Source: Anaerolineales bacterium (GTDB lineage Bacteria > Chloroflexota > Anaerolineae > Anaerolineales > UBA11579). Taken from it: DNA of 64,000 nucleotides. The stretch spans positions 1 through 64,000 of the forward strand of contig JAHCII010000002.1 in the NCBI GenBank assembly GCA_026129305.1, in the 5' to 3' direction. Of this stretch, positions 1-64,000 are shown in pieces; the first letter of the stretch is position 1, and each line of letters starts with the position of its first letter. The position numbers were made by a program, and so were the translations under genes. A model generated the notes under the pieces. It did no database searches. It saw nothing but the letters and a program-made list of their open reading frames with translations, and was not told where the DNA came from.

Positions 1-278
1 GGGCGGCCTCGGTTCGGGGCTTGCTGGTGATACGCGGGTTTGCTTTTGGCCCCGCCCGGGGCGCCCAAAGCCGGGTCTATGCCCACATCCAGGGTCTGTT
101 CAAAGACCTGATGGGCGAACAGACCGTCGCCGCAGCCCAGGTCCAGCACGGGCGTGCTCAAGACAAAATCGTCGTAGAACTCGGCTTCCACCGCCCGCAG
201 CAAGGCCCGGAAATACGGCAGCTCGCCCATCATCGGCAGCAGGAAGCGGCTGGGCGCCCGCGTCTCTGGCGTGCTCAC
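1..278 (-). CDS. SAM-dependent methyltransferase, 3' part cut by window edge
   Basis: Translation from a GTG at 278 gives a class I methyltransferase N-terminus. LDLGCGDGLFA is the glycine-rich SAM-binding motif I and VGIDPALG is the acidic motif II that binds the SAM ribose. Only about 92 residues are inside the window and the substrate-binding half is missing, so the substrate is unknown. The GTG overlaps the stop of the upstream glycosyltransferase (GTGA), so the two are probably translationally coupled. The next genes upstream in the same direction are a sugar-nucleotide epimerase and a GT4 enzyme, which suggests a sugar or lipid-linked glycan as substrate (inference). Confidence 0.8.
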   Translation of the reverse strand, partial: MSTPETRAPSRFLLPMMGELPYFRALLRAVEAEFYDDFVLSTPVLDLGCGDGLFAHQVFEQTLDVGIDPALGAPGGAKSKPAYHQQAPNRGR

Positions 279-1453
279 GACAACTCCTTGCCGTGCAACT
301 GCTGGTAAATCTCGCCGAACAAGGCTTCATGCCGTTCGGCGCAGGCCGCCGGGCTGAACTCAGCCCGCAGCTGGGTGCCCTGGGCGGCGCTGGGCTGCGG
401 GCCGTCCAGCACCGCCAGCATGTTCTCCGCCAGGGCCGCCGCGTCGCCCACCGGGCTCACCCGGCCCATGCCGGTCAGCCGCACCGGCTGGCGCACGCCC
501 GGCAGGTTGCTGGCCACGACTGGCTTGCCGTTCATCATGGCTTCCACTTGCACGAAGCCAAAGGTCTCGGTGGAGTTGGTGCTGGGCACCACCAGCAGGT
601 CAATGTTGGGGTAAAAGGCGGCCATCTCTGGCAAAGTCAGCGTACCCAGGAATGTCCAGCGCCCGGCGCGTTGCAGGGCTTCGATGCGCGGCCGCAGGCT
701 CTGCCAGTAGGCCTCTTCGCCCAGCACATCCGTGTGCTGGCCGGCAAACCAGACCATCGCCCCCGGATACTTGGCGAACACCGCCGGCAGCGCATCCAAC
801 AGCAGTTCCACGCCTTTTTCGGCCGCCAGGCGGGTGGCCATGGCGATCACCGGGCGTTTGCCCTGCGGGTTGTGTGCGGCAGCCAGGGCGGCCACTTCGG
901 CCGGCAGGGCCGCCGGCAGCTCCACCGCTGGCGGGATGATGCGCACTTTGTGCGCAAAACGCCGCAGCAGCGGCGAGTGGCTGGCGAAGTCTTGCGTGTA
1001 AGACGAGATCTTGTGCGTGAACAGGCCGGCCAGGCTGTTCATCAGCCCCACCACCGCGCCCACCAGCCAGTTGAACAGGCCGGGCGGCAGGGTCAGGTCT
1101 GAGTGATAAATGAAGACGGTGGGCTTCTTCCACAGGCGGCCGCGCAAGGCCAGGCCGGCCGCGTCGAACTGCGGCAGGTGCAGTAGCAGCACGTCGTGCT
1201 TTCGGATCTCTTCGCTGGCGATGCGCCCGAAACTGGGCATGATCACGCCCTTGCTAACCCGCAGTGCCACCGGCACCCGCCGGATGCGCAAGCCCTCGCT
1301 TTGCTCTTCCAGCGGCAGGTTGGGCTCAAATTGCGAGGTCAGCACGGTCAACTGGTGGCCGCGGGTCGCCAGCGCTTTGGCCAGCCGTTCGGCGTAGATC
1401 GTCAGCCCGCTGGTGTGCGGACGGTAATAGGTCAGAACGGTGAGGATGCGCAC
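275..1453 (-). CDS. Glycosyltransferase family 4 (GT-B)
   Basis: The protein of about 392 residues starts VRILTVLTYYRPHTSGLT, the usual GT4 opening with a Gly-rich acceptor-side loop. It has the C-terminal nucleotide-sugar signature (MATRLAAEKGVELLLDAL, then STNSTETFGFVQVEAM, the E-x7-E type motif). It should transfer a sugar from an NDP- or lipid-linked donor to a lipid or glycan acceptor at the cytoplasmic membrane; the exact donor cannot be read from sequence. The open frame extends further upstream, but the GTG at 1453, 8 nt after the epimerase stop, fits the family N-terminus best. It is followed by a 4-nt overlap with the methyltransferase. Confidence 0.88.
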   Translation of the reverse strand: MRILTVLTYYRPHTSGLTIYAERLAKALATRGHQLTVLTSQFEPNLPLEEQSEGLRIRRVPVALRVSKGVIMPSFGRIASEEIRKHDVLLLHLPQFDAAGLALRGRLWKKPTVFIYHSDLTLPPGLFNWLVGAVVGLMNSLAGLFTHKISSYTQDFASHSPLLRRFAHKVRIIPPAVELPAALPAEVAALAAAHNPQGKRPVIAMATRLAAEKGVELLLDALPAVFAKYPGAMVWFAGQHTDVLGEEAYWQSLRPRIEALQRAGRWTFLGTLTLPEMAAFYPNIDLLVVPSTNSTETFGFVQVEAMMNGKPVVASNLPGVRQPVRLTGMGRVSPVGDAAALAENMLAVLDGPQPSAAQGTQLRAEFSPAACAERHEALFGEIYQQLHGKELS

Positions 1454-1461
1454 AAGGTATC

Positions 1462-2490
1462 TTAGCCAAAAAGCTCCCGGTGGGCTTCCACCCAGTCCAC
1501 CAGTTCGGCGGCGCCTTGTTCCACGCGCATCTTGGGCTGCCAGCCCAGCGCCTGCTTGGCCTTGCGGATGTCGCTGATGTAGACTGCCTGGTCGCCGGGG
1601 CGCACCGGGCCATGCTCCACCGGGATCTTGCGGCCAAGCTGCTTTTCCAGCAGCGGGCCGCACTCGGCCCAGATGGAAAGCGTGTGCAGCGGCCCGCCGC
1701 CCATATTGAAGATCTGCCCGGCTACCTGCTCGCGGCGAGCGATGGCCGCGTCATAGGCGGCCATCAGGTCGCTGACATGCAGCATGTCGCGCACCTGCTT
1801 GCCATCCCCGTAAATGGTGATGGCTTTGCCCAGCACCGCCGCGATCACGAACCAGGCCAGCCAGCCCTGGTCCTCCACGCCGAACTGGCGCGGGCCGTAA
1901 ATGCAACTCTGTCGGAAGACCACGCTGGGGATGCCGTAAATGCGGGCATAGTCGCGTACGTACTGCTCGGCGGTGCCTTTGGAGCAGCCATAGGGTGAGT
2001 GAAAGTCCAGTGGCTGGCTTTCCGGCAGGCCATGCGGCAGGCGCTCGTAGCGGTAGCGCGTCTTTTCTTCCACCAGGCGGTGTTCGCTCATCTCGCCGTA
2101 GACCTTGTTGGTCGAGGCGTAGAGGATGAAGGGCTTGTGCCCGGCGGCGCGCACCGCTTCCAATAGATTGAAGGTGCCCAGGGCGTTGATGTCGAAATCG
2201 CTGCGCGGGTCAGTCACCGAGCTGGTCACAGCCACCTGGCCGGCCAGGTGCACGATCACAGCCGCATCGCCCACCGCGTCTTGCAGGGCGCCGCTGTCGC
2301 GCACGTCGCCCACGATCAACTCGAAGCTGTCCCCACCGTGCTTTTGGCGCAGCCAGTTCAGGTTCTTTTCAGCCCCGGTACGGGAGAGGTTGTCGAAGAG
2401 GGTCAGCTGGGCGCCGCGGCCCAGCAAATGGTCGGCGTAGTTGCTGCCGATGAAACCGGCCCCGCCGGTGATCAGGATCTTGTCTGCCAT
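1462..2490 (-). CDS. NAD-dependent epimerase, CDP-paratose 2-epimerase type
   Basis: This is an extended short-chain dehydrogenase of 342 residues. It has an N-terminal Rossmann signature ITGGAGFIGSNYADHLL, the STNKVYG strand, the catalytic YGCSK (Tyr-x3-Lys) near residues 168-172, and FRQSCIYGPRQFG. The last stretch plus GVEDQGWLAWF resembles CDP-paratose (tyvelose) 2-epimerases. Such enzymes invert C2 of CDP-paratose for O-antigen-like polymers. Relatives act on other NDP-sugars, so the substrate is tentative. It sits 5 nt after the UPF0104 gene and 8 nt before the GT4 gene, all on the same strand, which supports a surface-glycan operon. Confidence 0.82.
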   Translation of the reverse strand: MADKILITGGAGFIGSNYADHLLGRGAQLTLFDNLSRTGAEKNLNWLRQKHGGDSFELIVGDVRDSGALQDAVGDAAVIVHLAGQVAVTSSVTDPRSDFDINALGTFNLLEAVRAAGHKPFILYASTNKVYGEMSEHRLVEEKTRYRYERLPHGLPESQPLDFHSPYGCSKGTAEQYVRDYARIYGIPSVVFRQSCIYGPRQFGVEDQGWLAWFVIAAVLGKAITIYGDGKQVRDMLHVSDLMAAYDAAIARREQVAGQIFNMGGGPLHTLSIWAECGPLLEKQLGRKIPVEHGPVRPGDQAVYISDIRKAKQALGWQPKMRVEQGAAELVDWVEAHRELFG

Positions 2491-2494
2491 GTGC

Positions 2495-3508
2495 TTATTT
2501 TGCCCCAGAACGGTTGAGCAGTTGAGTATATACCTCTCCCAGGGATTGGCCTTGCTGCCAGAACCCGTAAATCCCCAGCAGGCCGGTGACCACTACATAG
2601 ATCACATGCGATACCAGCGCATAGGCCAGCGCCGTGGCTGGGTCTGCGCCGAACAGGCTCAACGCGGCCACCATGGCCGCCTCCAGCACGCCCACATAGG
2701 CGGGCGAGGAGGGCAGCGCCACGCCCACCGAGACAATGCCAATACTGAAGGCAGCCCACAACCAGGTGGCTTGCGGGAAGAAGTTGAGCATCAGCAGGTA
2801 ATACCAGCCTATGTTTAGTACCCAGGTCAGCAGCATTAAGGCGGCCACTTTAAAGAAACGGGCTGGGCTGCGCAGGGCGGCAATGCCCTCCAGAAACTGC
2901 TGCAGCTTGTCGCTCAGCCAGGCTTGCAGCCGCGGCCAGCGACCGGTCAGCTGGCCCAGCACCCGCGTGACCAGCTCGGGCTTGGCCGCCATCAGAAATA
3001 AGGCGATGAAGCCGACCAACACCAGCCCGCCGGCGACCCAGGCCGCCGTGTAGGCGCCTTCGGCGCCCACCACCAGCGGCAGGGTCGCCATCAATAGGCC
3101 GGCGGCAATCCCCAGGTCGAAGACGCGCTCCACCACGATGCTGGAGAGCACCTGCCAGAAGGGCAGCCCGATGCGGTTGCCCAACAGCAGCGCCCGGCCC
3201 AGCTCCCCCAGCCGGAAAGGCAGCACATTGTTGAGTAAATATCCCTGGTTGAGCGCCAGGAAGCTGTCTTTGAAGCTGGCGCGTTCTTGCAGGATGGTGC
3301 GCCAGGCCAGCGAGCGCGTGATCAGGGTGCCCACAAAACACAATAGCACGGGCGGCAGAATGCTGAGGCGCACCGCAGACAGGGCCTGGCCCAGTTCTTC
3401 CAGATCAACCAAATACACCAAGGCCGCCACTGCCAGCGCCGTGACCAACAGGCCGGGCAGCATGCGCCATAAAGTGCTGGGTTGCTTGCTCTGCTCGGCC
3501 TTAGTCAT
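2495..3508 (-). CDS. UPF0104 / lysylphosphatidylglycerol synthase TM-region family membrane protein
   Basis: A polytopic protein of 337 residues with about eight hydrophobic segments. It carries the family signature [24 protein letters not shown] (shown here in part: [13 protein letters not shown]). Members resemble the flippase half of MprF and are often found with glycosyltransferases, where they are thought to move or present lipid-linked substrates. The soluble MprF aminoacyl-transferase domain is absent, so lysyl-PG synthesis is not expected. Its ATG overlaps the last codons of lepA by 8 nt and it is followed by the epimerase, so it links lepA to the glycan genes transcriptionally. Confidence 0.8.
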
Positions 3509-5297
3509 CGTTCAAGCGCAGCACAGCCAGGAAGGCCTCCTGCGGGATCTCCACACTGCCCACCATCTTCATGCGCTTCTTGCCCTTCTTTTGCTTCTCG
3601 AGTAGTTTGCGCTTGCGGGTCACGTCACCGCCGTAGCACTTGGCCAGCACATCCTTGCGCATGGCCTTTACGTTGGCGCGCGAGATTACCCGGCCTTGGG
3701 ACACGGCCTGGATGGGCACCACGAACAGCTGGCGGGGGATCAGGTCTTTGAGCTTGGTGATGACTGCCTGGCCTTTGCTGAAAGCATGGTCCTTGTGCAC
3801 GATGGTGGTGAAGGCGTCGACGGGTTCCTGGTTGACATGGATCTCCAGCTTTACCAGGGCATCGGCGCGGTATTCCTTCAGCTGGTAGTCCAACGAGGCA
3901 TAACCGCGCGTGGCGGATTTGAGTTGGTCAAAGAAGTCTACGATGATCTCAGCCAACGGAATGTCGAAGTACAGCTGCACGCGTTCCGGCCCGGGGTATT
4001 CCTCGCGCAGGTAAACGCCGCGGCGCTTGGTGATCAGCTCCATCACCGGGCCGTAATAGCTGGTGGGCGTGAAGATCTGGATCTCCATCCACGGCTCGCG
4101 CACTTCGGCGATCTCGCCTTCGTCGGGCAGTTCGGCCGGTGAATCCACCCGAACAGTGTTGCCGTTCTTCAGCAGCACTTCATAGGCCACCGAAGGGGCG
4201 GTGACGATGATATCCAGGTCATATTCGCGTTCCAGGCGTTCCTGCACGATTTCCATATGGAACATGCCCAGGAACCCGCAGCGAAAGCCAAAGTTGAGTG
4301 CTTGCGAGATCTCCGGCTCGTAGACCAGCGAAGCGTCGTTGAGCTGCAGTTTTTCCAAGGCATCTTTAAGCTCGGGGTAGTCGTCCCCCTCCACCGGGTA
4401 GATGCCGGCATACACCATCGGCTTGACCTGGCGGTAGCCCGGCAGGGCTTGCGCGGCCGGGTGGGATTTGTACGTAAAGGTGTCGCCCACGCGGCACTCT
4501 GAGACGGTCTTCAGGCCGGTGGCTACGTAACCCACCTGCCCGGTCTCCAGCGCCTTGCGCGGCACCAGCGTGGGCGAAAAGGTGCCCATCTCGATCGGAC
4601 GCAGCTCGGCGCCGGTCGCCATCAGCTTTAGCGTGTCCAGCCCCTGCAGGCTGCCATCCATCACGCGCACATAAGCGATCACGCCTTTGTAGGCGTCGTA
4701 ATGCGAATCAAAGATCATCGCTCGCAGCGGGGCGTCCGGGTCGCCCTTGGGGGGCGGCACGCGCTGCACCACCGCTTCCAGCACGGCTTCGACATGGATG
4801 CCGGACTTGGCCGAGATGCGCAGAATATCGTCTGGGTCGCTGCCGATCAGCTGGCTGATCTCCTCCGCCACCCGGTCCGGGTTGGCGGCCGGCATGTCGA
4901 TCTTGTTGATCACCGGGATGATCTCCAGGTCGGCTTCCAGCGCCAGATACAGATTGGCCAGCGTTTGGGCTTGCACGCCCTGGCTGGCGTCCACCACCAG
5001 CAGGGCGCCTTCGCAGGCCGCCAGCGCCCGGCTGACTTCGTAGCCAAAGTCCACATGGCCGGGGGTATCGATCAGGTTCAGGGTGTAGGTCTTGCCATCC
5101 TGGGCCTTGTACTGCATGTGCACGGCCGAGGCTTTGATCGTCACGCCCTTTTCGCGCTCCAGGTCCATGCTGTCCAGCACCTGGGCGGTCATGTCCCGGG
5201 CCGAGATGGTATCGGTCAGCTGCAACAAACGGTCAGCCAGCGTGGATTTGCCGTGATCGATATGGGCGATGATGCAAAAATTGCGAATTTGCTGCAT
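3501..5297 (-). CDS. lepA: Elongation factor 4 (LepA), ribosomal back-translocase GTPase
   Basis: A translational GTPase of 598 residues. It has G1 AHIDHGKST at residues 10-18, the effector [10 protein letters not shown]3 DTPGH and G4 NKID, then the EF4-specific C-terminal domain rich in Lys/Arg ([19 protein letters not shown]). EF4 binds the ribosome and aids initiation or stalled elongation. The frame is open for 30 more codons upstream, but [18 protein letters not shown] is the canonical EF4 start, so I place it at 5297. A TATACT box lies 8 nt before that ATG, which suggests a leaderless mRNA. Confidence 0.95.
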
Positions 5298-5305
5298 AGC
5301 AGGCC

Positions 5306-5311
5306 AGTATA
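5306..5311 (-). promoter_or_regulatory. Putative -10 box (TATACT) of lepA
   Basis: TATACT on the minus strand ends 8 nt before the chosen lepA ATG and no Shine-Dalgarno sequence lies between. It is one of several near-leaderless arrangements in this window. No convincing -35 hexamer is visible. Confidence 0.4.
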
Positions 5312-5422
5312 ACTGAGAGGATTGACCTTTGGCTGCGCCGAAAAATGGTCCGTCTGGAGATTTGCTGAATTTGGGATGTGTGGGCAAAATTAGCTACTTC
5401 CCTTGAGGCATGTACTTAATTA

Positions 5423-7021
5423 ATGAATGACTTAGCCTATGCGCTAGCCCTGTTGATTGCCGCTGCGGTATGCCTTGTGGTGGCACGCTTGGCTTGGACA
5501 CGTGGGGATTACCGGGGCAGTCGCCCTCTGGCGGTGCTGATGTTGGCTCTGGCCTGGTGGTCGGTTTCCTACGGCGTCTTTTGGCTGCCGGTCGAGCCGG
5601 AAGGCTATTTCTGGTTGGATATGACCTACCTGGGCGTGGCTCTGGTGCCCACCACTCTGCTGGTCTTCACCATGCATTTCACCGGCCGTGCCAGCGAGAT
5701 CACCCAGCGCCTTAAGGTGTTGCTGGCCATCCAGCCGATCGCTATGGTGCTAATGCTGTGGACCGACCCCTGGCACGGCCTGTTCTTTGGAGAGCGCCTG
5801 CCAGGGCAGGGCGCCATTCTGACTGGCGGCATCCTGTTCTATGGCCATGTAGCCTACAACTATGCATTGATCCTGTTTTGCTGTGTGTTGTTCTTCAATG
5901 CCTATGCCCGCGCCAAAGGCATTTACCAACAGCAGATCCTGACGATTTTGGTCGGCATCTCGATCCCCTTTGTGGCCAACGCCGCCAGCCTTTCGGGGTT
6001 CCAGCCCTTCCCGAATTTGGATATGACACCTTTGGCCTTCACCGCCACCGGCTTGGTCCTGGCTTTCGCTCTGTTTGAACTGGGGCTGCTGGATATTCTG
6101 CCGGTGGCGCGTGATGCAGTGGTGGAGCAGATGGCCGACGGGGTGCTGGTCTTTGATCTGCGCAACCGCCTGGTGGATATGAACCCGGCCGCCAAGACCT
6201 TGCTCAACTTGCAGGGCGACAAGCAGATTGGCGAGGAAGCCGCCCAGTTGCTGAAGAATTGGCCCCAACTGATCGAACACCTTGGCCCCTCATTAACTTC
6301 CGAAATTCAGTTGCGCATCACATCCTCGCCGAAACGCACCTTTGATGTGCGCTTGCTGCCTTTGCGCAACCAGGTGACGGAGCTCAGCGGGCGCATGGTG
6401 GTGGTGCGAGAGATTAGCAAACGCGTCCGCGCTGAAAAGGCCATGGACCGCGCCAACCGCGGCATGAAAAAGAAACTGGCTGAGATCGAAGAACTGCAAA
6501 TTCAGCTGCGCGAGCAGGCCATTCGCGATGCTTTGACGGGTTTGTTCAATCGCCGTTATCTGGAAGAATCGCTGCCGCGTGAACTGGCTAAGGTGCGCCG
6601 CAGCAAAGAGCCGCTGAGTGTGGCCATGCTGGACATTGACCATTTCAAGAACTTCAATGACCGCTATGGGCACGCCTTGGGCGATGAAATGCTGCGCCAC
6701 CTGGCTGCAACCATGCTTTCACACATCCGAGAGGGCGATATTGTCTGTCGTTACGGCGGCGAGGAGTTTGTGATCGTGCTGCCCGGCGCCAGCCAAAAAA
6801 TCGCCATCCAGCGCATTGACGACTGCCGCCAGCTGTTCAAGAACTCCGTCTTGGAGCATGAGGACCTGGCCCTGTATTCCACCTTCTCTGCCGGCGTGGC
6901 CACCTTTCCCATGGATGGGGAGGAAACCCAGCAGTTGCTCCGGCAGGCAGACCAAGCCTTGTATTATGCCAAACACAATGGCGGTGACCAGGTGGCCGGC
7001 GCAGCGATTTTGCAGACCTAA
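5423..7021 (+). CDS. Membrane diguanylate cyclase: 7TM sensor, PAS, GGDEF
   Basis: The first 220 residues hold seven hydrophobic helices like the 7TM sensory modules of bacterial kinases and cyclases. A PAS-like segment follows (DAVVEQMADGVLVFDLRNRLVDMN), then a short helix linker and a GGDEF domain. The catalytic motif is RYGGEEF with GGEEF at 445-449. The RxxD inhibitory site (REGD, 436-439) is exactly five residues earlier. An active, product-inhibited cyclase making c-di-GMP at the membrane is expected. It is divergent from lepA and its 3' end overlaps tlyA by 4 nt. A matching output gene could be the HD-GYP protein at 30.5 kb. Confidence 0.93.
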   Translation: MNDLAYALALLIAAAVCLVVARLAWTRGDYRGSRPLAVLMLALAWWSVSYGVFWLPVEPEGYFWLDMTYLGVALVPTTLLVFTMHFTGRASEITQRLKVLLAIQPIAMVLMLWTDPWHGLFFGERLPGQGAILTGGILFYGHVAYNYALILFCCVLFFNAYARAKGIYQQQILTILVGISIPFVANAASLSGFQPFPNLDMTPLAFTATGLVLAFALFELGLLDILPVARDAVVEQMADGVLVFDLRNRLVDMNPAAKTLLNLQGDKQIGEEAAQLLKNWPQLIEHLGPSLTSEIQLRITSSPKRTFDVRLLPLRNQVTELSGRMVVVREISKRVRAEKAMDRANRGMKKKLAEIEELQIQLREQAIRDALTGLFNRRYLEESLPRELAKVRRSKEPLSVAMLDIDHFKNFNDRYGHALGDEMLRHLAATMLSHIREGDIVCRYGGEEFVIVLPGASQKIAIQRIDDCRQLFKNSVLEHEDLALYSTFSAGVATFPMDGEETQQLLRQADQALYYAKHNGGDQVAGAAILQT

Positions 7022-7815
7022 GCGGTTTGTGCGTCTCCGGCCACAAACAGTGGGGCGATCAGCGCCTGCGGGCTGTGGCCGGCGGGCTGGGTACAGTCTG
7101 CCCACAGCAGGAACTCCTGGTTGCCTTTGGGTCCTAGGATCGGCGAGCGCATCAGCCCGCGCAGCCGATAGTCGTCATTCGATGCGAATTCCAACACTTC
7201 GTTCAGCACACGTTGGTGCACTCCCGCATCGCGGATCACACCTTTGCCGCGCGCCACTTCCTGCTTGCCCGCTTCGAACTGCGGTTTGATCAGCGCCAGC
7301 AGCTGCCCGTCGGTCGCCAACCAGCTGCGCACCACGGGCAGGATCACCTTGAGCGAGATGAATGAGACATCCACCACGATCAGGTCAACTTGTTCCGGCA
7401 GACGCTCCAGGTGGCGGGCGTTGGTGGCCTCCATCACGATGATGCGCGGGTCCAGCCGCAGGCGCCAGTGCAGCTGGCCCTTGCCCACGTCAATGGCGTA
7501 GATGCGCGCCGCCCCAGCCTGCAGCAGGCAGTCGCTGAAGCCGCCGGTGGAGGCGCCCACATCGGCGCAGGACCAGCCTTTGGGAGCAAGCGCAAACTGG
7601 GCCAACGCCGCCTCCAGCTTCTCGCCGCCGCGCGAGACGTATTTGGGGCCGCGGTCCACTTCCAGCTGGCTGTCGCTGGCCAGCTGGCTGGACGGTTTGG
7701 CCACCAGCTGCCCGTTGGCGCGCACCTGCCCGGCCATCACCAGGCGCTGGGCCTGGCTGCGGCTGTCGGCCAGGCCGCGGGCCACCAGCAGTTCATCGGC
7801 GCGTTGCTTGCTCAT
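7018..7815 (-). CDS. tlyA: TlyA family rRNA (cytidine-2'-O)-methyltransferase
   Basis: 265 residues: an N-terminal S4 RNA-binding domain (RADELLVARGLADSRSQAQR) and an FtsJ-like Rossmann methyltransferase with ADVGASTGGFSDCLLQAG as SAM motif and IVVDVSFISL as motif IV. The family 2'-O-methylates 16S and 23S rRNA cytidines and is historically called hemolysin A. The start at 7815 is fixed by the family N-terminus MSKQRADELL. A TACAAT box lies just 6 nt before it. The open frame upstream of this ATG has no family similarity. Confidence 0.92.
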   Translation of the reverse strand: MSKQRADELLVARGLADSRSQAQRLVMAGQVRANGQLVAKPSSQLASDSQLEVDRGPKYVSRGGEKLEAALAQFALAPKGWSCADVGASTGGFSDCLLQAGAARIYAIDVGKGQLHWRLRLDPRIIVMEATNARHLERLPEQVDLIVVDVSFISLKVILPVVRSWLATDGQLLALIKPQFEAGKQEVARGKGVIRDAGVHQRVLNEVLEFASNDDYRLRGLMRSPILGPKGNQEFLLWADCTQPAGHSPQALIAPLFVAGDAQTA

Positions 7816-7821
7816 CCCGCG

Positions 7822-7827
7822 ATTGTA
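7822..7827 (-). promoter_or_regulatory. Putative -10 box (TACAAT) of tlyA
   Basis: TACAAT on the minus strand ends 6 nt before the tlyA ATG, which implies a leaderless transcript. It faces the promoter of the divergent phosphoribosyltransferase gene only about 40 bp away. Confidence 0.45.
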
Positions 7828-7865
7828 GCATCGCGGCTGTGGGGAACGCGCAGGCCAAAATAATG

Positions 7866-7871
7866 TATGAT
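7866..7871 (+). promoter_or_regulatory. Putative -10 box (TATGAT) of the UbiA-family gene
   Basis: TATGAT is followed by 7 nt and then the ATG at 7879. The geometry matches the other leaderless starts of this window and favours 7879 over the in-frame ATG at 7867. Confidence 0.4.
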
Positions 7872-7878
7872 TCACGCC

Positions 7879-8745
7879 ATGTTGATCGCCCTGTTCAAGA
7901 ACATGCGCCCCAAGCAGTGGGCCAAAAATGCGCTCTTGCTGGCCGGCCTGGTCTTCGACCGCCAGTTGACCTATCTGCCTGCGCTGGAACGCGCTTTGCT
8001 CGGCGTGCTGCTCTTCAGTCTGCTGAGCAGCAGCATTTACCTGATCAACGACGTGGTCGACCGCGAGGCCGACCGCAAGCACCCCACCAAGAAGCACCGG
8101 CCCATCGCCTCCGGCGCCCTGCCGGTGCCTGTGGCTGTGGCCGCCGCAGCCTTATTCATGCTGCTGGCCCTCGGCCTGGGTTTCTGGCTCTCGCCGCTCT
8201 TTGCGCTGATCTGTGTGCTGTATGTCCTGCTCAATTTCGCCTATTCATTCTGGCTTAAGCACATCCCCGTGATTGATGTGCTGGTGCTGGCCAGCTTCTA
8301 TGTGCTGCGCGTGGCCGCCGGCGTGTCCGTGATCGATGTGCAGCGCTTCTCCCCCTGGATCTATGTCTTCACCATTTTCCTGGCCCTGTTCCTGGGGATC
8401 GGCAAACGCCGGGCGGAATTGTTGCAAAGCCGGGAGGGCGGCCCCACGCGTAAAGTACTCAAAGGCTATACCAACACGTTTTTGGAACAGCTGCTGCTGG
8501 TGGTGCTCTGTTTGTCGATCATTACCTACAGCCTGTACACCTTCCTGGCTCCCAACGTGCCGGAGAACCACGCCATGATGCTCACCATCCCCTTTGTGAT
8601 CTATGGCTTCTTTCGCTATCTGTACCTGGTGCAGGTCAAGCAAGTCGGCGAGGCGCCCGAAGAAATTCTGTTCAATGATCGCCCCCTGCAACTCGATTTG
8701 CTGCTGTGGGCTGCTACGATCCTGTTGATCTTCTACATCTATTAG
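7879..8745 (+). CDS. UbiA-family prenyltransferase, decaprenyl-phosphate phosphoribosyltransferase type
   Basis: A polytopic membrane protein of 288 residues. It has the UbiA-superfamily aspartate-rich motif NDVVDREADRKHPTKKHRPI and the MRPKQWAKN opening typical of decaprenylphosphoryl-5-phosphoribose synthases (Rv3806c type). Those enzymes put phosphoribose from PRPP on a polyprenyl phosphate, the first step to decaprenyl-phosphoryl-arabinose or a related ribosylated carrier. A second Asp-rich region is not obvious in the short cytoplasmic loops. It ends 1 nt before mevalonate kinase in the same direction, so polyprenyl building and polyprenyl use are transcribed together. An ATG 12 nt upstream is an alternative start. 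Confidence 0.85.
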   Translation: MLIALFKNMRPKQWAKNALLLAGLVFDRQLTYLPALERALLGVLLFSLLSSSIYLINDVVDREADRKHPTKKHRPIASGALPVPVAVAAAALFMLLALGLGFWLSPLFALICVLYVLLNFAYSFWLKHIPVIDVLVLASFYVLRVAAGVSVIDVQRFSPWIYVFTIFLALFLGIGKRRAELLQSREGGPTRKVLKGYTNTFLEQLLLVVLCLSIITYSLYTFLAPNVPENHAMMLTIPFVIYGFFRYLYLVQVKQVGEAPEEILFNDRPLQLDLLLWAATILLIFYIY

Positions 8746-8746
8746 T

Positions 8747-9703
8747 ATGGCTGTGACTGTCGCCTCCGCCCCCGGCAAGATCATCTTGTTCGGCGAACAT
8801 GCTGTCGTCTACGGGCAGCCGGCCATCGCCGTCCCGGTGACTGCCGTGCAGGCCAAGGCCCGCGTCCAGCCGGACATCTCCGCCCCCAGCAGCCGCATCC
8901 TGGTCTGGGCCGAACAGATCGGCCTGGACGCCGCGCTGGACGAACTGCCCATCGACAATCCTTTGGCCGCCGCGGTGCGTGCGGCCCTGGTCGCGCTGGG
9001 CGTGCCGCGCCCGCCGGCCTTCCGCCTGCATGTCAGCTCGACCATCCCGCTGGCCGGCGGCATGGGCTCCGGCGCGGCGGTCAGCGTCGCCATCGTTCGG
9101 GCCGTGTCTGACTTTGTCGGTCGCCCCCTGGCCGACGAACAGGTCAATCAGATTGCCTTTGAAGTCGAGAAGTTGCACCACGGCACCCCCTCGGGCATTG
9201 ACAACACCGTGGTCACCTATGCTCAGCCGGTCTACTTCGTCAAAGGCCGCCCGGTGGAGCGCCTCGAGGTCAGGCGCCCGCTGCATTGGCTGATCGCCGA
9301 CAGCGGCCTGCCGGCGCCCACCGCCGAGACCGTCGGCGATGTGCGCCGCGGTTGGCAGGCTGACCCAGGCCGCTACGAAACGCTCTTCTCCGAAATTGGC
9401 CTGCTGGCCCGCCAGGCGCGTGAAGCCCTGGCGGCAGGTGATATGGCCGAGCTGGGCCGCTTGATGAACGCCAACCAGGCTCTCTTGCAGCAACTCGACG
9501 TTTCCTCCGCCACGTTGGATGCGCTCACCACCGCCGCCCTGGCGGCGGGGGCCGCTGGCGCCAAGCTCTCCGGCGGCGGCCGGGGCGGCAACGTCATCGC
9601 CCTGGTGGACGAGCCGCAGGCCGCCCAGGTGCGCGAGGCGCTGCTGGCCGCCGGCGCCAAGACGATTATTGATACCCGGCTTACTCGCCCGCGCGTTGAA
9701 TAA
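8747..9703 (+). CDS. mvk: Mevalonate kinase (GHMP family)
   Basis: A GHMP kinase of 318 residues with all three family motifs: motif 1 APGKIILFGEHAVVYG at the N-terminus, the phosphate loop PLAGGMGSGAAVSVA around residues 101-115, and motif 3 KLSGGGRGG near 281. The GEHAVVYG form and the KLHHGTPSGIDNTV segment are typical of mevalonate kinases rather than phosphomevalonate kinases. It phosphorylates mevalonate for isoprenoid synthesis. It lies just after the polyprenyl-phosphate enzyme and 0.8 kb before isopentenyl phosphate kinase. Its 3' end overlaps the convergent arsC fusion by 23 nt. Confidence 0.93.
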   Translation: MAVTVASAPGKIILFGEHAVVYGQPAIAVPVTAVQAKARVQPDISAPSSRILVWAEQIGLDAALDELPIDNPLAAAVRAALVALGVPRPPAFRLHVSSTIPLAGGMGSGAAVSVAIVRAVSDFVGRPLADEQVNQIAFEVEKLHHGTPSGIDNTVVTYAQPVYFVKGRPVERLEVRRPLHWLIADSGLPAPTAETVGDVRRGWQADPGRYETLFSEIGLLARQAREALAAGDMAELGRLMNANQALLQQLDVSSATLDALTTAALAAGAAGAKLSGGGRGGNVIALVDEPQAAQVREALLAAGAKTIIDTRLTRPRVE

Positions 9704-10433
9704 GCAGTAACAGGTGTTTGATGCGCTGGCTCAGGCCCAGCGCCGTCTCCGCAAAGGCAGCCAGTTGTTGGGCATGGCTGCCTTCGACGGCGGCCGGGTC
9801 TGGGAAGCTCCAGTGGATCTGCTTGGGCGCCCCCGGGAAAATGGGGCAGCTCTCTTTGGCCCGGTCACACACCGTAATCACATAGTCAAAATCTTCGTTC
9901 AGGTACTGACCGACCAGTTTGGACTGTTGGCCGCGGATGTCAATCTTGAGCTGCTCCATCGCCTCAATCGCCAGGGGATGCACTCGGGTTGCTTCCGTAC
10001 CAGCGCTGAATACCTCCACCCAGTCGCCGCCGTGCGCCCGCAGCAGCCCTTCGGCCATTTGCGAGCGGGCGCTGTTGTGCGTGCACAGGAACAGCACCCG
10101 CCGCCGCCGGCTGGGGGCTGCGGGTGCCTGGCCGGTCGGACCCAGCGCCGGATGTAAACTATCGCCCAGCGAGAAAAGCGCCGTCTGCAAGCGCGCCAGG
10201 TCCAGGCTGTAATAGGTCTGGCGCCCGTCCGCAATGCTTTGCGTCTCACGCACCAGGCCGCCGTCCCGCAGCAGGCGCAGGTGGTAGGACACCAGGTTTT
10301 GGCTGCTGCGCACGGCAGCTTGCAGTTCCTGCACGGTGAAGTCGCTGCCCGCCAGGGCGGAGACCAGTTGCCAGCGCAGCGCATGCGCCAGCAGAGCAAA
10401 CACAGGGGGCGCTTCGGTAGTCAAGGTCGTCAT
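9681..10433 (-). CDS. ArsR-type repressor fused to thioredoxin-type arsenate reductase (ArsC)
   Basis: The fusion has 250 residues. Residues 10-90 form an ArsR winged helix (NLVSYHLRLLRDGGLV as recognition region). Residues 112-250 are a low-molecular-weight phosphatase fold with the P-loop LFLCTHNSARSQMAEGLL (C-x5-R) and the redox pair in VCDRAKESCP. Together these match pI258-type arsenate reductases, which use three cysteines and thioredoxin. The protein should reduce arsenate and at the same time sense arsenite or another ligand at its own promoter. No arsenite efflux gene (arsB or acr3) is near. A 39-bp concentric dyad begins 5 bp upstream of the ATG and is a good autoregulatory operator. 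Confidence 0.88.
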   Translation of the reverse strand: MTTLTTEAPPVFALLAHALRWQLVSALAGSDFTVQELQAAVRSSQNLVSYHLRLLRDGGLVRETQSIADGRQTYYSLDLARLQTALFSLGDSLHPALGPTGQAPAAPSRRRRVLFLCTHNSARSQMAEGLLRAHGGDWVEVFSAGTEATRVHPLAIEAMEQLKIDIRGQQSKLVGQYLNEDFDYVITVCDRAKESCPIFPGAPKQIHWSFPDPAAVEGSHAQQLAAFAETALGLSQRIKHLLLLIQRAGE

Positions 10434-10437
10434 ATAT

Positions 10438-10476
10438 ATATATCAGTCCATTTTGAATCAAAATGATTTGATATAT
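10438..10476. promoter_or_regulatory. Concentric inverted repeats, probable ArsR operator
   Basis: The inner arms CATTTTG (10449-10455) and CAAAATG (10459-10465) flank AAT. The outer arms ATATATCA (10438-10445) and TGATATAT (10469-10476) share the same centre at 10457. Its position between the arsR-arsC fusion and the divergent isopentenyl phosphate kinase gene suggests control of the first gene and possibly of both. Confidence 0.7.
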
Positions 10477-10507
10477 TATCCAGCCAAACAGGCCAACTGT
10501 CAAGCGG

Positions 10508-10513
10508 TATAGT
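10508..10513 (+). promoter_or_regulatory. Putative -10 box (TATAGT) of isopentenyl phosphate kinase
   Basis: TATAGT is followed by 6 nt and then the GTG start at 10520, with no Shine-Dalgarno sequence. This is another probable leaderless gene. Confidence 0.4.
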
Positions 10514-10519
10514 AAGCCT

Positions 10520-11311
10520 GTGCAGCCCATCACCTTCCTTAAACTCGGTGGCTCGCTGCTGACCCACAAGGACCAGCCTGCCACGCCGCGGCCCGAGGTG
10601 ATCCGGCGTGCCGCTGGCGAGATCGCCGCCGCCCGCCAGGCCAACCCCGACCTGCGTCTGCTGCTGGGCCACGGCTCCGGTTCCTTCGGCCATGTGCCCG
10701 CCAAGCAGCACGGCACCCGCGCCGGCGTGCGCAGCCCGGGCGACTGGCTCGGCTTCGTCGAGGTCTGGCGTCAGGCCAATGCCCTCAACCGCCTGGTCAT
10801 GGACGCCCTGGCGGAGGTCGGCCTACCGGCCATCGCCTTCCCGCCTTCGGCGGCCGGCTTGGCCCACGGCGGCCGCCTGGCCGCCTGGCCGCCCGCAGGC
10901 CTGCAGGCCGCCCTGGCCGCCGGGCTGCTGCCGGTGGTCTATGGCGATGTGGTCTTTGATGGTGAGTGGGGCGGCACCATCGCCTCCACCGAGGATATTT
11001 TCGTCCATCTGGCCGCAGAGCTGCGCCCTGGGCGCATCCTGCTGGCGGGCGACGAAGACGGCGTCTACGCCGGCTATGACGGCGCAGACGCCCGCCTGCT
11101 GGCGGAGTTCAGCGCCGCCGATATGGCGGCGATGGGCGAGGGCGCAGCCGTCGGCGCCGACGTCACCGGCGGCATGGCTGGCAAAGTCGCCGCCATGTTC
11201 CCGCTGCTGGCCACCTTGCCGGACTGCGAAGTACGCATCTTCTCCGGCCTGCGCCCAGGCAACCTGGCCCAGGCGCTGGCTGGCGAGCCGCTGGGCACGC
11301 GGCTGCGTTGA
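10520..11311 (+). CDS. ipk: Isopentenyl phosphate kinase (archaeal-type mevalonate pathway)
   Basis: An amino-acid-kinase-fold protein of 263 residues. It has FLKLGGSLLTHKD at the N-terminus, the GHGSGSFGH loop that holds the catalytic His of isopentenyl phosphate kinases (near residue 60), PVVYGDVVFD, and DVTGGMAGKV for ATP binding. The enzyme turns isopentenyl phosphate into IPP in the alternative mevalonate pathway. That route is known in archaea and in some Chloroflexota, where a phosphomevalonate decarboxylase makes the substrate. Such a decarboxylase is not in this window. The start codon is GTG, 6 nt after a TATAGT box. Confidence 0.92.
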   Translation: MQPITFLKLGGSLLTHKDQPATPRPEVIRRAAGEIAAARQANPDLRLLLGHGSGSFGHVPAKQHGTRAGVRSPGDWLGFVEVWRQANALNRLVMDALAEVGLPAIAFPPSAAGLAHGGRLAAWPPAGLQAALAAGLLPVVYGDVVFDGEWGGTIASTEDIFVHLAAELRPGRILLAGDEDGVYAGYDGADARLLAEFSAADMAAMGEGAAVGADVTGGMAGKVAAMFPLLATLPDCEVRIFSGLRPGNLAQALAGEPLGTRLR

Positions 11312-11327
11312 GCTTGGCTAACTAGGG

Positions 11328-11993
11328 TTATGCCTGTGCCTCCAGGCCGAGGTTTTTGAGGGTCTCCTGCGTCCATTCGTCCAGCTGCGCCACGGCCTTT
11401 TGGGGGTCCTCCGCGAGCAGGCTGTCAATCTTTCGCACGCGTTCCAATATCCAGCCAATCCAGGGGATAGTGGGGTCTTCTTTAGTGGCGATTTCTAAAA
11501 CGGCAATACTTTCTTCTAGCAGAGTGGCTGCCATTTCGTACTCTCCTGCGAGCACCAGAGCATAGGCACAGGCCTCTCTTTGGTAGTCGCCTGAGTTGGG
11601 TTTGATTTTTTCTTTGTATTTCTGCCAAAAATCCCAGGGAGTGACTACTTCGTTGAAAAAGGGCAAAGCTTCTATCTGGATGTGAGACAAGATGTCCTTG
11701 AAGATAGCCTCTTCATTTTCTGAAGAATACTCCCACCACTTATCGCCGCCTCCACTTAATGAGCCCAGACGGTCTCCATAAGTAAAGCTAATGTACTCTT
11801 TCGGCACAAATAGCGGCAGGATAAATGCCCAAATTGTAAAAGTAGTTTTACTAAATGCTGAACTATCAACGGCAAGCCCCTTTAAGAAGTAGTTGAAGTC
11901 GGCCACATAGATCAGGCCCTTCTTTGCAGTAAATCCCGGCAGGTGAGGCAGCAGATGCTTTTTCGCCAAGCGATGAAAAATGCGTCCTTGCAT
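11328..11993 (-). CDS. Hypothetical protein, last gene of the RHS-linked operon
   Basis: I do not recognise the family. From the ATG at 11993 it has about 221 residues and starts MQGRIFHRLAKKHLLPHLPG. The segment FTIWAFILPLFVPKEYISFTYGDRLG recalls the cores of uncharacterised RHS/CDI-neighbourhood proteins and immunity-like proteins, and the C-terminal half is helical and acidic. No signal peptide or membrane segment is evident, so it should be cytoplasmic. ATGs at 12017 or 12056 would overlap the upstream gene and are possible starts. Base composition is clearly lower in GC than the flanking housekeeping genes, which fits horizontal acquisition with the RHS tail. Confidence 0.6.
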   Translation of the reverse strand: MQGRIFHRLAKKHLLPHLPGFTAKKGLIYVADFNYFLKGLAVDSSAFSKTTFTIWAFILPLFVPKEYISFTYGDRLGSLSGGGDKWWEYSSENEEAIFKDILSHIQIEALPFFNEVVTPWDFWQKYKEKIKPNSGDYQREACAYALVLAGEYEMAATLLEESIAVLEIATKEDPTIPWIGWILERVRKIDSLLAEDPQKAVAQLDEWTQETLKNLGLEAQA

Positions 11994-12001
11994 TCTGTGT
12001 C

Positions 12002-12598
12002 TTAGCTCACTTCCCATAGCCCAAGGATATGCATGCTGATAGCTGGATGTTCCCAATAATGGGGAATGACCTTGCGTAAGCTACTAAAACATTCTACAAA
12101 AAAGCTCGCATCTTCATATTTTGAAAAAAGCCCATGCTTGTTTCTAAGTGGCGAGAAGTGTATTTGCATTAATTGTATGATTGGTTTTAGCTTTGCGTGT
12201 GCCTCTTTCTCTCCCCCTACGAAGGGGTTCTTTGTGAGGGGATTGTCTTCAAACGGCTCATCCGCAAAGAACCATTCAAGGGGAGAATGGCTATACGAGT
12301 TATCACATACCTCAAAACCAAGGAATTGGTGTTCTTCAGCCAGCGTAGCAGGATCTTCTGTCACACCAATGACCTCGAAAGCTTGCTGGTCTGGCAGGGT
12401 TGCATAGGCTTTTGCGATACGCTTTGCCTCCTCGAGATCATCCATCAGTCCCCCTTCGGTACTGCTCTCTAAAAACACAAGAAATTCCTGGTTGACTGGA
12501 TGGTCCTCTTTGAGGCTATCGATATAACCGGGGTGAGCGCGCTCAACGCCGCGATAATCAGATTTTCTGAACTGCCTCCCCAATAAAAGATATCTCAC
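12002..12598 (-). CDS. Hypothetical protein in the RHS-linked operon
   Basis: An acidic soluble protein of 198 residues and unknown family (VRYLLLGRQFRKSDYRGVER at the start, LGFEVCDNSYSHSPLEWFF in the middle). It starts with GTG and shares a GTGA overlap with a tiny upstream ORF, so translation is probably coupled. It is AT-richer than the window average. Location directly downstream of a toxin-like RHS tail makes an immunity or accessory function possible, but the sequence itself does not show one. Confidence 0.6.
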   Translation of the reverse strand: MRYLLLGRQFRKSDYRGVERAHPGYIDSLKEDHPVNQEFLVFLESSTEGGLMDDLEEAKRIAKAYATLPDQQAFEVIGVTEDPATLAEEHQFLGFEVCDNSYSHSPLEWFFADEPFEDNPLTKNPFVGGEKEAHAKLKPIIQLMQIHFSPLRNKHGLFSKYEDASFFVECFSSLRKVIPHYWEHPAISMHILGLWEVS

Positions 12599-12663
12599 TC
12601 TGCTTGTAACCTCACTATCAGCTTATCCATCTTGTCCGCCAATACGGCCATCTCAGGCACCAT
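12595..12663 (-). CDS. Possible 22-residue ORF linking two genes of the RHS operon
   Basis: The ATG at 12663 overlaps the stop of the lipoprotein gene (TGATG), and its TGA overlaps the GTG of the next gene (GTGA). The peptide reads MVPEMAVLADKMDKLIVRLQ plus two residues, an amphipathic helix. It may be a real small protein, or serve only to carry ribosomes across the junction. There is no independent evidence of expression. Confidence 0.3.
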   Translation of the reverse strand: MVPEMAVLADKMDKLIVRLQAE

Positions 12664-13316
12664 CAATTGGGCCATGGATAAATAATCTCCCGCTCTACTC
12701 GTTGTTCTGATACATAAAGGACCACATCTATCGAAAGCTTTGTGTCAATATTTGCTCCGGCTTGCAAGTCATTACACATCCTTGTGGATCTAAAAGTGTT
12801 GTTGTAATGAATGGCTAATATCTGTTTTTCTTGCCAAACTAGATTGATGGTGCAAAAAACTCTCTCTATCCCCATTTCACGAGCCGAAATGTAGTCAGGT
12901 GGCCCCAGGCTTTGCACCAATTCTTCAATGGATAGTTCATAGTTGGGGTAAACCCTAATTTGTCTAAGCTGGTCATCAACCAATATAAAATTTACGCACC
13001 ATTGCAAGGTAGTTCGATGCCTGCAACCATATCTGATCGAAGTTGCACTGACCACTTCATCTGGAGTTTCGCTAAATCCAAGTCCTGCGATGCTTTCTAT
13101 GTCTGGGTCTAAAAAGGAGAGCCCTACGACTTTTTGCCGAATGCTTTCCTGGTTGTCCACCCCGATTTCTATGCCATACCAGCAGGGAGCGAGGCATGGC
13201 TCTCCGTCTAAAAGGGTTCTGTCTTGGAATTCAATCGGCACAGCCTTTGCGCAGGCGGAGAGTAAAAGGCAGCCGATGATGGTCAGACAGGATTTTAACC
13301 AGATATTGCGGTTCAT
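12663..13316 (-). CDS. Predicted lipoprotein next to the RHS tail, candidate immunity protein
   Basis: 217 residues with a lipoprotein signal peptide: MNRNIWLKS, a hydrophobic core, then the lipobox LLSAC with Cys near residue 22. The mature part contains six more Cys (for example CLAPCWYGIEIG and RYGCRHRTTLQWC) and no known domain that I can name. The ATG overlaps the RHS stop (ATGA). The gene directly after an RHS toxin tip is often its immunity gene, and an exported lipoprotein would suit a toxin acting outside the cytoplasm. That is inference only. Confidence 0.72.
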   Translation of the reverse strand: MNRNIWLKSCLTIIGCLLLSACAKAVPIEFQDRTLLDGEPCLAPCWYGIEIGVDNQESIRQKVVGLSFLDPDIESIAGLGFSETPDEVVSATSIRYGCRHRTTLQWCVNFILVDDQLRQIRVYPNYELSIEELVQSLGPPDYISAREMGIERVFCTINLVWQEKQILAIHYNNTFRSTRMCNDLQAGANIDTKLSIDVVLYVSEQRVEREIIYPWPN

Positions 13317-14782
13317 CTGATAGCCTCTATTTGCGCCCTGATATATGAATACCTTAGGCCGCCGGGTTCTAGTCTAATTGATTCGTCCCCCCAGAAACTT
13401 GAATTTGGATAGACATATGCGACGAAACTCTCTGCCCAATCCTCTAAACTGTTGGTCAATGCATATTTTGTTCTACCCACTTCGCCTGTGCCTGGCGCTA
13501 AATCGTGATCTTCCCTGCTTGTTACAACATAGTAGCAGGCTGGTATTCCACTGCCACCATAGTTGCAGATTTCTTTTCTCGTTGCCACAACATTTGTCAG
13601 CCCTCTGCTTAACCGACCATAGTGACGCAAATCCCAGACATGACCCAATTCATGGGCAATAGTGTAGGTTGCAACCCCCTGGTTATTCATATTCCTGTCT
13701 AATAATACAATGTCCGCCAAGATTCTAGCGCCAACTATTGGGTCGGGCGCAAAACTATTGGAGCCGAAGAAGCTTTTATAGCGTGCGATGTTAACTGTTC
13801 TTGAAGCAATCGCAGAACGGAACTTTCCTGCTCCGCCCAGTGCTCTGGCGACATCTTGAACAGCTTTTTGCACATATCTAAGTTCATCCAAACTTCGCCA
13901 ATTGCCTTCATGCCAGACCGGGAAAGTGCAGCCGAGCACTGCAAAAAGCATCCCAGGCAATTGGATATGGCGCACTCCCCAATCTCTTTGGATCCTGACA
14001 TTGTAGGTACTTAGTAAGTAATTGTAGATTCTATCTGCCGTGGCAGCTTCCTCTTGGCTTATATACCCTGAGGGGTCGATATAGCGTATAGGGTTGGCAT
14101 ATCCGTATGCGTATTTGTGTAAACTGAATGGAAGTCCTACTAAGCCCCCGAAGCTATCTTGAGAGATAAACCTGCCCTGCCAAGGAGCATAATACCGCGC
14201 CCGCAGGTATTGCAGGCCCGTCTCATCCGTCCACTCGCCGGCAAAGCCGTAAGCCAGCTCCGCCTCGCCGGAGGTGGACTGCCGCGCGCCGTAAGGCTCG
14301 TAGGTATTGAACAAGGTGATGGCGCTGCTCTGCTCGGTCAGCTGGCGGATGGAGCCCAGCGCATCGCGCAGCGGATACTGCTCCAAGGTGTCCGTCTGCA
14401 GCGAGAGCAGTTCGTGCCCATACACATAGGCGCTGGTCCCGTCGTTCAGCACTTGGGTCAGGCCTCTGTTCAGGTCCAGGGTGTAGGTGGTGGTTTCGCT
14501 GTCGACCGTCTGCTGCATGCGCTCGCCCAGGCCGTTGTAGGCAAAGCCGTATTCGGTTTCGCCATCGTCAAACCCGATCAGGCGGTTGGCCACATCGTAA
14601 CTGTACTGGTTGACCCCATCATCCAGCAGGTTGCCGTTGTCGTCCCAGCTGTAGGCAACCTGATTCACCTCCATCAGCCGGTTGGCGTCATCATACAGGT
14701 AGTCGAACTCCAGCGGGGTCTGGTCGATCGTGATGGTCTGGCTCAGCCGGTTGCCCACCGCATCGTAGCGACAGATTGACAC
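13313..14782 (-). CDS. 5'-truncated RHS/YD-repeat protein with C-terminal zincin-like toxin domain
   Basis: Residues 1-240 carry a few YD/RHS repeats (RYDAVGNRLSQT, YSYDVANRLIGFDDGETEYG) and the conserved RHS core end (ETGLQYLRARYYAPWQGRFI, then NPIRYIDPSGY). After this hinge comes a unique tip (about 241-489) with the metallopeptidase motif HELGH at 377-381 and a possible third ligand in LEDWAESFVAYV. Normal RHS proteins exceed 1000 residues and carry an export signal; here neither exists. The frame is closed by a TAA 15 nt before the GTG and abuts the divergent dgt gene, so this looks like a displaced orphan tip rather than an intact toxin. Confidence 0.8.
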   Translation of the reverse strand: MSICRYDAVGNRLSQTITIDQTPLEFDYLYDDANRLMEVNQVAYSWDDNGNLLDDGVNQYSYDVANRLIGFDDGETEYGFAYNGLGERMQQTVDSETTTYTLDLNRGLTQVLNDGTSAYVYGHELLSLQTDTLEQYPLRDALGSIRQLTEQSSAITLFNTYEPYGARQSTSGEAELAYGFAGEWTDETGLQYLRARYYAPWQGRFISQDSFGGLVGLPFSLHKYAYGYANPIRYIDPSGYISQEEAATADRIYNYLLSTYNVRIQRDWGVRHIQLPGMLFAVLGCTFPVWHEGNWRSLDELRYVQKAVQDVARALGGAGKFRSAIASRTVNIARYKSFFGSNSFAPDPIVGARILADIVLLDRNMNNQGVATYTIAHELGHVWDLRHYGRLSRGLTNVVATRKEICNYGGSGIPACYYVVTSREDHDLAPGTGEVGRTKYALTNSLEDWAESFVAYVYPNSSFWGDESIRLEPGGLRYSYIRAQIEAIR

Positions 14783-14813
14783 CCGTCTGGCGCTCCATTA
14801 CACTGGAGTTCCC

Positions 14814-15962
14814 ATGATCACTCGTGAACAATTGGAAGCCCAGGAGGAGCAGCTGCTCGCCCCTTGGGGCGCGCGCAGCCGCGACAGCCAGGGCCGCCAG
14901 TATCCGGACGATGAGCCGCAGTACCGCACGCGCTTCCAGCGCGACCGGGACCGCATCATCCACACCACCGCCTTCCGCCGCCTGGAGTACAAGACCCAGG
15001 TCTTCATCAACTTCGAGGGCGACTATTTCCGCACGCGCCTCACGCACACCCTGGAAGTGGCTCAGATCGGCCGCACCATCGCCCGCGCCTTGGGCGGCAA
15101 CGAAGACTTGGTCGAGGCCATCTGCCTGGCCCACGACCTGGGCCACGCAGCCTTCGGCCATTCCGGTGAGCACACGCTCAACGAGTTGATGAAGGATCAC
15201 GGCGGCTTCGACCACAACCGCCAGTCGCTGCGCATCGTGACTGAGCTGGAACAGCGTTACCCGGATTTCCCCGGCCTCAACCTGACCTGGGAAGTGCGCG
15301 AGGGCATGGTTAAACACGAGACCGAATACGATGTCTCCGACGCCTCGCAATACGACCCGGAACTGCGCGGCAACCTCGAGGCGCAGATCGCCAATGTGGC
15401 CGATGAGCTGGCCTACACGACCCACGACCTGGACGATGGCCTGCGCTCCGGCTTGGTGACCCCCGCCGGCCTGGCCGGGCTGGAGATGTGGAAGCTGATG
15501 CTGGACAGCATTGGCTGGGACGGCCAGGACCTGAACGACCTGACCCGCCACCGGCTGATCCGCCGCCTGGTGGGCTTGCTGGTCAGCGATGTGGTGGCTG
15601 CCACCCAGGCTCGCATCGATGCCAGCCGCGCCCAAAGCGCCCGCGACATCCAGAAACTGGAGCACAACGTGATCGGCTACAGCGAAGCCATGCACGCCCG
15701 CAACAAGCCACTCAAAGACTTCCTCTACAAGAATATGTACCGCCACCCGCGCGTCGTACGCATGGCGGTCAAAGCCCGCAACGTGCTCACCGAGATCTTC
15801 CAGGCTTATGTAAAGGAGCCCAGCATGTTGCCCTATGAATACCAGGCCTATGTCGAAACCCGCGGCCTGCAGCGCACCGTATGTGACTACCTGGCGGGCA
15901 TGACCGACCGCTACGCCGTTCAGGAATACGAGAAATTGTTTAATCCACAGAGTTTGCCATGA
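14814..15962 (+). CDS. dgt: Deoxyguanosinetriphosphate triphosphohydrolase-like protein
   Basis: An HD-domain phosphohydrolase of 382 residues. It has FRRLEYKTQVFINFEGDYFR before the metal site, H in TRLTHTLEVAQ, then the HD pair in CLAHDLGHAAFGHSGE and a distant Asp in TTHDLDDGLRSG. The family cleaves dNTPs to nucleosides plus triphosphate and thus balances dNTP pools. The SD-like GGAG lies 8 nt before the ATG at 14814. The stop overlaps greA (ATGA), so the two are cotranscribed. It starts only 31 nt from the truncated RHS gene, which marks the likely edge of a past insertion or deletion. Confidence 0.92.
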   Translation: MITREQLEAQEEQLLAPWGARSRDSQGRQYPDDEPQYRTRFQRDRDRIIHTTAFRRLEYKTQVFINFEGDYFRTRLTHTLEVAQIGRTIARALGGNEDLVEAICLAHDLGHAAFGHSGEHTLNELMKDHGGFDHNRQSLRIVTELEQRYPDFPGLNLTWEVREGMVKHETEYDVSDASQYDPELRGNLEAQIANVADELAYTTHDLDDGLRSGLVTPAGLAGLEMWKLMLDSIGWDGQDLNDLTRHRLIRRLVGLLVSDVVAATQARIDASRAQSARDIQKLEHNVIGYSEAMHARNKPLKDFLYKNMYRHPRVVRMAVKARNVLTEIFQAYVKEPSMLPYEYQAYVETRGLQRTVCDYLAGMTDRYAVQEYEKLFNPQSLP

Positions 15963-16426
15963 GCGATGAACATTATTTAACCGAAGAAGGCGCCGCCAAA
16001 CTGCGTGCCGAGCTTGAGGACCTCAAAGGCCCCCAGCGCAGCGAACTGGCCGCCCGCCTGCGCGAGGCGATTCAGCAGGGCGATCTGTCTGAGAACGCCG
16101 ACTATTCCAAGGCCAAGGAAGACCAGGCTTTTTTGGAAGGCCGCATCCAGGAGCTGGAAGCCCTGCTGGGGCGCGCCAACATCATCACCCGCGAAGGTTC
16201 GGCCGACGGCTCGATTGGCGTCGGCTCGGTAGTGGTCATCAAAGAAAAGGGTAGAGAGCCCAGCAAATACTTCCTGGTCGGCGCCGCCGAGGCCGACCCG
16301 CGCAACGGCAAGATCTCCAACGAATCGCCGATTGGCCGCGCTCTGCTGGGTCACAAAGCCGGCGAAACTGTCGAAGCCGAAACGCCCGCTGGCAAACTGT
16401 TCTTCGAGATTGTCAGCGTCGAATAG
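15959..16426 (+). CDS. greA: Transcription elongation factor GreA
   Basis: 155 residues of usual GreA length. The N-terminal coiled coil includes the acidic tip GDLSENADYSKAKEDQAFLE, and the C-terminal FKBP-like domain ends in SPIGRALLGHKAGETVEAETP. GreA enters the RNA polymerase secondary channel and triggers cleavage of backtracked RNA. It is coupled to dgt by a 4-nt overlap and followed by a strong terminator. Confidence 0.96.
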   Translation: MSDEHYLTEEGAAKLRAELEDLKGPQRSELAARLREAIQQGDLSENADYSKAKEDQAFLEGRIQELEALLGRANIITREGSADGSIGVGSVVVIKEKGREPSKYFLVGAAEADPRNGKISNESPIGRALLGHKAGETVEAETPAGKLFFEIVSVE

Positions 16427-16438
16427 AATAACCCGCTG

Positions 16439-16479
16439 GAATATAAAACGCGCCTGCAGAGCAGGCGCGTTTTATATTC
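16439..16479. terminator. Strong terminator after greA, 19-bp perfect stem
   Basis: The arms at 16439-16457 and 16461-16479 pair perfectly around AGA. The GC core CGCGCCTGC is flanked by AAAA and TTTT, so it can work as an intrinsic terminator in both directions. Confidence 0.85.
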
Positions 16480-16534
16480 TCCATTCATCCTGAGTCGGTA
16501 GAGACGACGCAGGCAGGTTGCTTGCCACGCGTAA

Positions 16535-16554
16535 GGGCGCACGGCCGTGCGCCC
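16535..16554. repeat. 20-bp palindrome of an interspersed GTA-GGGCG family, copy 1
   Basis: GGGCGCACGG followed by CCGTGCGCCC is a perfect palindrome preceded by GTAA. A second element with the same design is at 47111-47130 (preceded by GTAG). Both lie in intergenic DNA. They resemble the small REP or MITE-like palindromes scattered in many environmental genomes. No function is visible. Confidence 0.55.
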
Positions 16555-16611
16555 CAACCCCTGGCCAGTGGTGACAAGCACAGAAGATCCCGGCTGGTCA
16601 AGGGAAACTAA

Positions 16612-16637
16612 AAGGCTCCTTCGACCGAAGGAGCCTT
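16612..16637 (-). terminator. Terminator of the membrane-protein gene at 16659
   Basis: AAGGCTCCTTC (16612-16622) pairs with GAAGGAGCCTT (16627-16637). Read on the minus strand the stem is followed by TTTTAG, as in intrinsic terminators, and lies 22 nt after the stop codon. Confidence 0.8.
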
Positions 16638-16658
16638 AGGTTGACTCACAACCCAAAC

Positions 16659-17702
16659 CTAGACCTTAGACCACACCGCCAGCTCCAGCGTCACCCGCTC
16701 GAAGAAACTCTCCTCCGGCAGCGGGCCTTCGCCGTACTGCATATCCACCACACGCGCCACCATCTGCAGCGTAGCTGTCTCCAGCACTGTCTCAGCCCCC
16801 GGGCTGGCCAGCAGCGGGTCGCCCTTGGTCGCCAGACGCTGGCGGGAGGCGTCGTCGCGGAACAGGTGCGTGCTCATCAGCACCTTGGTCACCGTGTGCA
16901 CATCATTCTTGTCGAACAGCCAGACCTCAAAAGCACTCACCCGCTTGGGGCTGCCCACGCCGATCGCTTCCGAGATGCTGACCCCGCACTCTCCCATGAA
17001 GTCGCCCGCGGTCGAATCGATGCTGAACGAGTCGTCATACAGGTCGTCGCCCAGCACGTAAGTCGTCATCCATTGGGAAAGCGGCGGGCTGTCTTCGCCG
17101 GCCTCTTCGTAGTGGGGCGGGGCGGTAGGCGTGTTCTTGTCGCTCAACGGGCTGAGCGGCCCCGCCGGGGGCTGTCGGCGGCGGTTCCGCGAGATATACA
17201 CCACCGCCAGGGTCAGGCCCACGAACAGCGTGATGCCGCACAGCGTGGTCAGCAGCGTGCCGCTGCCGAACAGCGGTTCGGCCGGCGTTGCGCTGCTACC
17301 CGTGCTCGGGCTGCCACCGGTGGCTGGGGCCGTCACGCCCAGCAGCGCTTGGAAGCGCGCCAGGCTTTCGATATTCTGTCCGCCGGGGGCGGCGGCCACG
17401 GCCGCCATCGTCTCGTCGGCGAATTCGCCCAAGGCGCCCAAGCGTTGGCGGGCCAGGGCGTCATTGGGCTCCAGGGTGTAAGAGTCGATGGCGGCGCGCA
17501 AATAATCGGCGCGCAGGTCCGCTCGCAGGTCGGCCACCGAGGCATCTGTCCAGTTCACCGGGAACAGCCACCAGCCCAGCACCACCAGACCCACGATCAG
17601 GCCCGCGGCGAAAGCCACGGCCGCCAGCGTGCGTGGTTGGCTCAGGGCCGAGATGTTGATTTCACGTCCCAGGACGGTCAGCGTCCCGTTCTCCATTCGC
17701 AT
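16659..17702 (-). CDS. Hypothetical bitopic membrane protein
   Basis: 347 residues, family not recognised. A first hydrophobic helix (AAVAFAAGLIVGLVVLGWWL) follows about 30 cytoplasmic residues, and a second (TTLCGITLFVGLTLAVVYI) is near residue 165. Between them is an Ala-rich extracytoplasmic segment that ends in a Ser/Thr/Pro-rich stretch. After the second helix a Pro-rich linker leads to a folded C-terminal domain (SIDSTAGDFMGECGVSISEA, then FEVWLFDKNDVHTVTKVLMS), which is cytoplasmic if the N-terminus is in. AGGAG lies about 10 nt before the ATG. It is monocistronic with its own terminator. Confidence 0.75.
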   Translation of the reverse strand: MRMENGTLTVLGREINISALSQPRTLAAVAFAAGLIVGLVVLGWWLFPVNWTDASVADLRADLRADYLRAAIDSYTLEPNDALARQRLGALGEFADETMAAVAAAPGGQNIESLARFQALLGVTAPATGGSPSTGSSATPAEPLFGSGTLLTTLCGITLFVGLTLAVVYISRNRRRQPPAGPLSPLSDKNTPTAPPHYEEAGEDSPPLSQWMTTYVLGDDLYDDSFSIDSTAGDFMGECGVSISEAIGVGSPKRVSAFEVWLFDKNDVHTVTKVLMSTHLFRDDASRQRLATKGDPLLASPGAETVLETATLQMVARVVDMQYGEGPLPEESFFERVTLELAVWSKV

Positions 17703-17780
17703 AATGTCAAAACTCCTGTCCGCGTGATTCTAGAGCAGCAAGAGCAAAAGTGCAACTTGCGTGCCAGCAAGGATTATTCT

Positions 17781-17826
17781 GTCATTGCGAGGAGGCCCGG
17801 CAGCGCCAGGGCCGACGAAGCAATCT
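17781..17826. repeat. GTCATTGCGAGG...CGAAGCAAT interspersed repeat, copy 1
   Basis: It starts GTCATTGCGAGG and ends GACGAAGCAATCT with a variable centre. The outer ends ATTGC and GCAAT are inverted. The same element is present at 36443-36490. This end pair is a widespread intergenic repeat in unrelated bacteria, probably a non-autonomous mobile element. The rest of the 17703-17934 gap holds only an 11-bp hairpin (17853-17876, CAAGGCTCTGC and its complement), perhaps a topA transcript end. Confidence 0.65.
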
Positions 17827-17934
17827 AAGGGTTCAGCGATTCTTGACGACGTCAAGGCTCTGCACGCAGAGCCTTGGACTGTTCAAGATGCACATCCAGG
17901 TCGAAGATTGTTCCATCGGGCACGGTCACTATCA

Positions 17935-20265
17935 CTAGGCCGTGCTGGGCTCTTCCTCGCGCTGCACATCGTCCAGCGGGAATTGGGTTTCGCAGGCCAG
18001 GCACTGGGCGAACTGCTTGTTGGCGACCACCAAGGTCCCGCCGCAGCTGGGGCAGGGCGTCGGCAGCGGCCGCTTCCAGGAGGTGAATTCGCACTCCGGG
18101 TAATTGGCGCAGCCGAAGAAAATGCGTCCCTTGCGGGTGCGCCGCTCGACGATTTCGCCGCCGTCCACCGGGCAGGTCACGCCGATCTTCTCCAGCCACG
18201 GTTCCGTGTGGCGGCAGTCCGGAAAGCGCTCGCAGCCGATGAATTTGCCGTAGCGCCCCCAGCGGATGATCAGCTGGCCCTGCTGGCAGGTGGGGCACTG
18301 GCGTCCGACATACTCCGGTCCGGCCTTGCTCTCCGGCATTTCCGCCTTGGCGCGCTCCACCACTTCGGAGAACGGCTCGTAGAACTCGCGGATCACTTTG
18401 ACCCACGGCTCTTCGCCGGAGGCGATCTTGTCCAGGTCTTCTTCCATCTCTGCCGTGAATTGGTAGTTGACGATGTCGGGAAAGTGCTCGGTGATCAGGT
18501 CGTTGACCAGCAGGCCGGTCTCGGTCGGGATCAGGCGGCGGTCCTCACGCACAATATAGCCGCGCTGCTGCAAGGTGTTCAGCGTAGGTGCGTAAGTGGA
18601 AGGCCGGCCGATGCCGAACTCTTCCAGGGTCTTGATCAGCGTGGCGTCGCTGAAGCGCGGCGGCGGCTGGGTGAAATGCTGCGCCGGCAAAAGCTGCAGC
18701 AGCTTCTGCGCTTGGCCCTCAGCCAGGTCGGGCGGGATTTTGGTGTCCGCCTCTCCCTCGCCCTTAGCGCCTTCTTCCAGCGTTTCTTCGTACACGGCCA
18801 GGTAGCCGGGGAACTGCAGGATCGAGCCGGAAGCGCGCAGCAGGTACTGGTGCGCGCTTCCCTCGCCGCGCACCCGCACCGAGACGGTGTCGTACACCGC
18901 TGGGTTCATCTGCGAGGCCAGGAAACGCTGCCAGATCAGCTGGTATAGGCGGTATTGGTCTCGGCTCAGGTGGTCTTTGATCGCGCTTGGGGTGCGCAGC
19001 ACCGAGGTGGGGCGTACGGCTTCATGGGCTTCCTGCGCACCCTTGGCGCGGGTCTTGTAGACCGGCGCCTCGTCGGGGATGTAGCTGGCGCCGTGCACTT
19101 CGGTGATGTAGTCACGCGCCTCCTGCTGGGCGCTCGCAGAGATGCTGGTCGAATCCGTACGCATATAGGTGATCAGGCCGGTATTCTCGCCTTCGCCCAG
19201 GTCAATGCCCTCGTAGAGCTGCTGGGCGATGGCCATGGTGCGCTTGGCGGTGTAGCCCAGCTTGCGCGAGGCCTCTTGCTGCATGGTGCTGGTGGTGAAG
19301 GGCGCCGGCGCTTTGCGGCGGCGCTGGCCGCGCTTGATCTCGCTGATCAGGTAGCGGGCCGTCTGCATGTCGTCCAGCAGCGGCTGCACCTGGGCTTGCG
19401 ATCCCATCTCAGGTTCGGCGCCGTCCACTTCGGCCAGTTTGGCGATGAAGGTGTTCCGGCTGCCTTCCGGCTGCAGCTCGGCCTCGATCGACCAGTATTC
19501 CACCGGCACAAAGGCGTCGATCTCGCGCTCGCGCTCCACGATCAGGCGCAGCGCCACGGACTGCACCCGGCCCGCCGAGAGCCGGTTGCGCACCTTGGTC
19601 CACAGGATCGGGCTCAGGTTGTAGCCCACCAGGCGGTCCAGGATGCGGCGCGCTTGCTGGGCGTCCACCAGCGACATATTGATGTCGCGCGGGTGGTTGA
19701 AGGCTTCTTCGATGGCTGGCTTGGTGATCTCATGGAAGACCACGCGCTTGACCCGCTCGGGTTCGATCTCGGCGGCTTCCAGCAGGTGCCAGGCGATCGC
19801 CTCGCCCTCGCGGTCAGGGTCGGTTGCCAGGAAAATCTCTTCGACCTGGGCTGCCTGCTTTTTGAGTTCCTTGACCACCGGGCGTTTCTCGTTCGGCACG
19901 CGGTATTTTGGGGTGAAGTCGTTGTCCACATCCACCGAGAGCTGCGAGCGCAGCAGGTCGCGCACATGCCCCACCGAGGCCTGCACTTTGTAGCCGTTAC
20001 CGAGGTAACGGCCCACCGTGCGGGCCTTGGCCGGCGACTCGACGATCACCAGCTTGCCCTTGCGTTTGGCCGCGGCGCGTTCCTCTTTGGTCGGGCGCGG
20101 CGGTGCGCTGAGCCCTTCATGCGCCGGGGTGCTGCCCATGCGGAACAGGGTGGTGCCGCACATCGGGCAGGTGCCGCGCGTGCCCGGTGCGCCGCTCTTG
20201 GTATATTCCGGCGCCGGGTCTTGCATCTCTCGTTTGGTTTTGCACTTAACGCAATACGCTTCCAA
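17935..20265 (-). CDS. topA: DNA topoisomerase I with extra N-terminal zinc ribbon
   Basis: A type IA topoisomerase of 776 residues that relaxes negative supercoils. Residues 1-50 form an added Cys4 ribbon (CVKCKTKREM, CPMCGTTLF) of the kind found as a small stand-alone domain in Chloroflexota. The TOPRIM domain follows (KLVIVESPAKARTVGRYLG, DPDREGEAIAWHL), then the active-site Tyr in GLITYMRTDS. Three C-terminal zinc ribbons follow (CPTCQQGQ...CERFPDC, CPVDGG...CANYPEC, CPSCGG...CLAC). The gene follows manC and dprA on the same strand; dprA-topA is a common bacterial neighbourhood. Confidence 0.95.
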   Translation of the reverse strand: MEAYCVKCKTKREMQDPAPEYTKSGAPGTRGTCPMCGTTLFRMGSTPAHEGLSAPPRPTKEERAAAKRKGKLVIVESPAKARTVGRYLGNGYKVQASVGHVRDLLRSQLSVDVDNDFTPKYRVPNEKRPVVKELKKQAAQVEEIFLATDPDREGEAIAWHLLEAAEIEPERVKRVVFHEITKPAIEEAFNHPRDINMSLVDAQQARRILDRLVGYNLSPILWTKVRNRLSAGRVQSVALRLIVEREREIDAFVPVEYWSIEAELQPEGSRNTFIAKLAEVDGAEPEMGSQAQVQPLLDDMQTARYLISEIKRGQRRRKAPAPFTTSTMQQEASRKLGYTAKRTMAIAQQLYEGIDLGEGENTGLITYMRTDSTSISASAQQEARDYITEVHGASYIPDEAPVYKTRAKGAQEAHEAVRPTSVLRTPSAIKDHLSRDQYRLYQLIWQRFLASQMNPAVYDTVSVRVRGEGSAHQYLLRASGSILQFPGYLAVYEETLEEGAKGEGEADTKIPPDLAEGQAQKLLQLLPAQHFTQPPPRFSDATLIKTLEEFGIGRPSTYAPTLNTLQQRGYIVREDRRLIPTETGLLVNDLITEHFPDIVNYQFTAEMEEDLDKIASGEEPWVKVIREFYEPFSEVVERAKAEMPESKAGPEYVGRQCPTCQQGQLIIRWGRYGKFIGCERFPDCRHTEPWLEKIGVTCPVDGGEIVERRTRKGRIFFGCANYPECEFTSWKRPLPTPCPSCGGTLVVANKQFAQCLACETQFPLDDVQREEEPSTA

Positions 20266-20308
20266 GTTTCCTACCTCTGGGTGAAATCTATTTGTAGTTA
20301 ACGGCCCG

Positions 20309-21400
20309 CTACAGATATTGTTGCAGGCCCTTTTCTTTTAATAACTCGATCACTTTGCGCAAGTCCTGCGCACGCTCTTTGGAGCAGATCAATAAGACGT
20401 CGCCGGTGTCCACCACTACCATGTTTTCCACCCCCACGGTGACCACCATGCGCTCCTGGCCATTGCTGTGGATCAGTACATTCCGGCTGTCAATATCCAA
20501 GTGCCGCTCGCTGAGTATCAAATTGCCGCTGGCGTCCACCTCCAGCACCTCGAACAGCGAACTCCACGAGCCCACATCGTTCCAGGCCATATCCCGGGCG
20601 GGGATCACAGCCACATCCGCGGCTTGCTCCATCACGCCGTAGTCTATCGTCTGGGCGGCGATGCGCGGCCACTCATGCGCCAACACAGTCGCAAAGTCCG
20701 CCTGGTCCCAAGCCGCCGAGATCTTTTCCAGCGCTTCGTGCAGTTCCGGCATGTGGCGCTGGAACTCCTGCCAAATGCGCGCCGCTTGCCAGATGAACAT
20801 GCCGGAATTCCAGGCATAGCCGCCCTCAGCCAGCATGGTCTCCGCTTCGGCCGCGGCCGGCTTCTCTTTGAAGCGCTGCGCTTTGTAGGCGGTGTAGCCG
20901 TCCACTTCGGCCAGCGCCGCCCCCAGCTGAATGTAGCCGAATTGCGTAGCGGCGTAGCTGGGTTCAATGCCCAGGGTCACCAGGTGGCCCTGCTCCGCCA
21001 ACTGGCGGGCGGCCAGCAGATAGCGCTCAAACTCGGCTTCGTTGCCGATGTAATGGTCGGCGGTCAGCACGGCCATCACGGCGCCGGGGTCATGCGCCTG
21101 CAGGTAAGCGGCGGCCAGCCCGATCGCCGCGGCTGTGCCGCGCGGCTGGGGTTCCAGCAGGAAGTTTTCTGGCTTGAGCTCGGGGGCTTGCTCCTGCAGG
21201 CGGGCGGCTTGCTGCTGGTTGGTCACCACCAGAACATGCTCCGGCGAAAACACGCGCTGCAGGCGTTTGAGCGCGGTTTGGAACAAGGTGCTGTCTGCGA
21301 TCAGCGGCAGCATTTGCTTGGGCGTGGCCTGGCGCGAGAGCGGCCACAGCCGGGTGCCACCGCCCCCAGCCATGATCACGGCGTAATAGTTGTTGGGCAT
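20309..21400 (-). CDS. manC: Mannose-1-phosphate guanylyltransferase
   Basis: A nucleotidyltransferase of 363 residues with the signature YAVIMAGGGGTRLWPLSRQA, the metal-binding region MAVLTADHYIGNE, and FKEKP in AQRFKEKPAAAE as the sugar-phosphate site. It makes GDP-mannose for glycans and glycolipids. It lacks the C-terminal isomerase domain of bifunctional ManC/AlgA proteins. The start MPNNYYAV at 21400 is 1 nt after the dprA stop. GDP-mannose would also be a donor for the DPM-like GT2 at 41.6 kb. Confidence 0.93.
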   Translation of the reverse strand: MPNNYYAVIMAGGGGTRLWPLSRQATPKQMLPLIADSTLFQTALKRLQRVFSPEHVLVVTNQQQAARLQEQAPELKPENFLLEPQPRGTAAAIGLAAAYLQAHDPGAVMAVLTADHYIGNEAEFERYLLAARQLAEQGHLVTLGIEPSYAATQFGYIQLGAALAEVDGYTAYKAQRFKEKPAAAEAETMLAEGGYAWNSGMFIWQAARIWQEFQRHMPELHEALEKISAAWDQADFATVLAHEWPRIAAQTIDYGVMEQAADVAVIPARDMAWNDVGSWSSLFEVLEVDASGNLILSERHLDIDSRNVLIHSNGQERMVVTVGVENMVVVDTGDVLLICSKERAQDLRKVIELLKEKGLQQYL

Positions 21401-21401
21401 G

Positions 21402-22517
21402 CTAGGGCTGGCTCCCGGTTTGGTAGGTGGCTTGGCCCTCACGCACTACGTAGCTCATGCCGCCCACCTGGCGTACCAGGCCCTTCAGTTCCATCAGGGC
21501 CAGGGTCGCCGACACTTGTTCGATCGGCAGGCCGGCCTGGACGCCCAGCTCGTTCAGATGCCGCGGCTCTTTGCTGAGAAGCGTATACAGGCGCGCCTCG
21601 GTGGGGTCGGCTGGCAGGGCCGCCGCGGCAGTTTGGTGAGCGGTCATCATTTCCAAGTTCAATACTTCCAACAGTTCCTCGAAGCGCAGCAGGGGGTGGG
21701 CGCCGCGCTGGATTAGAAAATTTGTGCCAGCGCTTTGCGGAGCGTGAATGTTACCCGGCACCGCAAAAACTTCCCGGCTTTGCTCGGCGGCAAAACCGGC
21801 CGTGATCAGCGCGCCGCTGCGCTGGCCGGCCTCCACCACCACTACCGCCCGCGACAGGCCGGAGATGATGCGGTTGCGCGGCGGGAAATTCGCGCTGTCC
21901 GGCGGTGTGCCCACCGCATAGTCGCTGAGCAATGCTCCGCGGCCGCAGATCTCCTGGGCCAGTTTACGGTGCTCGGGCGGGTAGACCCGCTCCAGGCCGT
22001 GTGCCATCACCGCCAGGGTGCGGCCGCCGGCTTCGAGGGCCGCCTGGTGAGCCACGGCGTCCACGCCGCGCGCCAGGCCGCTCACCACCGTCAGGCCGTG
22101 CCGCGCCAGGAAGGCAGCCAGATCCGCAGCCACCTGCCGGCCGTAGGCGGTCACCTGGCGGGTGCCCACGATCGCAACGGACCACTCGTCTTCAGGCAGC
22201 AGCCTTCCGCGCACATACAAGACCGGCGGCGCCTGTTCCAGCTCACGCAGTTTGCGGGGGTAGCCCGGCTCGTCCCAGGTGAGGGCTTGCAAGCTGTGCT
22301 GTTCCAGTTCTGCAGGCAGGCTGGCCAAGTCTGTGTTGTTACGCGCCTCCAGCAGCCGCTCTACAGCCGCCGGGCTAAGCCCGGCGGCCTTCAGCTCGCT
22401 GGGGTTGGCCGCCCAGGCGGCCGCCGCGTTGCCGAAGGCGTCCAGCAGAGCCCGAAAGCGCACCGCGCCAATGCCGGATACACGGTTCAATGCCAGCCAG
22501 TAGGTCTTTTCATCCAT
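21402..22517 (-). CDS. dprA: DNA-processing protein DprA
   Basis: 371 residues: an N-terminal helical SAM-like region (YWLALNRVSGIGAVRFRALL), the Rossmann-like DprA core (WSVAIVGTRQVTAYG, VVSGLARGVDAVAHQAAL, NRIISGLSRAVVVVEA) and a C-terminal winged helix (LLSKEPRHLNELGVQAGLP). DprA loads RecA on incoming single-stranded DNA in natural transformation. I start it at MDEKTYWL (22517) because the upstream 20 codons lack family similarity. A transformation gene is of interest beside the ComQXPA-like locus at 60 kb, since in Bacillus that system controls competence. Confidence 0.93.
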   Translation of the reverse strand: MDEKTYWLALNRVSGIGAVRFRALLDAFGNAAAAWAANPSELKAAGLSPAAVERLLEARNNTDLASLPAELEQHSLQALTWDEPGYPRKLRELEQAPPVLYVRGRLLPEDEWSVAIVGTRQVTAYGRQVAADLAAFLARHGLTVVSGLARGVDAVAHQAALEAGGRTLAVMAHGLERVYPPEHRKLAQEICGRGALLSDYAVGTPPDSANFPPRNRIISGLSRAVVVVEAGQRSGALITAGFAAEQSREVFAVPGNIHAPQSAGTNFLIQRGAHPLLRFEELLEVLNLEMMTAHQTAAAALPADPTEARLYTLLSKEPRHLNELGVQAGLPIEQVSATLALMELKGLVRQVGGMSYVVREGQATYQTGSQP

Positions 22518-22619
22518 AGCAGCCGCCCCCAGGGCAAAAGCGGGCCGAGAATACCATAGCCCTTTAACGCCTGTCAACGACTGTGGGCAGTGTAGCTGGT
22601 TGTGCGGGTTGCGTAAAGG

Positions 22620-23216
22620 TTAGCTGTCTGGGTTGGGTTTCTTGGGTTGGCGCAGGCCGGGCAGCAGATGTACACGCATTTGCTTGGCGGCTGGATCCAC
22701 GCTGAGGATCACCTGGGGGATGGCCGGCAGCAGGATCTCTTCACCGTCGGCCGCCCGCACCAGGTACACATCGTTGGCGCCGGTCACCAGAATGTCCGCC
22801 AACTGGCCCAGGTTTTCGCCGCCCTCGTCGAGCACATGCATGCCGAACAGTTGGTGATGGTAGTACTCGCCGGCCGGCAGGGGCGGGCGATCCTCTATGG
22901 ATACGAAGAGCGGTTCGTTGCGGAAGGGCTGCACTGCTTCGTGGGTGGGAAATTCTTCAAAGGAGAGCAGCAACCCATCCGCATGCGGGCGGCGGCTGGC
23001 AATCGTTACCGGGGTATAGTCTTCACTGAGGAACAAGCGTGTGCCGGTTTGCAGGCGCTCAGGGAAGTCGGTCTCCAGGCTGACCATCACTTCGCCCCGC
23101 AACCCATGCGGGCGACGCAGTATGGCCACGCATACAAATACAGGCTCGCTGGGTATGGGCGAGCCTGTAAAGTGCTGTTTGCGTTTGGCGGCTTGGCGCC
23201 GGCGGGGGCTGCTCAC
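22620..23216 (-). CDS. rimM: Ribosome maturation factor RimM
   Basis: 198 residues. The N-terminal beta barrel opens VFVCVAILRRPHGLRGEVMV, and the PRC-barrel C-terminal part includes GEYYHHQLFGMHVLDEGGENLG and EILLPAIPQVILSVDP. RimM binds ribosomal protein S19 and helps form the 30S head. The N-terminus carries about 25 extra basic residues (SSPRRRQAAKRKQ). Its ATG overlaps the khpA stop by 4 nt, in the conserved rpsP-khpA-rimM order; trmD and rplS, which usually follow, are not here. Confidence 0.94.
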   Translation of the reverse strand: MSSPRRRQAAKRKQHFTGSPIPSEPVFVCVAILRRPHGLRGEVMVSLETDFPERLQTGTRLFLSEDYTPVTIASRRPHADGLLLSFEEFPTHEAVQPFRNEPLFVSIEDRPPLPAGEYYHHQLFGMHVLDEGGENLGQLADILVTGANDVYLVRAADGEEILLPAIPQVILSVDPAAKQMRVHLLPGLRQPKKPNPDS

Positions 23217-23449
23217 TGGGGTTCGGAGATACGCAAGAAGGCGCGCTTGCCATCCCGGCTGGCAGAGACCTGCAGCAGGGTGCGGATGGCGTTGGCCACC
23301 CGCCCATTGCGTCCGATTACGCGGCCCATGTCTTCTTTGGCGACCTGCAGCGAGATCTCTGCACTGTCGCCTTTCTTGCGCTCGTGAACATGCACCTGGG
23401 TCGGGTCATCCACCAGCGAACGGGCTACGTACTCGATGAGTTCCTTCAT
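23213..23449 (-). CDS. khpA: KH-domain RNA-binding protein KhpA
   Basis: A small type II KH domain protein of 78 residues with the GxxG-type loop in KEDMGRVIGRNGRVANAIRTL. The family binds many RNAs, often with KhpB, and is nearly always located between rpsP and rimM, as here. The stop overlaps rimM. Confidence 0.94.
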   Translation of the reverse strand: MKELIEYVARSLVDDPTQVHVHERKKGDSAEISLQVAKEDMGRVIGRNGRVANAIRTLLQVSASRDGKRAFLRISEPQ

Positions 23450-23463
23450 TGTATGAACCGGGC

Positions 23464-24069
23464 TTATTCGGCGGCTTCGGCCGGGGTGTCCTCTGCAGGG
23501 GCTTCTTCAACTGCCGGGGCTTCAGCCTCAGCCGCGGTTTCTTCGGCCGCGGGAGCCTTAACTTCTTCAGCTGGGGCGGCCTCAGCCGCAGGGGCTTCAG
23601 CTTCTGCCACCGGCGCGGCTTCTTCCGCCGCAGGTGCCTCTGCCTGAGCCTTGGCGGCTTCAGCAGCGGCTGCCGCGGCGGCTTCACGGGCAGCCTGCTT
23701 GCGCTTGGAACTGCCGGCCGGAGGAGCCGGGCGGCGGGTCTTGGTGTTGGCGTTGCGGGTCTTGTCGGCGGCTTCAGCCTCGGCCAGCAGGGCTTCCAGG
23801 CCCTCGCCGGCTTTGTAGCGCTCAAAGCGCGCCAGCAAGCCAGCCGTCTGGAAGATCTGGCTGGCGGAATCGCTGGGGACGGCACCATTGCCAATCCAAT
23901 GATAAATGCGGTCTTCTTTCAAGCTAATCGTGGCCGGCTCAGTGCGCGGGTTGTAAAAGCCAAGGATTTCAATGAAGCGGCCGTCTCGGGGGCTTTCTTT
24001 GTCAGCCGCCACAATACGGAAGGTGGCCTGCTTTTTGCCGCCTACTCGGCGCAATCGGATACGAACCAT
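23464..24069 (-). CDS. rpsP: 30S ribosomal protein S16 with long Ala/Glu-rich tail
   Basis: Residues 1-85 are ordinary S16 (MVRIRLRRVGGKKQATFRIV, RFIEILGFYNPRTEP, DRIYHWIGNGAVPSDS). Most S16 proteins end near residue 80-95, but this one continues to 201. The tail first has a basic part (TKTRRPAPPAGSSKRKQAAR) and then a low-complexity Ala/Glu/Pro run that is strongly acidic. The tail is probably disordered and solvent exposed on the 30S body. It heads the khpA-rimM operon. Confidence 0.94.
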   Translation of the reverse strand: MVRIRLRRVGGKKQATFRIVAADKESPRDGRFIEILGFYNPRTEPATISLKEDRIYHWIGNGAVPSDSASQIFQTAGLLARFERYKAGEGLEALLAEAEAADKTRNANTKTRRPAPPAGSSKRKQAAREAAAAAAAEAAKAQAEAPAAEEAAPVAEAEAPAAEAAPAEEVKAPAAEETAAEAEAPAVEEAPAEDTPAEAAE

Positions 24070-24250
24070 GTGCTGGAAATACTCCTATTCAGTGATTAAC
24101 GCTGCCCTATTGTACTTGGAAACAGCGTGTGATTGTAGCTTGCTAGTCTGGAGCGGTCAAGGGTAGCCGTGTTGCGTGAAGTTTTTCCCGCAAACTGCCT
24201 TATGGTTCTGTGTTTTAATAGGCCGTCACACCGCCTGACGAGGAGAATCT

Positions 24251-25102
24251 ATGGCTAAGATCGCGATTGTTACAGACAGCACGACCTACATCCCCAAAGA
24301 GCTCAGCAAGGGTCACGAAATCCATGTCGTCCCCGCTTTGATCATTTGGGGAGACCAAGAAATGTACGACGGTGTAGATATCCAGCCCAAGGAATTTTAC
24401 GAACGCCTGGCCGCCTCCACCAAATCCCCCACCACCTCGCAGCCCACTCCCGCGGCCTTCAAAGAGAAGTTTGAAGAGCTGGGCAAGAAGGGCTTCGATG
24501 TTCTGGGCATCTTTGTGTCCTCCGCCTTTTCCGGGACGATCGCCTCTGCTTTGCAGGGCAAGGAAATGGCTTCGGGCGTGAAGGTGGAAGTGATCGATGG
24601 CCGTTCCGCTTCGATGGGCACTGGCTGGCCTCTGCTGCGAGCGGCCGAGGCCGCCAAAGCCGGCAAGTCCCTGGCGGAATGCGTCAAGATCGCCGAAGCC
24701 GCCCGGGACAACACCGGCGTGATGCTGATGGTCGACACGCTCGAGTTCCTGCACCGCGGCGGCCGCATCGGCGGCGCGCAGCGCTTCCTGGGCACGGCGC
24801 TTAATATGAAGCCGATCCTCGAAGTGGTTGAGGGCAAGCTGCAGCCGGTGGAGCGGGTGCGCACCAAGGGCAAAGCCGTCAAGCGTATGGTCGAGCTGGT
24901 TGAGGAACGCATGGGCGGGCGCAGCCCCGTGCGCATTGCCGTGTTGCACGCCAATGCCCAGGCGGATGCCGAAGCCTTGCTGGCTGAGGTGAAGGATCGC
25001 TTCAAGCCGCTGGAAGCCGCCATCACCGATGTGAGCCCGGCTGTGGGTACCCACACCGGCCCCGGCACCCTCGGCCTGGCCTTCCTGGCGGGCGTCGAGT
25101 AG
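24251..25102 (+). CDS. DegV family fatty-acid-binding protein
   Basis: 283 residues that start MAKIAIVTDSTTYIPKEL, the DegV signature. They keep TSQPTPAAF (ligand carboxylate loop), VSSAFSGT, VIDGRSASMGTG and LHRGGRIGGAQ. Family members bind a fatty acid; some act as FakB, handing fatty acids to the kinase FakA for phospholipid synthesis. No fakA is in this window, so the role is open. GAGGAG lies before the ATG. The 181 nt upstream back to rpsP hold both promoters but no gene. Confidence 0.92.
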   Translation: MAKIAIVTDSTTYIPKELSKGHEIHVVPALIIWGDQEMYDGVDIQPKEFYERLAASTKSPTTSQPTPAAFKEKFEELGKKGFDVLGIFVSSAFSGTIASALQGKEMASGVKVEVIDGRSASMGTGWPLLRAAEAAKAGKSLAECVKIAEAARDNTGVMLMVDTLEFLHRGGRIGGAQRFLGTALNMKPILEVVEGKLQPVERVRTKGKAVKRMVELVEERMGGRSPVRIAVLHANAQADAEALLAEVKDRFKPLEAAITDVSPAVGTHTGPGTLGLAFLAGVE

Positions 25103-25122
25103 GCACACAGGTTCAAGCAAAT

Positions 25123-25152
25123 AAACTGGCGACCCTTGGGTCGCCAGTTTTT
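25123..25152. terminator. Bidirectional terminator between degV and the phosphorylase gene
   Basis: AAACTGGCGACC (25123-25134) pairs with GGTCGCCAGTTT (25139-25150), followed by more T on the plus strand. It separates two convergent genes, with its end abutting the stop at 25154. Confidence 0.85.
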
Positions 25153-25153
25153 G

Positions 25154-26458
25154 TTATTCAATCGTCCCGTAGAATAGCGGCAGCGGCTCCACCGGCGCAT
25201 CACTCCAGTGATGCGCCGCCAGCACGCGCGCTTTGGCGGCGGCCAGCTTGGCCGCATCGCCGGCGTGCACGCTGAACAGCGGCTGTCCGGCCTGCACCTG
25301 GTCGCCCACTTTGTGGTGGATCACAAAACCAACACTGTGGTCGATCGGGTCACCTTTTTGGGCGCGGCCGGCGCCTAGCTCTACGGCGCTCTCGCCCACC
25401 TCGCGGGCATGAATGGTCTGCAAATAACCGCTGCGCGGGGCCGGCACTTCCTCGATCAGGGCTGCGCCCGGCAGTTTGTCCGGGTCGTCCACATAGCTGG
25501 CATCACCGCCCTGGGCGGCCACCAGCGTGCGGAAGCGCTCCAGCGCGCTGCCGTCCGCCAGGCTGACCGCCGCCCGCTGGCGCGCGGCGGGCAGATCACT
25601 TTCCACTCCGGCCAGCACCAGCAAATGCGCCGCCACATCCAGGGCATGCTCGCGGAAGTCGGCCGGCCCGCCGCCGCGCAGCGTATCCAGTGCTTCTTTA
25701 ACTTCCAGCGCATTGCCTACCGCGTGGCCCAGGGGTTGGTTCATGTCGGAGAGCAGCGCCACCGTTTTGCGGCCGGCTTGGGCGCCAATCGCCACCATCA
25801 TCTCGGCTAGTGCCCGGGCGTCCTGCAGATTGGTCATGAAAGCTCCCAGGCCCACTTTCACATCCAGCACAATGCGCTGCGCTCCGGCGGCGATCTTCTT
25901 GCTCATGATCGAAGCCGCAATCAGGGCTGGCGAGTCCACCGTGCCGCTGACGTCCCGCAGCGCGTACAGCTTGCCGTCGGCCGGGGCCAGGTCGCCGGTT
26001 TGCCCGGTCAGCACCAGCCCCACGTCTTTCAGCTGCTGCAGGAACTCTTCCCGACTCAGGTCAGTGCGGTAGCCGGGGATCGACTCCATCTTGTCCAACG
26101 TGCCGCCGCTAAAGCCCAGGCCGCGCCCGGACATTTTGCCCACCCGGCAGCCGCAAGCGGCCAGCACTGGTTCCACCACCAGCGTGGTCTTGTCGCCCAC
26201 GCCGCCAGTGGAATGCTTGTCCAGGGCCAGATCCACCACGCCGCTCAGGTCCAGTGTTTCGCCAGATTGGGCCATCGCCAGGGTCAGTTCGGTGGTCTCG
26301 GCCGCGTTCATGCCATTTAGCAGTACCGCCATAGCCCAGGCAGCTACCTGATAATCGGCGATGCTGCCGTCCGTGTATCCTTTAATGAAGAAGCGGATCT
26401 CTTCAGGGGTTAATTCTTGCTTGTCACGCTTTTTAATAATAATGTCTGTAGCACGCAT
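25154..26458 (-). CDS. pdp: Pyrimidine-nucleoside (thymidine) phosphorylase
   Basis: 434 residues with the signature ATDIIIKKRDKQELTPEEI, the phosphate loop DKHSTGGVGDKTTLVVEPV, SGRGLGFSGGTLDKMESIPG, and the C-terminal barrel-sandwich domain (HHKVGDQVQAGQPLFSVHAG). It splits thymidine or uridine with phosphate to the base and (deoxy)ribose-1-phosphate, in nucleoside salvage. DeoA and Pdp types are hard to separate by eye. The ATG is 6 nt downstream of a TATAAT box, so it is probably leaderless. Confidence 0.92.
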   Translation of the reverse strand: MRATDIIIKKRDKQELTPEEIRFFIKGYTDGSIADYQVAAWAMAVLLNGMNAAETTELTLAMAQSGETLDLSGVVDLALDKHSTGGVGDKTTLVVEPVLAACGCRVGKMSGRGLGFSGGTLDKMESIPGYRTDLSREEFLQQLKDVGLVLTGQTGDLAPADGKLYALRDVSGTVDSPALIAASIMSKKIAAGAQRIVLDVKVGLGAFMTNLQDARALAEMMVAIGAQAGRKTVALLSDMNQPLGHAVGNALEVKEALDTLRGGGPADFREHALDVAAHLLVLAGVESDLPAARQRAAVSLADGSALERFRTLVAAQGGDASYVDDPDKLPGAALIEEVPAPRSGYLQTIHAREVGESAVELGAGRAQKGDPIDHSVGFVIHHKVGDQVQAGQPLFSVHAGDAAKLAAAKARVLAAHHWSDAPVEPLPLFYGTIE

Positions 26459-26464
26459 GCAAAA

Positions 26465-26472
26465 ATTATAAT
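26465..26472. promoter_or_regulatory. Symmetric TATAAT box for two divergent genes
   Basis: ATTATAAT within AATTATAATT reads TATAAT on both strands. On the minus strand it ends 6 nt before the phosphorylase ATG (26458). On the plus strand it ends 8 nt before the first possible start of the regulator frame (TTG 26481). One small palindrome may thus serve both directions. Confidence 0.45.
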
Positions 26473-26576
26473 TCAGGCAATTGCATGAGTTTTGTGCTCA
26501 GCGGCTTGACAAAGCCGCGCCACTCGCAATAGACTACGATGACCTAGCTTGGAAGGATCAGTTTATCGCCCATCGT

Positions 26577-29500
26577 ATGGCCATTCTGCTGACCAAAGTA
26601 CGTCCACCGCAACGGCGCAAAGATGTTTTGCGCCGTGTGCGTCTAATTGACGTGCTCCACCAGAATCTGCATCGCAAGCTGACCTTCGTCTCGGCCCCGG
26701 CAGGCTATGGGAAAACCACGCTACTGGTCGATTTTGCCTCCGATGTGGATGCATTGGTCCTCTGGTACCGCATCGCTGCTGAGGACAATGACCTGGTGCA
26801 GTTTGTGCGCCATTTGGTGGCTTCTTTTCAGCAGCAAGTCGAGGGGTTTGGCGAAGAGCTGGAAGAAAAATTGGTCTCCCTGGGCGGCCAGCCAGACGCT
26901 GGCAGCCTGGCCATCGACTTCATTAATGAAGTCGAGCAGAAGGTGCAAGACTTCTCCCTGCTGATCTTGGACGACTACCATCTGGCGGGGGAAAATCAGC
27001 ACATTGTTGACTTCATTGAGAACCTGCTGGAGAACCTGCCAGACCGCCTGCGCATCCTGATCGGCTCGCGCAGCGTCTACGGCATCCCAACCGCCAGTCT
27101 CTACATTCGTGACGAACTGGTTACCATCAGCCCGGACGAATTGCGCTTCCGGGCGGATGAGCTGCAAAAGCTGGTTTTGCAGAACCACCATGTCAAACTT
27201 AGTGATGAACAAGCCCGAGAGTTCGCCGAGCGGGCCGATGGCTGGATCGTGGCCATTCTACTGGCCCTGCGTACCATGGAAAACGGGGTCCTGCCTTCAC
27301 TCACCGGCAAGGTCGAGCACATCTACAACTACCTGGCCGAAGAAGTGGTCAATCGCCTGGCCGAAGATCTGCGCGATTTTATGTTGGCTACTTCGGTGCT
27401 GGGCGACTTCAACGAAGCCCTGTGCAACTATGTTCTAGAGATAGAAGATTCGGCCAGTTTTCTGCGTTCCCTTGAGGAGCGCAATCTGTTTGTCAGCCGC
27501 ACCGAAACCTCGGAAGGCCCCAGCTACCGCTACCATCAGTTGTTCGCTGAATTTCTGCAGGACTATTTTGAGCGCCACCACAAAGCGCGTTTCAAGAGCC
27601 TGCACCAGCGCGCTGCAGACTGGCATCACCAGCGCCGCGACTGGGAAGGGGCCATCGCCCACAAGCTGGCTTCCGGCGCACGGCCTGAAGCCGCCCGCTG
27701 GATGGATCAAGTGGCGGTGGATTTCTACACTTCGGGCCGCCAAATGCTGCTCAGCCGCTGGGTGGATGGCCTCAAGAAAGCTCCGGACCAGCGCACCCTG
27801 GCGCCGCACCTCTTGCTTTACCAGGCAAAGATCCTGGGCAACCAGGGGGCTTATGCCGCCTCCCTGAAGCTGCTGGAGATGGCCGAGCCGATCCTGGCCG
27901 AGAGTGACACGGATGCTTACGCCAATGCCATTGTTACCCGCGGCATGATCCTGCGCCTGACCGGCAAACACAAACAAGCCCTGGCTCTGGCAGAAGAGGC
28001 CCAGAGCCTGTTGGATAAGAGATCGCAGAAACCCGAGAGCCGCCAGAAATGGCTTCAGGCGGAGCGCCTCAAAGCGGTGCCGCTTTACTACCAGGGCCGG
28101 GTAGATTTGGCGGTGGCCAGTCTGGAAACTGCCGCGGCCGGTCTGCGCCAGCTGGCCATGGAAGACACGCCAAACCGCACACAGTTTGCCTACGATCTGG
28201 CTGAGTGCTTGAATGACCTGGGCCTGATCGAATTGGCCCAGGGTCGCATGCTGGAGGCGCAGAAAGCCTTCCAGGAAACACTCGATATTCATGTGGAGAT
28301 CCGCAGCAATCTGGGCGCACTAGCCTCAGCGCGCAACAACATTGGCTATCTGCATCATCAGGTGGGCGAATATGCCCTGGCCTGGCGTGAGTACCGCCTG
28401 GCCTTGGAGCATGCCCAGATCGCCGGGCAGGAGCCGGTGCAAATTTCGATCCTCAACGGGCAGGCCGAGCTGTTGTTGGATGTCGATGAACTGCAAGAAG
28501 CCAAATCCCTGTTGGACCAGGCCTTGTCACTCGACCAAGAAGAGCTGCCCGAGCTTTCCGGCACCTACCTGGCGCTTGGCCGCTTTGAGCGCAAAGAAGG
28601 GCGCTACAACGAGGCGATGAAGTGGTTGCGCAAGGCGGCCGGCGCTGGCATTGATGAAGCCGAGTATCTGGCGGAGCTGGGTTACGTCTATGCCGAAATG
28701 GGGCAAGAGCCGCTGGCCATGGCGGAATTTGACAAAGTGCTGGCAGACTGGCCCAAGACCAAGTTGCCCAAGCAGCCGCAGGTCTTGGCGGCGCTACTGG
28801 CCGCCCGCACCAGCTTCTATACCGGCAATGAGCGCGCCGCCAAAAAGTATCTACACCGGGCACTGGAAGGATCAGCGCGTCTGGGCTTTGACCAGTTCAT
28901 GGTGCCGGTCTTGCGCTTCCACCCGGAGTTCGTGCAGTTCTTGTCCAAGAACGGCGCCGCCGGCCAGGTACAAACGTTGTTGGATCGCCTGGCTCGCTTT
29001 GCCACTGGCAGAGCGGCCTTGGAGAGCAAGCCTCAGATCGAGGATATTCAACCGGCTCTGCTGGAGGTGAAAGCTTTTGGCCTGGGGGAAATTCGCCAAA
29101 ATGGCCAGGTCATCCCCGGCGCGGTGTGGCGTTCCAGCCGGGCGCGCGCCTTGTTCTTCTTTATTCTGGACAAGGGTAGCGTGCGCAAAGACGCCATCGG
29201 CCTGGAGTTCTGGCCGGACTTCAGTTCCGGCAAGATCAGCAGCAACTTCCACGCCACCCTGTGGCGCGTGCGCCAGGCCCTGGGCTCTAAAGACGCCATC
29301 ACCTTTGAAAATGAGCAGTATGCGCTGCACCCCTCATTCCAGATCTGGTACGACGTGGCGGAGTTTGAAGACTTGTTGACCCAGGCCGGCCAACCCAACC
29401 GGTCCAAGCTGGAGCGTATTGAGATGCTGCGCCGCGCCCTGGACTTGTACAGCGACCATTACTTGATTGATACCTACATGGATTGGTCAGACCGCCGCCG

Positions 29501-29789
29501 CGAAGAATTGCGCAGCCGCTATTTGGACGCCCTGCTGGAACTGGCCATCGCTGAAAAGGACAACAAGCAGTATCGTGAAGCCAAGCTCTTGTTCGAAAAG
29601 ATCCTCAAGGTCGACCCGTATCGTGACGATGTCCATCTGGCCCTGATGCACTGCATGGCCCTGGCTGGCTCCCCCTCCACCGCCATCGCTCACTTCAAAA
29701 AATATCGTGCGTTGCTGCGTGAGGAGTTGAACGCAGAACCTCTGCCAGAGCTGCACGCCTATTACCAGCAACTGTCCATCAAGGTCTGA
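26577..29789 (+). CDS. MalT-like STAND regulator with TPR array and C-terminal winged helix plus BTAD
   Basis: About 1070 residues. The N-terminal STAND ATPase opens LLTKVRPPQRRKDVLRRVRL and has the Walker A SAPAGYGKTTLL and Walker B SLLILDDYHL. A middle helical/TPR region of about 500 residues follows. After VKAFGLGEIRQNGQVIPG comes a winged helix (FFILDKGSVRKDAIGLEFWP, FHATLWRVRQAL) and a bacterial transcriptional activator (BTAD) domain to the end. It should be an ATP-dependent, ligand- or partner-sensing activator. The frame is open back to a TTG at 26481, 8 nt after TATAAT; I prefer ATG 26577 because it matches the family start. A terminator follows, then two small peptide genes, its plausible targets. 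Confidence 0.88.
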   Translation: MAILLTKVRPPQRRKDVLRRVRLIDVLHQNLHRKLTFVSAPAGYGKTTLLVDFASDVDALVLWYRIAAEDNDLVQFVRHLVASFQQQVEGFGEELEEKLVSLGGQPDAGSLAIDFINEVEQKVQDFSLLILDDYHLAGENQHIVDFIENLLENLPDRLRILIGSRSVYGIPTASLYIRDELVTISPDELRFRADELQKLVLQNHHVKLSDEQAREFAERADGWIVAILLALRTMENGVLPSLTGKVEHIYNYLAEEVVNRLAEDLRDFMLATSVLGDFNEALCNYVLEIEDSASFLRSLEERNLFVSRTETSEGPSYRYHQLFAEFLQDYFERHHKARFKSLHQRAADWHHQRRDWEGAIAHKLASGARPEAARWMDQVAVDFYTSGRQMLLSRWVDGLKKAPDQRTLAPHLLLYQAKILGNQGAYAASLKLLEMAEPILAESDTDAYANAIVTRGMILRLTGKHKQALALAEEAQSLLDKRSQKPESRQKWLQAERLKAVPLYYQGRVDLAVASLETAAAGLRQLAMEDTPNRTQFAYDLAECLNDLGLIELAQGRMLEAQKAFQETLDIHVEIRSNLGALASARNNIGYLHHQVGEYALAWREYRLALEHAQIAGQEPVQISILNGQAELLLDVDELQEAKSLLDQALSLDQEELPELSGTYLALGRFERKEGRYNEAMKWLRKAAGAGIDEAEYLAELGYVYAEMGQEPLAMAEFDKVLADWPKTKLPKQPQVLAALLAARTSFYTGNERAAKKYLHRALEGSARLGFDQFMVPVLRFHPEFVQFLSKNGAAGQVQTLLDRLARFATGRAALESKPQIEDIQPALLEVKAFGLGEIRQNGQVIPGAVWRSSRARALFFFILDKGSVRKDAIGLEFWPDFSSGKISSNFHATLWRVRQALGSKDAITFENEQYALHPSFQIWYDVAEFEDLLTQAGQPNRSKLERIEMLRRALDLYSDHYLIDTYMDWSDRRREELRSRYLDALLELAIAEKDNKQYREAKLLFEKILKVDPYRDDVHLALMHCMALAGSPSTAIAHFKKYRALLREELNAEPLPELHAYYQQLSIKV

Positions 29790-29805
29790 GACAGTTGCAT
29801 CCTCG

Positions 29806-29836
29806 ACAAAAAAACCGCCCCTGGCGGTTTTTTTGT
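29806..29836 (+). terminator. Intrinsic terminator after the STAND regulator
   Basis: The 14-bp stem ACAAAAAAACCGCC / GGCGGTTTTTTTGT with loop CCT lies 17 nt after the stop. It separates the regulator from the peptide genes, which must therefore have their own promoter. Confidence 0.9.
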
Positions 29837-29930
29837 TGTATATGGCATGAAACCTGCTCATACCTACGTTCATAGGGCATCTTCTATCATCCGGCATATC
29901 AAAAACACAACAAACTTCGGAGGAAGACAA

Positions 29931-30122
29931 ATGACTAACATTCACATGAACCAACCGCGTGGTGGCGGTATCGGCACCGGCCCCTTGTTCAACCAGCCGC
30001 GTGGCGGTGGCATTGGCACTGGCCCCTTGTTCAACCAGCCGCGTGGCGGTGGCATTGGTACTGGCCCGCTGTTCAATCAGCCCCGCGGTGGCGGCATTGG
30101 CACCGGCCCCAGCGCCCACTAA
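29931..30122 (+). CDS. 63-residue peptide with four tandem NQPRGGGIGTGPLF repeats
   Basis: It starts MTNIHM and then consists of three full 14-residue units NQPRGGGIGTGPLF and a fourth that ends NQPRGGGIGTGPSAH. GGAGG lies 7 nt before the ATG, a much better site than the in-frame start 84 nt upstream. There is no signal peptide, Cys or membrane helix. The product is very rich in Gly and has one Arg per unit, so trypsin-like or Pro/Arg-directed cleavage would release identical peptides. I know no family for it. A multi-copy propeptide, RiPP precursor or nucleic-acid-binding glycine-rich peptide are possible. An NHLP-like gene follows 39 nt later on the same strand. Confidence 0.75.
   Translation: MTNIHMNQPRGGGIGTGPLFNQPRGGGIGTGPLFNQPRGGGIGTGPLFNQPRGGGIGTGPSAH
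29949..30110 (+). repeat. 42-bp tandem repeats inside the peptide gene
   Basis: Units lie at 29949-29990, 29991-30032, 30033-30074 and a 36-nt partial at 30075-30110. Differences between units are mostly at third codon positions (for example GGTGGCGGTATC versus GGCGGTGGCATT). This suggests selection to keep the peptide unit after duplication. Confidence 0.9.
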
Positions 30123-30161
30123 TTTGCATTTCTCATAGTCAAGAAAGCGTACGAGGAAATT

Positions 30162-30377
30162 ATGTCCAAGCTAAAATTGAACGCAATCGCTACCCAGGCC
30201 TTGTTGGACAACGAATTCAAAGCAGCCCTGCTGAACGGCGAAGTCAAGGATCACCTGCGTGCTTTCGAGTTGAATGAAGAAGAAGTGGCGGCTGTGATGT
30301 CCATTCAAGCGATGGATCTGGACCAGTTTATCCGTCATCTCAGCGGTTTGATCCAGCCCAATGTGGTAGCCGCCTAA
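30162..30377 (+). CDS. 71-residue NHLP/Nif11-like small protein
   Basis: The protein reads SKLKLNAIATQALLDNEF, then KAALLNGEVKDHLRAFELNE, then EEVAAVMSIQAMDLDQFIRH and a short tail. The pattern A-x2-ALLDNEFKAALL, a break, and L-x-AFELNEEE is like the leader parts of NHLP/Nif11-related precursors (Os1348 or Franean1_4349 type). Those often have only a short, poorly conserved core. The core here (SGLIQPNVVAA) has no Cys, Ser or Thr-rich segment for lanthipeptide or thiazole chemistry. GAGG lies before the ATG. It may be a RiPP-like precursor or a small regulatory partner of the flanking sensors. No modifying enzyme is in this window. Confidence 0.65.
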   Translation: MSKLKLNAIATQALLDNEFKAALLNGEVKDHLRAFELNEEEVAAVMSIQAMDLDQFIRHLSGLIQPNVVAA

Positions 30378-30425
30378 TTTTGTTTTTAGGACTCATACTT
30401 GGCCTTTACGGCCCATAAGACCTTA

Positions 30426-30464
30426 GAGCGAGGGTAAGGTTCTCACCCCTCGCTCGTGGTTTTT
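30426..30464 (+). terminator. Probable terminator after the peptide genes
   Basis: GAGCGAGGG (30426-30434) pairs with CCCTCGCTC (30447-30455) across a 12-nt loop and is followed by GTGGTTTTT. It ends the two-peptide transcript 35 nt before the next gene. Confidence 0.65.
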
Positions 30465-30498
30465 AAAAGGACCAGTGGTTCCTGGCAAGTAGAGAGCG

Positions 30499-33400
30499 AT
30501 GATGGCCACGCTAACCCGAATAAAGCTGCCTGTGGTTGACGCGAACAGCATGAAATTACGCCCCACTGACCCACTTCGCGAAGACTCTGCTTCGAACGTT
30601 GAATTGCAGTATGTCGAAGAATTGGCTGCTCTGGCTATCGCCGGAGCGGGCATCGCCTCCAACCTGGAAGTCGACAAAGTTCTACAGATCATCGCCCAAC
30701 AGCTGACCCGCTTAATTGATGTGCCCGTTTGCCTGTTCTCAGAATGGCACCCCAATCCGCAGGCTTTGCAGGTCAAACTGCGTTACACCAACCCCGGCAT
30801 CCCCGTGTCTGACCAGCAGGGGACCCACTATATGCTAGCCGACAAGCTGGGCATCCCTGTCTCAGAGCAGCGCGGCGCCATCCAAAAGAGCCAGGCAAAC
30901 ATGGGCTTATCTCGCAAGGAAAAACAAGCGCTGAAAAGAGCGGGCGTGCATGCTTTGCTGCTGCTGCCCCTGGTGGCGCAGAACCGCCTGGTGGGCGTGG
31001 TCGAGCTGCACGAGACCCGCCAGCCACGCCAGTTTAGCGACCGGGAGATCTACCTGGCGCAGACCCTCTGCCACCAGGCTGCAGTGGCGGTAGAGAACGC
31101 CCATCTTTTTGAAGCCACCAACCGCCAGCTGCAGGAACTCAGCATCCTCTACCAGGTATCCACGGCGGCCACTGAAGCCACCGATGAAGACCAGCTTATT
31201 GTCCGTGCCACAGACCTGATTCGGGATAGTTTGTATCCCGACAATTTTGGCGTGATCATGCTAGACCAGACCGAAAACCGTTTGCAGATCCATCCCTCCT
31301 ACCAGAGTGAAGACGCCATCCACCAGAATGTGATTGAGTTGGGCCAGGGCGTCACTGGCCAGGTAGCTAAAACCGGCAAAGCGCAGCGCGTGGCTGACGT
31401 ACGTAAACTGAAGAATTATTTGGGGTATGACACCCAGACCCTGTCTGAATTGTGTGTGCCCATGAAGATTGGCGACCGCGTGATCGGGGTGATCAACGCC
31501 GAGAGTCAAAACGCCGATCACTTTAGCGAAAAGGATGAGCGCATTTTGCTGACCTTTGCCGGCCAACTGGCCGGCGGCATTGAGCGGCTGCGCACCGCCG
31601 CCGCCGAAGAGCGCCGCGCCCGCCAGCTCAGCGTGCTCAACAAGCTTACCGGCGAAATGAGCGGCGTGCTGGACACCGACAAGCTGTTCCAGATCGTTGT
31701 TGAGCGCTTGAACAAAGATATGCAGTACACCTCCACCGACATTGCCTTGGTGGATGAGACCAGCCACGAATACAGAGTGGTTCAAGCCGCCGGCAGCTTC
31801 ACGCCACTGATGAAGGCCCAGGGTGGTTACCGCCAGCCTTTTGGGGTCGGCCTGTTGGACGAAGCAGCGGCTACCGGCAGGCCTGTTGTGGTCAACAATG
31901 TCCACCAGCGAGCAGGTTACCTGCTGGTGGAAGGACATGAAGCGATTCAGTCCGAGCTGGTCATCCCTATCAAGATCTACAAACGCGTGGTTGCCTTGCT
32001 GAATGTCGAAAGCGACCAACCCAACGCTTTCGACTCATATGAAGTGGACGCCCTGACCACACTGTGCGAGCAGATCTCGGTGGCCTTGGAGGGCATTGAT
32101 CTCTTCGATTCCACAAGACGACAGCTGCAAGAACTGACTGTGCTGCACTCGATTAGCCAGGCGGCGCTAAATGCCAAAAGTGAAGATGAGCTGCTCGAAC
32201 GCGCCACGGAAGTGATAGGCGACAGCGTTTACCCTGACCAGTTTGGGTTCCTAATGTTGGAACCCAACGGCGAACATCTAACTGTCAACCGCAGCTATCG
32301 TGGTATTTCAGACGAGGTCAAACGCCGCCGGGTGCACCTGTCGCAGGGCGTGGTTGGCAAGGTCGCCAGCAGCGGCACCTCTTGGCGCGTTCCAGACGTG
32401 CGCAAAGAGCCCAACTACCTGAATGTCAGCAGCAGTATGCGCTCTGAATTGTGCGTGCCGCTGCTGAACAACAGCCAGCGCGTTATCGGCGTGATCAATG
32501 CCGAGAGCGCCCAGCTGGATGCTTTCAGCGACCGTGATCTGCGCCTGATGGAGACGATTGCCAACCAGTTGGCCAATGCCATCGAGAAACTGCGCCTGTT
32601 CGGCTCTGAGCGCGCTCAGCGCCAACAGGCGGAAACCCTGCGTGAGGTGGCCGCCATCCTTAACAGCGAGACCGACCGGGCCAAGGTCTTGAACCTAATC
32701 CTCGAGCAGCTCAACCAGGTCGTGCCCTTTGAGAGCGCCTCCATCCAGATCAGAGAAAACGGGCATCTCAAGTTGCAGGCTTTGGCCGGCGCCTTGGATG
32801 AGAGCTTGCTTGGCATGGAAATTCCCCTGGAAGAAAATCGGCTGATGCATCCGATCATCTTCGACCACGAAACCATCCTGCATGGCAACGTCCACCAGCA
32901 GCCGGAGTGGATCGTCATGCCAGGCATCGAAAACATCGTGTCGTGGATCGGCGCGCCGCTGGTGGCGCGCGGGCGCTGCATTGGTATGTTGACGGTGGAT
33001 GGCTACCAGGAAAATCAGTTTACCCATAAGGACGCCCAACTGGTCTCCGTTTTTGCGGCTCACGCCGCCATTGCCCTGGAGAACGCGCGCCTCTTTGAAG
33101 ACGCCCAGGAAGCTTATGTCCAGACGGTGACTGCCCTGGCCAGCGCCATTGACGTGCGCGACAGCTACACCAGTGGACACAGCCGCCGGTTGGCTGACCT
33201 GGCTGTGCTGACCGGCCAGGAGCTGGGCTGCACATCGGACGAACAACTTGACATTCTCTGGGCTGGCTTGCTGCACGACATTGGCAAGATTGGCGTGCCG
33301 GATGAGATTTTGCGCAAGCCTGGCGACCTGACCCCGGATGAGGCGGCTATCATGCGCCGCCACCCTGAGATCGGCGCCCATATTGTGGAAGGGGTCAAAT

Positions 33401-33672
33401 ACCTTGAAGGCGTCGCCCCCATCATTCGCGCCCATCAGGAGCGCTACGATGGTCGCGGTTACCCCGACGAGCTCAAGGGCGAGCAGATCCCGCGCATTGC
33501 GCGCATCATCAGCGTGGCTGATGCTTATGTCGCCATGACCGATGACCGTGTCTATCGCAAGTCAATGGGGCATCAAGAAGCGATTGCCGAACTCCTGGCG
33601 CACAGTGGCACGCAGTTCGACCCGCAAGTGGTGCAGGCCTTTTTGAAGGTCATGCAAGCCCAGGCTGTTTAG
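30499..33672 (+). CDS. Multi-GAF sensor with C-terminal HD-GYP phosphodiesterase domain
   Basis: A soluble protein of 1057 residues. Five GAF-type repeats occupy about 45-865; recurring marks are LCVPMKIGDRVIGVINAESQ, LCVPLLNNSQRVIGVINAES and LANAIEKLRLF. A canonical HD-GYP domain follows with HDIGKIGVPDEIL, AIMRRHPEIGAHIV, and RAHQERYDGRGYPDEL as the HxxxxxDGxGYP signature. Such domains hydrolyse c-di-GMP. No transmembrane helices are seen, so it senses cytoplasmic or diffusible signals. It follows the peptide genes on the same strand and would oppose the GGDEF cyclase at 5.4 kb. Confidence 0.92.
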   Translation: MMATLTRIKLPVVDANSMKLRPTDPLREDSASNVELQYVEELAALAIAGAGIASNLEVDKVLQIIAQQLTRLIDVPVCLFSEWHPNPQALQVKLRYTNPGIPVSDQQGTHYMLADKLGIPVSEQRGAIQKSQANMGLSRKEKQALKRAGVHALLLLPLVAQNRLVGVVELHETRQPRQFSDREIYLAQTLCHQAAVAVENAHLFEATNRQLQELSILYQVSTAATEATDEDQLIVRATDLIRDSLYPDNFGVIMLDQTENRLQIHPSYQSEDAIHQNVIELGQGVTGQVAKTGKAQRVADVRKLKNYLGYDTQTLSELCVPMKIGDRVIGVINAESQNADHFSEKDERILLTFAGQLAGGIERLRTAAAEERRARQLSVLNKLTGEMSGVLDTDKLFQIVVERLNKDMQYTSTDIALVDETSHEYRVVQAAGSFTPLMKAQGGYRQPFGVGLLDEAAATGRPVVVNNVHQRAGYLLVEGHEAIQSELVIPIKIYKRVVALLNVESDQPNAFDSYEVDALTTLCEQISVALEGIDLFDSTRRQLQELTVLHSISQAALNAKSEDELLERATEVIGDSVYPDQFGFLMLEPNGEHLTVNRSYRGISDEVKRRRVHLSQGVVGKVASSGTSWRVPDVRKEPNYLNVSSSMRSELCVPLLNNSQRVIGVINAESAQLDAFSDRDLRLMETIANQLANAIEKLRLFGSERAQRQQAETLREVAAILNSETDRAKVLNLILEQLNQVVPFESASIQIRENGHLKLQALAGALDESLLGMEIPLEENRLMHPIIFDHETILHGNVHQQPEWIVMPGIENIVSWIGAPLVARGRCIGMLTVDGYQENQFTHKDAQLVSVFAAHAAIALENARLFEDAQEAYVQTVTALASAIDVRDSYTSGHSRRLADLAVLTGQELGCTSDEQLDILWAGLLHDIGKIGVPDEILRKPGDLTPDEAAIMRRHPEIGAHIVEGVKYLEGVAPIIRAHQERYDGRGYPDELKGEQIPRIARIISVADAYVAMTDDRVYRKSMGHQEAIAELLAHSGTQFDPQVVQAFLKVMQAQAV

Positions 33673-34679
33673 ACGATCAGCATTGCATCACCAAAAGAAT
33701 AGAAGCGATATTCCTGGGCGATGGCCTCCTGATAGGTCTGCAGGATCAGCTCGCGCCCGACAAAGGCGCTGACCAGCATCAGCAGGGTGGAACGCGGCAG
33801 GTGGAAATTGGTCAGCATCGCATCCACCATTTGGAATTCGTACCCCGGCCGAATGAACAGATCGCTGCGACCCTGGTAGGCCGCCAGGCGGCCGCCCTGG
33901 GCCGCCGTCTCCAGCGTGCGCACGGAAGTGGTGCCCACCGCCACCACGCGGCCGCCGGCTTGCTTGGCCGCTGTGATCTGCGCAGCGGTTTCAGCGCTCA
34001 GCTGGCACCACTCTGTGTGGATCACATGCTCTTCGGCGTTCTCTTCGGTCACCGGCGCAAACGTGTCCAGCCCCACATGCAGCAGCACGCTGGCCGTGCT
34101 CACGCCTTTGGCGCGCAGCGCATCCAGCAGTTCGGGCGTGAAGTGCAGGCCAGCTGTGGGCGCCGCCGCGGAGCCGGGTTCCTGTGCATACACAGTTTGG
34201 TAGCGGGCTGGGTCGGCCAGCGGGGCATGAATATAAGGCGGCAGCGGCATCACGCCCAGATCGGGCAGGTCGGCGTCCAGCGGCTGGCTGAAGGCCACCA
34301 AGCGCTGCGCCCCGCCCAGGTCTTGTTCGACGGTCGCCACAATGCGGTTGGGCAGCTGGAGCTGCTTGCCGGGGCCGAGTCCCTTGCCGCCCACCAGGGC
34401 TTTCCAGTGCAGCTCGTCCACGCGCTCCAGCAGCAGCAGCTCGGCCTTCCCGCCGCCGGGCAGTTTATGGGCCGCGATGCGGGCCGGCACCACCCGGCTG
34501 CGGTTCATTACCAGCAGGTCGCCGGGTTTCAGGAAATCTAGCAAATACGAAAAAGTGGTGTGCGTGCGCTGGCCGCTGGCGCGCTGCAGCACCAGCAGGC
34601 GCGACGCGTCGCGCGGCTCGGCGGGGTGCTGGGCGATCCGCTCTGGCGGCAAGATATAGTCGAAATCTGCGGTTTTCAA
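33669..34679 (-). CDS. queA: S-adenosylmethionine:tRNA ribosyltransferase-isomerase
   Basis: 336 residues with FDYILPPERIAQHPAEPRDA, FLKPGDLLVMNRSRVVPARI, the TAGLHFTPELLDAL signature, HVGLDTFAPVTEENAEEH and NFHLPRSTLLMLVSAF, all diagnostic for QueA. It moves the ribosyl part of SAM to preQ1 in tRNA to make epoxyqueuosine. It follows ruvB by 2 nt and its stop overlaps the convergent HD-GYP gene by 4 nt. The partner tgt is at 54 kb in this window, so queuosine genes are split. Confidence 0.95.
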   Translation of the reverse strand: MKTADFDYILPPERIAQHPAEPRDASRLLVLQRASGQRTHTTFSYLLDFLKPGDLLVMNRSRVVPARIAAHKLPGGGKAELLLLERVDELHWKALVGGKGLGPGKQLQLPNRIVATVEQDLGGAQRLVAFSQPLDADLPDLGVMPLPPYIHAPLADPARYQTVYAQEPGSAAAPTAGLHFTPELLDALRAKGVSTASVLLHVGLDTFAPVTEENAEEHVIHTEWCQLSAETAAQITAAKQAGGRVVAVGTTSVRTLETAAQGGRLAAYQGRSDLFIRPGYEFQMVDAMLTNFHLPRSTLLMLVSAFVGRELILQTYQEAIAQEYRFYSFGDAMLIV

Positions 34680-34681
34680 GC

Positions 34682-35710
34682 TCAGAACAGGGTGGGGGCG
34701 TTGTCTGTGCCCGTGTAGGGCAGGCCCAAGTGTTCATAGGCCCGCCGAGTGGCCATACGGCCCTGGGCCCGGCGCTCAATAAAGCCCAGCTGCATCAAGT
34801 AGGGCTCCACCACATCCATGATCGTGTCCGGCTCTTCGCTGATCGAGGCGGCGATGGTGTTCAGCCCCACCGGGCCGCCGCCAAATTTTTGGATGATGGT
34901 ACTCAGCACGCGGCGGTCCATATCGTCCAGCCCGAGCGCATCGACTTCCAGCAGGTCCAGCGCCGCATGCGCCACCTCTGCCGTGATGGCGCCGTCGGCG
35001 CGCACCTCGGCGAAGTCGCGCACCCGGCGCAGCATGCGCAGCGCCACCCGCGGCGTGCCGCGCGACCGCCCAGCCAGCAGCGCCAACCCGGTTTCGTCAG
35101 CTGGGCTGCCCAGCTGGGTGGCGGCGCGCTGCAAGATGGCCTGGATGGCGCCCGGCTCGTAGTAGTCCAAACGGAAAGTGGCGCCAAAGCGAGCGCGCAG
35201 CGGGGCGGTCAGCAGGGCCAGGCGCGTGGTGGCCCCGATCACCGTGAAGCGCGGCAGCTTGAGCCGGATGGCGCGCGCCGCCGGCCCCTTGCCGATCACG
35301 ATGTCCAGCGAGAAATCTTCCATCGCCGGGTAAAGCACTTCTTCCACGGCTTTGCCCAGGCGGTGAATCTCATCCACGAAGAGCACATCGCCCGAATTCA
35401 TATTGCTGAGGATGGCGGCCAGGTCGCCCTGGCGTTCGATGGCCGGGCCGGAAGTGACTTTGATGTTGACGCCCATTTCATTGGCCAGAATGTGGGCCAG
35501 CGTGGTTTTGCCCAGACCGGGTGGGCCGTAAAAAAGCACATGGTCCAGCGCTTCTTTGCGCTGTTTGGCGGCGGCCAGCAAGATGCTCAAATTCTCGCGC
35601 ACCTTGTCCTGGCCGATCAGCTCGCTGAGGGCGCGCGGCCTGAGGGCCGGTTCCAGTTTGTCATCGCTGCGCGGTTGGGGGTCCACCAGGCGGGGTTGGC
35701 CAGGGTTCAT
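34682..35710 (-). CDS. ruvB: Holliday junction helicase RuvB
   Basis: An AAA+ motor of 342 residues with [20 protein letters not shown], Walker [16 protein letters not shown], Walker [12 protein letters not shown], sensor 1 [18 protein letters not shown] and the C-terminal winged helix ([20 protein letters not shown]). It drives branch migration with RuvA, which is not adjacent. The start MNPGQPRL at 35710 is preceded by TATAAT 7 nt upstream, so a leaderless mRNA is likely. The longer open frame is not family-like. Confidence 0.95.
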
Positions 35711-35717
35711 CGCAAAG

Positions 35718-35723
35718 ATTATA
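35718..35723 (-). promoter_or_regulatory. -10 box (TATAAT) of ruvB
   Basis: A perfect TATAAT on the minus strand ends 7 nt before the ruvB ATG. A divergent TATAAT at 35774-35779 serves upp, which has a normal leader with GAGG before its ATG. Confidence 0.6.
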
Positions 35724-35803
35724 CATGAGCGGGTCTGGCCCGGGTTTTTGCGGCCCAGCCGGCCAAGTCCACATATAATCCTGCCAACTGAGGTACCCAC
35801 ATT

Positions 35804-36430
35804 ATGAAAAACGTCCATGCTTCCCCCCATCCATTGGTTGCCCATAAACTGTCCATTTTGCGAGACAAAAGCACCGAGCCGCGCAAATTCCGTGAGTTGG
35901 TGCGTGAGATCAGCGCGCTGTTGACCTATGAAGCCACTCTGGATCTGGAAACGGAGCCGCGCCAAGTGGAAACGCCCATGGGCGTGGCCCAAGGCCGCAG
36001 CACCAAGAAAGAACTGGGTCTGGTGCCCATTTTGCGCGCCGGCCTGGGCATGGTGGACGGGGTCTGGGACCTGGTTCCCGACGCGCAGGTCTGGCACATT
36101 GGCCTGTACCGGGACGAGAAAACCTTGCAGCCGGTGCAGTATTACAACAAGCTGCCCACGCTGCCCACCGTGGGCGTCTGCCTGGTGCTCGACCCCATGC
36201 TGGCCACGGGCGGATCAGCGGCAGCCACCGTCGGCATCTTGAAGGACTGGGGCGTGACCCAGATCAAGTACATGGGCATCATCGGCGCACCGGAGGGCAT
36301 CGAGCACCTCAGCAGCCAGCACCCCGACGTGCCCATCTACCTGGGCGCGGTGGATGAGAAGCTCAACGACATCGGCTACATCGTGCCTGGCTTGGGCGAT
36401 GCTGGCGACCGCCAGTTCGGCACGGGGTAG
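35804..36430 (+). CDS. upp: Uracil phosphoribosyltransferase
   Basis: 208 residues. The N-terminus contains [22 protein letters not shown], then the family PRPP loop [20 protein letters not shown], and the uracil-binding C-terminus [23 protein letters not shown]. It converts uracil and PRPP to UMP in salvage. It pairs functionally with the pyrimidine phosphorylase at 25 kb. It is a single gene with TATAAT at 35774-35779. Confidence 0.97.
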
Positions 36431-36442
36431 GACGCGTTATCT

Positions 36443-36490
36443 GTCATTGCGAGGGGTGAAGCGGCTATGCCGCTGAACGACGAAGCAATG
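36443..36490. repeat. GTCATTGCGAGG...CGAAGCAAT interspersed repeat, copy 2
   Basis: Same ends as the element at 17781. The centre holds AGCGGC and GCCGCT around TAT, so the RNA would fold into a hairpin. It fills most of the gap between upp and tpiA and may act as a transcript end for either gene. Confidence 0.65.
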
Positions 36491-36499
36491 GCGGTGAGT

Positions 36500-37273
36500 C
36501 TAGCTTGCAACCGCCGCCGCTGCCGCTTTGGCAATCCCTACGAACTCCTCCGCCTTTAAACTGGCCCCGCCCACCAGCGCACCGTCGATCTCCGGCATGG
36601 CAAAAAAGCCGGCCGCATTGCTGGCATTGACTGAACCGCCATACAGCACGCGCAGGCCCTGGGCCAGTGCATCGCCGTACAGGCCGGCCAGGGTTGGGCG
36701 CACTACGTTGCGCAGCAGAGTGTTGGTCTGCTCCGGCGTGGCGGCTTTGCCGGTGCCGATCGCCCAGACCGGCTCATAGGCCACCACCAGCGCCGCCGCT
36801 GAGTTGAGCGAGCTGGCGTCCAGCGCAGCGCGCAGCTGTCGTGAGAGCACTTCGGCTGCCTGGCCGGCTTCATTCTCCTGCAGGGTCTCGCCCACGCACA
36901 GCACCGGGCGCAACCCGGCGGCCAGCGCCGCACGCACCTTGCGCTGCACGTCAGCATCACTCTCGCCAAACAGTGCTCTGCGCTCCGAATGGCCAATGAT
37001 CACATATTGGCAAAACTCCGCCACCATGCTGGGGGAAAGCTCGCCGGTGAAGGCGCCGGACTCTTCCCAATATAAGTTCTGCGCGCCCAGGGCCACGCCG
37101 CTGTTGTGCAGCAAGGCGGAGACCGGCATCAGCGCTGTGGCGGGCGGGCAGACCAGCTTGTCCACTCCAGCTACGGCTTGCAGCCCGGGCAGCATCTCTT
37201 CCACCAAGCGCAGCGCCTCGGCGGAAGTCTTGTTCATTTTCCAGTTGCCGGCGATCAGGGGTGTGCGTGCCAT
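36500..37273 (-). CDS. tpiA: Triosephosphate isomerase
   Basis: A TIM-barrel protein of 257 residues with PLIAGNWKMNKT (Asn and Lys of the active site), the catalytic His in YVIIGHSERRALFGE, the catalytic Glu in VVAYEPVWAIGTGKAATPEQ, and LYGGSVNASNAAGF for phosphate. It interconverts DHAP and GAP. It lies 2 nt after pgk in the same direction; gap is at 56.7 kb. Confidence 0.97.
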   Translation of the reverse strand: MARTPLIAGNWKMNKTSAEALRLVEEMLPGLQAVAGVDKLVCPPATALMPVSALLHNSGVALGAQNLYWEESGAFTGELSPSMVAEFCQYVIIGHSERRALFGESDADVQRKVRAALAAGLRPVLCVGETLQENEAGQAAEVLSRQLRAALDASSLNSAAALVVAYEPVWAIGTGKAATPEQTNTLLRNVVRPTLAGLYGDALAQGLRVLYGGSVNASNAAGFFAMPEIDGALVGGASLKAEEFVGIAKAAAAAVAS

Positions 37274-37275
37274 GA

Positions 37276-38460
37276 TTATTCCTTGTCCTGCAAGGCGGCC
37301 AGGCCGGGCAGCAGCTTGCCTTCCAGCATTTCCAGCGAGGCGCCGCCGCCGGTGGAAATGTGGGTGATCTTATCAGCCAGGCCGGACTGCTGCACGGCGG
37401 CCACAGAGTCGCCGCCGCCGATGATGCTGTCGGCTGAGGAGTCGGCCACCGCCTGCGCCAGCGCAAAGGTGCCAGCAGCGAACGGCTTCATTTCAAACAC
37501 GCCCATCGGCCCGTTCCACACTACCGTGCCGGCCTTGGCGACTTGCTCGCCAAAGGCCGCCGCGGTCTGCGCGCCAATGTCCAGGATACGCCAACCGTCC
37601 GGCACGTCGCCGGTCGCTATCGTTTTGTGCTGCGCGCCGGCGTCAAAGGCATCTGCGATGACCACGTCCACCGGCAGGTGCAGCTTGTCGCCGCCTTCTA
37701 CTAGCAGAGCCTTGGCCGTCTCCACGGCCTCCGCCTCCACCAGCGAATCGCCCAACGCATAGCCCTGCGCCTTGAGGAAAGTGTTGGCCATGCCGCCGCC
37801 GATCAACAGCTGGTCGGCTTTGGTCAGCAGGTTACGGATCACTCCGATCTTGTCACTGACTTTGGCGCCGCCCAGAATGGCGACGAATGGCCGCCGCGGC
37901 TCGGCCAGGGCCTGGCCCAGGTAACGGATCTCTTGCTCCATCAGCAGACCGGCCACGGCTGGCAGGTGCTTCGCCACACCCTCGGTCGAGGCGTGGGCGC
38001 GGTGGGCCGAGCCGAAGGCATCGTTCACATAAATATCGGCCAGCTTGGCCAGTTGGATCGCCATCTGCGGGTCGTTCTTGGTCTCGCCGGGATAGAAGCG
38101 CGTGTTCTCCAGCAGCAGGATCTCGCCGGGTTGCAGGGCCGCCGCGGCAGCTTCCGCCTCTGGCCCCACACATTGCGGGCAGAATTTGACCGGCGCGCTG
38201 ACCAGGGTCGCCAGGTAGTCGGCCACCGGCTTCAGCGAATATTGGGGGTCAGGCTCGTCTTTGGGGCGGCCCAAATGGGAGCACAGCAGCACCGCTGCAC
38301 CGCGCTCCAGCAGGTTGTTGATCGTCGGCAGGGCGGCGCGGATGCGCGTATCATCCCCCACCACACCGTTGTCAATCGGCACATTGAAGTCCACCCGCAC
38401 CAGTACGCGTTGGCCGCGCGGCTCAATGTCGGCAATCGTCTTCTTGTTGAACACGTCCAA
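37276..38460 (-). CDS. pgk: Phosphoglycerate kinase
   Basis: 394 residues with [51 protein letters not shown], the hinge region around [17 protein letters not shown], and the nucleotide loop [17 protein letters not shown] followed by [10 protein letters not shown]. It makes ATP from 1,3-bisphosphoglycerate. It is in an operon with yvcK upstream and tpiA downstream. Confidence 0.97.
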
Positions 38461-38467
38461 ATCCTCT

Positions 38468-39805
38468 CTAGATCTCTGCCAGCGGGCCTGTGCGTTCCTG
38501 CAACAGGTCCATCAATATCTGTGCCAGCCGGGCCGCATCGTGGTGGCCAGGCTTTTTGGGGTCTGCCAAGGCGGCTTTGTACAGGGCGTAATGGTTTTCC
38601 AACCCTTCTTCGGCCACCACCCATTCGGAACCGACCGGCAGCCTGGCGGACTGCTCCTGGTTGCTCAGCACAATATCAAAGACGCCCTTGCCAATGTGTT
38701 CCTCGATGGCTTGCACATGGTCGCCGCAGCGGTAGCCGTCGGTTTCACCGGCCTGGGTGGCCAGGTTGCAGATAAAGATCTTCAGCGCCGAGCTGTTCTT
38801 GACCGCCGCCGCCAGGTCAGGCACCAGCAGGTTGGGCAGAATGCTGGTGTACAGGCTGCCTGGGCCGATCACGATCAGGTCGGCGTTGAGCAGCGCATTG
38901 ATCGCGTCAGGATAGGCCGGCGGCGAATTGGGCTCCAGCCATACGCGCCGCACCGACCCGCGCATGTTGGGGATCTGGCTCTCGCCGTGTACGCGCACTT
39001 CCATGCCCGCCAGCGGCACGGCCATGTCCGCCACCAGGCGCACATCGTGCAGCGTGGCGGGCAGCACCTGGCCGTGCACCGAAAGCACCCGACCGGATTC
39101 GGCGATGGCTTCTTCAAAGCTGCCGGTGATCTCGCTCAGGGCGCTGATGAACAGGTTGCCGAACGAGTGGCCCTCCATGCCGCTTTCGCCGCCGGAGAAG
39201 CGATATTGGAAGAGCTGGGTGATCAGGGTTTCGTCGTTGGACAGCGCCGCCAGACAGTTGCGTATATCGCCGGGGGGCAGCACACCCAGCGAATTGCGCA
39301 GACGGCCGGAGGAGCCGCCGTCGTCCGCCATGGTCACGATGGCGGTCAGATTATAGGTGTGCGCTTTGAGGCCGCGCAGCAGGGTGCCCAGGCCATGTCC
39401 GCCGCCGATCACCACAATGCGCGGCCCGCGGCCGCGGCGCCGGTGGTCAGCCAGCGTATCCACCATCGCCTGCCCCGGGCGCTGGTAGGGCGCCATCAAG
39501 GAGCGGTTCATCTTGATCACGCCGTAGACCATTGAACCAAAACCCAGCAGGGCAAAGCTGACTGCGCGCAAGGTGCGGTCCAGGAAGCGTAAAGAAAACA
39601 GATCGAAGATCTGCAGCCACCAGACCTCTGGGGTCTGGCGGTACACATCCAGGATCAGCATGGCCGCGCCAATGCCGATCAGAAAGGCTCCAAAAAATAT
39701 CAGGAGAATCCAGCGCTTTACCCCCAAGCCTGGAGTGAGCCAGCGGAGGATGCGCAACGCCTCATTCCAGGCCGTGCGCAGCCCGTCAGAGAGCCGTGCA
39801 CCCAT
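38468..39805 (-). CDS. yvcK: YvcK/CofD-like protein with N-terminal membrane anchor
   Basis: 445 residues. The first 100 hold two transmembrane helices ([19 protein letters not shown] and [18 protein letters not shown]). The rest is a YvcK/CofD fold with [47 protein letters not shown] and [17 protein letters not shown]. In Firmicutes YvcK binds UDP-sugars and links carbon flow to cell wall synthesis. Placement directly upstream of pgk-tpiA fits its old name gluconeogenesis factor. The start is set at [11 protein letters not shown]. Confidence 0.9.
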
Positions 39806-39896
39806 AAGGCTTGGGATGATAGCAGTCTTTGGAAGCAGCGTCAACGCGCCGGTTTGGAGCTGCGGCTGCATCTCACGGTATGATTGGCGGCTGATC

Positions 39897-41591
39897 ATGG
39901 AAGTCGCCCAACGTGAATGGCGCGTCGCCGCCAAACTGGACCCGCAAACCGAACAGCAGCTCAGCATGCAGCACCCGCTCATGCGCCAAGTGTTATTCAA
40001 CCGCGGTGTGCGCACCGCCGCCGAGGCTGAGCGCTACCTGCAGGCTCTGCTGCCTGAGGTCCATGACCCCTTCCTGATCAAAGACATGGCCCTGGCGGTT
40101 GACCGCCTGGTGGCTGCCATCCAGAAGGGCGAGCACATCGTGGTGTATGGCGATTACGACGCCGATGGCGTCACCGCCACCGCGCTGCTGCTGGATAGCT
40201 TCGGCCGCTTGGGCGCCCAGGTGCGGCCTTACATCCCCAATCGTTTCGAAGAAGGTTACGGCCTTAATATTGAAGCTCTGCGCACCCTGAAAGAAGAGGG
40301 TGCGGACCTGGTCGTCAGTGTGGATTGCGGCATCCGCTCCTTGAAAGAAGCCGCCGAGGCGCGCCGCCTCAAGCTCGACCTGATCATCACCGACCATCAT
40401 TCGCCGGGGCCGGAGATGCCAGACGCCTTCGCCGTGATCAACACCAAGCAGCCGGGCGATGAGTACCCTGAAAAGCAGCTGGCCGGCGTAGGCACGGCTT
40501 ACAAACTGGCCTGTGCCGTGCAGTCCCGCTTGCAGCCCGGCGCCGGGCCGGACACCAGCCTGCTGGATCTGGTGGCGCTGGGCACCGTGGCAGACATGGT
40601 GCCCCTGGCCGGGGAGAACCGCTGGATGGTGCGCAACGGCGTAGCCCGCCTGCGCCAGCCTGCCCGCCAGGGCGTCTGGTCGTTGATGGGCGCCTCCGGC
40701 GTTAAGCCGGCCAAGGTCACTGCTGGCGACATCGGTTACCTACTGGGGCCGCGGCTGAATGCCGCCGGCCGCCTGGAAACCGCCCTGAATGCGCTGAATT
40801 TGCTGGTCAGCACGGACTTGTTTGAGGCCGGGCGGCTGGCCCAGTATCTGGACAGCCAGAACCGTGAACGCCAGGCGCTCACGCGCGAAATGACCGCCAC
40901 GGCCGAAGAGATCGTGGCTGCCCAAAGCTCGCAGGATTTCCTGCTTATCGCCGCCGACGAACAGTTCAATCCCGGCGTGGTCGGCCTGGTGGCCTCCCGA
41001 CTGGTGGAGAAGTTCTATCGGCCCGCCATCGTGGCCCACCGCGGCCCGGACTTTACCCGCGCCTCATGCCGCAGCATCCCTGAACTGCATATTACCGATG
41101 CGCTGCAGACCTGCGCCGACCTGTTTACCAGCTTCGGCGGGCATGCCGCCGCAGCCGGCTTCACGGTCCCCAACCGGCATTACGCCGAAGCCATGCAGCG
41201 CTTGCAAGCCTTAGTGCGTGAGCAGCTAGGCAGCCTGCAGCTGCGCCAGGTGCTGAGTGCCGATGCTGAGCTGCCTCTGATCGACCTCAAGCCAGAGTTG
41301 TTGGGGCTGCTGGAGCAGGTCGAGCCGACCGGCATGGATAACCCGCAGGTCAACCTGGTCAGCCGCGGCCTCAGCGTGCGTGATGCGCGTGGAGTGGGGG
41401 AAGAAGGCGCACACCTTAAGCTGAAGGTCAGCGATGGCTGGATCACCTATGATGCGATCGCGTTTCGCCAGGGGCATTGGATGCAGAACTTGCCGGCGCG
41501 CCTTGACTTGCTCTATCGCTTTGAAGCCAATGAATTCAACGGTCGCACCTCGCTGCAACTCAACGTGCGCGACCTGCGCCCCAGCGACTAA
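39897..41591 (+). CDS. recJ: Single-stranded-DNA-specific exonuclease RecJ
   Basis: A 564-residue member of the DHH family with VVYGDYDADGVTATALLLDS (motif I), SVDCGIR (motif II), ITDHHSPGPEMPDAFAVIN (DHH motif III) and ALGTVADMVPL (motif IV). The DHHA1 part ends SFGGHAAAAGFTVPN, followed by the OB fold. It degrades single-stranded DNA 5' to 3' in recombination and repair. It is divergent from yvcK with a TATGAT box at 39879-39884. Confidence 0.95.
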   Translation: MEVAQREWRVAAKLDPQTEQQLSMQHPLMRQVLFNRGVRTAAEAERYLQALLPEVHDPFLIKDMALAVDRLVAAIQKGEHIVVYGDYDADGVTATALLLDSFGRLGAQVRPYIPNRFEEGYGLNIEALRTLKEEGADLVVSVDCGIRSLKEAAEARRLKLDLIITDHHSPGPEMPDAFAVINTKQPGDEYPEKQLAGVGTAYKLACAVQSRLQPGAGPDTSLLDLVALGTVADMVPLAGENRWMVRNGVARLRQPARQGVWSLMGASGVKPAKVTAGDIGYLLGPRLNAAGRLETALNALNLLVSTDLFEAGRLAQYLDSQNRERQALTREMTATAEEIVAAQSSQDFLLIAADEQFNPGVVGLVASRLVEKFYRPAIVAHRGPDFTRASCRSIPELHITDALQTCADLFTSFGGHAAAAGFTVPNRHYAEAMQRLQALVREQLGSLQLRQVLSADAELPLIDLKPELLGLLEQVEPTGMDNPQVNLVSRGLSVRDARGVGEEGAHLKLKVSDGWITYDAIAFRQGHWMQNLPARLDLLYRFEANEFNGRTSLQLNVRDLRPSD

Positions 41592-41597
41592 ACCCGC

Positions 41598-42278
41598 TCA
41601 GTCAACAAAACGATACTTCAGCAAGGCCCATAACGCTTCAAAAGCGTCCTTGAGCTTGATCTTTTTGCCCTCAGAATAATCGCGCGGGTTGAAACTGATC
41701 GGTACTTCATAGATACGCGCCCGCCGCTTGAGCAGTTTAGCCGTGATCTCGGGTTCAAAGTTGAAGCTGTTGGAGCGGATGGTGATGCCTGCCAGCGCCT
41801 CGCGCCGGAAAAGTTTGTAGCCGGTTTCCATATCTGTCAGGATGTTGTTGTACAGGATATTGGTGATCAGCGTCAGCAGCTTGTTGGCCACCATATGCCA
41901 GAACATCGTGGGCCGGCGCGGCCCGCCCATAAAGCGCGAGCCATAGACCACATCGGCGATACCCTCTTCCATCGGCTTGAGCAGCGCTGGGATGTCGCGC
42001 GGGTCATATTCCAGATCGGCGTCTTGGATCAGGATCAGTTCACCTTGGGCCGCCTGGATGCCTGTGCGCACCGCGGCGCCCTTGCCCTGATTGCGCCGGT
42101 GAGCGACCAGACGCACTTGAGGATCGTTCAGGTCTGCCAGTGCGTCTGCTGTGCCGTCTTGTGAGCCATCATCCACCACAACGATCTCATCTGCCACGCC
42201 TGTGGCTTTGACGCGCTTGAGGATCTCCAAGATGGTTTGGGCCTCGTTGTACACGGGCATCACGATGCTGAGCTTCAT
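41598..42278 (-). CDS. GT2 glycosyltransferase, polyprenol-phosphate mannose/glucose synthase type
   Basis: 226 residues with SIVMPVYNEAQTILEILKRV, VVVDDGSQDGTAD, and the DxD-type LIQDADLEYDPRDIPALLK. GSRFMGGPRRPTMFWHMVAN and LTDMETGYKLFRREALAGI follow, all typical of DPM1-like enzymes without the membrane C-terminus. It should load mannose or glucose on a polyprenyl phosphate, using GDP-mannose if the manC product feeds it. TATAAT lies 7 nt before the ATG. Confidence 0.9.
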   Translation of the reverse strand: MKLSIVMPVYNEAQTILEILKRVKATGVADEIVVVDDGSQDGTADALADLNDPQVRLVAHRRNQGKGAAVRTGIQAAQGELILIQDADLEYDPRDIPALLKPMEEGIADVVYGSRFMGGPRRPTMFWHMVANKLLTLITNILYNNILTDMETGYKLFRREALAGITIRSNSFNFEPEITAKLLKRRARIYEVPISFNPRDYSEGKKIKLKDAFEALWALLKYRFVD

Positions 42279-42285
42279 GGCCCGG

Positions 42286-42291
42286 ATTATA
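42286..42291 (-). promoter_or_regulatory. -10 box (TATAAT) of the GT2 gene
   Basis: A perfect TATAAT on the minus strand ends 7 nt before the ATG at 42278, again leaderless. The divergent gene has its own TATAAT at 42320-42325. Confidence 0.55.
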
Positions 42292-42381
42292 CGCCGGGTG
42301 CACCCAAAAACCCGCATGCTATAATCCCCGCAGAGCCACAGGGGATGCAGGCTCGGACCATTACCGGCGGTGTTTTTTTGC

Positions 42382-45282
42382 ATGGGCAGTTTGAGTTTTA
42401 AGAGCATATTCCCCAGAGTGTGGCGAGTAGGGTTGGTTTTGGCGTTGGCGCTGGGGCCTTGGTTGGCCGCGCCCCGCCAAAGTCAGGCGGCGTCCGCCGC
42501 TCAGCTGGATGACCCGCTGAGCAAGGCGGCCGCCTTACTGCAGGAGCTCTCCCCCGAACAGCGCGTGGGGCAGCTGTTTCTGGCCACCTTCGTAGGCGCC
42601 GGCGCCAGTGCAGAAAGCCAGATCTACGACTTGATCGCCAACTATCATATCGGCGGCGTGGTCCTCCGTCGCGATATGGACAATTTCTCCGGCCTGCCAG
42701 ATACGCTGGCTGACCTGGACAGCCTGACGCGGGCGCTGCAGCAGGCGGCCGCCGCCAACGCCGGTGAGACGCGCACCGACGTGCTTAGCGGCCAGAGCTA
42801 TACCGACCAATACATTCCCCTGCTGGTGGCCATCAATCAGGAAGGCAATGGCTACCCCTACGACCAGATCCTCGAAGGGCTCAGCCCGCAGCCTTCCGCC
42901 ATGGCGCTGGGCGCCACCTGGGACCCGGAACTGGCGCGCCAGGCAGGTGAGCTGTTGGGGCGCGAACTCTCCACTTTAGGCGTCAATATGCTCCTGGGTC
43001 CCTCGCTGGATGTCTTGGAAGACCCCCGCCCGGAGAGCCTGGGTGACCTGGGGGCACGCAGCTTTGGCGGCGACCCCTTCTGGGTGGCCCAAATGGGCCA
43101 GGCTTACATCCGCGGCGTGCACACCGGCAGCGACGGCCGCATGGCCGTGGTGGCCAAGCACCTGCCCGGCAATGGCGGTACCGACCGCCCGGTAGGGGAG
43201 GAAGTGCCCACCGTACGCGAATCCCTGGAGCAGCTCACCCAGGTGGAACTGGCGCCCTTCTTCGCCGTGACCGGCGAGGCGCCGGATGCCCAAACCACGG
43301 CCGATGCGATGTTGATGGCTCACATTCGCTATCAGGGCTTTCAGGGCAACATTCGCACCACCACGCGCCCCATCAGCCTGGACGCGCAAGCCTTTGCCCA
43401 GCTGCTGGGCTTGCAGCCTTTTGTTGATTGGCGTGCCACCGGCGGCCTGGTGATCAGCGACAATCTCGGCACGCGCGCCATTCGTCGCAATTATGACTCC
43501 ACGGAGCAGGCCTTCAATTCGCCCCTGGTGGCGCGCGATGCATTTCTGGCTGGCAATGACTTGCTCTACTTGGGCAACTTCCTGGCGACTGGGGACCCGG
43601 ATGCCTATACCAGCATCCGTAACACGGTCTCATTCTTCGCCCAAAAATACCGGGAAGACGCCGCTTTTGCCGAGCGCGTCGACCAATCGGCCTTGCGCGT
43701 GCTGGCCCTCAAGTTCAAGCTCTACCCGGAATTCTCGCTGGACGAGGTGTTGCCAGAGGCGCAGAGCTGGCAGGCACTGCAACAAAATGAAGCTCTGATC
43801 TTTGAAGTCGGGCGTCGCTCCGCCACTTTGCTCAGCCCAAGCATGGACCAGCTGGGCAGCGTGCTCCCCAGCAGCCCCGGGCGCTTTGAGCAGATCGTCT
43901 TCATTACCGACAGCTACAATGTCTTGCAGTGCAGCAGCTGCCTGCCTGAAAATGCGCTCCCAGCCGGCGCCATGGCCGACGCGGTGGCAGACCTGTACGG
44001 CCCGCGCGGCGGCAACCAGATCTCCACCGCCAACCTGAGCTCGTTTTCCTTTTCCCAACTGGCCCGTACGCTGGACGGCCTCTGGCCGGACGGCCAGGAC
44101 CCCGTGGCGGCCAGCTTGCAGATCGCCGAATGGGTGGTCTTTCTGCCCACCCGGCAGGACAACCGGTCCGAGTCGAATGCTTTACGCCGCCTGCTTTCCG
44201 AGCGGCCGGACTTGCTGCAAAACAAAAAAGTGGTGGTCTTTGCCATGGACGCTCCTTATTACCTGGATGCCACCGACATTACCCGGGTGAGCGCCTATTA
44301 CGGTCTGTACGCCAAGCGCACCGGCCTGGCCCAGGTGGCCGCCCGTCTGCTCTTCCAGGAGCTGCACGCCTCCGGGGTCTCCCCGGTGTCTGTAGAGGGC
44401 ATTGGCTACAGCCTGTTGTCCGCCGTGGCCCCCAACCCGGCGCAGACCATCCCCCTGCAGGTGCAGCGGATCTCACCGCCTGAGCCGCTGCCCAGCCAAA
44501 CCGCAGAAGCAGAAGCCACGCAGAGCAGCCTTACTCCAGAGCCTACCCCGCCGCCTGTTTTCCAGGCAGGCGATTCGCTCAGTTTGCAGGCCGGCCCGGT
44601 GTTGGACCACAACGGGCACATCGTGCCGGATGGGACCATCCTCACTTTCGAGATCTCGCTCACCAATGAAGGTCCCGGCCTCAGCCGCCAGCTGTCCGCC
44701 CCTACCCGCCAGGGCTACGCTGCAGCCTCCTATTCCATTGAGGCCGAAGGTTTCTTGCAGATCCTGGCAGCCAGCGGCGACCCGCGCGCAGTGTCTGTCG
44801 CGCAGCAGTTCGAGGTTTTGGGCATCAATCCGGAGGGGTTGGCGCTGCAGGCCACTCAGACGGCTCAGGCCCAGATGATGGCCACTGCATCGGCCATCCC
44901 ACCGGCCGTCACCGACGCCCCCTCCATTGAGGTGGAGCCTCCTCGGGCTGGCTTGGTCGAATGGTTCTTGACCACGCTCATCTCTGTCCTGGCCGCCGTC
45001 TTTGCTTATCAGGCCAGCCTGAACAGCCAGCGCAGGCGCTGGGCGGTGCGCTACGGACTGTGTACTTTGATTGGTGGCTTGTTGGTGGGTAGTTATCTGG
45101 CGTTTGATCTGCCAGGCAGCCAGGCGATCTTGAATTGGAGCGGCGAGTGGGGTGTGGTGCTGTGTGCCCTGATAGGCGCCGGTCTGGGTTGGGCAGTTGC
45201 CTGGTTGTGGCGGGAAGTGGCCAACATGCCGCGACCGATGACCGGCTCAGCGTCCAATCGAAGCGATAAGACTGAGCAGTAG
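42382..45282 (+). CDS. Membrane-anchored GH3-like protein (NagZ-type fold), catalytic dyad doubtful
   Basis: 966 residues. There is a signal peptide (VWRVGLVLALALGPWLAAP), then a GH3 N-terminal domain from LLQELSPEQRVGQLFLATFV to GGLVISDNLG (the SD of the nucleophile loop is present). The acid/base loop of NagZ enzymes normally reads KHFPGHG followed by an Asp-x-His dyad. Here it is AKHLPGNGGTDRPVG, so the Asp remains but the His positions are Asn and Pro. A second domain, a Ser/Pro/Thr-rich linker and three C-terminal helices follow. A surface sugar-binding or weak hydrolase role is possible. A GTG 12 nt upstream is an alternative start. Confidence 0.82.
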   Translation: MGSLSFKSIFPRVWRVGLVLALALGPWLAAPRQSQAASAAQLDDPLSKAAALLQELSPEQRVGQLFLATFVGAGASAESQIYDLIANYHIGGVVLRRDMDNFSGLPDTLADLDSLTRALQQAAAANAGETRTDVLSGQSYTDQYIPLLVAINQEGNGYPYDQILEGLSPQPSAMALGATWDPELARQAGELLGRELSTLGVNMLLGPSLDVLEDPRPESLGDLGARSFGGDPFWVAQMGQAYIRGVHTGSDGRMAVVAKHLPGNGGTDRPVGEEVPTVRESLEQLTQVELAPFFAVTGEAPDAQTTADAMLMAHIRYQGFQGNIRTTTRPISLDAQAFAQLLGLQPFVDWRATGGLVISDNLGTRAIRRNYDSTEQAFNSPLVARDAFLAGNDLLYLGNFLATGDPDAYTSIRNTVSFFAQKYREDAAFAERVDQSALRVLALKFKLYPEFSLDEVLPEAQSWQALQQNEALIFEVGRRSATLLSPSMDQLGSVLPSSPGRFEQIVFITDSYNVLQCSSCLPENALPAGAMADAVADLYGPRGGNQISTANLSSFSFSQLARTLDGLWPDGQDPVAASLQIAEWVVFLPTRQDNRSESNALRRLLSERPDLLQNKKVVVFAMDAPYYLDATDITRVSAYYGLYAKRTGLAQVAARLLFQELHASGVSPVSVEGIGYSLLSAVAPNPAQTIPLQVQRISPPEPLPSQTAEAEATQSSLTPEPTPPPVFQAGDSLSLQAGPVLDHNGHIVPDGTILTFEISLTNEGPGLSRQLSAPTRQGYAAASYSIEAEGFLQILAASGDPRAVSVAQQFEVLGINPEGLALQATQTAQAQMMATASAIPPAVTDAPSIEVEPPRAGLVEWFLTTLISVLAAVFAYQASLNSQRRRWAVRYGLCTLIGGLLVGSYLAFDLPGSQAILNWSGEWGVVLCALIGAGLGWAVAWLWREVANMPRPMTGSASNRSDKTEQ

Positions 45283-46230
45283 CAGGCTGCCCGCCAGCCA
45301 CAATAGGCCGCGCTCTGCGCGCGAACTCAGAATATCGGCCAGGGTCGGGCTGGGTAAACGCCCGCTGTTGCGCGAATTGGGTTCCAGCTTGCCCAGCAGC
45401 GCTTCTTGCAGCGCCTGAATGCTCTGCGGGCGCTCCTCCGGGTGCAGGTTCAGCGCCCAGATCGCGGCTCGCTCGGTGCGTGAGCTGACCTCCGGGTTCA
45501 GTTCGCGCATGGCGGGCATGCTGTTGGGGTTGAGGAAACGCTCACGCGCTTCAATGGGCGGCGTATTGGTCAGCAGGTGATACAGCGTGGCGCCAAAGGC
45601 GTATACATCGCTGCGGGCGTCTGTGTGGCCCGTGTCGCCGCCATACTGCTCCAGCGGCGTGTACAGCGCCGTGCCGCGTCCCTGCACGATGGTCACCGTA
45701 TCCTCCTGCGCAGCCAGGATCTTGACCAACCCAAAGTCCACCAGCTTCACCACGCCGTTGGGCGTCAGCTTGATGTTGCTGGGTTTCACATCGCGGTGCA
45801 GGATCGGCGGGTCCTGGCTGTGCAGGTAATGCAGAGCGTCGCCGATTTGGCTGGCCCACAGCAGCACTTCTTCTTCTCTCAGGAATTCGCCGCGCTGGCG
45901 GGCGGCCATCATTAACGAGCGCAGGTCTTCGCCGGGGATGTAGTCCATCACCAGATAGTCGCTGTGTTCCTCGGAAAAGAAGTCAGAGACTTTGGGCAGG
46001 TTGGTGTGGTCCAGGCGCGCCAACACCGTGGCTTCTCGCAGGAACTGGGCGCGGGTCTGGTCCAGCGTCTCTTGGGACAACGACGGGTCGAGGCGCACTT
46101 CTTTCACCGCGCATTGGCGGCCTTGCAAACGCAAGTCATCGGCCAGGTATATGCTTCCCATACCGCCGCGGCTGATGAATTGAGCAATGCGATAGCGCTC
46201 GCGCAGCACCTCGCCAACTTCTAAGGGCAT
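45247..46230 (-). CDS. Serine/threonine protein kinase with C-terminal membrane helix
   Basis: A Hanks-type kinase of 327 residues with the P-loop ISRGGMGSIYLADD, Lys in QCAVKEV, catalytic ILHRDVKPSNIKL, metal site KLVDFGLVKIL and the activation region GRGTALYTPLEQYGG. After the kinase domain a short linker leads to a single helix (LLWLAGSLLLLSLIASI), so the kinase domain is tethered at the inner membrane with no extracellular sensor. Its 3' end overlaps the GH3-like gene by 36 nt. The neighbouring FHA protein is a likely phosphothreonine-binding partner. Confidence 0.93.
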   Translation of the reverse strand: MPLEVGEVLRERYRIAQFISRGGMGSIYLADDLRLQGRQCAVKEVRLDPSLSQETLDQTRAQFLREATVLARLDHTNLPKVSDFFSEEHSDYLVMDYIPGEDLRSLMMAARQRGEFLREEEVLLWASQIGDALHYLHSQDPPILHRDVKPSNIKLTPNGVVKLVDFGLVKILAAQEDTVTIVQGRGTALYTPLEQYGGDTGHTDARSDVYAFGATLYHLLTNTPPIEARERFLNPNSMPAMRELNPEVSSRTERAAIWALNLHPEERPQSIQALQEALLGKLEPNSRNSGRLPSPTLADILSSRAERGLLWLAGSLLLLSLIASIGR

Positions 46231-46323
46231 GTGGTCTCTTCTTTCAAAATGAATTCCTTCCAGCCGGAATTGTTGCGGGCGTAACGACTGGGCGTCTGGC
46301 AGCGTCTTGACTAAGGCGCTGAA

Positions 46324-46352
46324 TTGAGTGGCCAGAATTTTGGTATTATAAC
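46324..46352 (+). promoter_or_regulatory. Putative promoter of the FHA-winged-helix gene
   Basis: TTGAGT (46324-46329) and TATAAC (46347-46352) are separated by 17 nt, one of the few promoters here with a recognisable -35. GAGAGG lies just before the ATG at 46365. Confidence 0.45.
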
Positions 46353-46364
46353 TTGAGAGGTTTG

Positions 46365-47033
46365 ATGGCTTCTAAGAACGAGTCCCATCCCGTTCTCTTG
46401 GCACAGAGTGGGCCATTAAGTGGAGAACGATGGCCAATCCGTGGCCCCCTAACGATTGGTCGCGACCAGGACTGCGACATTGTCATTCCTGATCGCAAAA
46501 TCTCTCGCCAACATGCCCAGCTGCGCTTGAGCGATGACGGCGTAGTGCTTGAAGATCTGGACAGCAAGAATGGCACCCATCACAACGGGGAGCAGCTGCA
46601 CGGCCGGGTCTTATTGAAGGACGGCGATATCGTTCAGATCGCCTTGGCCCAAAAATTCGCCTTTATCAGTTCAGACGCCACTGTACCCCTGGAATTTGAG
46701 CCGCCCGTGGAAAGCGGCCTGGAAGAACGCCGCCTGCGCATGGACAAACGCTCCCGCCGGGTGTGGGCCAATCAGGTGGAGGTCGCCCCGCCGCTCTCGC
46801 TGGCCCAGTTCACCATGCTCGACCTGCTGTATCGCCGTGATGGCTTGGTGGTGCCGCGTGAAGAAATGGTGCGGGCGGTCTGGGGCCAGGAGGAAGCCTA
46901 CGGTATCTCCGACCAGGCCGTCGACGCTCTGGTGCGCCGCTTACGCGACCGCTTGGCCGAGGCCGACCAGGACTTCGAATATGTGGTCACCGTGCGCGGC
47001 CACGGCCTGCGCCTGGACAATCCCAAGCTGTAG
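46365..47033 (+). CDS. FHA domain fused to OmpR-type winged helix
   Basis: 222 residues. The FHA domain (about 5-105) keeps the phosphothreonine-binding marks GPLTIGRDQDCDIVI, KISRQHAQL and DLDSKNGTHHNG. The C-terminal winged helix has PPLSLAQFTMLDLLYRRDGL, ISDQAVDALVRRLRDRLAE and YVVTVRGHGLRL, as in OmpR/PhoB regulators. It is thus a DNA-binding protein without receiver domain whose input is likely a phosphorylated protein. The divergent kinase gene 135 bp away is the obvious candidate. I start it at the second Met because GAGAGG precedes it. Confidence 0.9.
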   Translation: MASKNESHPVLLAQSGPLSGERWPIRGPLTIGRDQDCDIVIPDRKISRQHAQLRLSDDGVVLEDLDSKNGTHHNGEQLHGRVLLKDGDIVQIALAQKFAFISSDATVPLEFEPPVESGLEERRLRMDKRSRRVWANQVEVAPPLSLAQFTMLDLLYRRDGLVVPREEMVRAVWGQEEAYGISDQAVDALVRRLRDRLAEADQDFEYVVTVRGHGLRLDNPKL

Positions 47034-47110
47034 TAAATCGTTATCAAGGGTCTGACGCAGGGGGTACTCGGCCGGGCACCGTAACAAATTCTTCGTGATT
47101 TGTGCTGTAG

Positions 47111-47130
47111 GGGCGAGGCATGCCTCGCCC
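47111..47130. repeat. 20-bp palindrome of the GTA-GGGCG family, copy 2
   Basis: GGGCGAGGCA followed by TGCCTCGCCC is a perfect palindrome preceded by GTAG. It is in the 172-bp gap between the convergent FHA and CpXC genes, which holds no other recognised feature. Confidence 0.55.
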
Positions 47131-47205
47131 GTAGTAGTCACAGGTATCCTTGCAATTGGGTGAAAGTTGCAGCTTTGCTAAGAGCTTAGAGCTTACAACC
47201 TATAG

Positions 47206-48552
47206 CTATCCTTGCATGCCCTTTTCCATCGAGACGCGCAGTGCGGCGCGGTACGCCGCCCGGATCTTCTCGGTTAGCTCTTTATCCTCAGTAGCTTCCA
47301 GTTGCATCATCATCGCTGACAGGCTCTCGATGAATTCGGGAGTGATCTCGTCCTTGTGCTCGGTCACGATCTTCTTGAGCGTTTCATCGTCCGCGGCTTC
47401 CATCAGCTTGTCCAGCAATTCCGGGTTGTAGCCCGGGGTGATCAACTGCTGGATGACCTGGGTCAGCGTCTGCAGCTTCTGCAAGCGGGCGCTGTCGTTC
47501 TTCTGTTGGGCTTCTCCCAGTGATTGGTTCAACACCTGGATGAAGAACTCATCCAACACGGCCGGGTTTTCCTGAATCAGTACGGCCGCATCCTCGGCCC
47601 CCAACAAGGCGTCCAGGTTGCGCAGGGCCACATTCAAACGGGCTTGCAATTGCTCATCGACGCGCTTGGTGATCTCCAGCAGATCCTCACGCATCTTGTT
47701 GAGCTTGTCTTTGTCGGCCCCAACTGCTGCGTCCAGCCGTTCGCTCAGCATCTGAAAGAAGCTGTAGTCCAGCCCCGGGCGCGCCATGCTGGCCAGGGCG
47801 TTAAAGCGGATGTCGTTGCCGGCCGCCTCGCTCAGCAGGTCCAGCAGCTTTTCACGTGTCAGCTCTTTGCCCGCCGCTTCCAAGCTCTGGCGGGCGGCCT
47901 CGACCTCATCGGCCTGTGACTTGATCTGCCGGCCCATCTCGGTGTGCTCCAGTAGCGCTTCCTGGATGCGACCCAGTTTGGACACGCTGGCCTCATCGCG
48001 GGCCGCCATGCCTGCTTCCAGCATGCGGCTCAGCAAGGTGAAGAATTCGCTGTCGATCGTCTCACTGCCGGCTTGCACCATCGCCACTAGGCCGTCGTCG
48101 GAGGCCCCCATTAGGCGCTGCAGCAGGTCCACCCGCTTGCGCTGGGCGTCCAGCATCTCTTTGGTGACGCCCTCACCTTCCAGCACTTTTTCGATCAGGT
48201 TTTGCAGAGTGAACATTTGCTGCGGGTTGAACAGGTAACCCTTGCGCTGCTCTTGCGGCAGGTTATCCACCACTTTGTTGATCAGCGGGGCAATGCTGCG
48301 TTCCTGCTCCATCACCGGCACGTTCAACTCCGCCGGGAAATAGGTCAGCAAAAATTCCTTGGAAGGGTCGTGATAGATCAGCGGGGTGGGGACCTGGCCC
48401 TGGAAACCACAGAAGGGGCAGTTGATCACGTTGAAGCTGCCATTCAGCAGGCGCTGCTTGGCTTGCGGGTCCGCGGCCACATCAAATAGCTGCTCGATCT
48501 CGGTCACGCTGGGTTGTTTGCAGTTGGGACAGGGTACTTGAATTTTAGCCAT
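47206..48552 (-). CDS. CpXC-domain protein with long helical C-terminus
   Basis: 448 residues. The first 60 form a CpXC zinc-binding domain (QVPCPNCKQPSVTEI and INCPFCGFQG, two C-P-x-C knuckles). The remainder is almost all helical, rich in Glu, Leu and Gln with coiled-coil stretches (for example DKDKLNKMREDLLEITKRVD). The function of CpXC proteins is not known. It is 19 nt downstream of the histidine kinase gene and on the same strand, so the two may work together. The start is MAKIQVPCPN. Confidence 0.85.
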   Translation of the reverse strand: MAKIQVPCPNCKQPSVTEIEQLFDVAADPQAKQRLLNGSFNVINCPFCGFQGQVPTPLIYHDPSKEFLLTYFPAELNVPVMEQERSIAPLINKVVDNLPQEQRKGYLFNPQQMFTLQNLIEKVLEGEGVTKEMLDAQRKRVDLLQRLMGASDDGLVAMVQAGSETIDSEFFTLLSRMLEAGMAARDEASVSKLGRIQEALLEHTEMGRQIKSQADEVEAARQSLEAAGKELTREKLLDLLSEAAGNDIRFNALASMARPGLDYSFFQMLSERLDAAVGADKDKLNKMREDLLEITKRVDEQLQARLNVALRNLDALLGAEDAAVLIQENPAVLDEFFIQVLNQSLGEAQQKNDSARLQKLQTLTQVIQQLITPGYNPELLDKLMEAADDETLKKIVTEHKDEITPEFIESLSAMMMQLEATEDKELTEKIRAAYRAALRVSMEKGMQG

Positions 48553-48571
48553 GCTCTCTTCCAAAAATAGT

Positions 48572-50128
48572 TTATTGCGCACGCGGCAGCGAGAAGCATA
48601 CCCTGGCGCCGTCTTTGTATTGCGTATCGACCCAAATGCTGCCGCCATGCGCTTCCAGGATGGCGCGCGTCAGGTACAGGCCCAGCCCGGCGCCCTTGGT
48701 GCTGCGGGCGGTTTCGCCAGCGCGATAGAAGCGGTCGAAGATGTGCGGCATATCGCCCGGTGGGATGCCCGGCCCCTGGTCCTGCACGCACACGACCACA
48801 TGCTCAGGCCGCACCTGTCCGATGATGCGGATCTCGCCGCCTTGCGGCGAATACTTGGCCGCGTTGGACAGCAGGTTGAGCAGCACCTGGCCCAGGCGCT
48901 GTTCGTCGCCCAGCACTATGGGGAAGTCCGGGGGGAAGTCTAGCACGATATTGTGCTTGTCTGTCTGGGTGCGGAAGCGCTCTACAATGCGCTCCGCCAG
49001 GCGCCCCAGCGCCAGATCGCTGGCATTCAATGCCAGCGCGCCGGCCTCCAGGCGGGAGGCGTCCAGCAAGTTCTCGATCAGCTCGGCCAGGTGATCGGCC
49101 TCCTCCTCGATCACTTCCAGGCTGTCCTGCACGACCTTGCTGTCCCAGCGCACATCTTCACGGCGCAGCGTGCCCACGTAGCCCTTGATCAGCGCTACCG
49201 GGGTCTTGAGCTCATGGCTGATCACGGAGATGAACGTGCTTTGCATCTCCTCTGCCTGGCGGAAGTGGCTCACATCCCGCACCGAAGCGATGATGTTGAT
49301 TAGTTGGCCTTCAGGGTTCAGCAGTGGGGCGTAGGTGATCCCCACCGGCAGGGTGCTGCCGTCTTTGCGCAGCAGGTCGCCCTCCACGTACAGCGTGGCC
49401 GTGGGGGTCAGCGGCCAACCGCCCGCTTCGGCGCGTTCCAGCGTAGGCCCATGGGTGACCTCTTTCCACAGGATGACCTGCGCATGCTCCCGGCCCACGA
49501 TCTGGCTGGGTGTCTTGCCCAGCAGGCGCGCCAAGGCTGGGTTGCAGCGCTCAATGGCGTGGTTGGGCTGCAGGATCAGGATGCCGTCCGCCACGGAATT
49601 CAGCAGGCCGTCCAGCCGCTGGGCCTGGCTGCGGCTTTGGTTGTACAGCTGCGCATTGTGCACGGCGATGGCGGCCTGGTCGGCGAAGCTCTGCAGCAGC
49701 AGCTGGTCCTCACGCGAAAAGCGGCCGTGGTAATTGCGGAAGACAAAAATCACGCCCAGCACTGAATTCTGCACGATCAGTGGCAGGCCCACGCCGCTCA
49801 GCAGGCCGAGGCTGACCTCGCGCGCCAGGTTCTGCAGCAGACGGTTGACCTCGGGGATCTCGAAGCGGGCGGCCTCCTCAAAATCCGGCACCTCGGCCAG
49901 CAGCGGGTCCAGGTAGCTGATCAGCGGTTCGGGAATACCAATGAAGGCGGCTACATTCCAGCCGCCTTCATTGCCGCGCAGCGCCACCAGGCCGGCCTGG
50001 CCGGCCAGCAGCTCAGCCGCGTGCTGCAGAATGCGCGCCAAGACATCATCCAGGTTCAACTCCTGGGTGATGGCACGGGCGATTTCCAGCAAGTAGTCGC
50101 GTTGGCGTACTCTGAAGTCAGGCAGCAT
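48572..50128 (-). CDS. Soluble sensor histidine kinase: GAF, PAS, HisKA, HATPase
   Basis: 518 residues: a GAF domain (about 10-160), PAS (about 170-290), the dimerisation domain with phospho-acceptor His305 in FISVISHELKTPVALIKGYV, and an ATPase domain with the N box (LLNLLSNAAKYSPQ) and G boxes (VQDQGPGIPPGD, GAGLGLYLTRAILEAHGG). No transmembrane helix is present, so it senses an internal signal. There is no response regulator gene beside it; a regulator elsewhere must be its partner. GGGGGAAGG lies about 10 nt before the ATG. Confidence 0.93.
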   Translation of the reverse strand: MLPDFRVRQRDYLLEIARAITQELNLDDVLARILQHAAELLAGQAGLVALRGNEGGWNVAAFIGIPEPLISYLDPLLAEVPDFEEAARFEIPEVNRLLQNLAREVSLGLLSGVGLPLIVQNSVLGVIFVFRNYHGRFSREDQLLLQSFADQAAIAVHNAQLYNQSRSQAQRLDGLLNSVADGILILQPNHAIERCNPALARLLGKTPSQIVGREHAQVILWKEVTHGPTLERAEAGGWPLTPTATLYVEGDLLRKDGSTLPVGITYAPLLNPEGQLINIIASVRDVSHFRQAEEMQSTFISVISHELKTPVALIKGYVGTLRREDVRWDSKVVQDSLEVIEEEADHLAELIENLLDASRLEAGALALNASDLALGRLAERIVERFRTQTDKHNIVLDFPPDFPIVLGDEQRLGQVLLNLLSNAAKYSPQGGEIRIIGQVRPEHVVVCVQDQGPGIPPGDMPHIFDRFYRAGETARSTKGAGLGLYLTRAILEAHGGSIWVDTQYKDGARVCFSLPRAQ

Positions 50129-50176
50129 CAGCAGACCTTCCCCCTATGATAGCCAAAAACGCGGCCGAAGGGATGT

Positions 50177-51520
50177 TTACTTCTTCGGCAGGCTCTTGGC
50201 GGTGATCTCCAGAGCCTTGTCGATCACTTCGGCGGGCACGTCCAGCATGCCGCGGAAGCGGATCGAGCGCTCGCCTGATTTCAGCGCATACAGGCCGTTG
50301 TCCTTCATCGCGCCGATGGTGGTGTCACGCGCGGCCTTGTCCGGCAGGTCAAAGGCCACCATCATGCCGCGGCCGCGCACGTTGCTCACCAAGCCCTTGG
50401 AGCCGTCGGCCAGACCCTGCAGGCCGCCCATCAGCTTCTCGCCCATCTTGGCGGTGTGCTCCATCAGCTTTTCTTCCTGGATGATCTCCAGGAAGCGGGC
50501 AGAGCGCACCATGTCGGTCAGGTCGCCGCCCCAGGTGGAATTGATGCGGCTCTCTTCTTCAAAGACGTTGTCGGGCACTTGGTCGATGCGCGGGCCGGCG
50601 ATGATGCCGCACACCTGGGTTTTCTTGCCGAAGACGATAATGTCGGGCTGCACGCCCATATGCTCGATGGCCCAGGTCTTGCCGGTGATGCCCAGACCGC
50701 TCTGGATCTCGTCGGCGATGAACAGGAATTCGTGCTCATCGGCCAGGCGGCGCAGTTCGGCAAAGAATTCGGGGCGGAAGTGGTTGTCGCCACCTTCGCC
50801 CTGGATCGGTTCAATGATCAGCGCCGCCACGTCGCCCGGGTACTGCTGCACGGCCGCCTCGATCTGGGCGATGGCGATCTCTTCGGCGCGCTTCACCTCG
50901 GCCAGCACCTCATCGGTGATCGGGAAGCGCAGTTTGGGGTTCAGCACCCGCGGCCATTCAAATTTGGGGAAATACAGGTACTTGCGCGGGTCATCCGTAT
51001 TGGTCAGCGACATGGTGTAGCCGGAGCGACCGTGGAAAGCTTCACGGAAATGGATCACCTTGGTGCCCATGCCCTCAATACGGTGCGGCTGGCCTTTGGC
51101 GGCCGGTTTGCCGATGCGGCCAAAGTTCTGGCGCGTCTTCCAGTCGAAAGCCGTCTTGAGCGCATTCTCAACTGCCAGCGCCCCGCCGGCGATCAGGAAC
51201 AGGTGCTTCATCTCGGCCGGCATGGCGATCTTGGCGAAGGTCTGTACGAATTCCGCCATCTGCACAGTGTAAAAATCTGAGGAGGAAGGCTTGGTGATCG
51301 CCACACTGAGCAGCTTTTCAATGAAAGCCGAATCGTGCATCTTGGGGTGGTTGTGGCCGATGGGCGCACTGGCGAAATAGGTATAGAAGTCAATATAGTC
51401 CTTGCCGCTCAGCGCGTCGTGCAAATAAGCGCCATGGGACTTTTCCACGTCCACCACAATCGGCTCTGCGCCGGATGGCAGGTGTTTTTCGATTTGCGCG
51501 TGAACTTCAGAAGCTTTCAT
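50177..51520 (-). CDS. lat: L-lysine 6-transaminase (class III PLP aminotransferase)
   Basis: 447 residues. FYTYFASAPIGHNHPKMHD, IAGGALAVENALKTAFDWK, EPIQGEGGDNHFRPEFF and DEIQSGLGITGKTWAIEH are as in lysine 6-aminotransferases (Rv3290c type). The PLP Lys is in IIVFGKKTQVCGI, and INSTWGGDLTDMVR is the phosphate-binding segment. It moves the epsilon amino group of lysine to 2-oxoglutarate. GGAG precedes the ATG and TATAAT lies further upstream. No downstream semialdehyde dehydrogenase is adjacent, so the pathway cannot be traced here. Confidence 0.88.
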   Translation of the reverse strand: MKASEVHAQIEKHLPSGAEPIVVDVEKSHGAYLHDALSGKDYIDFYTYFASAPIGHNHPKMHDSAFIEKLLSVAITKPSSSDFYTVQMAEFVQTFAKIAMPAEMKHLFLIAGGALAVENALKTAFDWKTRQNFGRIGKPAAKGQPHRIEGMGTKVIHFREAFHGRSGYTMSLTNTDDPRKYLYFPKFEWPRVLNPKLRFPITDEVLAEVKRAEEIAIAQIEAAVQQYPGDVAALIIEPIQGEGGDNHFRPEFFAELRRLADEHEFLFIADEIQSGLGITGKTWAIEHMGVQPDIIVFGKKTQVCGIIAGPRIDQVPDNVFEEESRINSTWGGDLTDMVRSARFLEIIQEEKLMEHTAKMGEKLMGGLQGLADGSKGLVSNVRGRGMMVAFDLPDKAARDTTIGAMKDNGLYALKSGERSIRFRGMLDVPAEVIDKALEITAKSLPKK

Positions 51521-51627
51521 CGAGTTCTATCTCCAAAATGGAACATGGTTGGGGGGATTGCGGGCATTATACAGCCAAACGGTATAATGGCTAGGTACGC
51601 CGTCAAACGGCCCCTGATTTGCCATTC

Positions 51628-53988
51628 ATGACAGTTGAAATCGCCTTAACTCTGGGCATTTTAGGCGTGGCGTTGCTGCTGCTGGTTTTCGAGCGGCTGC
51701 GCGCTGACCTGATCGCCCTGCTCGTCCTGCTCAGCCTGACCCTCACCGGCCTGGTCACCCCTGGCGAGGCCCTTTCCGGCTTCAGCAACCCCAGCGTGGT
51801 CACCGTGTGGGCTATGTTTATTCTGGGGCTGGGCCTGGCGCGCACCGGCGTGGCCGACTGGCTGGGCCGTTTCATTTTGCAGGCCAGCAAACAACGCGGC
51901 GAAGCCGGGCTGATCGCCCTGATCATGCTGCTGGCGGTGCTGCTCTCGGCCTTTATGAACAGCTCGGCGATCGTTGCTATGTTCCTGCCTGTGATCAGCG
52001 TAGTGGCCCGCAAGCGCCAGTTCCTGCCGGCGCGCCTGCTGATGCCGCTGGCTTTTGGCACGGTTTTGGGCGGCTCCACCACGCTGATCAGCACCATGCC
52101 CAACATCCTGGTCAGCAATGCCCTGGAAGAGTTCACCGGCCAGGGCTTCCGCTTCTTCGACTTTGCGCTGACCGGCCTGCCGGTCAGCTTGGCGGGTGTG
52201 GCGTTCATGGTCCTGATCGGCCGCCACCTGCTGCCCCGTCGGGAACGCAACCTGGAATGGCCGGGCGCCGAACCGGGCAAACTCTTTGGCCTGGAGGAGC
52301 GCCTGTTTGTACTGCGCCTGCCGCCCGGCAGCCCGCTGGCTGGCAAGCGCCTGGCGGAAAGTCGCCTGGGCAGCGCCCTCAAGCTGAACGTGGTCAGCAT
52401 CCAGCGCGCCGGTCTGACCCAAACCGCGCCCAGCTCTCAAACCCTCCTGCGGCAGGGCGATGAATTGCTTGTGTTGGGCAAATCGGACTGGCTGCAGGAC
52501 CTGCTCTCCGGCCAGCAGCTTCATTTGGACAATGGCAAGCAGCGCGCCCCGCAGGAGCAGTTGAAACTGGACGTGAAAGAGCTGGTCTCCAGCCAGGTGG
52601 ATCTGGCCGAAGTGGTCGTGCCGCCCGGCTCGCCTGTCATCGGCCAGAGCTTGTATCAGTGTGATTTCCGCAAGAAGTACAAGGCCAATGTGCTCGCCAT
52701 CTGGCGTGAGCGCCCGGTGCGCACCAACTTCCAGGATATGCCACTGCGTTCCGGTGATCGCATCCTGGTGCAGGCCAGCCGCAAACAGCTGAATGAGCTC
52801 AGTGCCTCGCCGGACTTCACACCCGGTGAGCCGAATGCCGTGGCTGCTTACGAATTGCAGGAGCGGTTGCTCCTGCTGACCGTGCCGTCAGGCTCGACCT
52901 TGGAGGGCAAAACCCTGGCGCAGAGCGAACTGGCCGATGCCTTCGGTTTGTCGGTGTTGGGCATCGTGCGCAATGGCAAGACGCGCCTGATGCCCAAGGC
53001 CAAAGAACGCTTGCGAGCCGGCGATCAGTTGGTGGTTGAAGGCAAGCTGGAAGATGTGGAGCTGCTGCAGGCCATCCAGCAATTGGAGGTCAAGGAAGTC
53101 CTGACCCCCCAGTTGGATGAGTTGGAGAGCGTCGAAATTGGCCTGGCTGAAGCTGTGCTATCGCCGCATTCGCGGCTGAATGGCAAGACCCTGCGTGAAC
53201 TCAAGTTTCGCGAGAAGTACGGCCTGAACATCCTGGCCATCTGGCACGGTGGGCGGGCCTATCGCTCCAACCTGCGTGAGATGCGCCTGCACCACGGCGA
53301 TTCGGTGCTGCTCTACGGGGACCGCACGCGCATTAAACTGTTGGCCGAAGAGCAGGATTTTCTGATCCTTTCCGAAGAGCTCCAGGAGTCGCCGCGCCGC
53401 GAGAAGGCCCTGCTCTCCATGCTGATCATGGCGGCCGTGGTGTTGGCCGCCGGTCTGCGCCTGCTGCCGATCGAGATCGCCGCACTGGCTGGGGCGGCTG
53501 CCATGGTGCTGACCCAGTGCCTGACCATGGAGGAGGCGCAGCGCTCCATCCGCTGGCCGGCTGTCTTCATGATCGCCGGCATGCTGCCGCTGGGGATCGC
53601 CATGCAGACCAGCGGCGCGGCTGAGTTCCTGGGCCAGCTCGTGCTCAGCGAAGCCGGCGCCTGGCAGGCCTCCATCTTCCTGGGTGCGTTGTTCCTTTTT
53701 AGCAACCTGCTGTCTCAAGTGGTGCCGCCGCCGGTCGTGGCCGTGCTGATGTCGACTGTGGCGCTCAGCGGCGCGCTGCCTGCGCATACCTCGCTGCAGG
53801 CCTTGCTGATCATGATTGCGCTCGGTTCGGCCATGCCTTTCCTCAGCCCCATGGGGCATCCGGCCAATCTTCTGGTGCTCGGGCCAGGAGGGTATCGCTT
53901 TAGCGATTACACTAAAGTGGGCTTGCCGCTGACCTTGCTGGTCATGTTGATCGCGGTGCTGGTGGTGCCCTTCGTTTGGCCGCCCTAG
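51628..53988 (+). CDS. SLC13-type anion permease with four internal TrkA-C domains
   Basis: 786 residues. An N-terminal half-transporter (about 1-215; SGFSNPSVVTVWAMFILGLG, LAFGTVLGGSTTLIST) and a C-terminal half (about 590-786; LSPMGHPANLLVLGPGGYRF) enclose four TrkA-C (RCK_C) modules. Their starts are ERLFVLRLPPGSPLAGKRL, LAEVVVPPGSPVIGQSLYQ, RLLLLTVPSGSTLEGKTLA and LAEAVLSPHSRLNGKTLRE. Bacterial relatives usually have two. The carrier probably moves a dicarboxylate, sulfate or phosphate with Na+, gated by the cytoplasmic modules. TATAAT at 51582-51587; the tgt ATG follows its stop directly. Confidence 0.88.
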   Translation: MTVEIALTLGILGVALLLLVFERLRADLIALLVLLSLTLTGLVTPGEALSGFSNPSVVTVWAMFILGLGLARTGVADWLGRFILQASKQRGEAGLIALIMLLAVLLSAFMNSSAIVAMFLPVISVVARKRQFLPARLLMPLAFGTVLGGSTTLISTMPNILVSNALEEFTGQGFRFFDFALTGLPVSLAGVAFMVLIGRHLLPRRERNLEWPGAEPGKLFGLEERLFVLRLPPGSPLAGKRLAESRLGSALKLNVVSIQRAGLTQTAPSSQTLLRQGDELLVLGKSDWLQDLLSGQQLHLDNGKQRAPQEQLKLDVKELVSSQVDLAEVVVPPGSPVIGQSLYQCDFRKKYKANVLAIWRERPVRTNFQDMPLRSGDRILVQASRKQLNELSASPDFTPGEPNAVAAYELQERLLLLTVPSGSTLEGKTLAQSELADAFGLSVLGIVRNGKTRLMPKAKERLRAGDQLVVEGKLEDVELLQAIQQLEVKEVLTPQLDELESVEIGLAEAVLSPHSRLNGKTLRELKFREKYGLNILAIWHGGRAYRSNLREMRLHHGDSVLLYGDRTRIKLLAEEQDFLILSEELQESPRREKALLSMLIMAAVVLAAGLRLLPIEIAALAGAAAMVLTQCLTMEEAQRSIRWPAVFMIAGMLPLGIAMQTSGAAEFLGQLVLSEAGAWQASIFLGALFLFSNLLSQVVPPPVVAVLMSTVALSGALPAHTSLQALLIMIALGSAMPFLSPMGHPANLLVLGPGGYRFSDYTKVGLPLTLLVMLIAVLVVPFVWPP

Positions 53989-55110
<1,122 letters not shown>

Positions 55111-55142
55111 GATTCACTATCCCGAAGAGAAAGCGAACCTAG

Positions 55143-55952
55143 TTGCCTGTGGAATTTTTGCATGTCCTTTTGCTTGGAGCGATTCAGGGCGTCACCGAAT
55201 TTCTGCCCATTTCCAGCTCCGGGCATTTGATTTTGGCCCGCCACCTGCTTGGTATTCAGCAGGAGCCCCAGGTGGCCTTCACCTTTGACGTCATCATCCA
55301 GCTGGGCACCTGGCTGGCGGTCATGATCTATTACTGGGCCGACATCCGTGCCATTGCGACCGATATGTGGGCCGGCCTGCGGGGCCAGCCTGGCCCACTG
55401 GCCCGCCTGGGCTGGATGATCTTGCTGGCCACCGTGCCGGCGGTCTTGATCGGCTGGCCGCTGAAGGACCGCATGGCTGGTGAAATGAGCGGACTGTTCT
55501 TCACGGGTATCTTTTTGTTGATCAATGCCGGGCTGATGCTGCTGGCGGAATGGCTGGGGAAGCGCAGCCGCCAGTTGGCAGACGCCAACCTGAACGATGC
55601 ACTGCTGGTCGGTATAGCGCAGGCCGTCGCCCTGCTGCCGGCGGTTTCGCGCTCGGCCGCCACCATGGCCGGCGGCATGCTGCAGAACTTCACCCGGCGT
55701 GATGCGGCTCGCTTTGCTTTTCTTATGTCGGTGCCGGTCATGCCCGCCGCGGCCGCGGTGGGTTTTTGGGACCTGGGCCATTTGCCCAACCCCGGCGCTC
55801 TCGGCCTGCCATTGCTGGGCGGCTTCCTGGCCGCTGCGCTCGTCGGCTACTTCAGCATCCGCTGGTTGCTGGGCCACTTGTCGCGCAACTCTTTCATGCC
55901 TTTTGCGCTCTATTGCCTTGTACTGGGCAGCCTGGTACTGTATTTTAGCTAG
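55143..55952 (+). CDS. uppP: Undecaprenyl-diphosphatase (BacA/UppP)
   Basis: A polytopic protein of 269 residues with the catalytic motifs GAIQGVTEFLPISSSGHL and LLPAVSRSAATMAGG. It removes phosphate from undecaprenyl pyrophosphate to recycle the wall-lipid carrier. The start is TTG at 55143 or GTG at 55149; no good SD decides. It links functionally to the prenyl-carrier enzymes at 8 and 42 kb. Confidence 0.93.
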   Translation: MPVEFLHVLLLGAIQGVTEFLPISSSGHLILARHLLGIQQEPQVAFTFDVIIQLGTWLAVMIYYWADIRAIATDMWAGLRGQPGPLARLGWMILLATVPAVLIGWPLKDRMAGEMSGLFFTGIFLLINAGLMLLAEWLGKRSRQLADANLNDALLVGIAQAVALLPAVSRSAATMAGGMLQNFTRRDAARFAFLMSVPVMPAAAAVGFWDLGHLPNPGALGLPLLGGFLAAALVGYFSIRWLLGHLSRNSFMPFALYCLVLGSLVLYFS

Positions 55953-55966
55953 GGTATTCTAGGGAA

Positions 55967-56689
55967 ATGAGCGGGCTGTTCTCTCGCTTCGTCGTACTCC
56001 TGGGTTTTCTCCTGGCGGCCTGCAACCCGGCCCCGGCTCCGGCCGCCGTGCTGCAGATCGGCCTGAGCCCTGCGGCGCGCCCGCTGCAAGCCGCCATAGG
56101 TGTCTGCCTGCCCGCCGGCGAGGGCTTGTCCGCCAATCTGCAGGTGGTCTACCCCAACCAGGTCGACCTGGCGGAGTGGGATGTGTACTTCCAACTTGGC
56201 GAGCCTGCATCTGAACCGGGCTTTGTGGCCCAGGTGGCCTGGGAACAGCTGGCCCTGGCCCTGCCTTCTGGGCGCCTCTTCCATCCATCTGCCGTGCAGG
56301 CCGCACAGCTCTTCCGGGGGCAGATAGGCAACTGGAGTGAGCTGGGCCAGGCGGCTGCAGAGGTGAACCTGTACCTGCCGCCTGCCGGAGATGAAACCCG
56401 CCAGGCCTTTGAGCGCGCCATCTTGCAAGGCCAAGTAGCGGGCGACGCCCGGCTCACCGCATCGCCGGCTGAAATGGCCGCCGCCGTGGCGGCGGATGCC
56501 AACGCGGCGGGGCTGTTGCCCCTGGCCTGGGCCAGCCCAGGCATCACCTTGACCAGCCTGGACCTGCGCCTGCCGGTACTGGCCCTGGCGGACGCCCCAC
56601 CGCAAGGGGCTGCGCAGGCTTTGTTGGCCTGCCTGCAAGGGCCGCTGGGCCAGGCGACTTTGACGGAGTTGTACGAAGGCATCCAATAA
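55967..56689 (+). CDS. PstS-like substrate-binding lipoprotein, short form
   Basis: 240 residues with a lipoprotein signal (FVVLLGFLLAACNPAPAP, lipobox LAAC near residue 19). LFRGQIGNWSELGQAAAEVN resembles the domain-crossover motif of PstS-type phosphate-binding proteins, and the pattern EMAAAVAADANAAGLLPLAW fits the second lobe. It lacks the usual serine-rich phosphate loop, so the ligand is unknown and no ABC permease is adjacent. The same ends and spacing suggest an orphan binding protein or sensor. Its stop is inside the following terminator palindrome. Confidence 0.7.
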   Translation: MSGLFSRFVVLLGFLLAACNPAPAPAAVLQIGLSPAARPLQAAIGVCLPAGEGLSANLQVVYPNQVDLAEWDVYFQLGEPASEPGFVAQVAWEQLALALPSGRLFHPSAVQAAQLFRGQIGNWSELGQAAAEVNLYLPPAGDETRQAFERAILQGQVAGDARLTASPAEMAAAVAADANAAGLLPLAWASPGITLTSLDLRLPVLALADAPPQGAAQALLACLQGPLGQATLTELYEGIQ

Positions 56690-56722
56690 AAAGGCCCGGG
56701 TTCCCGGGCCTTTTTATTGGAT
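56681..56722. terminator. 20-bp perfect-stem bidirectional terminator overlapping a stop codon
   Basis: The arms at 56681-56700 and 56703-56722 are exact complements around TT. The core is AAAAAGGCCCGGG and CCCGGGCCTTTTT. The TAA of the lipoprotein gene lies in the left arm, and the gap stop is only 7 nt beyond the right arm. Confidence 0.9.
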
Positions 56723-56728
56723 GTAGGC

Positions 56729-57733
56729 TTACTTCATTTGCTTGGCGATCTCAGCCGCCTTGCGGATCATTTGGTTGGTGTAACCCCATTCGTTGTCATA
56801 CCAGGCGAAGATCTTCACCAGGTTGCCGTCCACCACCTTGGTCATCTGCATGTCGATGATGCAGGCGTGCGCATCGCCGACGATGTCGGACGAGACGATT
56901 GGGTCGTTGGTGGTGCGGATGATGCCCTTGTAGCGCTTGGAATTGGCTTCATCGGTCAGCACCTTGTTGATCTCTTCCGGCGTGGTGTTCTTCTCGGTCA
57001 GGAAGACCACATCTGACACCGAGCCGACCGGCACCGGCACGCGCAGCGCCACACCGTCGAACTTGCCCTTGTACTGCGGCAAGGCCAGCGTGGTGGCCTT
57101 GGCCGCCCCGGTGCTGGCGGGCACGATGTTGATCGCTCCGGCCCGGCCGCGGCGCACTTCCTTGGGGTCCGGTCCGTCCACGATGCCCTGGCCGGCGGTG
57201 TAGGCGTGCACGGTGGTCATGATCGCCTTCTGGATGCCGAAGTGGCGGCCGATGACCTCCACTACCGGCGTCAGCGAGTTGGTCGTGCAGCTGGCGCAGG
57301 AGATGATCGTGGCTTCGTCCACCGGGTCACTGACACCATACACCACGGTCGGCACGTCCTCACTCTTGGTGGGGGCGGAGATGATCACGTATTTGGCACC
57401 GGCTTCAATGTGCTTGCCTGCGTCCTCTTTCAGCGTGAAGCGGCCGGTGCTCTCGATGACAATGTCGACCTTTAGCTCTTTCCACGGCAGCAAGGCCGGG
57501 TCCTTTTCGCTGAGGAACTTGATGCTTTGCTTGCCCACCTTCAGTGTGTCGCCGTCCACGCTAACTTCGTGCGCCAGGCGGCCATAGGCCGAGTCGTACT
57601 TGACCAGATAGGCGATGTTGTCTGCCGGGGCGATATCGTTAACCGCCACTACTTCCAGTTCAGGTGTGTCCATGATCAGGCGCAGCGCGGCGCGGCCGAT
57701 GCGTCCCATGCCATTAATTGCAATGCGTGCCAT
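56729..57733 (-). CDS. gap: Glyceraldehyde-3-phosphate dehydrogenase, type I
   Basis: 334 residues with AINGMGRIGRAALRLIMD, the catalytic Cys in ISCASCTTNSLTPVVEVI, His in TTVHAYTAGQGIVDGP, the phosphate site PASTGAAKATTLALPQ, and WYDNEWGYTNQMI at the end. It makes 1,3-bisphosphoglycerate with NAD(P). It is separate from pgk-tpiA, on its own transcript. Confidence 0.97.
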   Translation of the reverse strand: MARIAINGMGRIGRAALRLIMDTPELEVVAVNDIAPADNIAYLVKYDSAYGRLAHEVSVDGDTLKVGKQSIKFLSEKDPALLPWKELKVDIVIESTGRFTLKEDAGKHIEAGAKYVIISAPTKSEDVPTVVYGVSDPVDEATIISCASCTTNSLTPVVEVIGRHFGIQKAIMTTVHAYTAGQGIVDGPDPKEVRRGRAGAINIVPASTGAAKATTLALPQYKGKFDGVALRVPVPVGSVSDVVFLTEKNTTPEEINKVLTDEANSKRYKGIIRTTNDPIVSSDIVGDAHACIIDMQMTKVVDGNLVKIFAWYDNEWGYTNQMIRKAAEIAKQMK

Positions 57734-57828
57734 GTTTCCTCCAGAAAAACAGGTGGGTAATTGCGCGAATTATAGTTCTCGTTGCAGCAAACGAGAAGTG
57801 ATATTTGACCCCTGCGGTAATCTTTTGG

Positions 57829-58632
57829 TTAGAAAAGGTCCGGTTGGCTGTTCGGCCCGGCCAGGCGGTGGGAGATCAGGATGGTCAAAAACCCCAGGCT
57901 GATCAAGATCAGGCTGGCGGCGATGGCAGCTCCCAGGTTGCTTTCGAAGGCGTTGTAAATGAACAGGGTCATGGTTTGTGTGCGGCCGGTGATATTGCCG
58001 GCGAACATCAACGTGGCGCCAAATTCGCCCAACGAGCGCGCCCAGCTGAGCGACAGGCCGGTCAGCACGGAATTGGCTGCCAGGGGGAAGGTCACTCTCC
58101 AGAAGACTTGTTGGTTGCTGGCCCCGTCCATGCGGGCGGCCTCCTCAACGCTCAGTGGCACGCTTTGAAAGCCGGTCTGCGCGGCCCGAATGTAGAAGGG
58201 CGCCGCCACGAAGACCTGGGCGATGACCACGGCTGCAGTGGTGAAGGGCAGGCTGACGCCCAGGGCTTCCAGGCTTGCGCCGAACAGGCCGCGGCGCCCC
58301 AGCGCCAGCAGCAAGGCCAGTCCAGCCACCGTAGGCGGCAGGATGATGGGCAGCTCGATCAGGGCGGTCAGGGCGCGTTTGAAAGGGAAGCTGCGCCGGG
58401 CCAGGAAATAGGCGATCGGTGTGCCCAGCACAAAGATGCACAGCGTAGCCAGGCCTGTGGTGAGAAAGCTGAGCCCGATGGCTGCCAGCAGTTGCGGGCT
58501 GGCCAGCTGCCCCCAATCCACCCCCAACCCGCGCAGCACCACCGCCAGCATGGGCACGACCAACAGCAGACCCAAGAGCAGGCCGAGGCCGGCGCTCAGG
58601 CTGGATTGAAGCTTTTGCCAAAAGGGAATCAT
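57829..58632 (-). CDS. modB: Molybdate ABC transporter permease
   Basis: A membrane protein of 267 residues with five to six helices. The ABC permease EAA loop reads EEAARMDGASNQQVFWRVTFPLA, and LIELPIILPPTVAGLALLLA is characteristic of ModB. With ModA and ModC it imports molybdate or tungstate. It is divergent from padR-modA across a perfect 13-bp inverted repeat. ModC, the ATPase, is not downstream: the next 95 bp hold no gene and then gap starts. Confidence 0.92.
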   Translation of the reverse strand: MIPFWQKLQSSLSAGLGLLLGLLLVVPMLAVVLRGLGVDWGQLASPQLLAAIGLSFLTTGLATLCIFVLGTPIAYFLARRSFPFKRALTALIELPIILPPTVAGLALLLALGRRGLFGASLEALGVSLPFTTAAVVIAQVFVAAPFYIRAAQTGFQSVPLSVEEAARMDGASNQQVFWRVTFPLAANSVLTGLSLSWARSLGEFGATLMFAGNITGRTQTMTLFIYNAFESNLGAAIAASLILISLGFLTILISHRLAGPNSQPDLF

Positions 58633-58652
58633 CGTCTTAGTGAGTCTAAATT

Positions 58653-58682
58653 AGTCTATCATGGAATAATCCATGATAGACT
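58653..58682. promoter_or_regulatory. Perfect 13-bp inverted repeat, probable PadR operator
   Basis: AGTCTATCATGGA (58653-58665) and TCCATGATAGACT (58670-58682) flank ATAA. The site lies 20 bp from the modB start and 6 bp from the padR start, so a bound dimer would block both divergent promoters. Confidence 0.8.
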
Positions 58683-58688
58683 TTCGGC

Positions 58689-59240
58689 GTGCGTATCCCT
58701 TTGCCTGATGAAACCATTCTGGGCTTGCTGGCCGCAAGCCCGCAGCACGGCTACCAGCTCTTGGCCCACTTCCAGGCTAAGAGCGAACTGGGCCGGGTGT
58801 GGACGCTGAGCCGCAGCCAGCTCTACGCCGTGCTCAAGCGGCTGGAGGCCAGCGGCGCCGTGCGCGGCCAGAACTTCAGTTCCGGCAGTTCGCCCACCCG
58901 ACGGGTCTACACATTGACCGAGCAAGGCCGGCGTCTGTTGGACGCCTGGCTGCAGCAACCCCAGCTTTCTGCCAGCATGCGCCAAATTCGGGTGCAGTTT
59001 ATCAGCCGTGTGCATATCGCCGGCCTGTTGGGTCTGCCCACGGGTGCCTTGATCGCCCGCCAGCGGCAGGCTTGCCTGGCCCAGCTGCAGCAGGTGCAGG
59101 AGGCGCAGAAGCGGGCCGGCTCCCCCAGCGAGATGATGGTTCTGGACTTTTTGCAAGGACAGCTTGAGGCGGCTGTGGATTGGTTGGACCGCTGTGAAGC
59201 GCTGTTGGCAAGTTCCCCACACATACAGGAGAAGCAATGA
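58689..59240 (+). CDS. PadR-family transcriptional regulator of the mod genes
   Basis: 183 residues from a GTG. The winged helix includes ILGLLAASPQHGYQLLAHFQ, RSQLYAVLKRLEASGAV and SPTRRVYTLTEQGRRLLDAW, all PadR marks; the C-terminal helical half fits PadR subfamily 2 dimerisation. It lies between modB and modA and overlaps modA by 4 nt, so it probably regulates molybdate uptake. It would replace ModE, whose ligand-binding TOBE domains are absent. The ligand is therefore unclear. Confidence 0.88.
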   Translation: MRIPLPDETILGLLAASPQHGYQLLAHFQAKSELGRVWTLSRSQLYAVLKRLEASGAVRGQNFSSGSSPTRRVYTLTEQGRRLLDAWLQQPQLSASMRQIRVQFISRVHIAGLLGLPTGALIARQRQACLAQLQQVQEAQKRAGSPSEMMVLDFLQGQLEAAVDWLDRCEALLASSPHIQEKQ

Positions 59241-60019
59241 AAAAATTTGGCAAGCTTCATGGAATTACGCTCGGTTTGATGGTCTTGTCCGCCGTATTGG
59301 CGGCCTGTGCCCCGGCGGCCAGTGGTGAGATCACCGTCTTCGCCGCATCTTCCCTCACGGATGCCTTCACCGAAATTGGCGCCGCCTTTGAAGCGCAGCA
59401 CGCCGGCAGCCAAGTGCTGTTCAACTTTGGCGGCTCTTCGCAGCTGGCCACGCAGCTGGCCGAGGGCGCCCCGGCGGATGTTTTCGCTTCCGCCAATCAG
59501 GCGCAGATGGCCAATGCTCAGGCCGCTGGGCGCATCTCAGGCGAGCCGGTTGTGTTCCTCACCAATCGCCTGGTGATCGTTGTGCCCGCCGACAACCCGG
59601 CCGGCATCCAGACTCCGGAAGACCTGGCCAAGGCCGATCTGCGCCTGGTGCTGGCCGCGCCGGACGTGCCCATCCGTGAATACAGCGACCAGGCCATCGC
59701 CGCGTTAGGGGATGCAGCTTATCAACAGGCGGTGTATGCCAACCTGGTTTCCGAGGAACCCAATGTGCGCCAGGTTGCCACCAAGGTCGCCCTGGGCGAG
59801 GCGGATGCAGGCATCATCTACACTTCAGACGTCACCCCCGACATTGCCGGCCAGGTGCTGCAGATCGAGATCCCTGTCGAAGCCAATGTGATCGCTGTCT
59901 ACCCCATCGCGGCGGTGGAAGGCGGCCAGCCGGCTTTGGCGCAGCAGTTCATCGATTTCGTGCTGGGACCAGACGGCCAGGCCATCTTAGCCAAATGGGG
60001 CTTTGGCCCGCGGCCGTAG
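59237..60019 (+). CDS. modA: Molybdate-binding lipoprotein
   Basis: 260 residues with a lipobox (LSAVLAACAPAASG), then ITVFAASSLTDAFTEIGAAF, NFGGSSQLATQLAEGAPADV, VIVVPADNPAGIQTPEDLAK and ADAGIIYTSDV, the oxyanion-binding segments of ModA. It captures molybdate or tungstate outside the membrane. The ATG overlaps the padR stop and GGAG precedes it. A strong terminator follows. Confidence 0.95.
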   Translation: MKKFGKLHGITLGLMVLSAVLAACAPAASGEITVFAASSLTDAFTEIGAAFEAQHAGSQVLFNFGGSSQLATQLAEGAPADVFASANQAQMANAQAAGRISGEPVVFLTNRLVIVVPADNPAGIQTPEDLAKADLRLVLAAPDVPIREYSDQAIAALGDAAYQQAVYANLVSEEPNVRQVATKVALGEADAGIIYTSDVTPDIAGQVLQIEIPVEANVIAVYPIAAVEGGQPALAQQFIDFVLGPDGQAILAKWGFGPRP

Positions 60020-60037
60020 TTCCTGGCGCTGTGAACT

Positions 60038-60069
60038 AAAAGAGCCCGCCTACAATGGCGGGCTCTTTT
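60038..60069 (+). terminator. Intrinsic terminator of padR-modA
   Basis: AAAAGAGCCCGCC (60038-60050) pairs with GGCGGGCTCTTTT (60057-60069) with loop TACAAT and more T afterwards. Confidence 0.92.
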
Positions 60070-60155
60070 TTTGCTTGTTGTACCAGCGCAGACTAGCAAA
60101 CCCCCGAAGAGACCGTAACGCTACTCTGTATAGTGCGAGGAGCTTATTGATGTAT

Positions 60156-60192
60156 GGAGTTGCGTTAGTCTGCGTAGCAGACTAGCAACTCC
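60156..60192. repeat. Bulged hairpin downstream of tRNA-Arg
   Basis: GGAGTTGC-GT-TAGTCTGC folds on GCAGACTA-GCAACTCC with loop GTA and a 2-nt bulge. GCAGACTAGCAA from the right arm also occurs at 60088-60099. It may help end the tRNA transcript on the minus strand or be a remnant of a recombination site. The surrounding 60070-60218 has no gene. Confidence 0.45.
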
Positions 60193-60218
60193 AGAAGTTC
60201 GGCCGCAGAGCGAACGTA

Positions 60219-60290
60219 TACCCCCACTGCGACTCGAACGCAGGTCCCCGCCTCCGGAGGGCGGTGCTCTATCCACTGAGCTATGGGGGC
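60219..60290 (-). tRNA. tRNA-Arg (anticodon CCG)
   Basis: The minus strand folds into a cloverleaf: acceptor GCCCCCA with TGGGGGT (G-U at the first pair), D stem GCTC/GAGC, anticodon stem CCGCC/GGCGG with loop CTCCGGA, and T arm CTGCG-TTCGAGT-CGCAG. The anticodon is CCG, read as Arg (codon CGG). CCA is not encoded. Confidence 0.95.
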
Positions 60291-60380
60291 TTACAGAACA
60301 GCGATTTTAACACGCTGGCGCAACAAAACCATCCGGGCTTCGTTTGTTTAATCAGATTCCTTGGCGGTGATTAAAAAGAA

Positions 60381-60414
60381 TTGCCATCAACCAATCCCCT
60401 CCGGTTGATGGCAA
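60381..60414. promoter_or_regulatory. 12-bp perfect inverted repeat upstream of the comA-like gene
   Basis: TTGCCATCAACC (60381-60392) and GGTTGATGGCAA (60403-60414) flank 10 nt. It is 135 nt upstream of the response regulator start. The outer TTGC...GCAA ends recall the B. subtilis ComA box pattern, but the centre and spacing differ. On the minus strand a T-rich run follows, so a terminator for antisense reading is the alternative. Confidence 0.45.
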
Positions 60415-60548
60415 CGAACTTTGCCTGATCTATTGTGCAGGACTGCTGTTATAGTTGGCTTTGTCTCTAGTGAAAATAGGCAGCTGTACTTGAAATGTAG
60501 ACATTTGTACTATTCAGATACACACAAAAAACGAACACGAGGTGGGAA

Positions 60549-61247
60549 ATGAACAAAATGTCTCAGCCAAACCATATCAAAGTCGCCATTCTGGATGACC
60601 ACATCAGCGCTTTGGACAGTTACCAAATGCGTCTGACGGCCAACAAGAACATCGAGGTGGTGGCCACCGCGCACTTTGGTGATGAACTCGAAGGCATGCT
60701 CGACCAGCATGCTGTGGATGTGCTGATCCTGGACGTGGGGGTACCCAATTCTGCGGAAAATCGAAACCCCTATCCCATTCTGCACATTATTCCGCGCCTG
60801 CGCGAGAAGTTTCCCCAGATCCACATCCTGATCATCTCGATGTACGAACAGCCCACCTTCGTCCGCTTTTTGCTGGAAGCAGGCGCCACTGGCTACATTG
60901 TCAAAGAAGATCAGGAAGCCATCATCCGTCTGCCGGAAATTGTGACCTCGGTCAGCACCGGGGGCATCTATCTCTCCGGCCGCTTGCACAATTTGCTGGC
61001 GCAAACTTCCAACGAGGAAAGCCGCATGCTCAGCCGGCGCCAGCAGGAAGCCATTTCGTTGATCACCGCTTTTCCGGAGCTGGACACGGATCATCTGGCC
61101 AAGCGTATGAGCGTGGCGCCTTCCACCGCGCGCAACCTACTGTCCCGGGCCTACAAACGCCTGGGAGTGCACAGCCGGGGTGCGGCGGCTCACCGTGCCC
61201 GTGAATTGGGCTTGCAGATCATCTTCCCCGAAGAGCCTGGCAAATAG
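60549..61247 (+). CDS. ComA-like response regulator (receiver plus LuxR-type HTH)
   Basis: 232 residues. The receiver domain has the acidic pair D16/D17 (VAILDDHISALD), phospho-acceptor D62 in DVLILDVGVP, Ser97 in ILIISMYEQ and Lys119 in GYIVKED. The C-terminal HTH reads LSRRQQEAISLITAF and MSVAPSTARNLLSRAYKRLG, as in LuxR/NarL-type regulators. It should be phosphorylated by the ComP-like receptor and act on DNA. GAGGTGGG precedes the ATG. It ends 2 nt before the convergent ComQ-like gene. As ComA in Bacillus it is the output of the cassette (inference from context). Confidence 0.88.
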   Translation: MNKMSQPNHIKVAILDDHISALDSYQMRLTANKNIEVVATAHFGDELEGMLDQHAVDVLILDVGVPNSAENRNPYPILHIIPRLREKFPQIHILIISMYEQPTFVRFLLEAGATGYIVKEDQEAIIRLPEIVTSVSTGGIYLSGRLHNLLAQTSNEESRMLSRRQQEAISLITAFPELDTDHLAKRMSVAPSTARNLLSRAYKRLGVHSRGAAAHRARELGLQIIFPEEPGK

Positions 61248-61249
61248 CC

Positions 61250-62170
61250 CTATCGGGCCACGCGCGCCATCAGACGCTGCACCGGAGCCAGCATCTGGTC
61301 CAGCAGTTCGCCAAGCGGCGAGCTGTTTTGCAGCTGCATCTGCGACAAGTGCTCGCGGGCCTGCTTTTCTCGCAAGATCAGTTCATTAATACAGTAGCTG
61401 ATCGCGCCGCTGCTGACCAGGATGCTTTGCGCTTCTTGCAACGCCGCGGGGTCGTTGACCTGGCTGCGTAGTTCTTTGAAGCGAGCCTGCCGGCCGTGGG
61501 GCGCCAGTTCGGCATACAAGATCGGTAAGGGTGAACGTCCCTGTAGCCAATCCACGTTGGCTGGGGCGCTAAGGCAGTCGTTCAAGTCGTCGTGGATTTG
61601 CAGCATCTCCCCGAACAAAGCGCCAAATTCATAGCACTGGCTTGCGCTTTCCCCGCCCGCTCCTGCGAACAGCGCGCCTAAATACAGTCCGGTGGCGAAA
61701 TATGGCGAACTCTTGGCGTGGGCCACCGCCCAGTAGTCCTCTTCACTGGCTGGGTTCTGCACGTCCAGCTCCTGCCCGTAGGCGGTGTCCATTTGCATTC
61801 GCACAATGGCGGCCATGGCCGGCTGGCTGAGCGCAGGTTGGGCGTTCTGTAGCACGTCAGCTGCCATGCCCAGCAGGGCTGTGCTCAGGTTGGCGGCGCG
61901 CCCCACGCCGATCTGGTGCTGCAGGCCGCGCGGGTCCTCGTCGAGAAGGTCGTCGACCAGCAAGATGCCCATATGTGCGCAGGTCATGGCCGCCAGGGCC
62001 GGCGTCAGCAGGCTCTCATCGCCGTCAGTGGCCTGGCAGGCCCGCAGCGGGAAATCCCAGGCCACTGGCTTGTGCGTCAGGGCCCTTTGGCAGGCTTGTT
62101 GCAGTTCCGGCCAGCGCAAGGTTTGTGGATGCTCCAACAGCAGGTGGACAGCTTTTAAATACCTTTCCAT
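61250..62170 (-). CDS. ComQ-like polyprenyl synthase-family protein (peptide prenyltransferase candidate)
   Basis: An all-helical protein of 306 residues and trans-prenyltransferase fold. The first Asp-rich motif is DDLLD at 73-77 and the second DDLND at 194-198; GQELD (132-136) and K153 in HAKSSPYF fit the diphosphate site. The usual Arg-Arg-Gly after the first motif is absent (DEDPRGLQHQIGVG), and the IPP-side residues near the N-terminus are weak. The same deviation is expected when the acceptor is a peptide, as for ComQ, which prenylates a Trp of ComX. The gene is 67 nt after the ComX-like gene, with GAGGAGG before its ATG. An ordinary polyprenyl diphosphate synthase is the alternative. 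Confidence 0.82.
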   Translation of the reverse strand: MERYLKAVHLLLEHPQTLRWPELQQACQRALTHKPVAWDFPLRACQATDGDESLLTPALAAMTCAHMGILLVDDLLDEDPRGLQHQIGVGRAANLSTALLGMAADVLQNAQPALSQPAMAAIVRMQMDTAYGQELDVQNPASEEDYWAVAHAKSSPYFATGLYLGALFAGAGGESASQCYEFGALFGEMLQIHDDLNDCLSAPANVDWLQGRSPLPILYAELAPHGRQARFKELRSQVNDPAALQEAQSILVSSGAISYCINELILREKQAREHLSQMQLQNSSPLGELLDQMLAPVQRLMARVAR

Positions 62171-62198
62171 TGTTCCTCCTCTATTACAATGGCACAGA

Positions 62199-62226
62199 CA
62201 GAGGGCGGCTGTGCAGCCGCCCTCTG
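62199..62226 (-). promoter_or_regulatory. GC-rich hairpin between comX-like and comQ-like genes
   Basis: CAGAGGGCGGCTG (62199-62211) and CAGCCGCCCTCTG (62214-62226) pair perfectly around TG. It starts 11 nt after the comX stop on the minus strand. No T tract follows, so it is more likely an mRNA-stabilising or attenuating stem than a full terminator. It would favour more precursor peptide than enzyme. Confidence 0.65.
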
Positions 62227-62237
62227 TGCAGGTCGGT

Positions 62238-62384
62238 TTACTCCGTCCAGGCGTCCCAGGCCAGTTCTGAACGAACGGCCAGGATCTCGCTGAGCGAGGC
62301 CTCGGTGATGTTGAAAAGTTCGGTCACCAAAGCGGGTTGCTCATCTTGGGCGAAGAGGGAAGCGTGAAATGCTTGAATGCTCAT
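62238..62384 (-). CDS. ComX-like pheromone precursor, 48 residues, Trp near C-terminus
   Basis: A small gene. The product begins MSIQAFHASLFAQDEQPALV, continues TELFNITEASLSEILAVRSE and ends LAWDAWTE. AAAGGAG lies 7 nt before the ATG. An in-frame ATG 24 nt upstream (MNKKRRFL...) has no SD. ComX precursors are short, have an acidic helical leader and a single prenylated Trp three or four residues from the C-terminus (QWGD in strain 168). Here W46 is third from the end and W43 sixth. There is no signal peptide or Cys. It is cotranscribed with the ComQ-like gene, divergent from the ComP-like gene. The identification rests on size, Trp position and neighbours. Confidence 0.78.
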   Translation of the reverse strand: MSIQAFHASLFAQDEQPALVTELFNITEASLSEILAVRSELAWDAWTE

Positions 62385-62456
62385 GAGGAATCTCCTTTTT
62401 TTGTTCATAGTTAGGAAATAGGGTCTACGTATGATCAGCGGTTGGTGTCTGCAGCA

Positions 62457-62470
62457 ATCACCTCCTTTCT
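62457..62470. other. 14-nt copy of the 16S rRNA 3' end / super Shine-Dalgarno
   Basis: The plus strand reads ATCACCTCCTTTCT, the 3' end of Bacillus-type 16S rRNA (anti-Shine-Dalgarno), 7 nt before the ComP-like ATG. The minus strand, in the leader of the comX transcript, is therefore a maximal SD (AGAAAGGAGGTGAT). It has no ATG or GTG at normal spacing, only a TTG or CTG that would give a peptide of about 10 residues. Confidence 0.5.
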
Positions 62471-62477
62471 AAAAACC

Positions 62478-64000
62478 ATGATGCACAGCAGCGTTAATCC
62501 CCGGGGGCGCCGTTTAGGTGAGATCTTCTTGCCCGCCTTCGTTCTCTGGGTGCTGTTTGTCTTTACCTACGCGCGCTTTTACAGCATTCCCTACTTGGGG
62601 TTTGAATATCGCGGTGTGAGTGGAGAGATCACCGAGGTCCACCTGCCTGAAATGGGCCTGGAGGTGGGCGACGAGATCATGGCGGTCAATGGCCGGGCCT
62701 GGTCACAGGCTACCTCGCGCGTGGGCCTGCACTTGCTGGCGCTGAGCCAGCCTGGTGATGTCCTGCTCTTGGACGTGCGCCAGGGGGAGAGCGTTTCCTC
62801 CGTGACCTGGCAGGTGGCTGGGGCAACGCCCAGTGAGTTCTCCTCCCGCTTTTTCAATACCTGGTGGGTCAGCTATGTCTTTTGGTTGGCGGGCACTGTG
62901 TCGCTGGTCTTGCTGCGCCCCAAGGACAAGCGCTGGGCCTTGCTGGTGGGGTTCAATTACGTTACTGCGATTTGGTTCATGGCCGGCACGCTTTCACGCT
63001 TTGGGGTCCTGCTTTCGCCTCTGATCCTGCGCATGGGCATATGGCTCAGTCTGCCCATTTATTTGCATCTTCATTGGGTCCTCCCGCGCGAGATCCGCAG
63101 ATTGCCCAGGTTTGTTTGGTTTGCCCTGTATGGCCTTTCGATCCTGGCTGCATTGGGGTACCTCTTCGGCTATACCCCCTATGATTCCTACCTTTCGGCT
63201 TTTCTGGTGGCAGTCCTGGGTAGCGTAGCTTTGCTCACCTATCGCTTCTTCTTGTGCCAGGCAGAGCGTAAGGAAATTGGCCTGATCCTCTTCGGCGCCG
63301 GGGTGGCTTTTTTGCCCGCCGCGGTGGTGGCGCTGACCTCTCTGCAGCCGGACGCATCCGCCACTTTGCCGGGCTATGTCATCTCGATGATGGCCCTGCC
63401 CGGCGCCTATCTGTATATCGCCATGCGCCGCCGGTTGGGCGACTTGGAAGTGCGCGCCAACCGGGCCATCTCGCTGTACCTGTTCCTGGTGCTGATGGTG
63501 ACCTTCTCTCTGCTGCTGTTGCCCATCACGACCTTGTTGTTCCCCGGGTTGGCTGGCGCGGGCGGTGTGGTGGTGGTCACGGCCGTGGTGGCCTCTTTGT
63601 TCAGCATCCTCGGCTTCTCAGGGTTTCAGAAATTTGTCGAACGTAAGATCCTGGGCATTCCGGAAACTCCGCAGCGCCTGCTGGAAGAATTTGCCGGCCG
63701 GCTTTCCACCAGTTTTTCTCACTCCAATCTAGCCGCATTGCTGACTACAGAAGTCTTGCCCGCCTTGTTCATCCGCCAATCCGCTTTACTCAATTTCGAC
63801 GTACGCAGCACGGGCCGAGTGGTCTATTTGCAGGGCGTGAAAGCTGACAGCTTGCCAAACCAGGCTCAGCAAAAAGTGCTTGCCAGCTTGCCGGCCAATG
63901 CGCTGATCGAGCAGGGGTATTTCGGCCGGGCGCAGCAGTGGGCCAAGGTCAGCCTGCCTCTTGTGGTGGCCGGGGAGCCGCGCGGCTTATGGCTGCTGGG
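62478..64000 (+). CDS. ComP-like polytopic receptor with PDZ-like loop, kinase part beyond window
   Basis: 507 residues are visible and the frame runs off the end. Helix 1 (FLPAFVLWVLFVFTYARFY) is followed by an extracytoplasmic loop of about 90 residues with a PDZ-like core (VSGEITEVHLPEMGLEVGDE, IMAVNGRAWSQA). About nine more helices follow to residue 385. A cytoplasmic region then begins QKFVERKILGIPETPQRLLE and resembles a GAF-like linker. The B. subtilis ComP sensor also has many helices and large outer loops before its HisKA_3-HATPase part. The kinase domain is not seen here. No SD precedes ATG 62478; ATG 62481 and TTG 62442 are alternatives. Confidence 0.78.
   Translation, partial: MMHSSVNPRGRRLGEIFLPAFVLWVLFVFTYARFYSIPYLGFEYRGVSGEITEVHLPEMGLEVGDEIMAVNGRAWSQATSRVGLHLLALSQPGDVLLLDVRQGESVSSVTWQVAGATPSEFSSRFFNTWWVSYVFWLAGTVSLVLLRPKDKRWALLVGFNYVTAIWFMAGTLSRFGVLLSPLILRMGIWLSLPIYLHLHWVLPREIRRLPRFVWFALYGLSILAALGYLFGYTPYDSYLSAFLVAVLGSVALLTYRFFLCQAERKEIGLILFGAGVAFLPAAVVALTSLQPDASATLPGYVISMMALPGAYLYIAMRRRLGDLEVRANRAISLYLFLVLMVTFSLLLLPITTLLFPGLAGAGGVVVVTAVVASLFSILGFSGFQKFVERKILGIPETPQRLLEEFAGRLSTSFSHSNLAALLTTEVLPALFIRQSALLNFDVRSTGRVVYLQGVKADSLPNQAQQKVLASLPANALIEQGYFGRAQQWAKVSLPLVVAGEPRGLWLL

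Follow-up and report, generated by a model that had tools for sequence, protein, structure and literature searches.

A ComQXPA-like gene cassette in Chloroflexota and its proposed role in prenyl-peptide signalling

A 64,000-nucleotide stretch of DNA from an Anaerolineales bacterium (Chloroflexota), here referred to as the window, carries at its end four linked genes that most probably form a prenyl-peptide cell-cell signalling system working like ComQXPA of Bacillus. The linkage is conserved among relatives, as is a W-x-x-W motif in the small peptide; the enzyme belongs to a distinct clade with altered IPP-site residues, and the receptor shares sensor homology with ComP. Prenylation and export of the peptide, its pairing with the receptor, a quorum response and target genes would complete such a system, and we infer them from these features.

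The only systematic census, from 2014, recorded ComQXPA in no phylum except Firmicutes (PMC4008528), in line with the preliminary description of this DNA, which placed the system in Firmicutes, and a 2022 survey credited the Chloroflexi with a ComP-ComA-type pair only (PMC8895600). Full-text literature searches, which for the most part do not reach subscription papers, turned up no description of comQ together with comX in Chloroflexota. The suggestion that prenyl-peptide signalling would be new in this lineage is in keeping with this for the gene pair, from which we infer the signalling.

Results

The cassette and its distribution

As had been described, four adjacent comA-, comQ-, comX- and comP-like ORFs lie at the end of the window, in the arrangement comA> <comQ <comX comP> (Table 1). 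The contig (G000:C12, 164,785 bp) continues beyond the window, and the complete receptor ORF reaches its stop at 64736 (L002:7443-9737). The LuxR/GerE score of the comA-like regulator is to be read against a Pfam cut-off of 23.5. No exporter or protease genes are linked to the cassette.

Table 1. Features of the cassette and their positions in the window
Feature	Position	Strand	Evidence
comA-like NarL/LuxR-type response regulator, 232 aa	60549..61247	+	receiver domain (PF00072) at 47 bits; GerE under its cut-off at 18.5 bits
comQ-like trans-prenyl-synthase-family enzyme, 306 aa; proposed peptide Trp prenyltransferase	61250..62170	-	PF00348, own clade
comX-like precursor of 48 aa, ending in WDAWTE	62241..62384	-	RBS AAAAGGAG, recurrence, pN/pS
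conserved element AATCACCTCCTTTCT, a short way 5' of comP	62456..62470	+	copy of the 16S rRNA 3' tail (anti-SD)
comP-like sensor histidine kinase, running past the window to contig position 64736	62478..64000	+	HATPase_c, H-box, ComP-homologous sensor

A ComQ-like search of 151 relatives gave a distinct upper class of matches with E < 1e-30, and the canonical prenyl synthase of the same genomes matched at about 1e-9 to 1e-16. Within the genus, comQ is present in 10 of the 11 members and a separate canonical synthase in every one. Scanning one genome per species yielded 61 named comQ-like loci. The loci were found in MAGs of Anaerolineales, Anaerolineaceae, Ardenticatenaceae and Caldilineaceae and in three records labelled Acidobacteriota, two of them on short contigs (L109 and L111) and one on a 1.2-Mb contig (L114). 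Across the phylum the cassette is rare (7 of 400 in an even draw).

Altogether 72 loci were compared, a count that takes in a few duplicate records. The arrangement of the window (type A) is shared by 43 of them, so that the expected four-gene block does occur in related genomes, and 25 are colinear, comX>comQ>comP>. In nearly all type-A relatives comA adjoins comQ. Dozens of genomes have the block, which is therefore not a chance assembly of neighbours. One colinear locus, L106, adds comA and thereby has a Bacillus-like order, comX-comQ-comP-comA. The gene order had been taken to exclude a simple recent transfer from Bacillus; the order in the window does differ from that of Bacillus, but order alone is not decisive because of L106.

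The precursor peptide

The best start of the window comX is the ATG at 62384, which gives the peptide MSIQAFHASLFAQDEQPALVTELFNITEASLSEILAVRSELAWDAWTE; this 48-aa form is favoured over a 56-aa one from an in-frame start upstream, at 62408, because AAAAGGAG precedes the ATG at 62384. Its third residue from the end is Trp, and another Trp stands three residues before. We searched directly upstream of comQ for a co-oriented ATG/RBS ORF of 35–95 aa whose final 20 residues include W-x-x-W, which was found at 57 of the 69 comQ loci having enough upstream sequence, compared with 15 of 3243 random positions (0.46%). In L099 and L109 the peptide is located farther upstream of comQ, and several further loci have single-Trp homologues. 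The small ORF is thus present in almost every relative that retains comQ; its absence there had been named as a test of the idea. Within the genus, pN/pS is about 0.1 in most pairs and near 0.4–0.5 in two; the comX-like ORF is a real gene and is under purifying selection there.

The WxxW motif is present in 57 of 61 distinct peptides. Their leaders read MQxFYxxL in type A and MTIEEFNxLLxSE in type B, and the leader and the W's are kept while the remainder varies, largely the pattern that had been predicted for the C-terminal Trp. In vitro, ComQ needs a W within 1–4 residues of the C-terminus (PMC5331326). Many of the comX-like peptides have such a W; in roughly one out of three, the second W is at least 7 residues away from the C-terminus.

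A proposed ComX profile search went against the preliminary description. The window peptide had no match to PF05952, a model that scores an authentic Anoxybacillus ComX at 72 bits, and hhalign profile comparison of the comX-like peptides with Bacillota ComX gave a probability of 0.3%. Type-A and type-B peptides matched each other at 95.9%, and neither group matched Bacillota ComX. Across 301 genomes of the phylum PF05952 also found nothing, a result uninformative on its own because 14 control genomes were equally silent. No NHLP leader was matched in the window peptide. Upstream of the WxxW peptide in one HD-GYP-type locus (L025:2935-3153, genome G041) lies an extra peptide of 72 aa, likewise with a Trp close to the C-terminal end, possibly a second precursor.

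The enzyme

The window ComQ-like enzyme matches PF00348 (E 2.4e-17) with the motifs VDDLLDEDPRG and QIHDDLND. Both DDxxD motifs are therefore there as described, but the second sets the enzyme apart from Bacillus ComQ, where this motif has been lost (PMC5331326, PMC10853753). In the Chloroflexota enzymes FARM (DDxxDxD) and SARM (DDxxD) are conserved, and D194, D195 and D198 of SARM are invariant across 44 sequences. Since SARM is intact, the enzyme may retain residual diphosphate-synthase activity. In PalQ, the corresponding Asp residues are kept and are dispensable for activity (PMC10853753). Trp is the target of all characterised trans-IDS-like peptide prenyltransferases (PMC13290415).

We built a tree from the ComQ-like proteins, the canonical synthases that their genomes also encode and, from annotated plasmids, authentic Bacillota ComQ; the ComQ of B. 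subtilis 168, a sequence entered by hand and used as a query for plasmid relatives, was one extra row beside the database ComQs in the alignments, the profile comparison and the tree and AU test. The 30 ComQ-like proteins formed a clade with 100/100 support, separate from the canonical synthases, with which they might have grouped had the preliminary description been wrong. The free tree separates Chloroflexota from Bacillota ComQ, a joint clade is not rejected (AU p 0.58), and the branches are very long; the two ComQ groups may share descent or may have been recruited in parallel. Canonical enzymes have a GKR-x-R motif and a GD..GK loop after the second Asp motif, whereas both ComQ groups lack the two; judged from the alignment, the ComQ-like enzyme is altered at IPP-site residues. 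Its AF2 model (pLDDT 94.9) has the prenyl-synthase fold, the nearest solved structures are GGPP and octaprenyl synthases (TM about 0.8), and the ComQ-like profile scores 286 to the canonical group versus 152 to Bacillota ComQ.

A ComQ search of phages found nothing, and in plasmids tblastn gave a single distant match, an Acaryochloris gene that has neither ComX nor ComP annotated alongside. Bacillus ComQ and the ComQ-like protein of the window each hit this gene, a distantly ComQ-like polyprenyl synthetase on the conjugative cyanobacterial plasmid pREC3 of Acaryochloris marina (L063:5833-6780).

The receptor and its outputs

From its likely ATG the complete window receptor has 753 aa. A kinase beyond residue 507 had been expected, and a kinase domain is indeed present once the contig is extended: HATPase_c scores 42 bits (cut-off 26.4), and the receptor also carries a GAF-like region and an H-box, ARELHDDTLGQ. 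The HisKA_3 domain that had been anticipated gave a weak partial match of 14.3 bits, under its cut-off. The sensor half without the kinase matched authentic Anoxybacillus and Priestia ComP with a score of 79 (E 6e-10), compared with 17 for the reversed sequence and 15–18 for unrelated membrane proteins; at the level of sequence, then, it is homologous to Bacillota ComP. The AF2 model has TM1, a PDZ-like domain weakly resembling the DegS/DegQ PDZ, and a TM bundle. TM1-PDZ is the fastest-diverging part within the genus in most comparisons, which would fit a ligand-reading module.

Colinear loci join this sensor to other output modules: HisKA kinases, receiver-bearing hybrid kinases or HD-GYP domains. 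The HD-GYP fusions occur in four loci (L047, L089, L096 and L055), with HD_5 at E 1e-32 to 1e-39 and HHEKWDG[ST]GYP present, and sit downstream of comX-comQ; no separate response regulator was recognised near them.

The comX-comP intergenic element

Many type-A loci contain TATAAT-N5-CACCTCCTTT on the comP strand, at a distance of 15–50 nt or more before the ATG of comP, in which CACCTCCTTT is a copy of the anti-SD tail of 16S rRNA. The element is found in most type-A loci and also 5' of comP in some loci that have the receptor only. A one-mismatch pattern search of eight genomes, which recovered just one comP copy, did not find it elsewhere. No palindromic ComA box was found in the comX-comP intergenic region.

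Receptor-only lineages

A search with the sensor profile recovered, in several lineages, pairs of comA and comP that lack an intervening comQ or comX. In most cases a single contig spans the gap from comA to comP, so that in these the missing genes are not an assembly effect. The gap of L163 (L163:5269-5748) still holds the start of comX (MFTMQEFYKRLF...) joined to broken pieces of comQ, with comA and comP intact alongside, and its sister, genome G098 (L127), has a truncated comQ only and no recognised comX. On a quick tree these receptors are scattered, which takes a minimum of 10 changes, at least 5 of them forced by well-supported branches. The simplest reading is repeated loss of the signal with reception retained. 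For some of these lineages comQ-comX may instead have been gained into an older comA-comP pair.

Discussion

Comparison with known systems

The Chloroflexota cassette and ComQXPA of Bacillota have in common four adjacent genes, a PF00348 enzyme with FARM that has lost GKR-x-R and the GD/GK loop, a short precursor with a C-terminal Trp, a sensor kinase of TM-PDZ-TM-bundle design that is homologous across the sensor half, and a NarL-type regulator. They differ in that the Chloroflexota peptide is outside PF05952 and has WxxW, with two Trp, and in that SARM is intact here but degenerate in Bacillota ComQ. ComQXPA runs Q-X-P-A on one strand, unlike the window, although Firmicutes loci with inverted comX are also on record (Dogsa 2014). 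HisKA, hybrid and HD-GYP outputs in one branch, the receptor-only lineages, and occurrence in Chloroflexota with a few Acidobacteriota records are further differences. The evidence thus partly supports the preliminary description: the cassette is probably ComQXPA-like in mechanism and is not a demonstrated ComQXPA member; we do not file it as such because tests for PF05952 and for a degenerate SARM revealed neither.

PalQ/PalX/PalP of Paenibacillus alvei, a RiPP system with a C-terminal Trp prenyltransferase, is similar in having a trans-IDS-like enzyme, a peptide with Trp near the C-terminus and a kinase. The NHLP leader and the terminal Trp of PalX are both missing from the window peptide. 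A second class of loci in the same taxonomic order (L061, L175, L177 and L179, also L176 and L178) has PalQ-like enzymes beside NHLP/Os17-like precursors with Trp at the end, and a PAS/GAF kinase whose sensor is distantly ComP-like.

Proposed mechanism and alternatives

In ComQXPA of Bacillota, Trp is geranylated or farnesylated at C3 and signalling depends on cell density. In the mechanism proposed here, the 48-residue precursor would be made and its N-terminal leader (MQxFY...L) recognised by the ComQ-like enzyme, which would take a prenyl group (C10–C20) from a prenyl diphosphate and attach it to a Trp of the C-terminal WxxW, or perhaps to both. The prenylated peptide would then be cut and exported by other functions of the cell; ComX export is unsolved in Bacillus as well (PMC4008528). 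Outside, the PDZ and TM-bundle sensor of ComP would sense it, and the ComP kinase would phosphorylate the ComA-like regulator.

The enzyme could also be an ordinary short-chain prenyl diphosphate synthase, with a receptor for free isoprenoid or another cue and a peptide that is an unrelated regulator. Canonical GGPP and octaprenyl synthases do share its fold and both Asp-rich motifs, and the intact SARM, the nearest structures and the higher profile score to the canonical group all point that way. However, each genus member has its separate canonical synthase, the ComQ-like proteins form a clade of their own in which the IPP-binding GKR-x-R and GK loop are lost, and genes of that clade almost invariably have a WxxW peptide and a ComP-like receptor linked to them; we regard an ordinary synthase as very improbable. 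A product of PalQ type, a prenylated lipopeptide with an antimicrobial or other function whose production the kinase just regulates, with no population signal, is also improbable. PalX-PalQ clusters do include a histidine kinase (PMC10853753), and the same taxonomic order has PalQ-like clusters whose peptides are of NHLP type, but the window enzyme falls outside the PalQ-like group in the tree, its peptide differs from PalX at both ends, ABC exporter and immunity genes are not linked, and the receptor-only lineages fit the sensing of an external peptide.

Implications

For the phylum as a whole we lean, with some reserve, towards a wider picture of prenyl-peptide signalling: quorum sensing of this kind would be old or repeatedly transferred in Chloroflexota and would use WxxW pheromones of its own. 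Its sensor would have been re-plugged onto classical and hybrid kinases and onto HD-GYP c-di-GMP phosphodiesterases, the latter giving a one-protein pheromone-to-second-messenger receptor, and receptor-only eavesdroppers would have arisen repeatedly by keeping comA-comP after the loss of comQ-comX. If this is true, post-translational prenylation of Trp as a cell-cell language would be far more widespread and extend beyond the phylum of Bacillus, to uncultured Chloroflexota known from metagenomes, and a prenyl-peptide signal could drive c-di-GMP turnover directly. For peptide lipidation the cassettes would then offer natural enzyme-peptide pairs by the dozen, and with the receptor-only lineages, comparative genomics could be used to test for signal cheating and eavesdropping.
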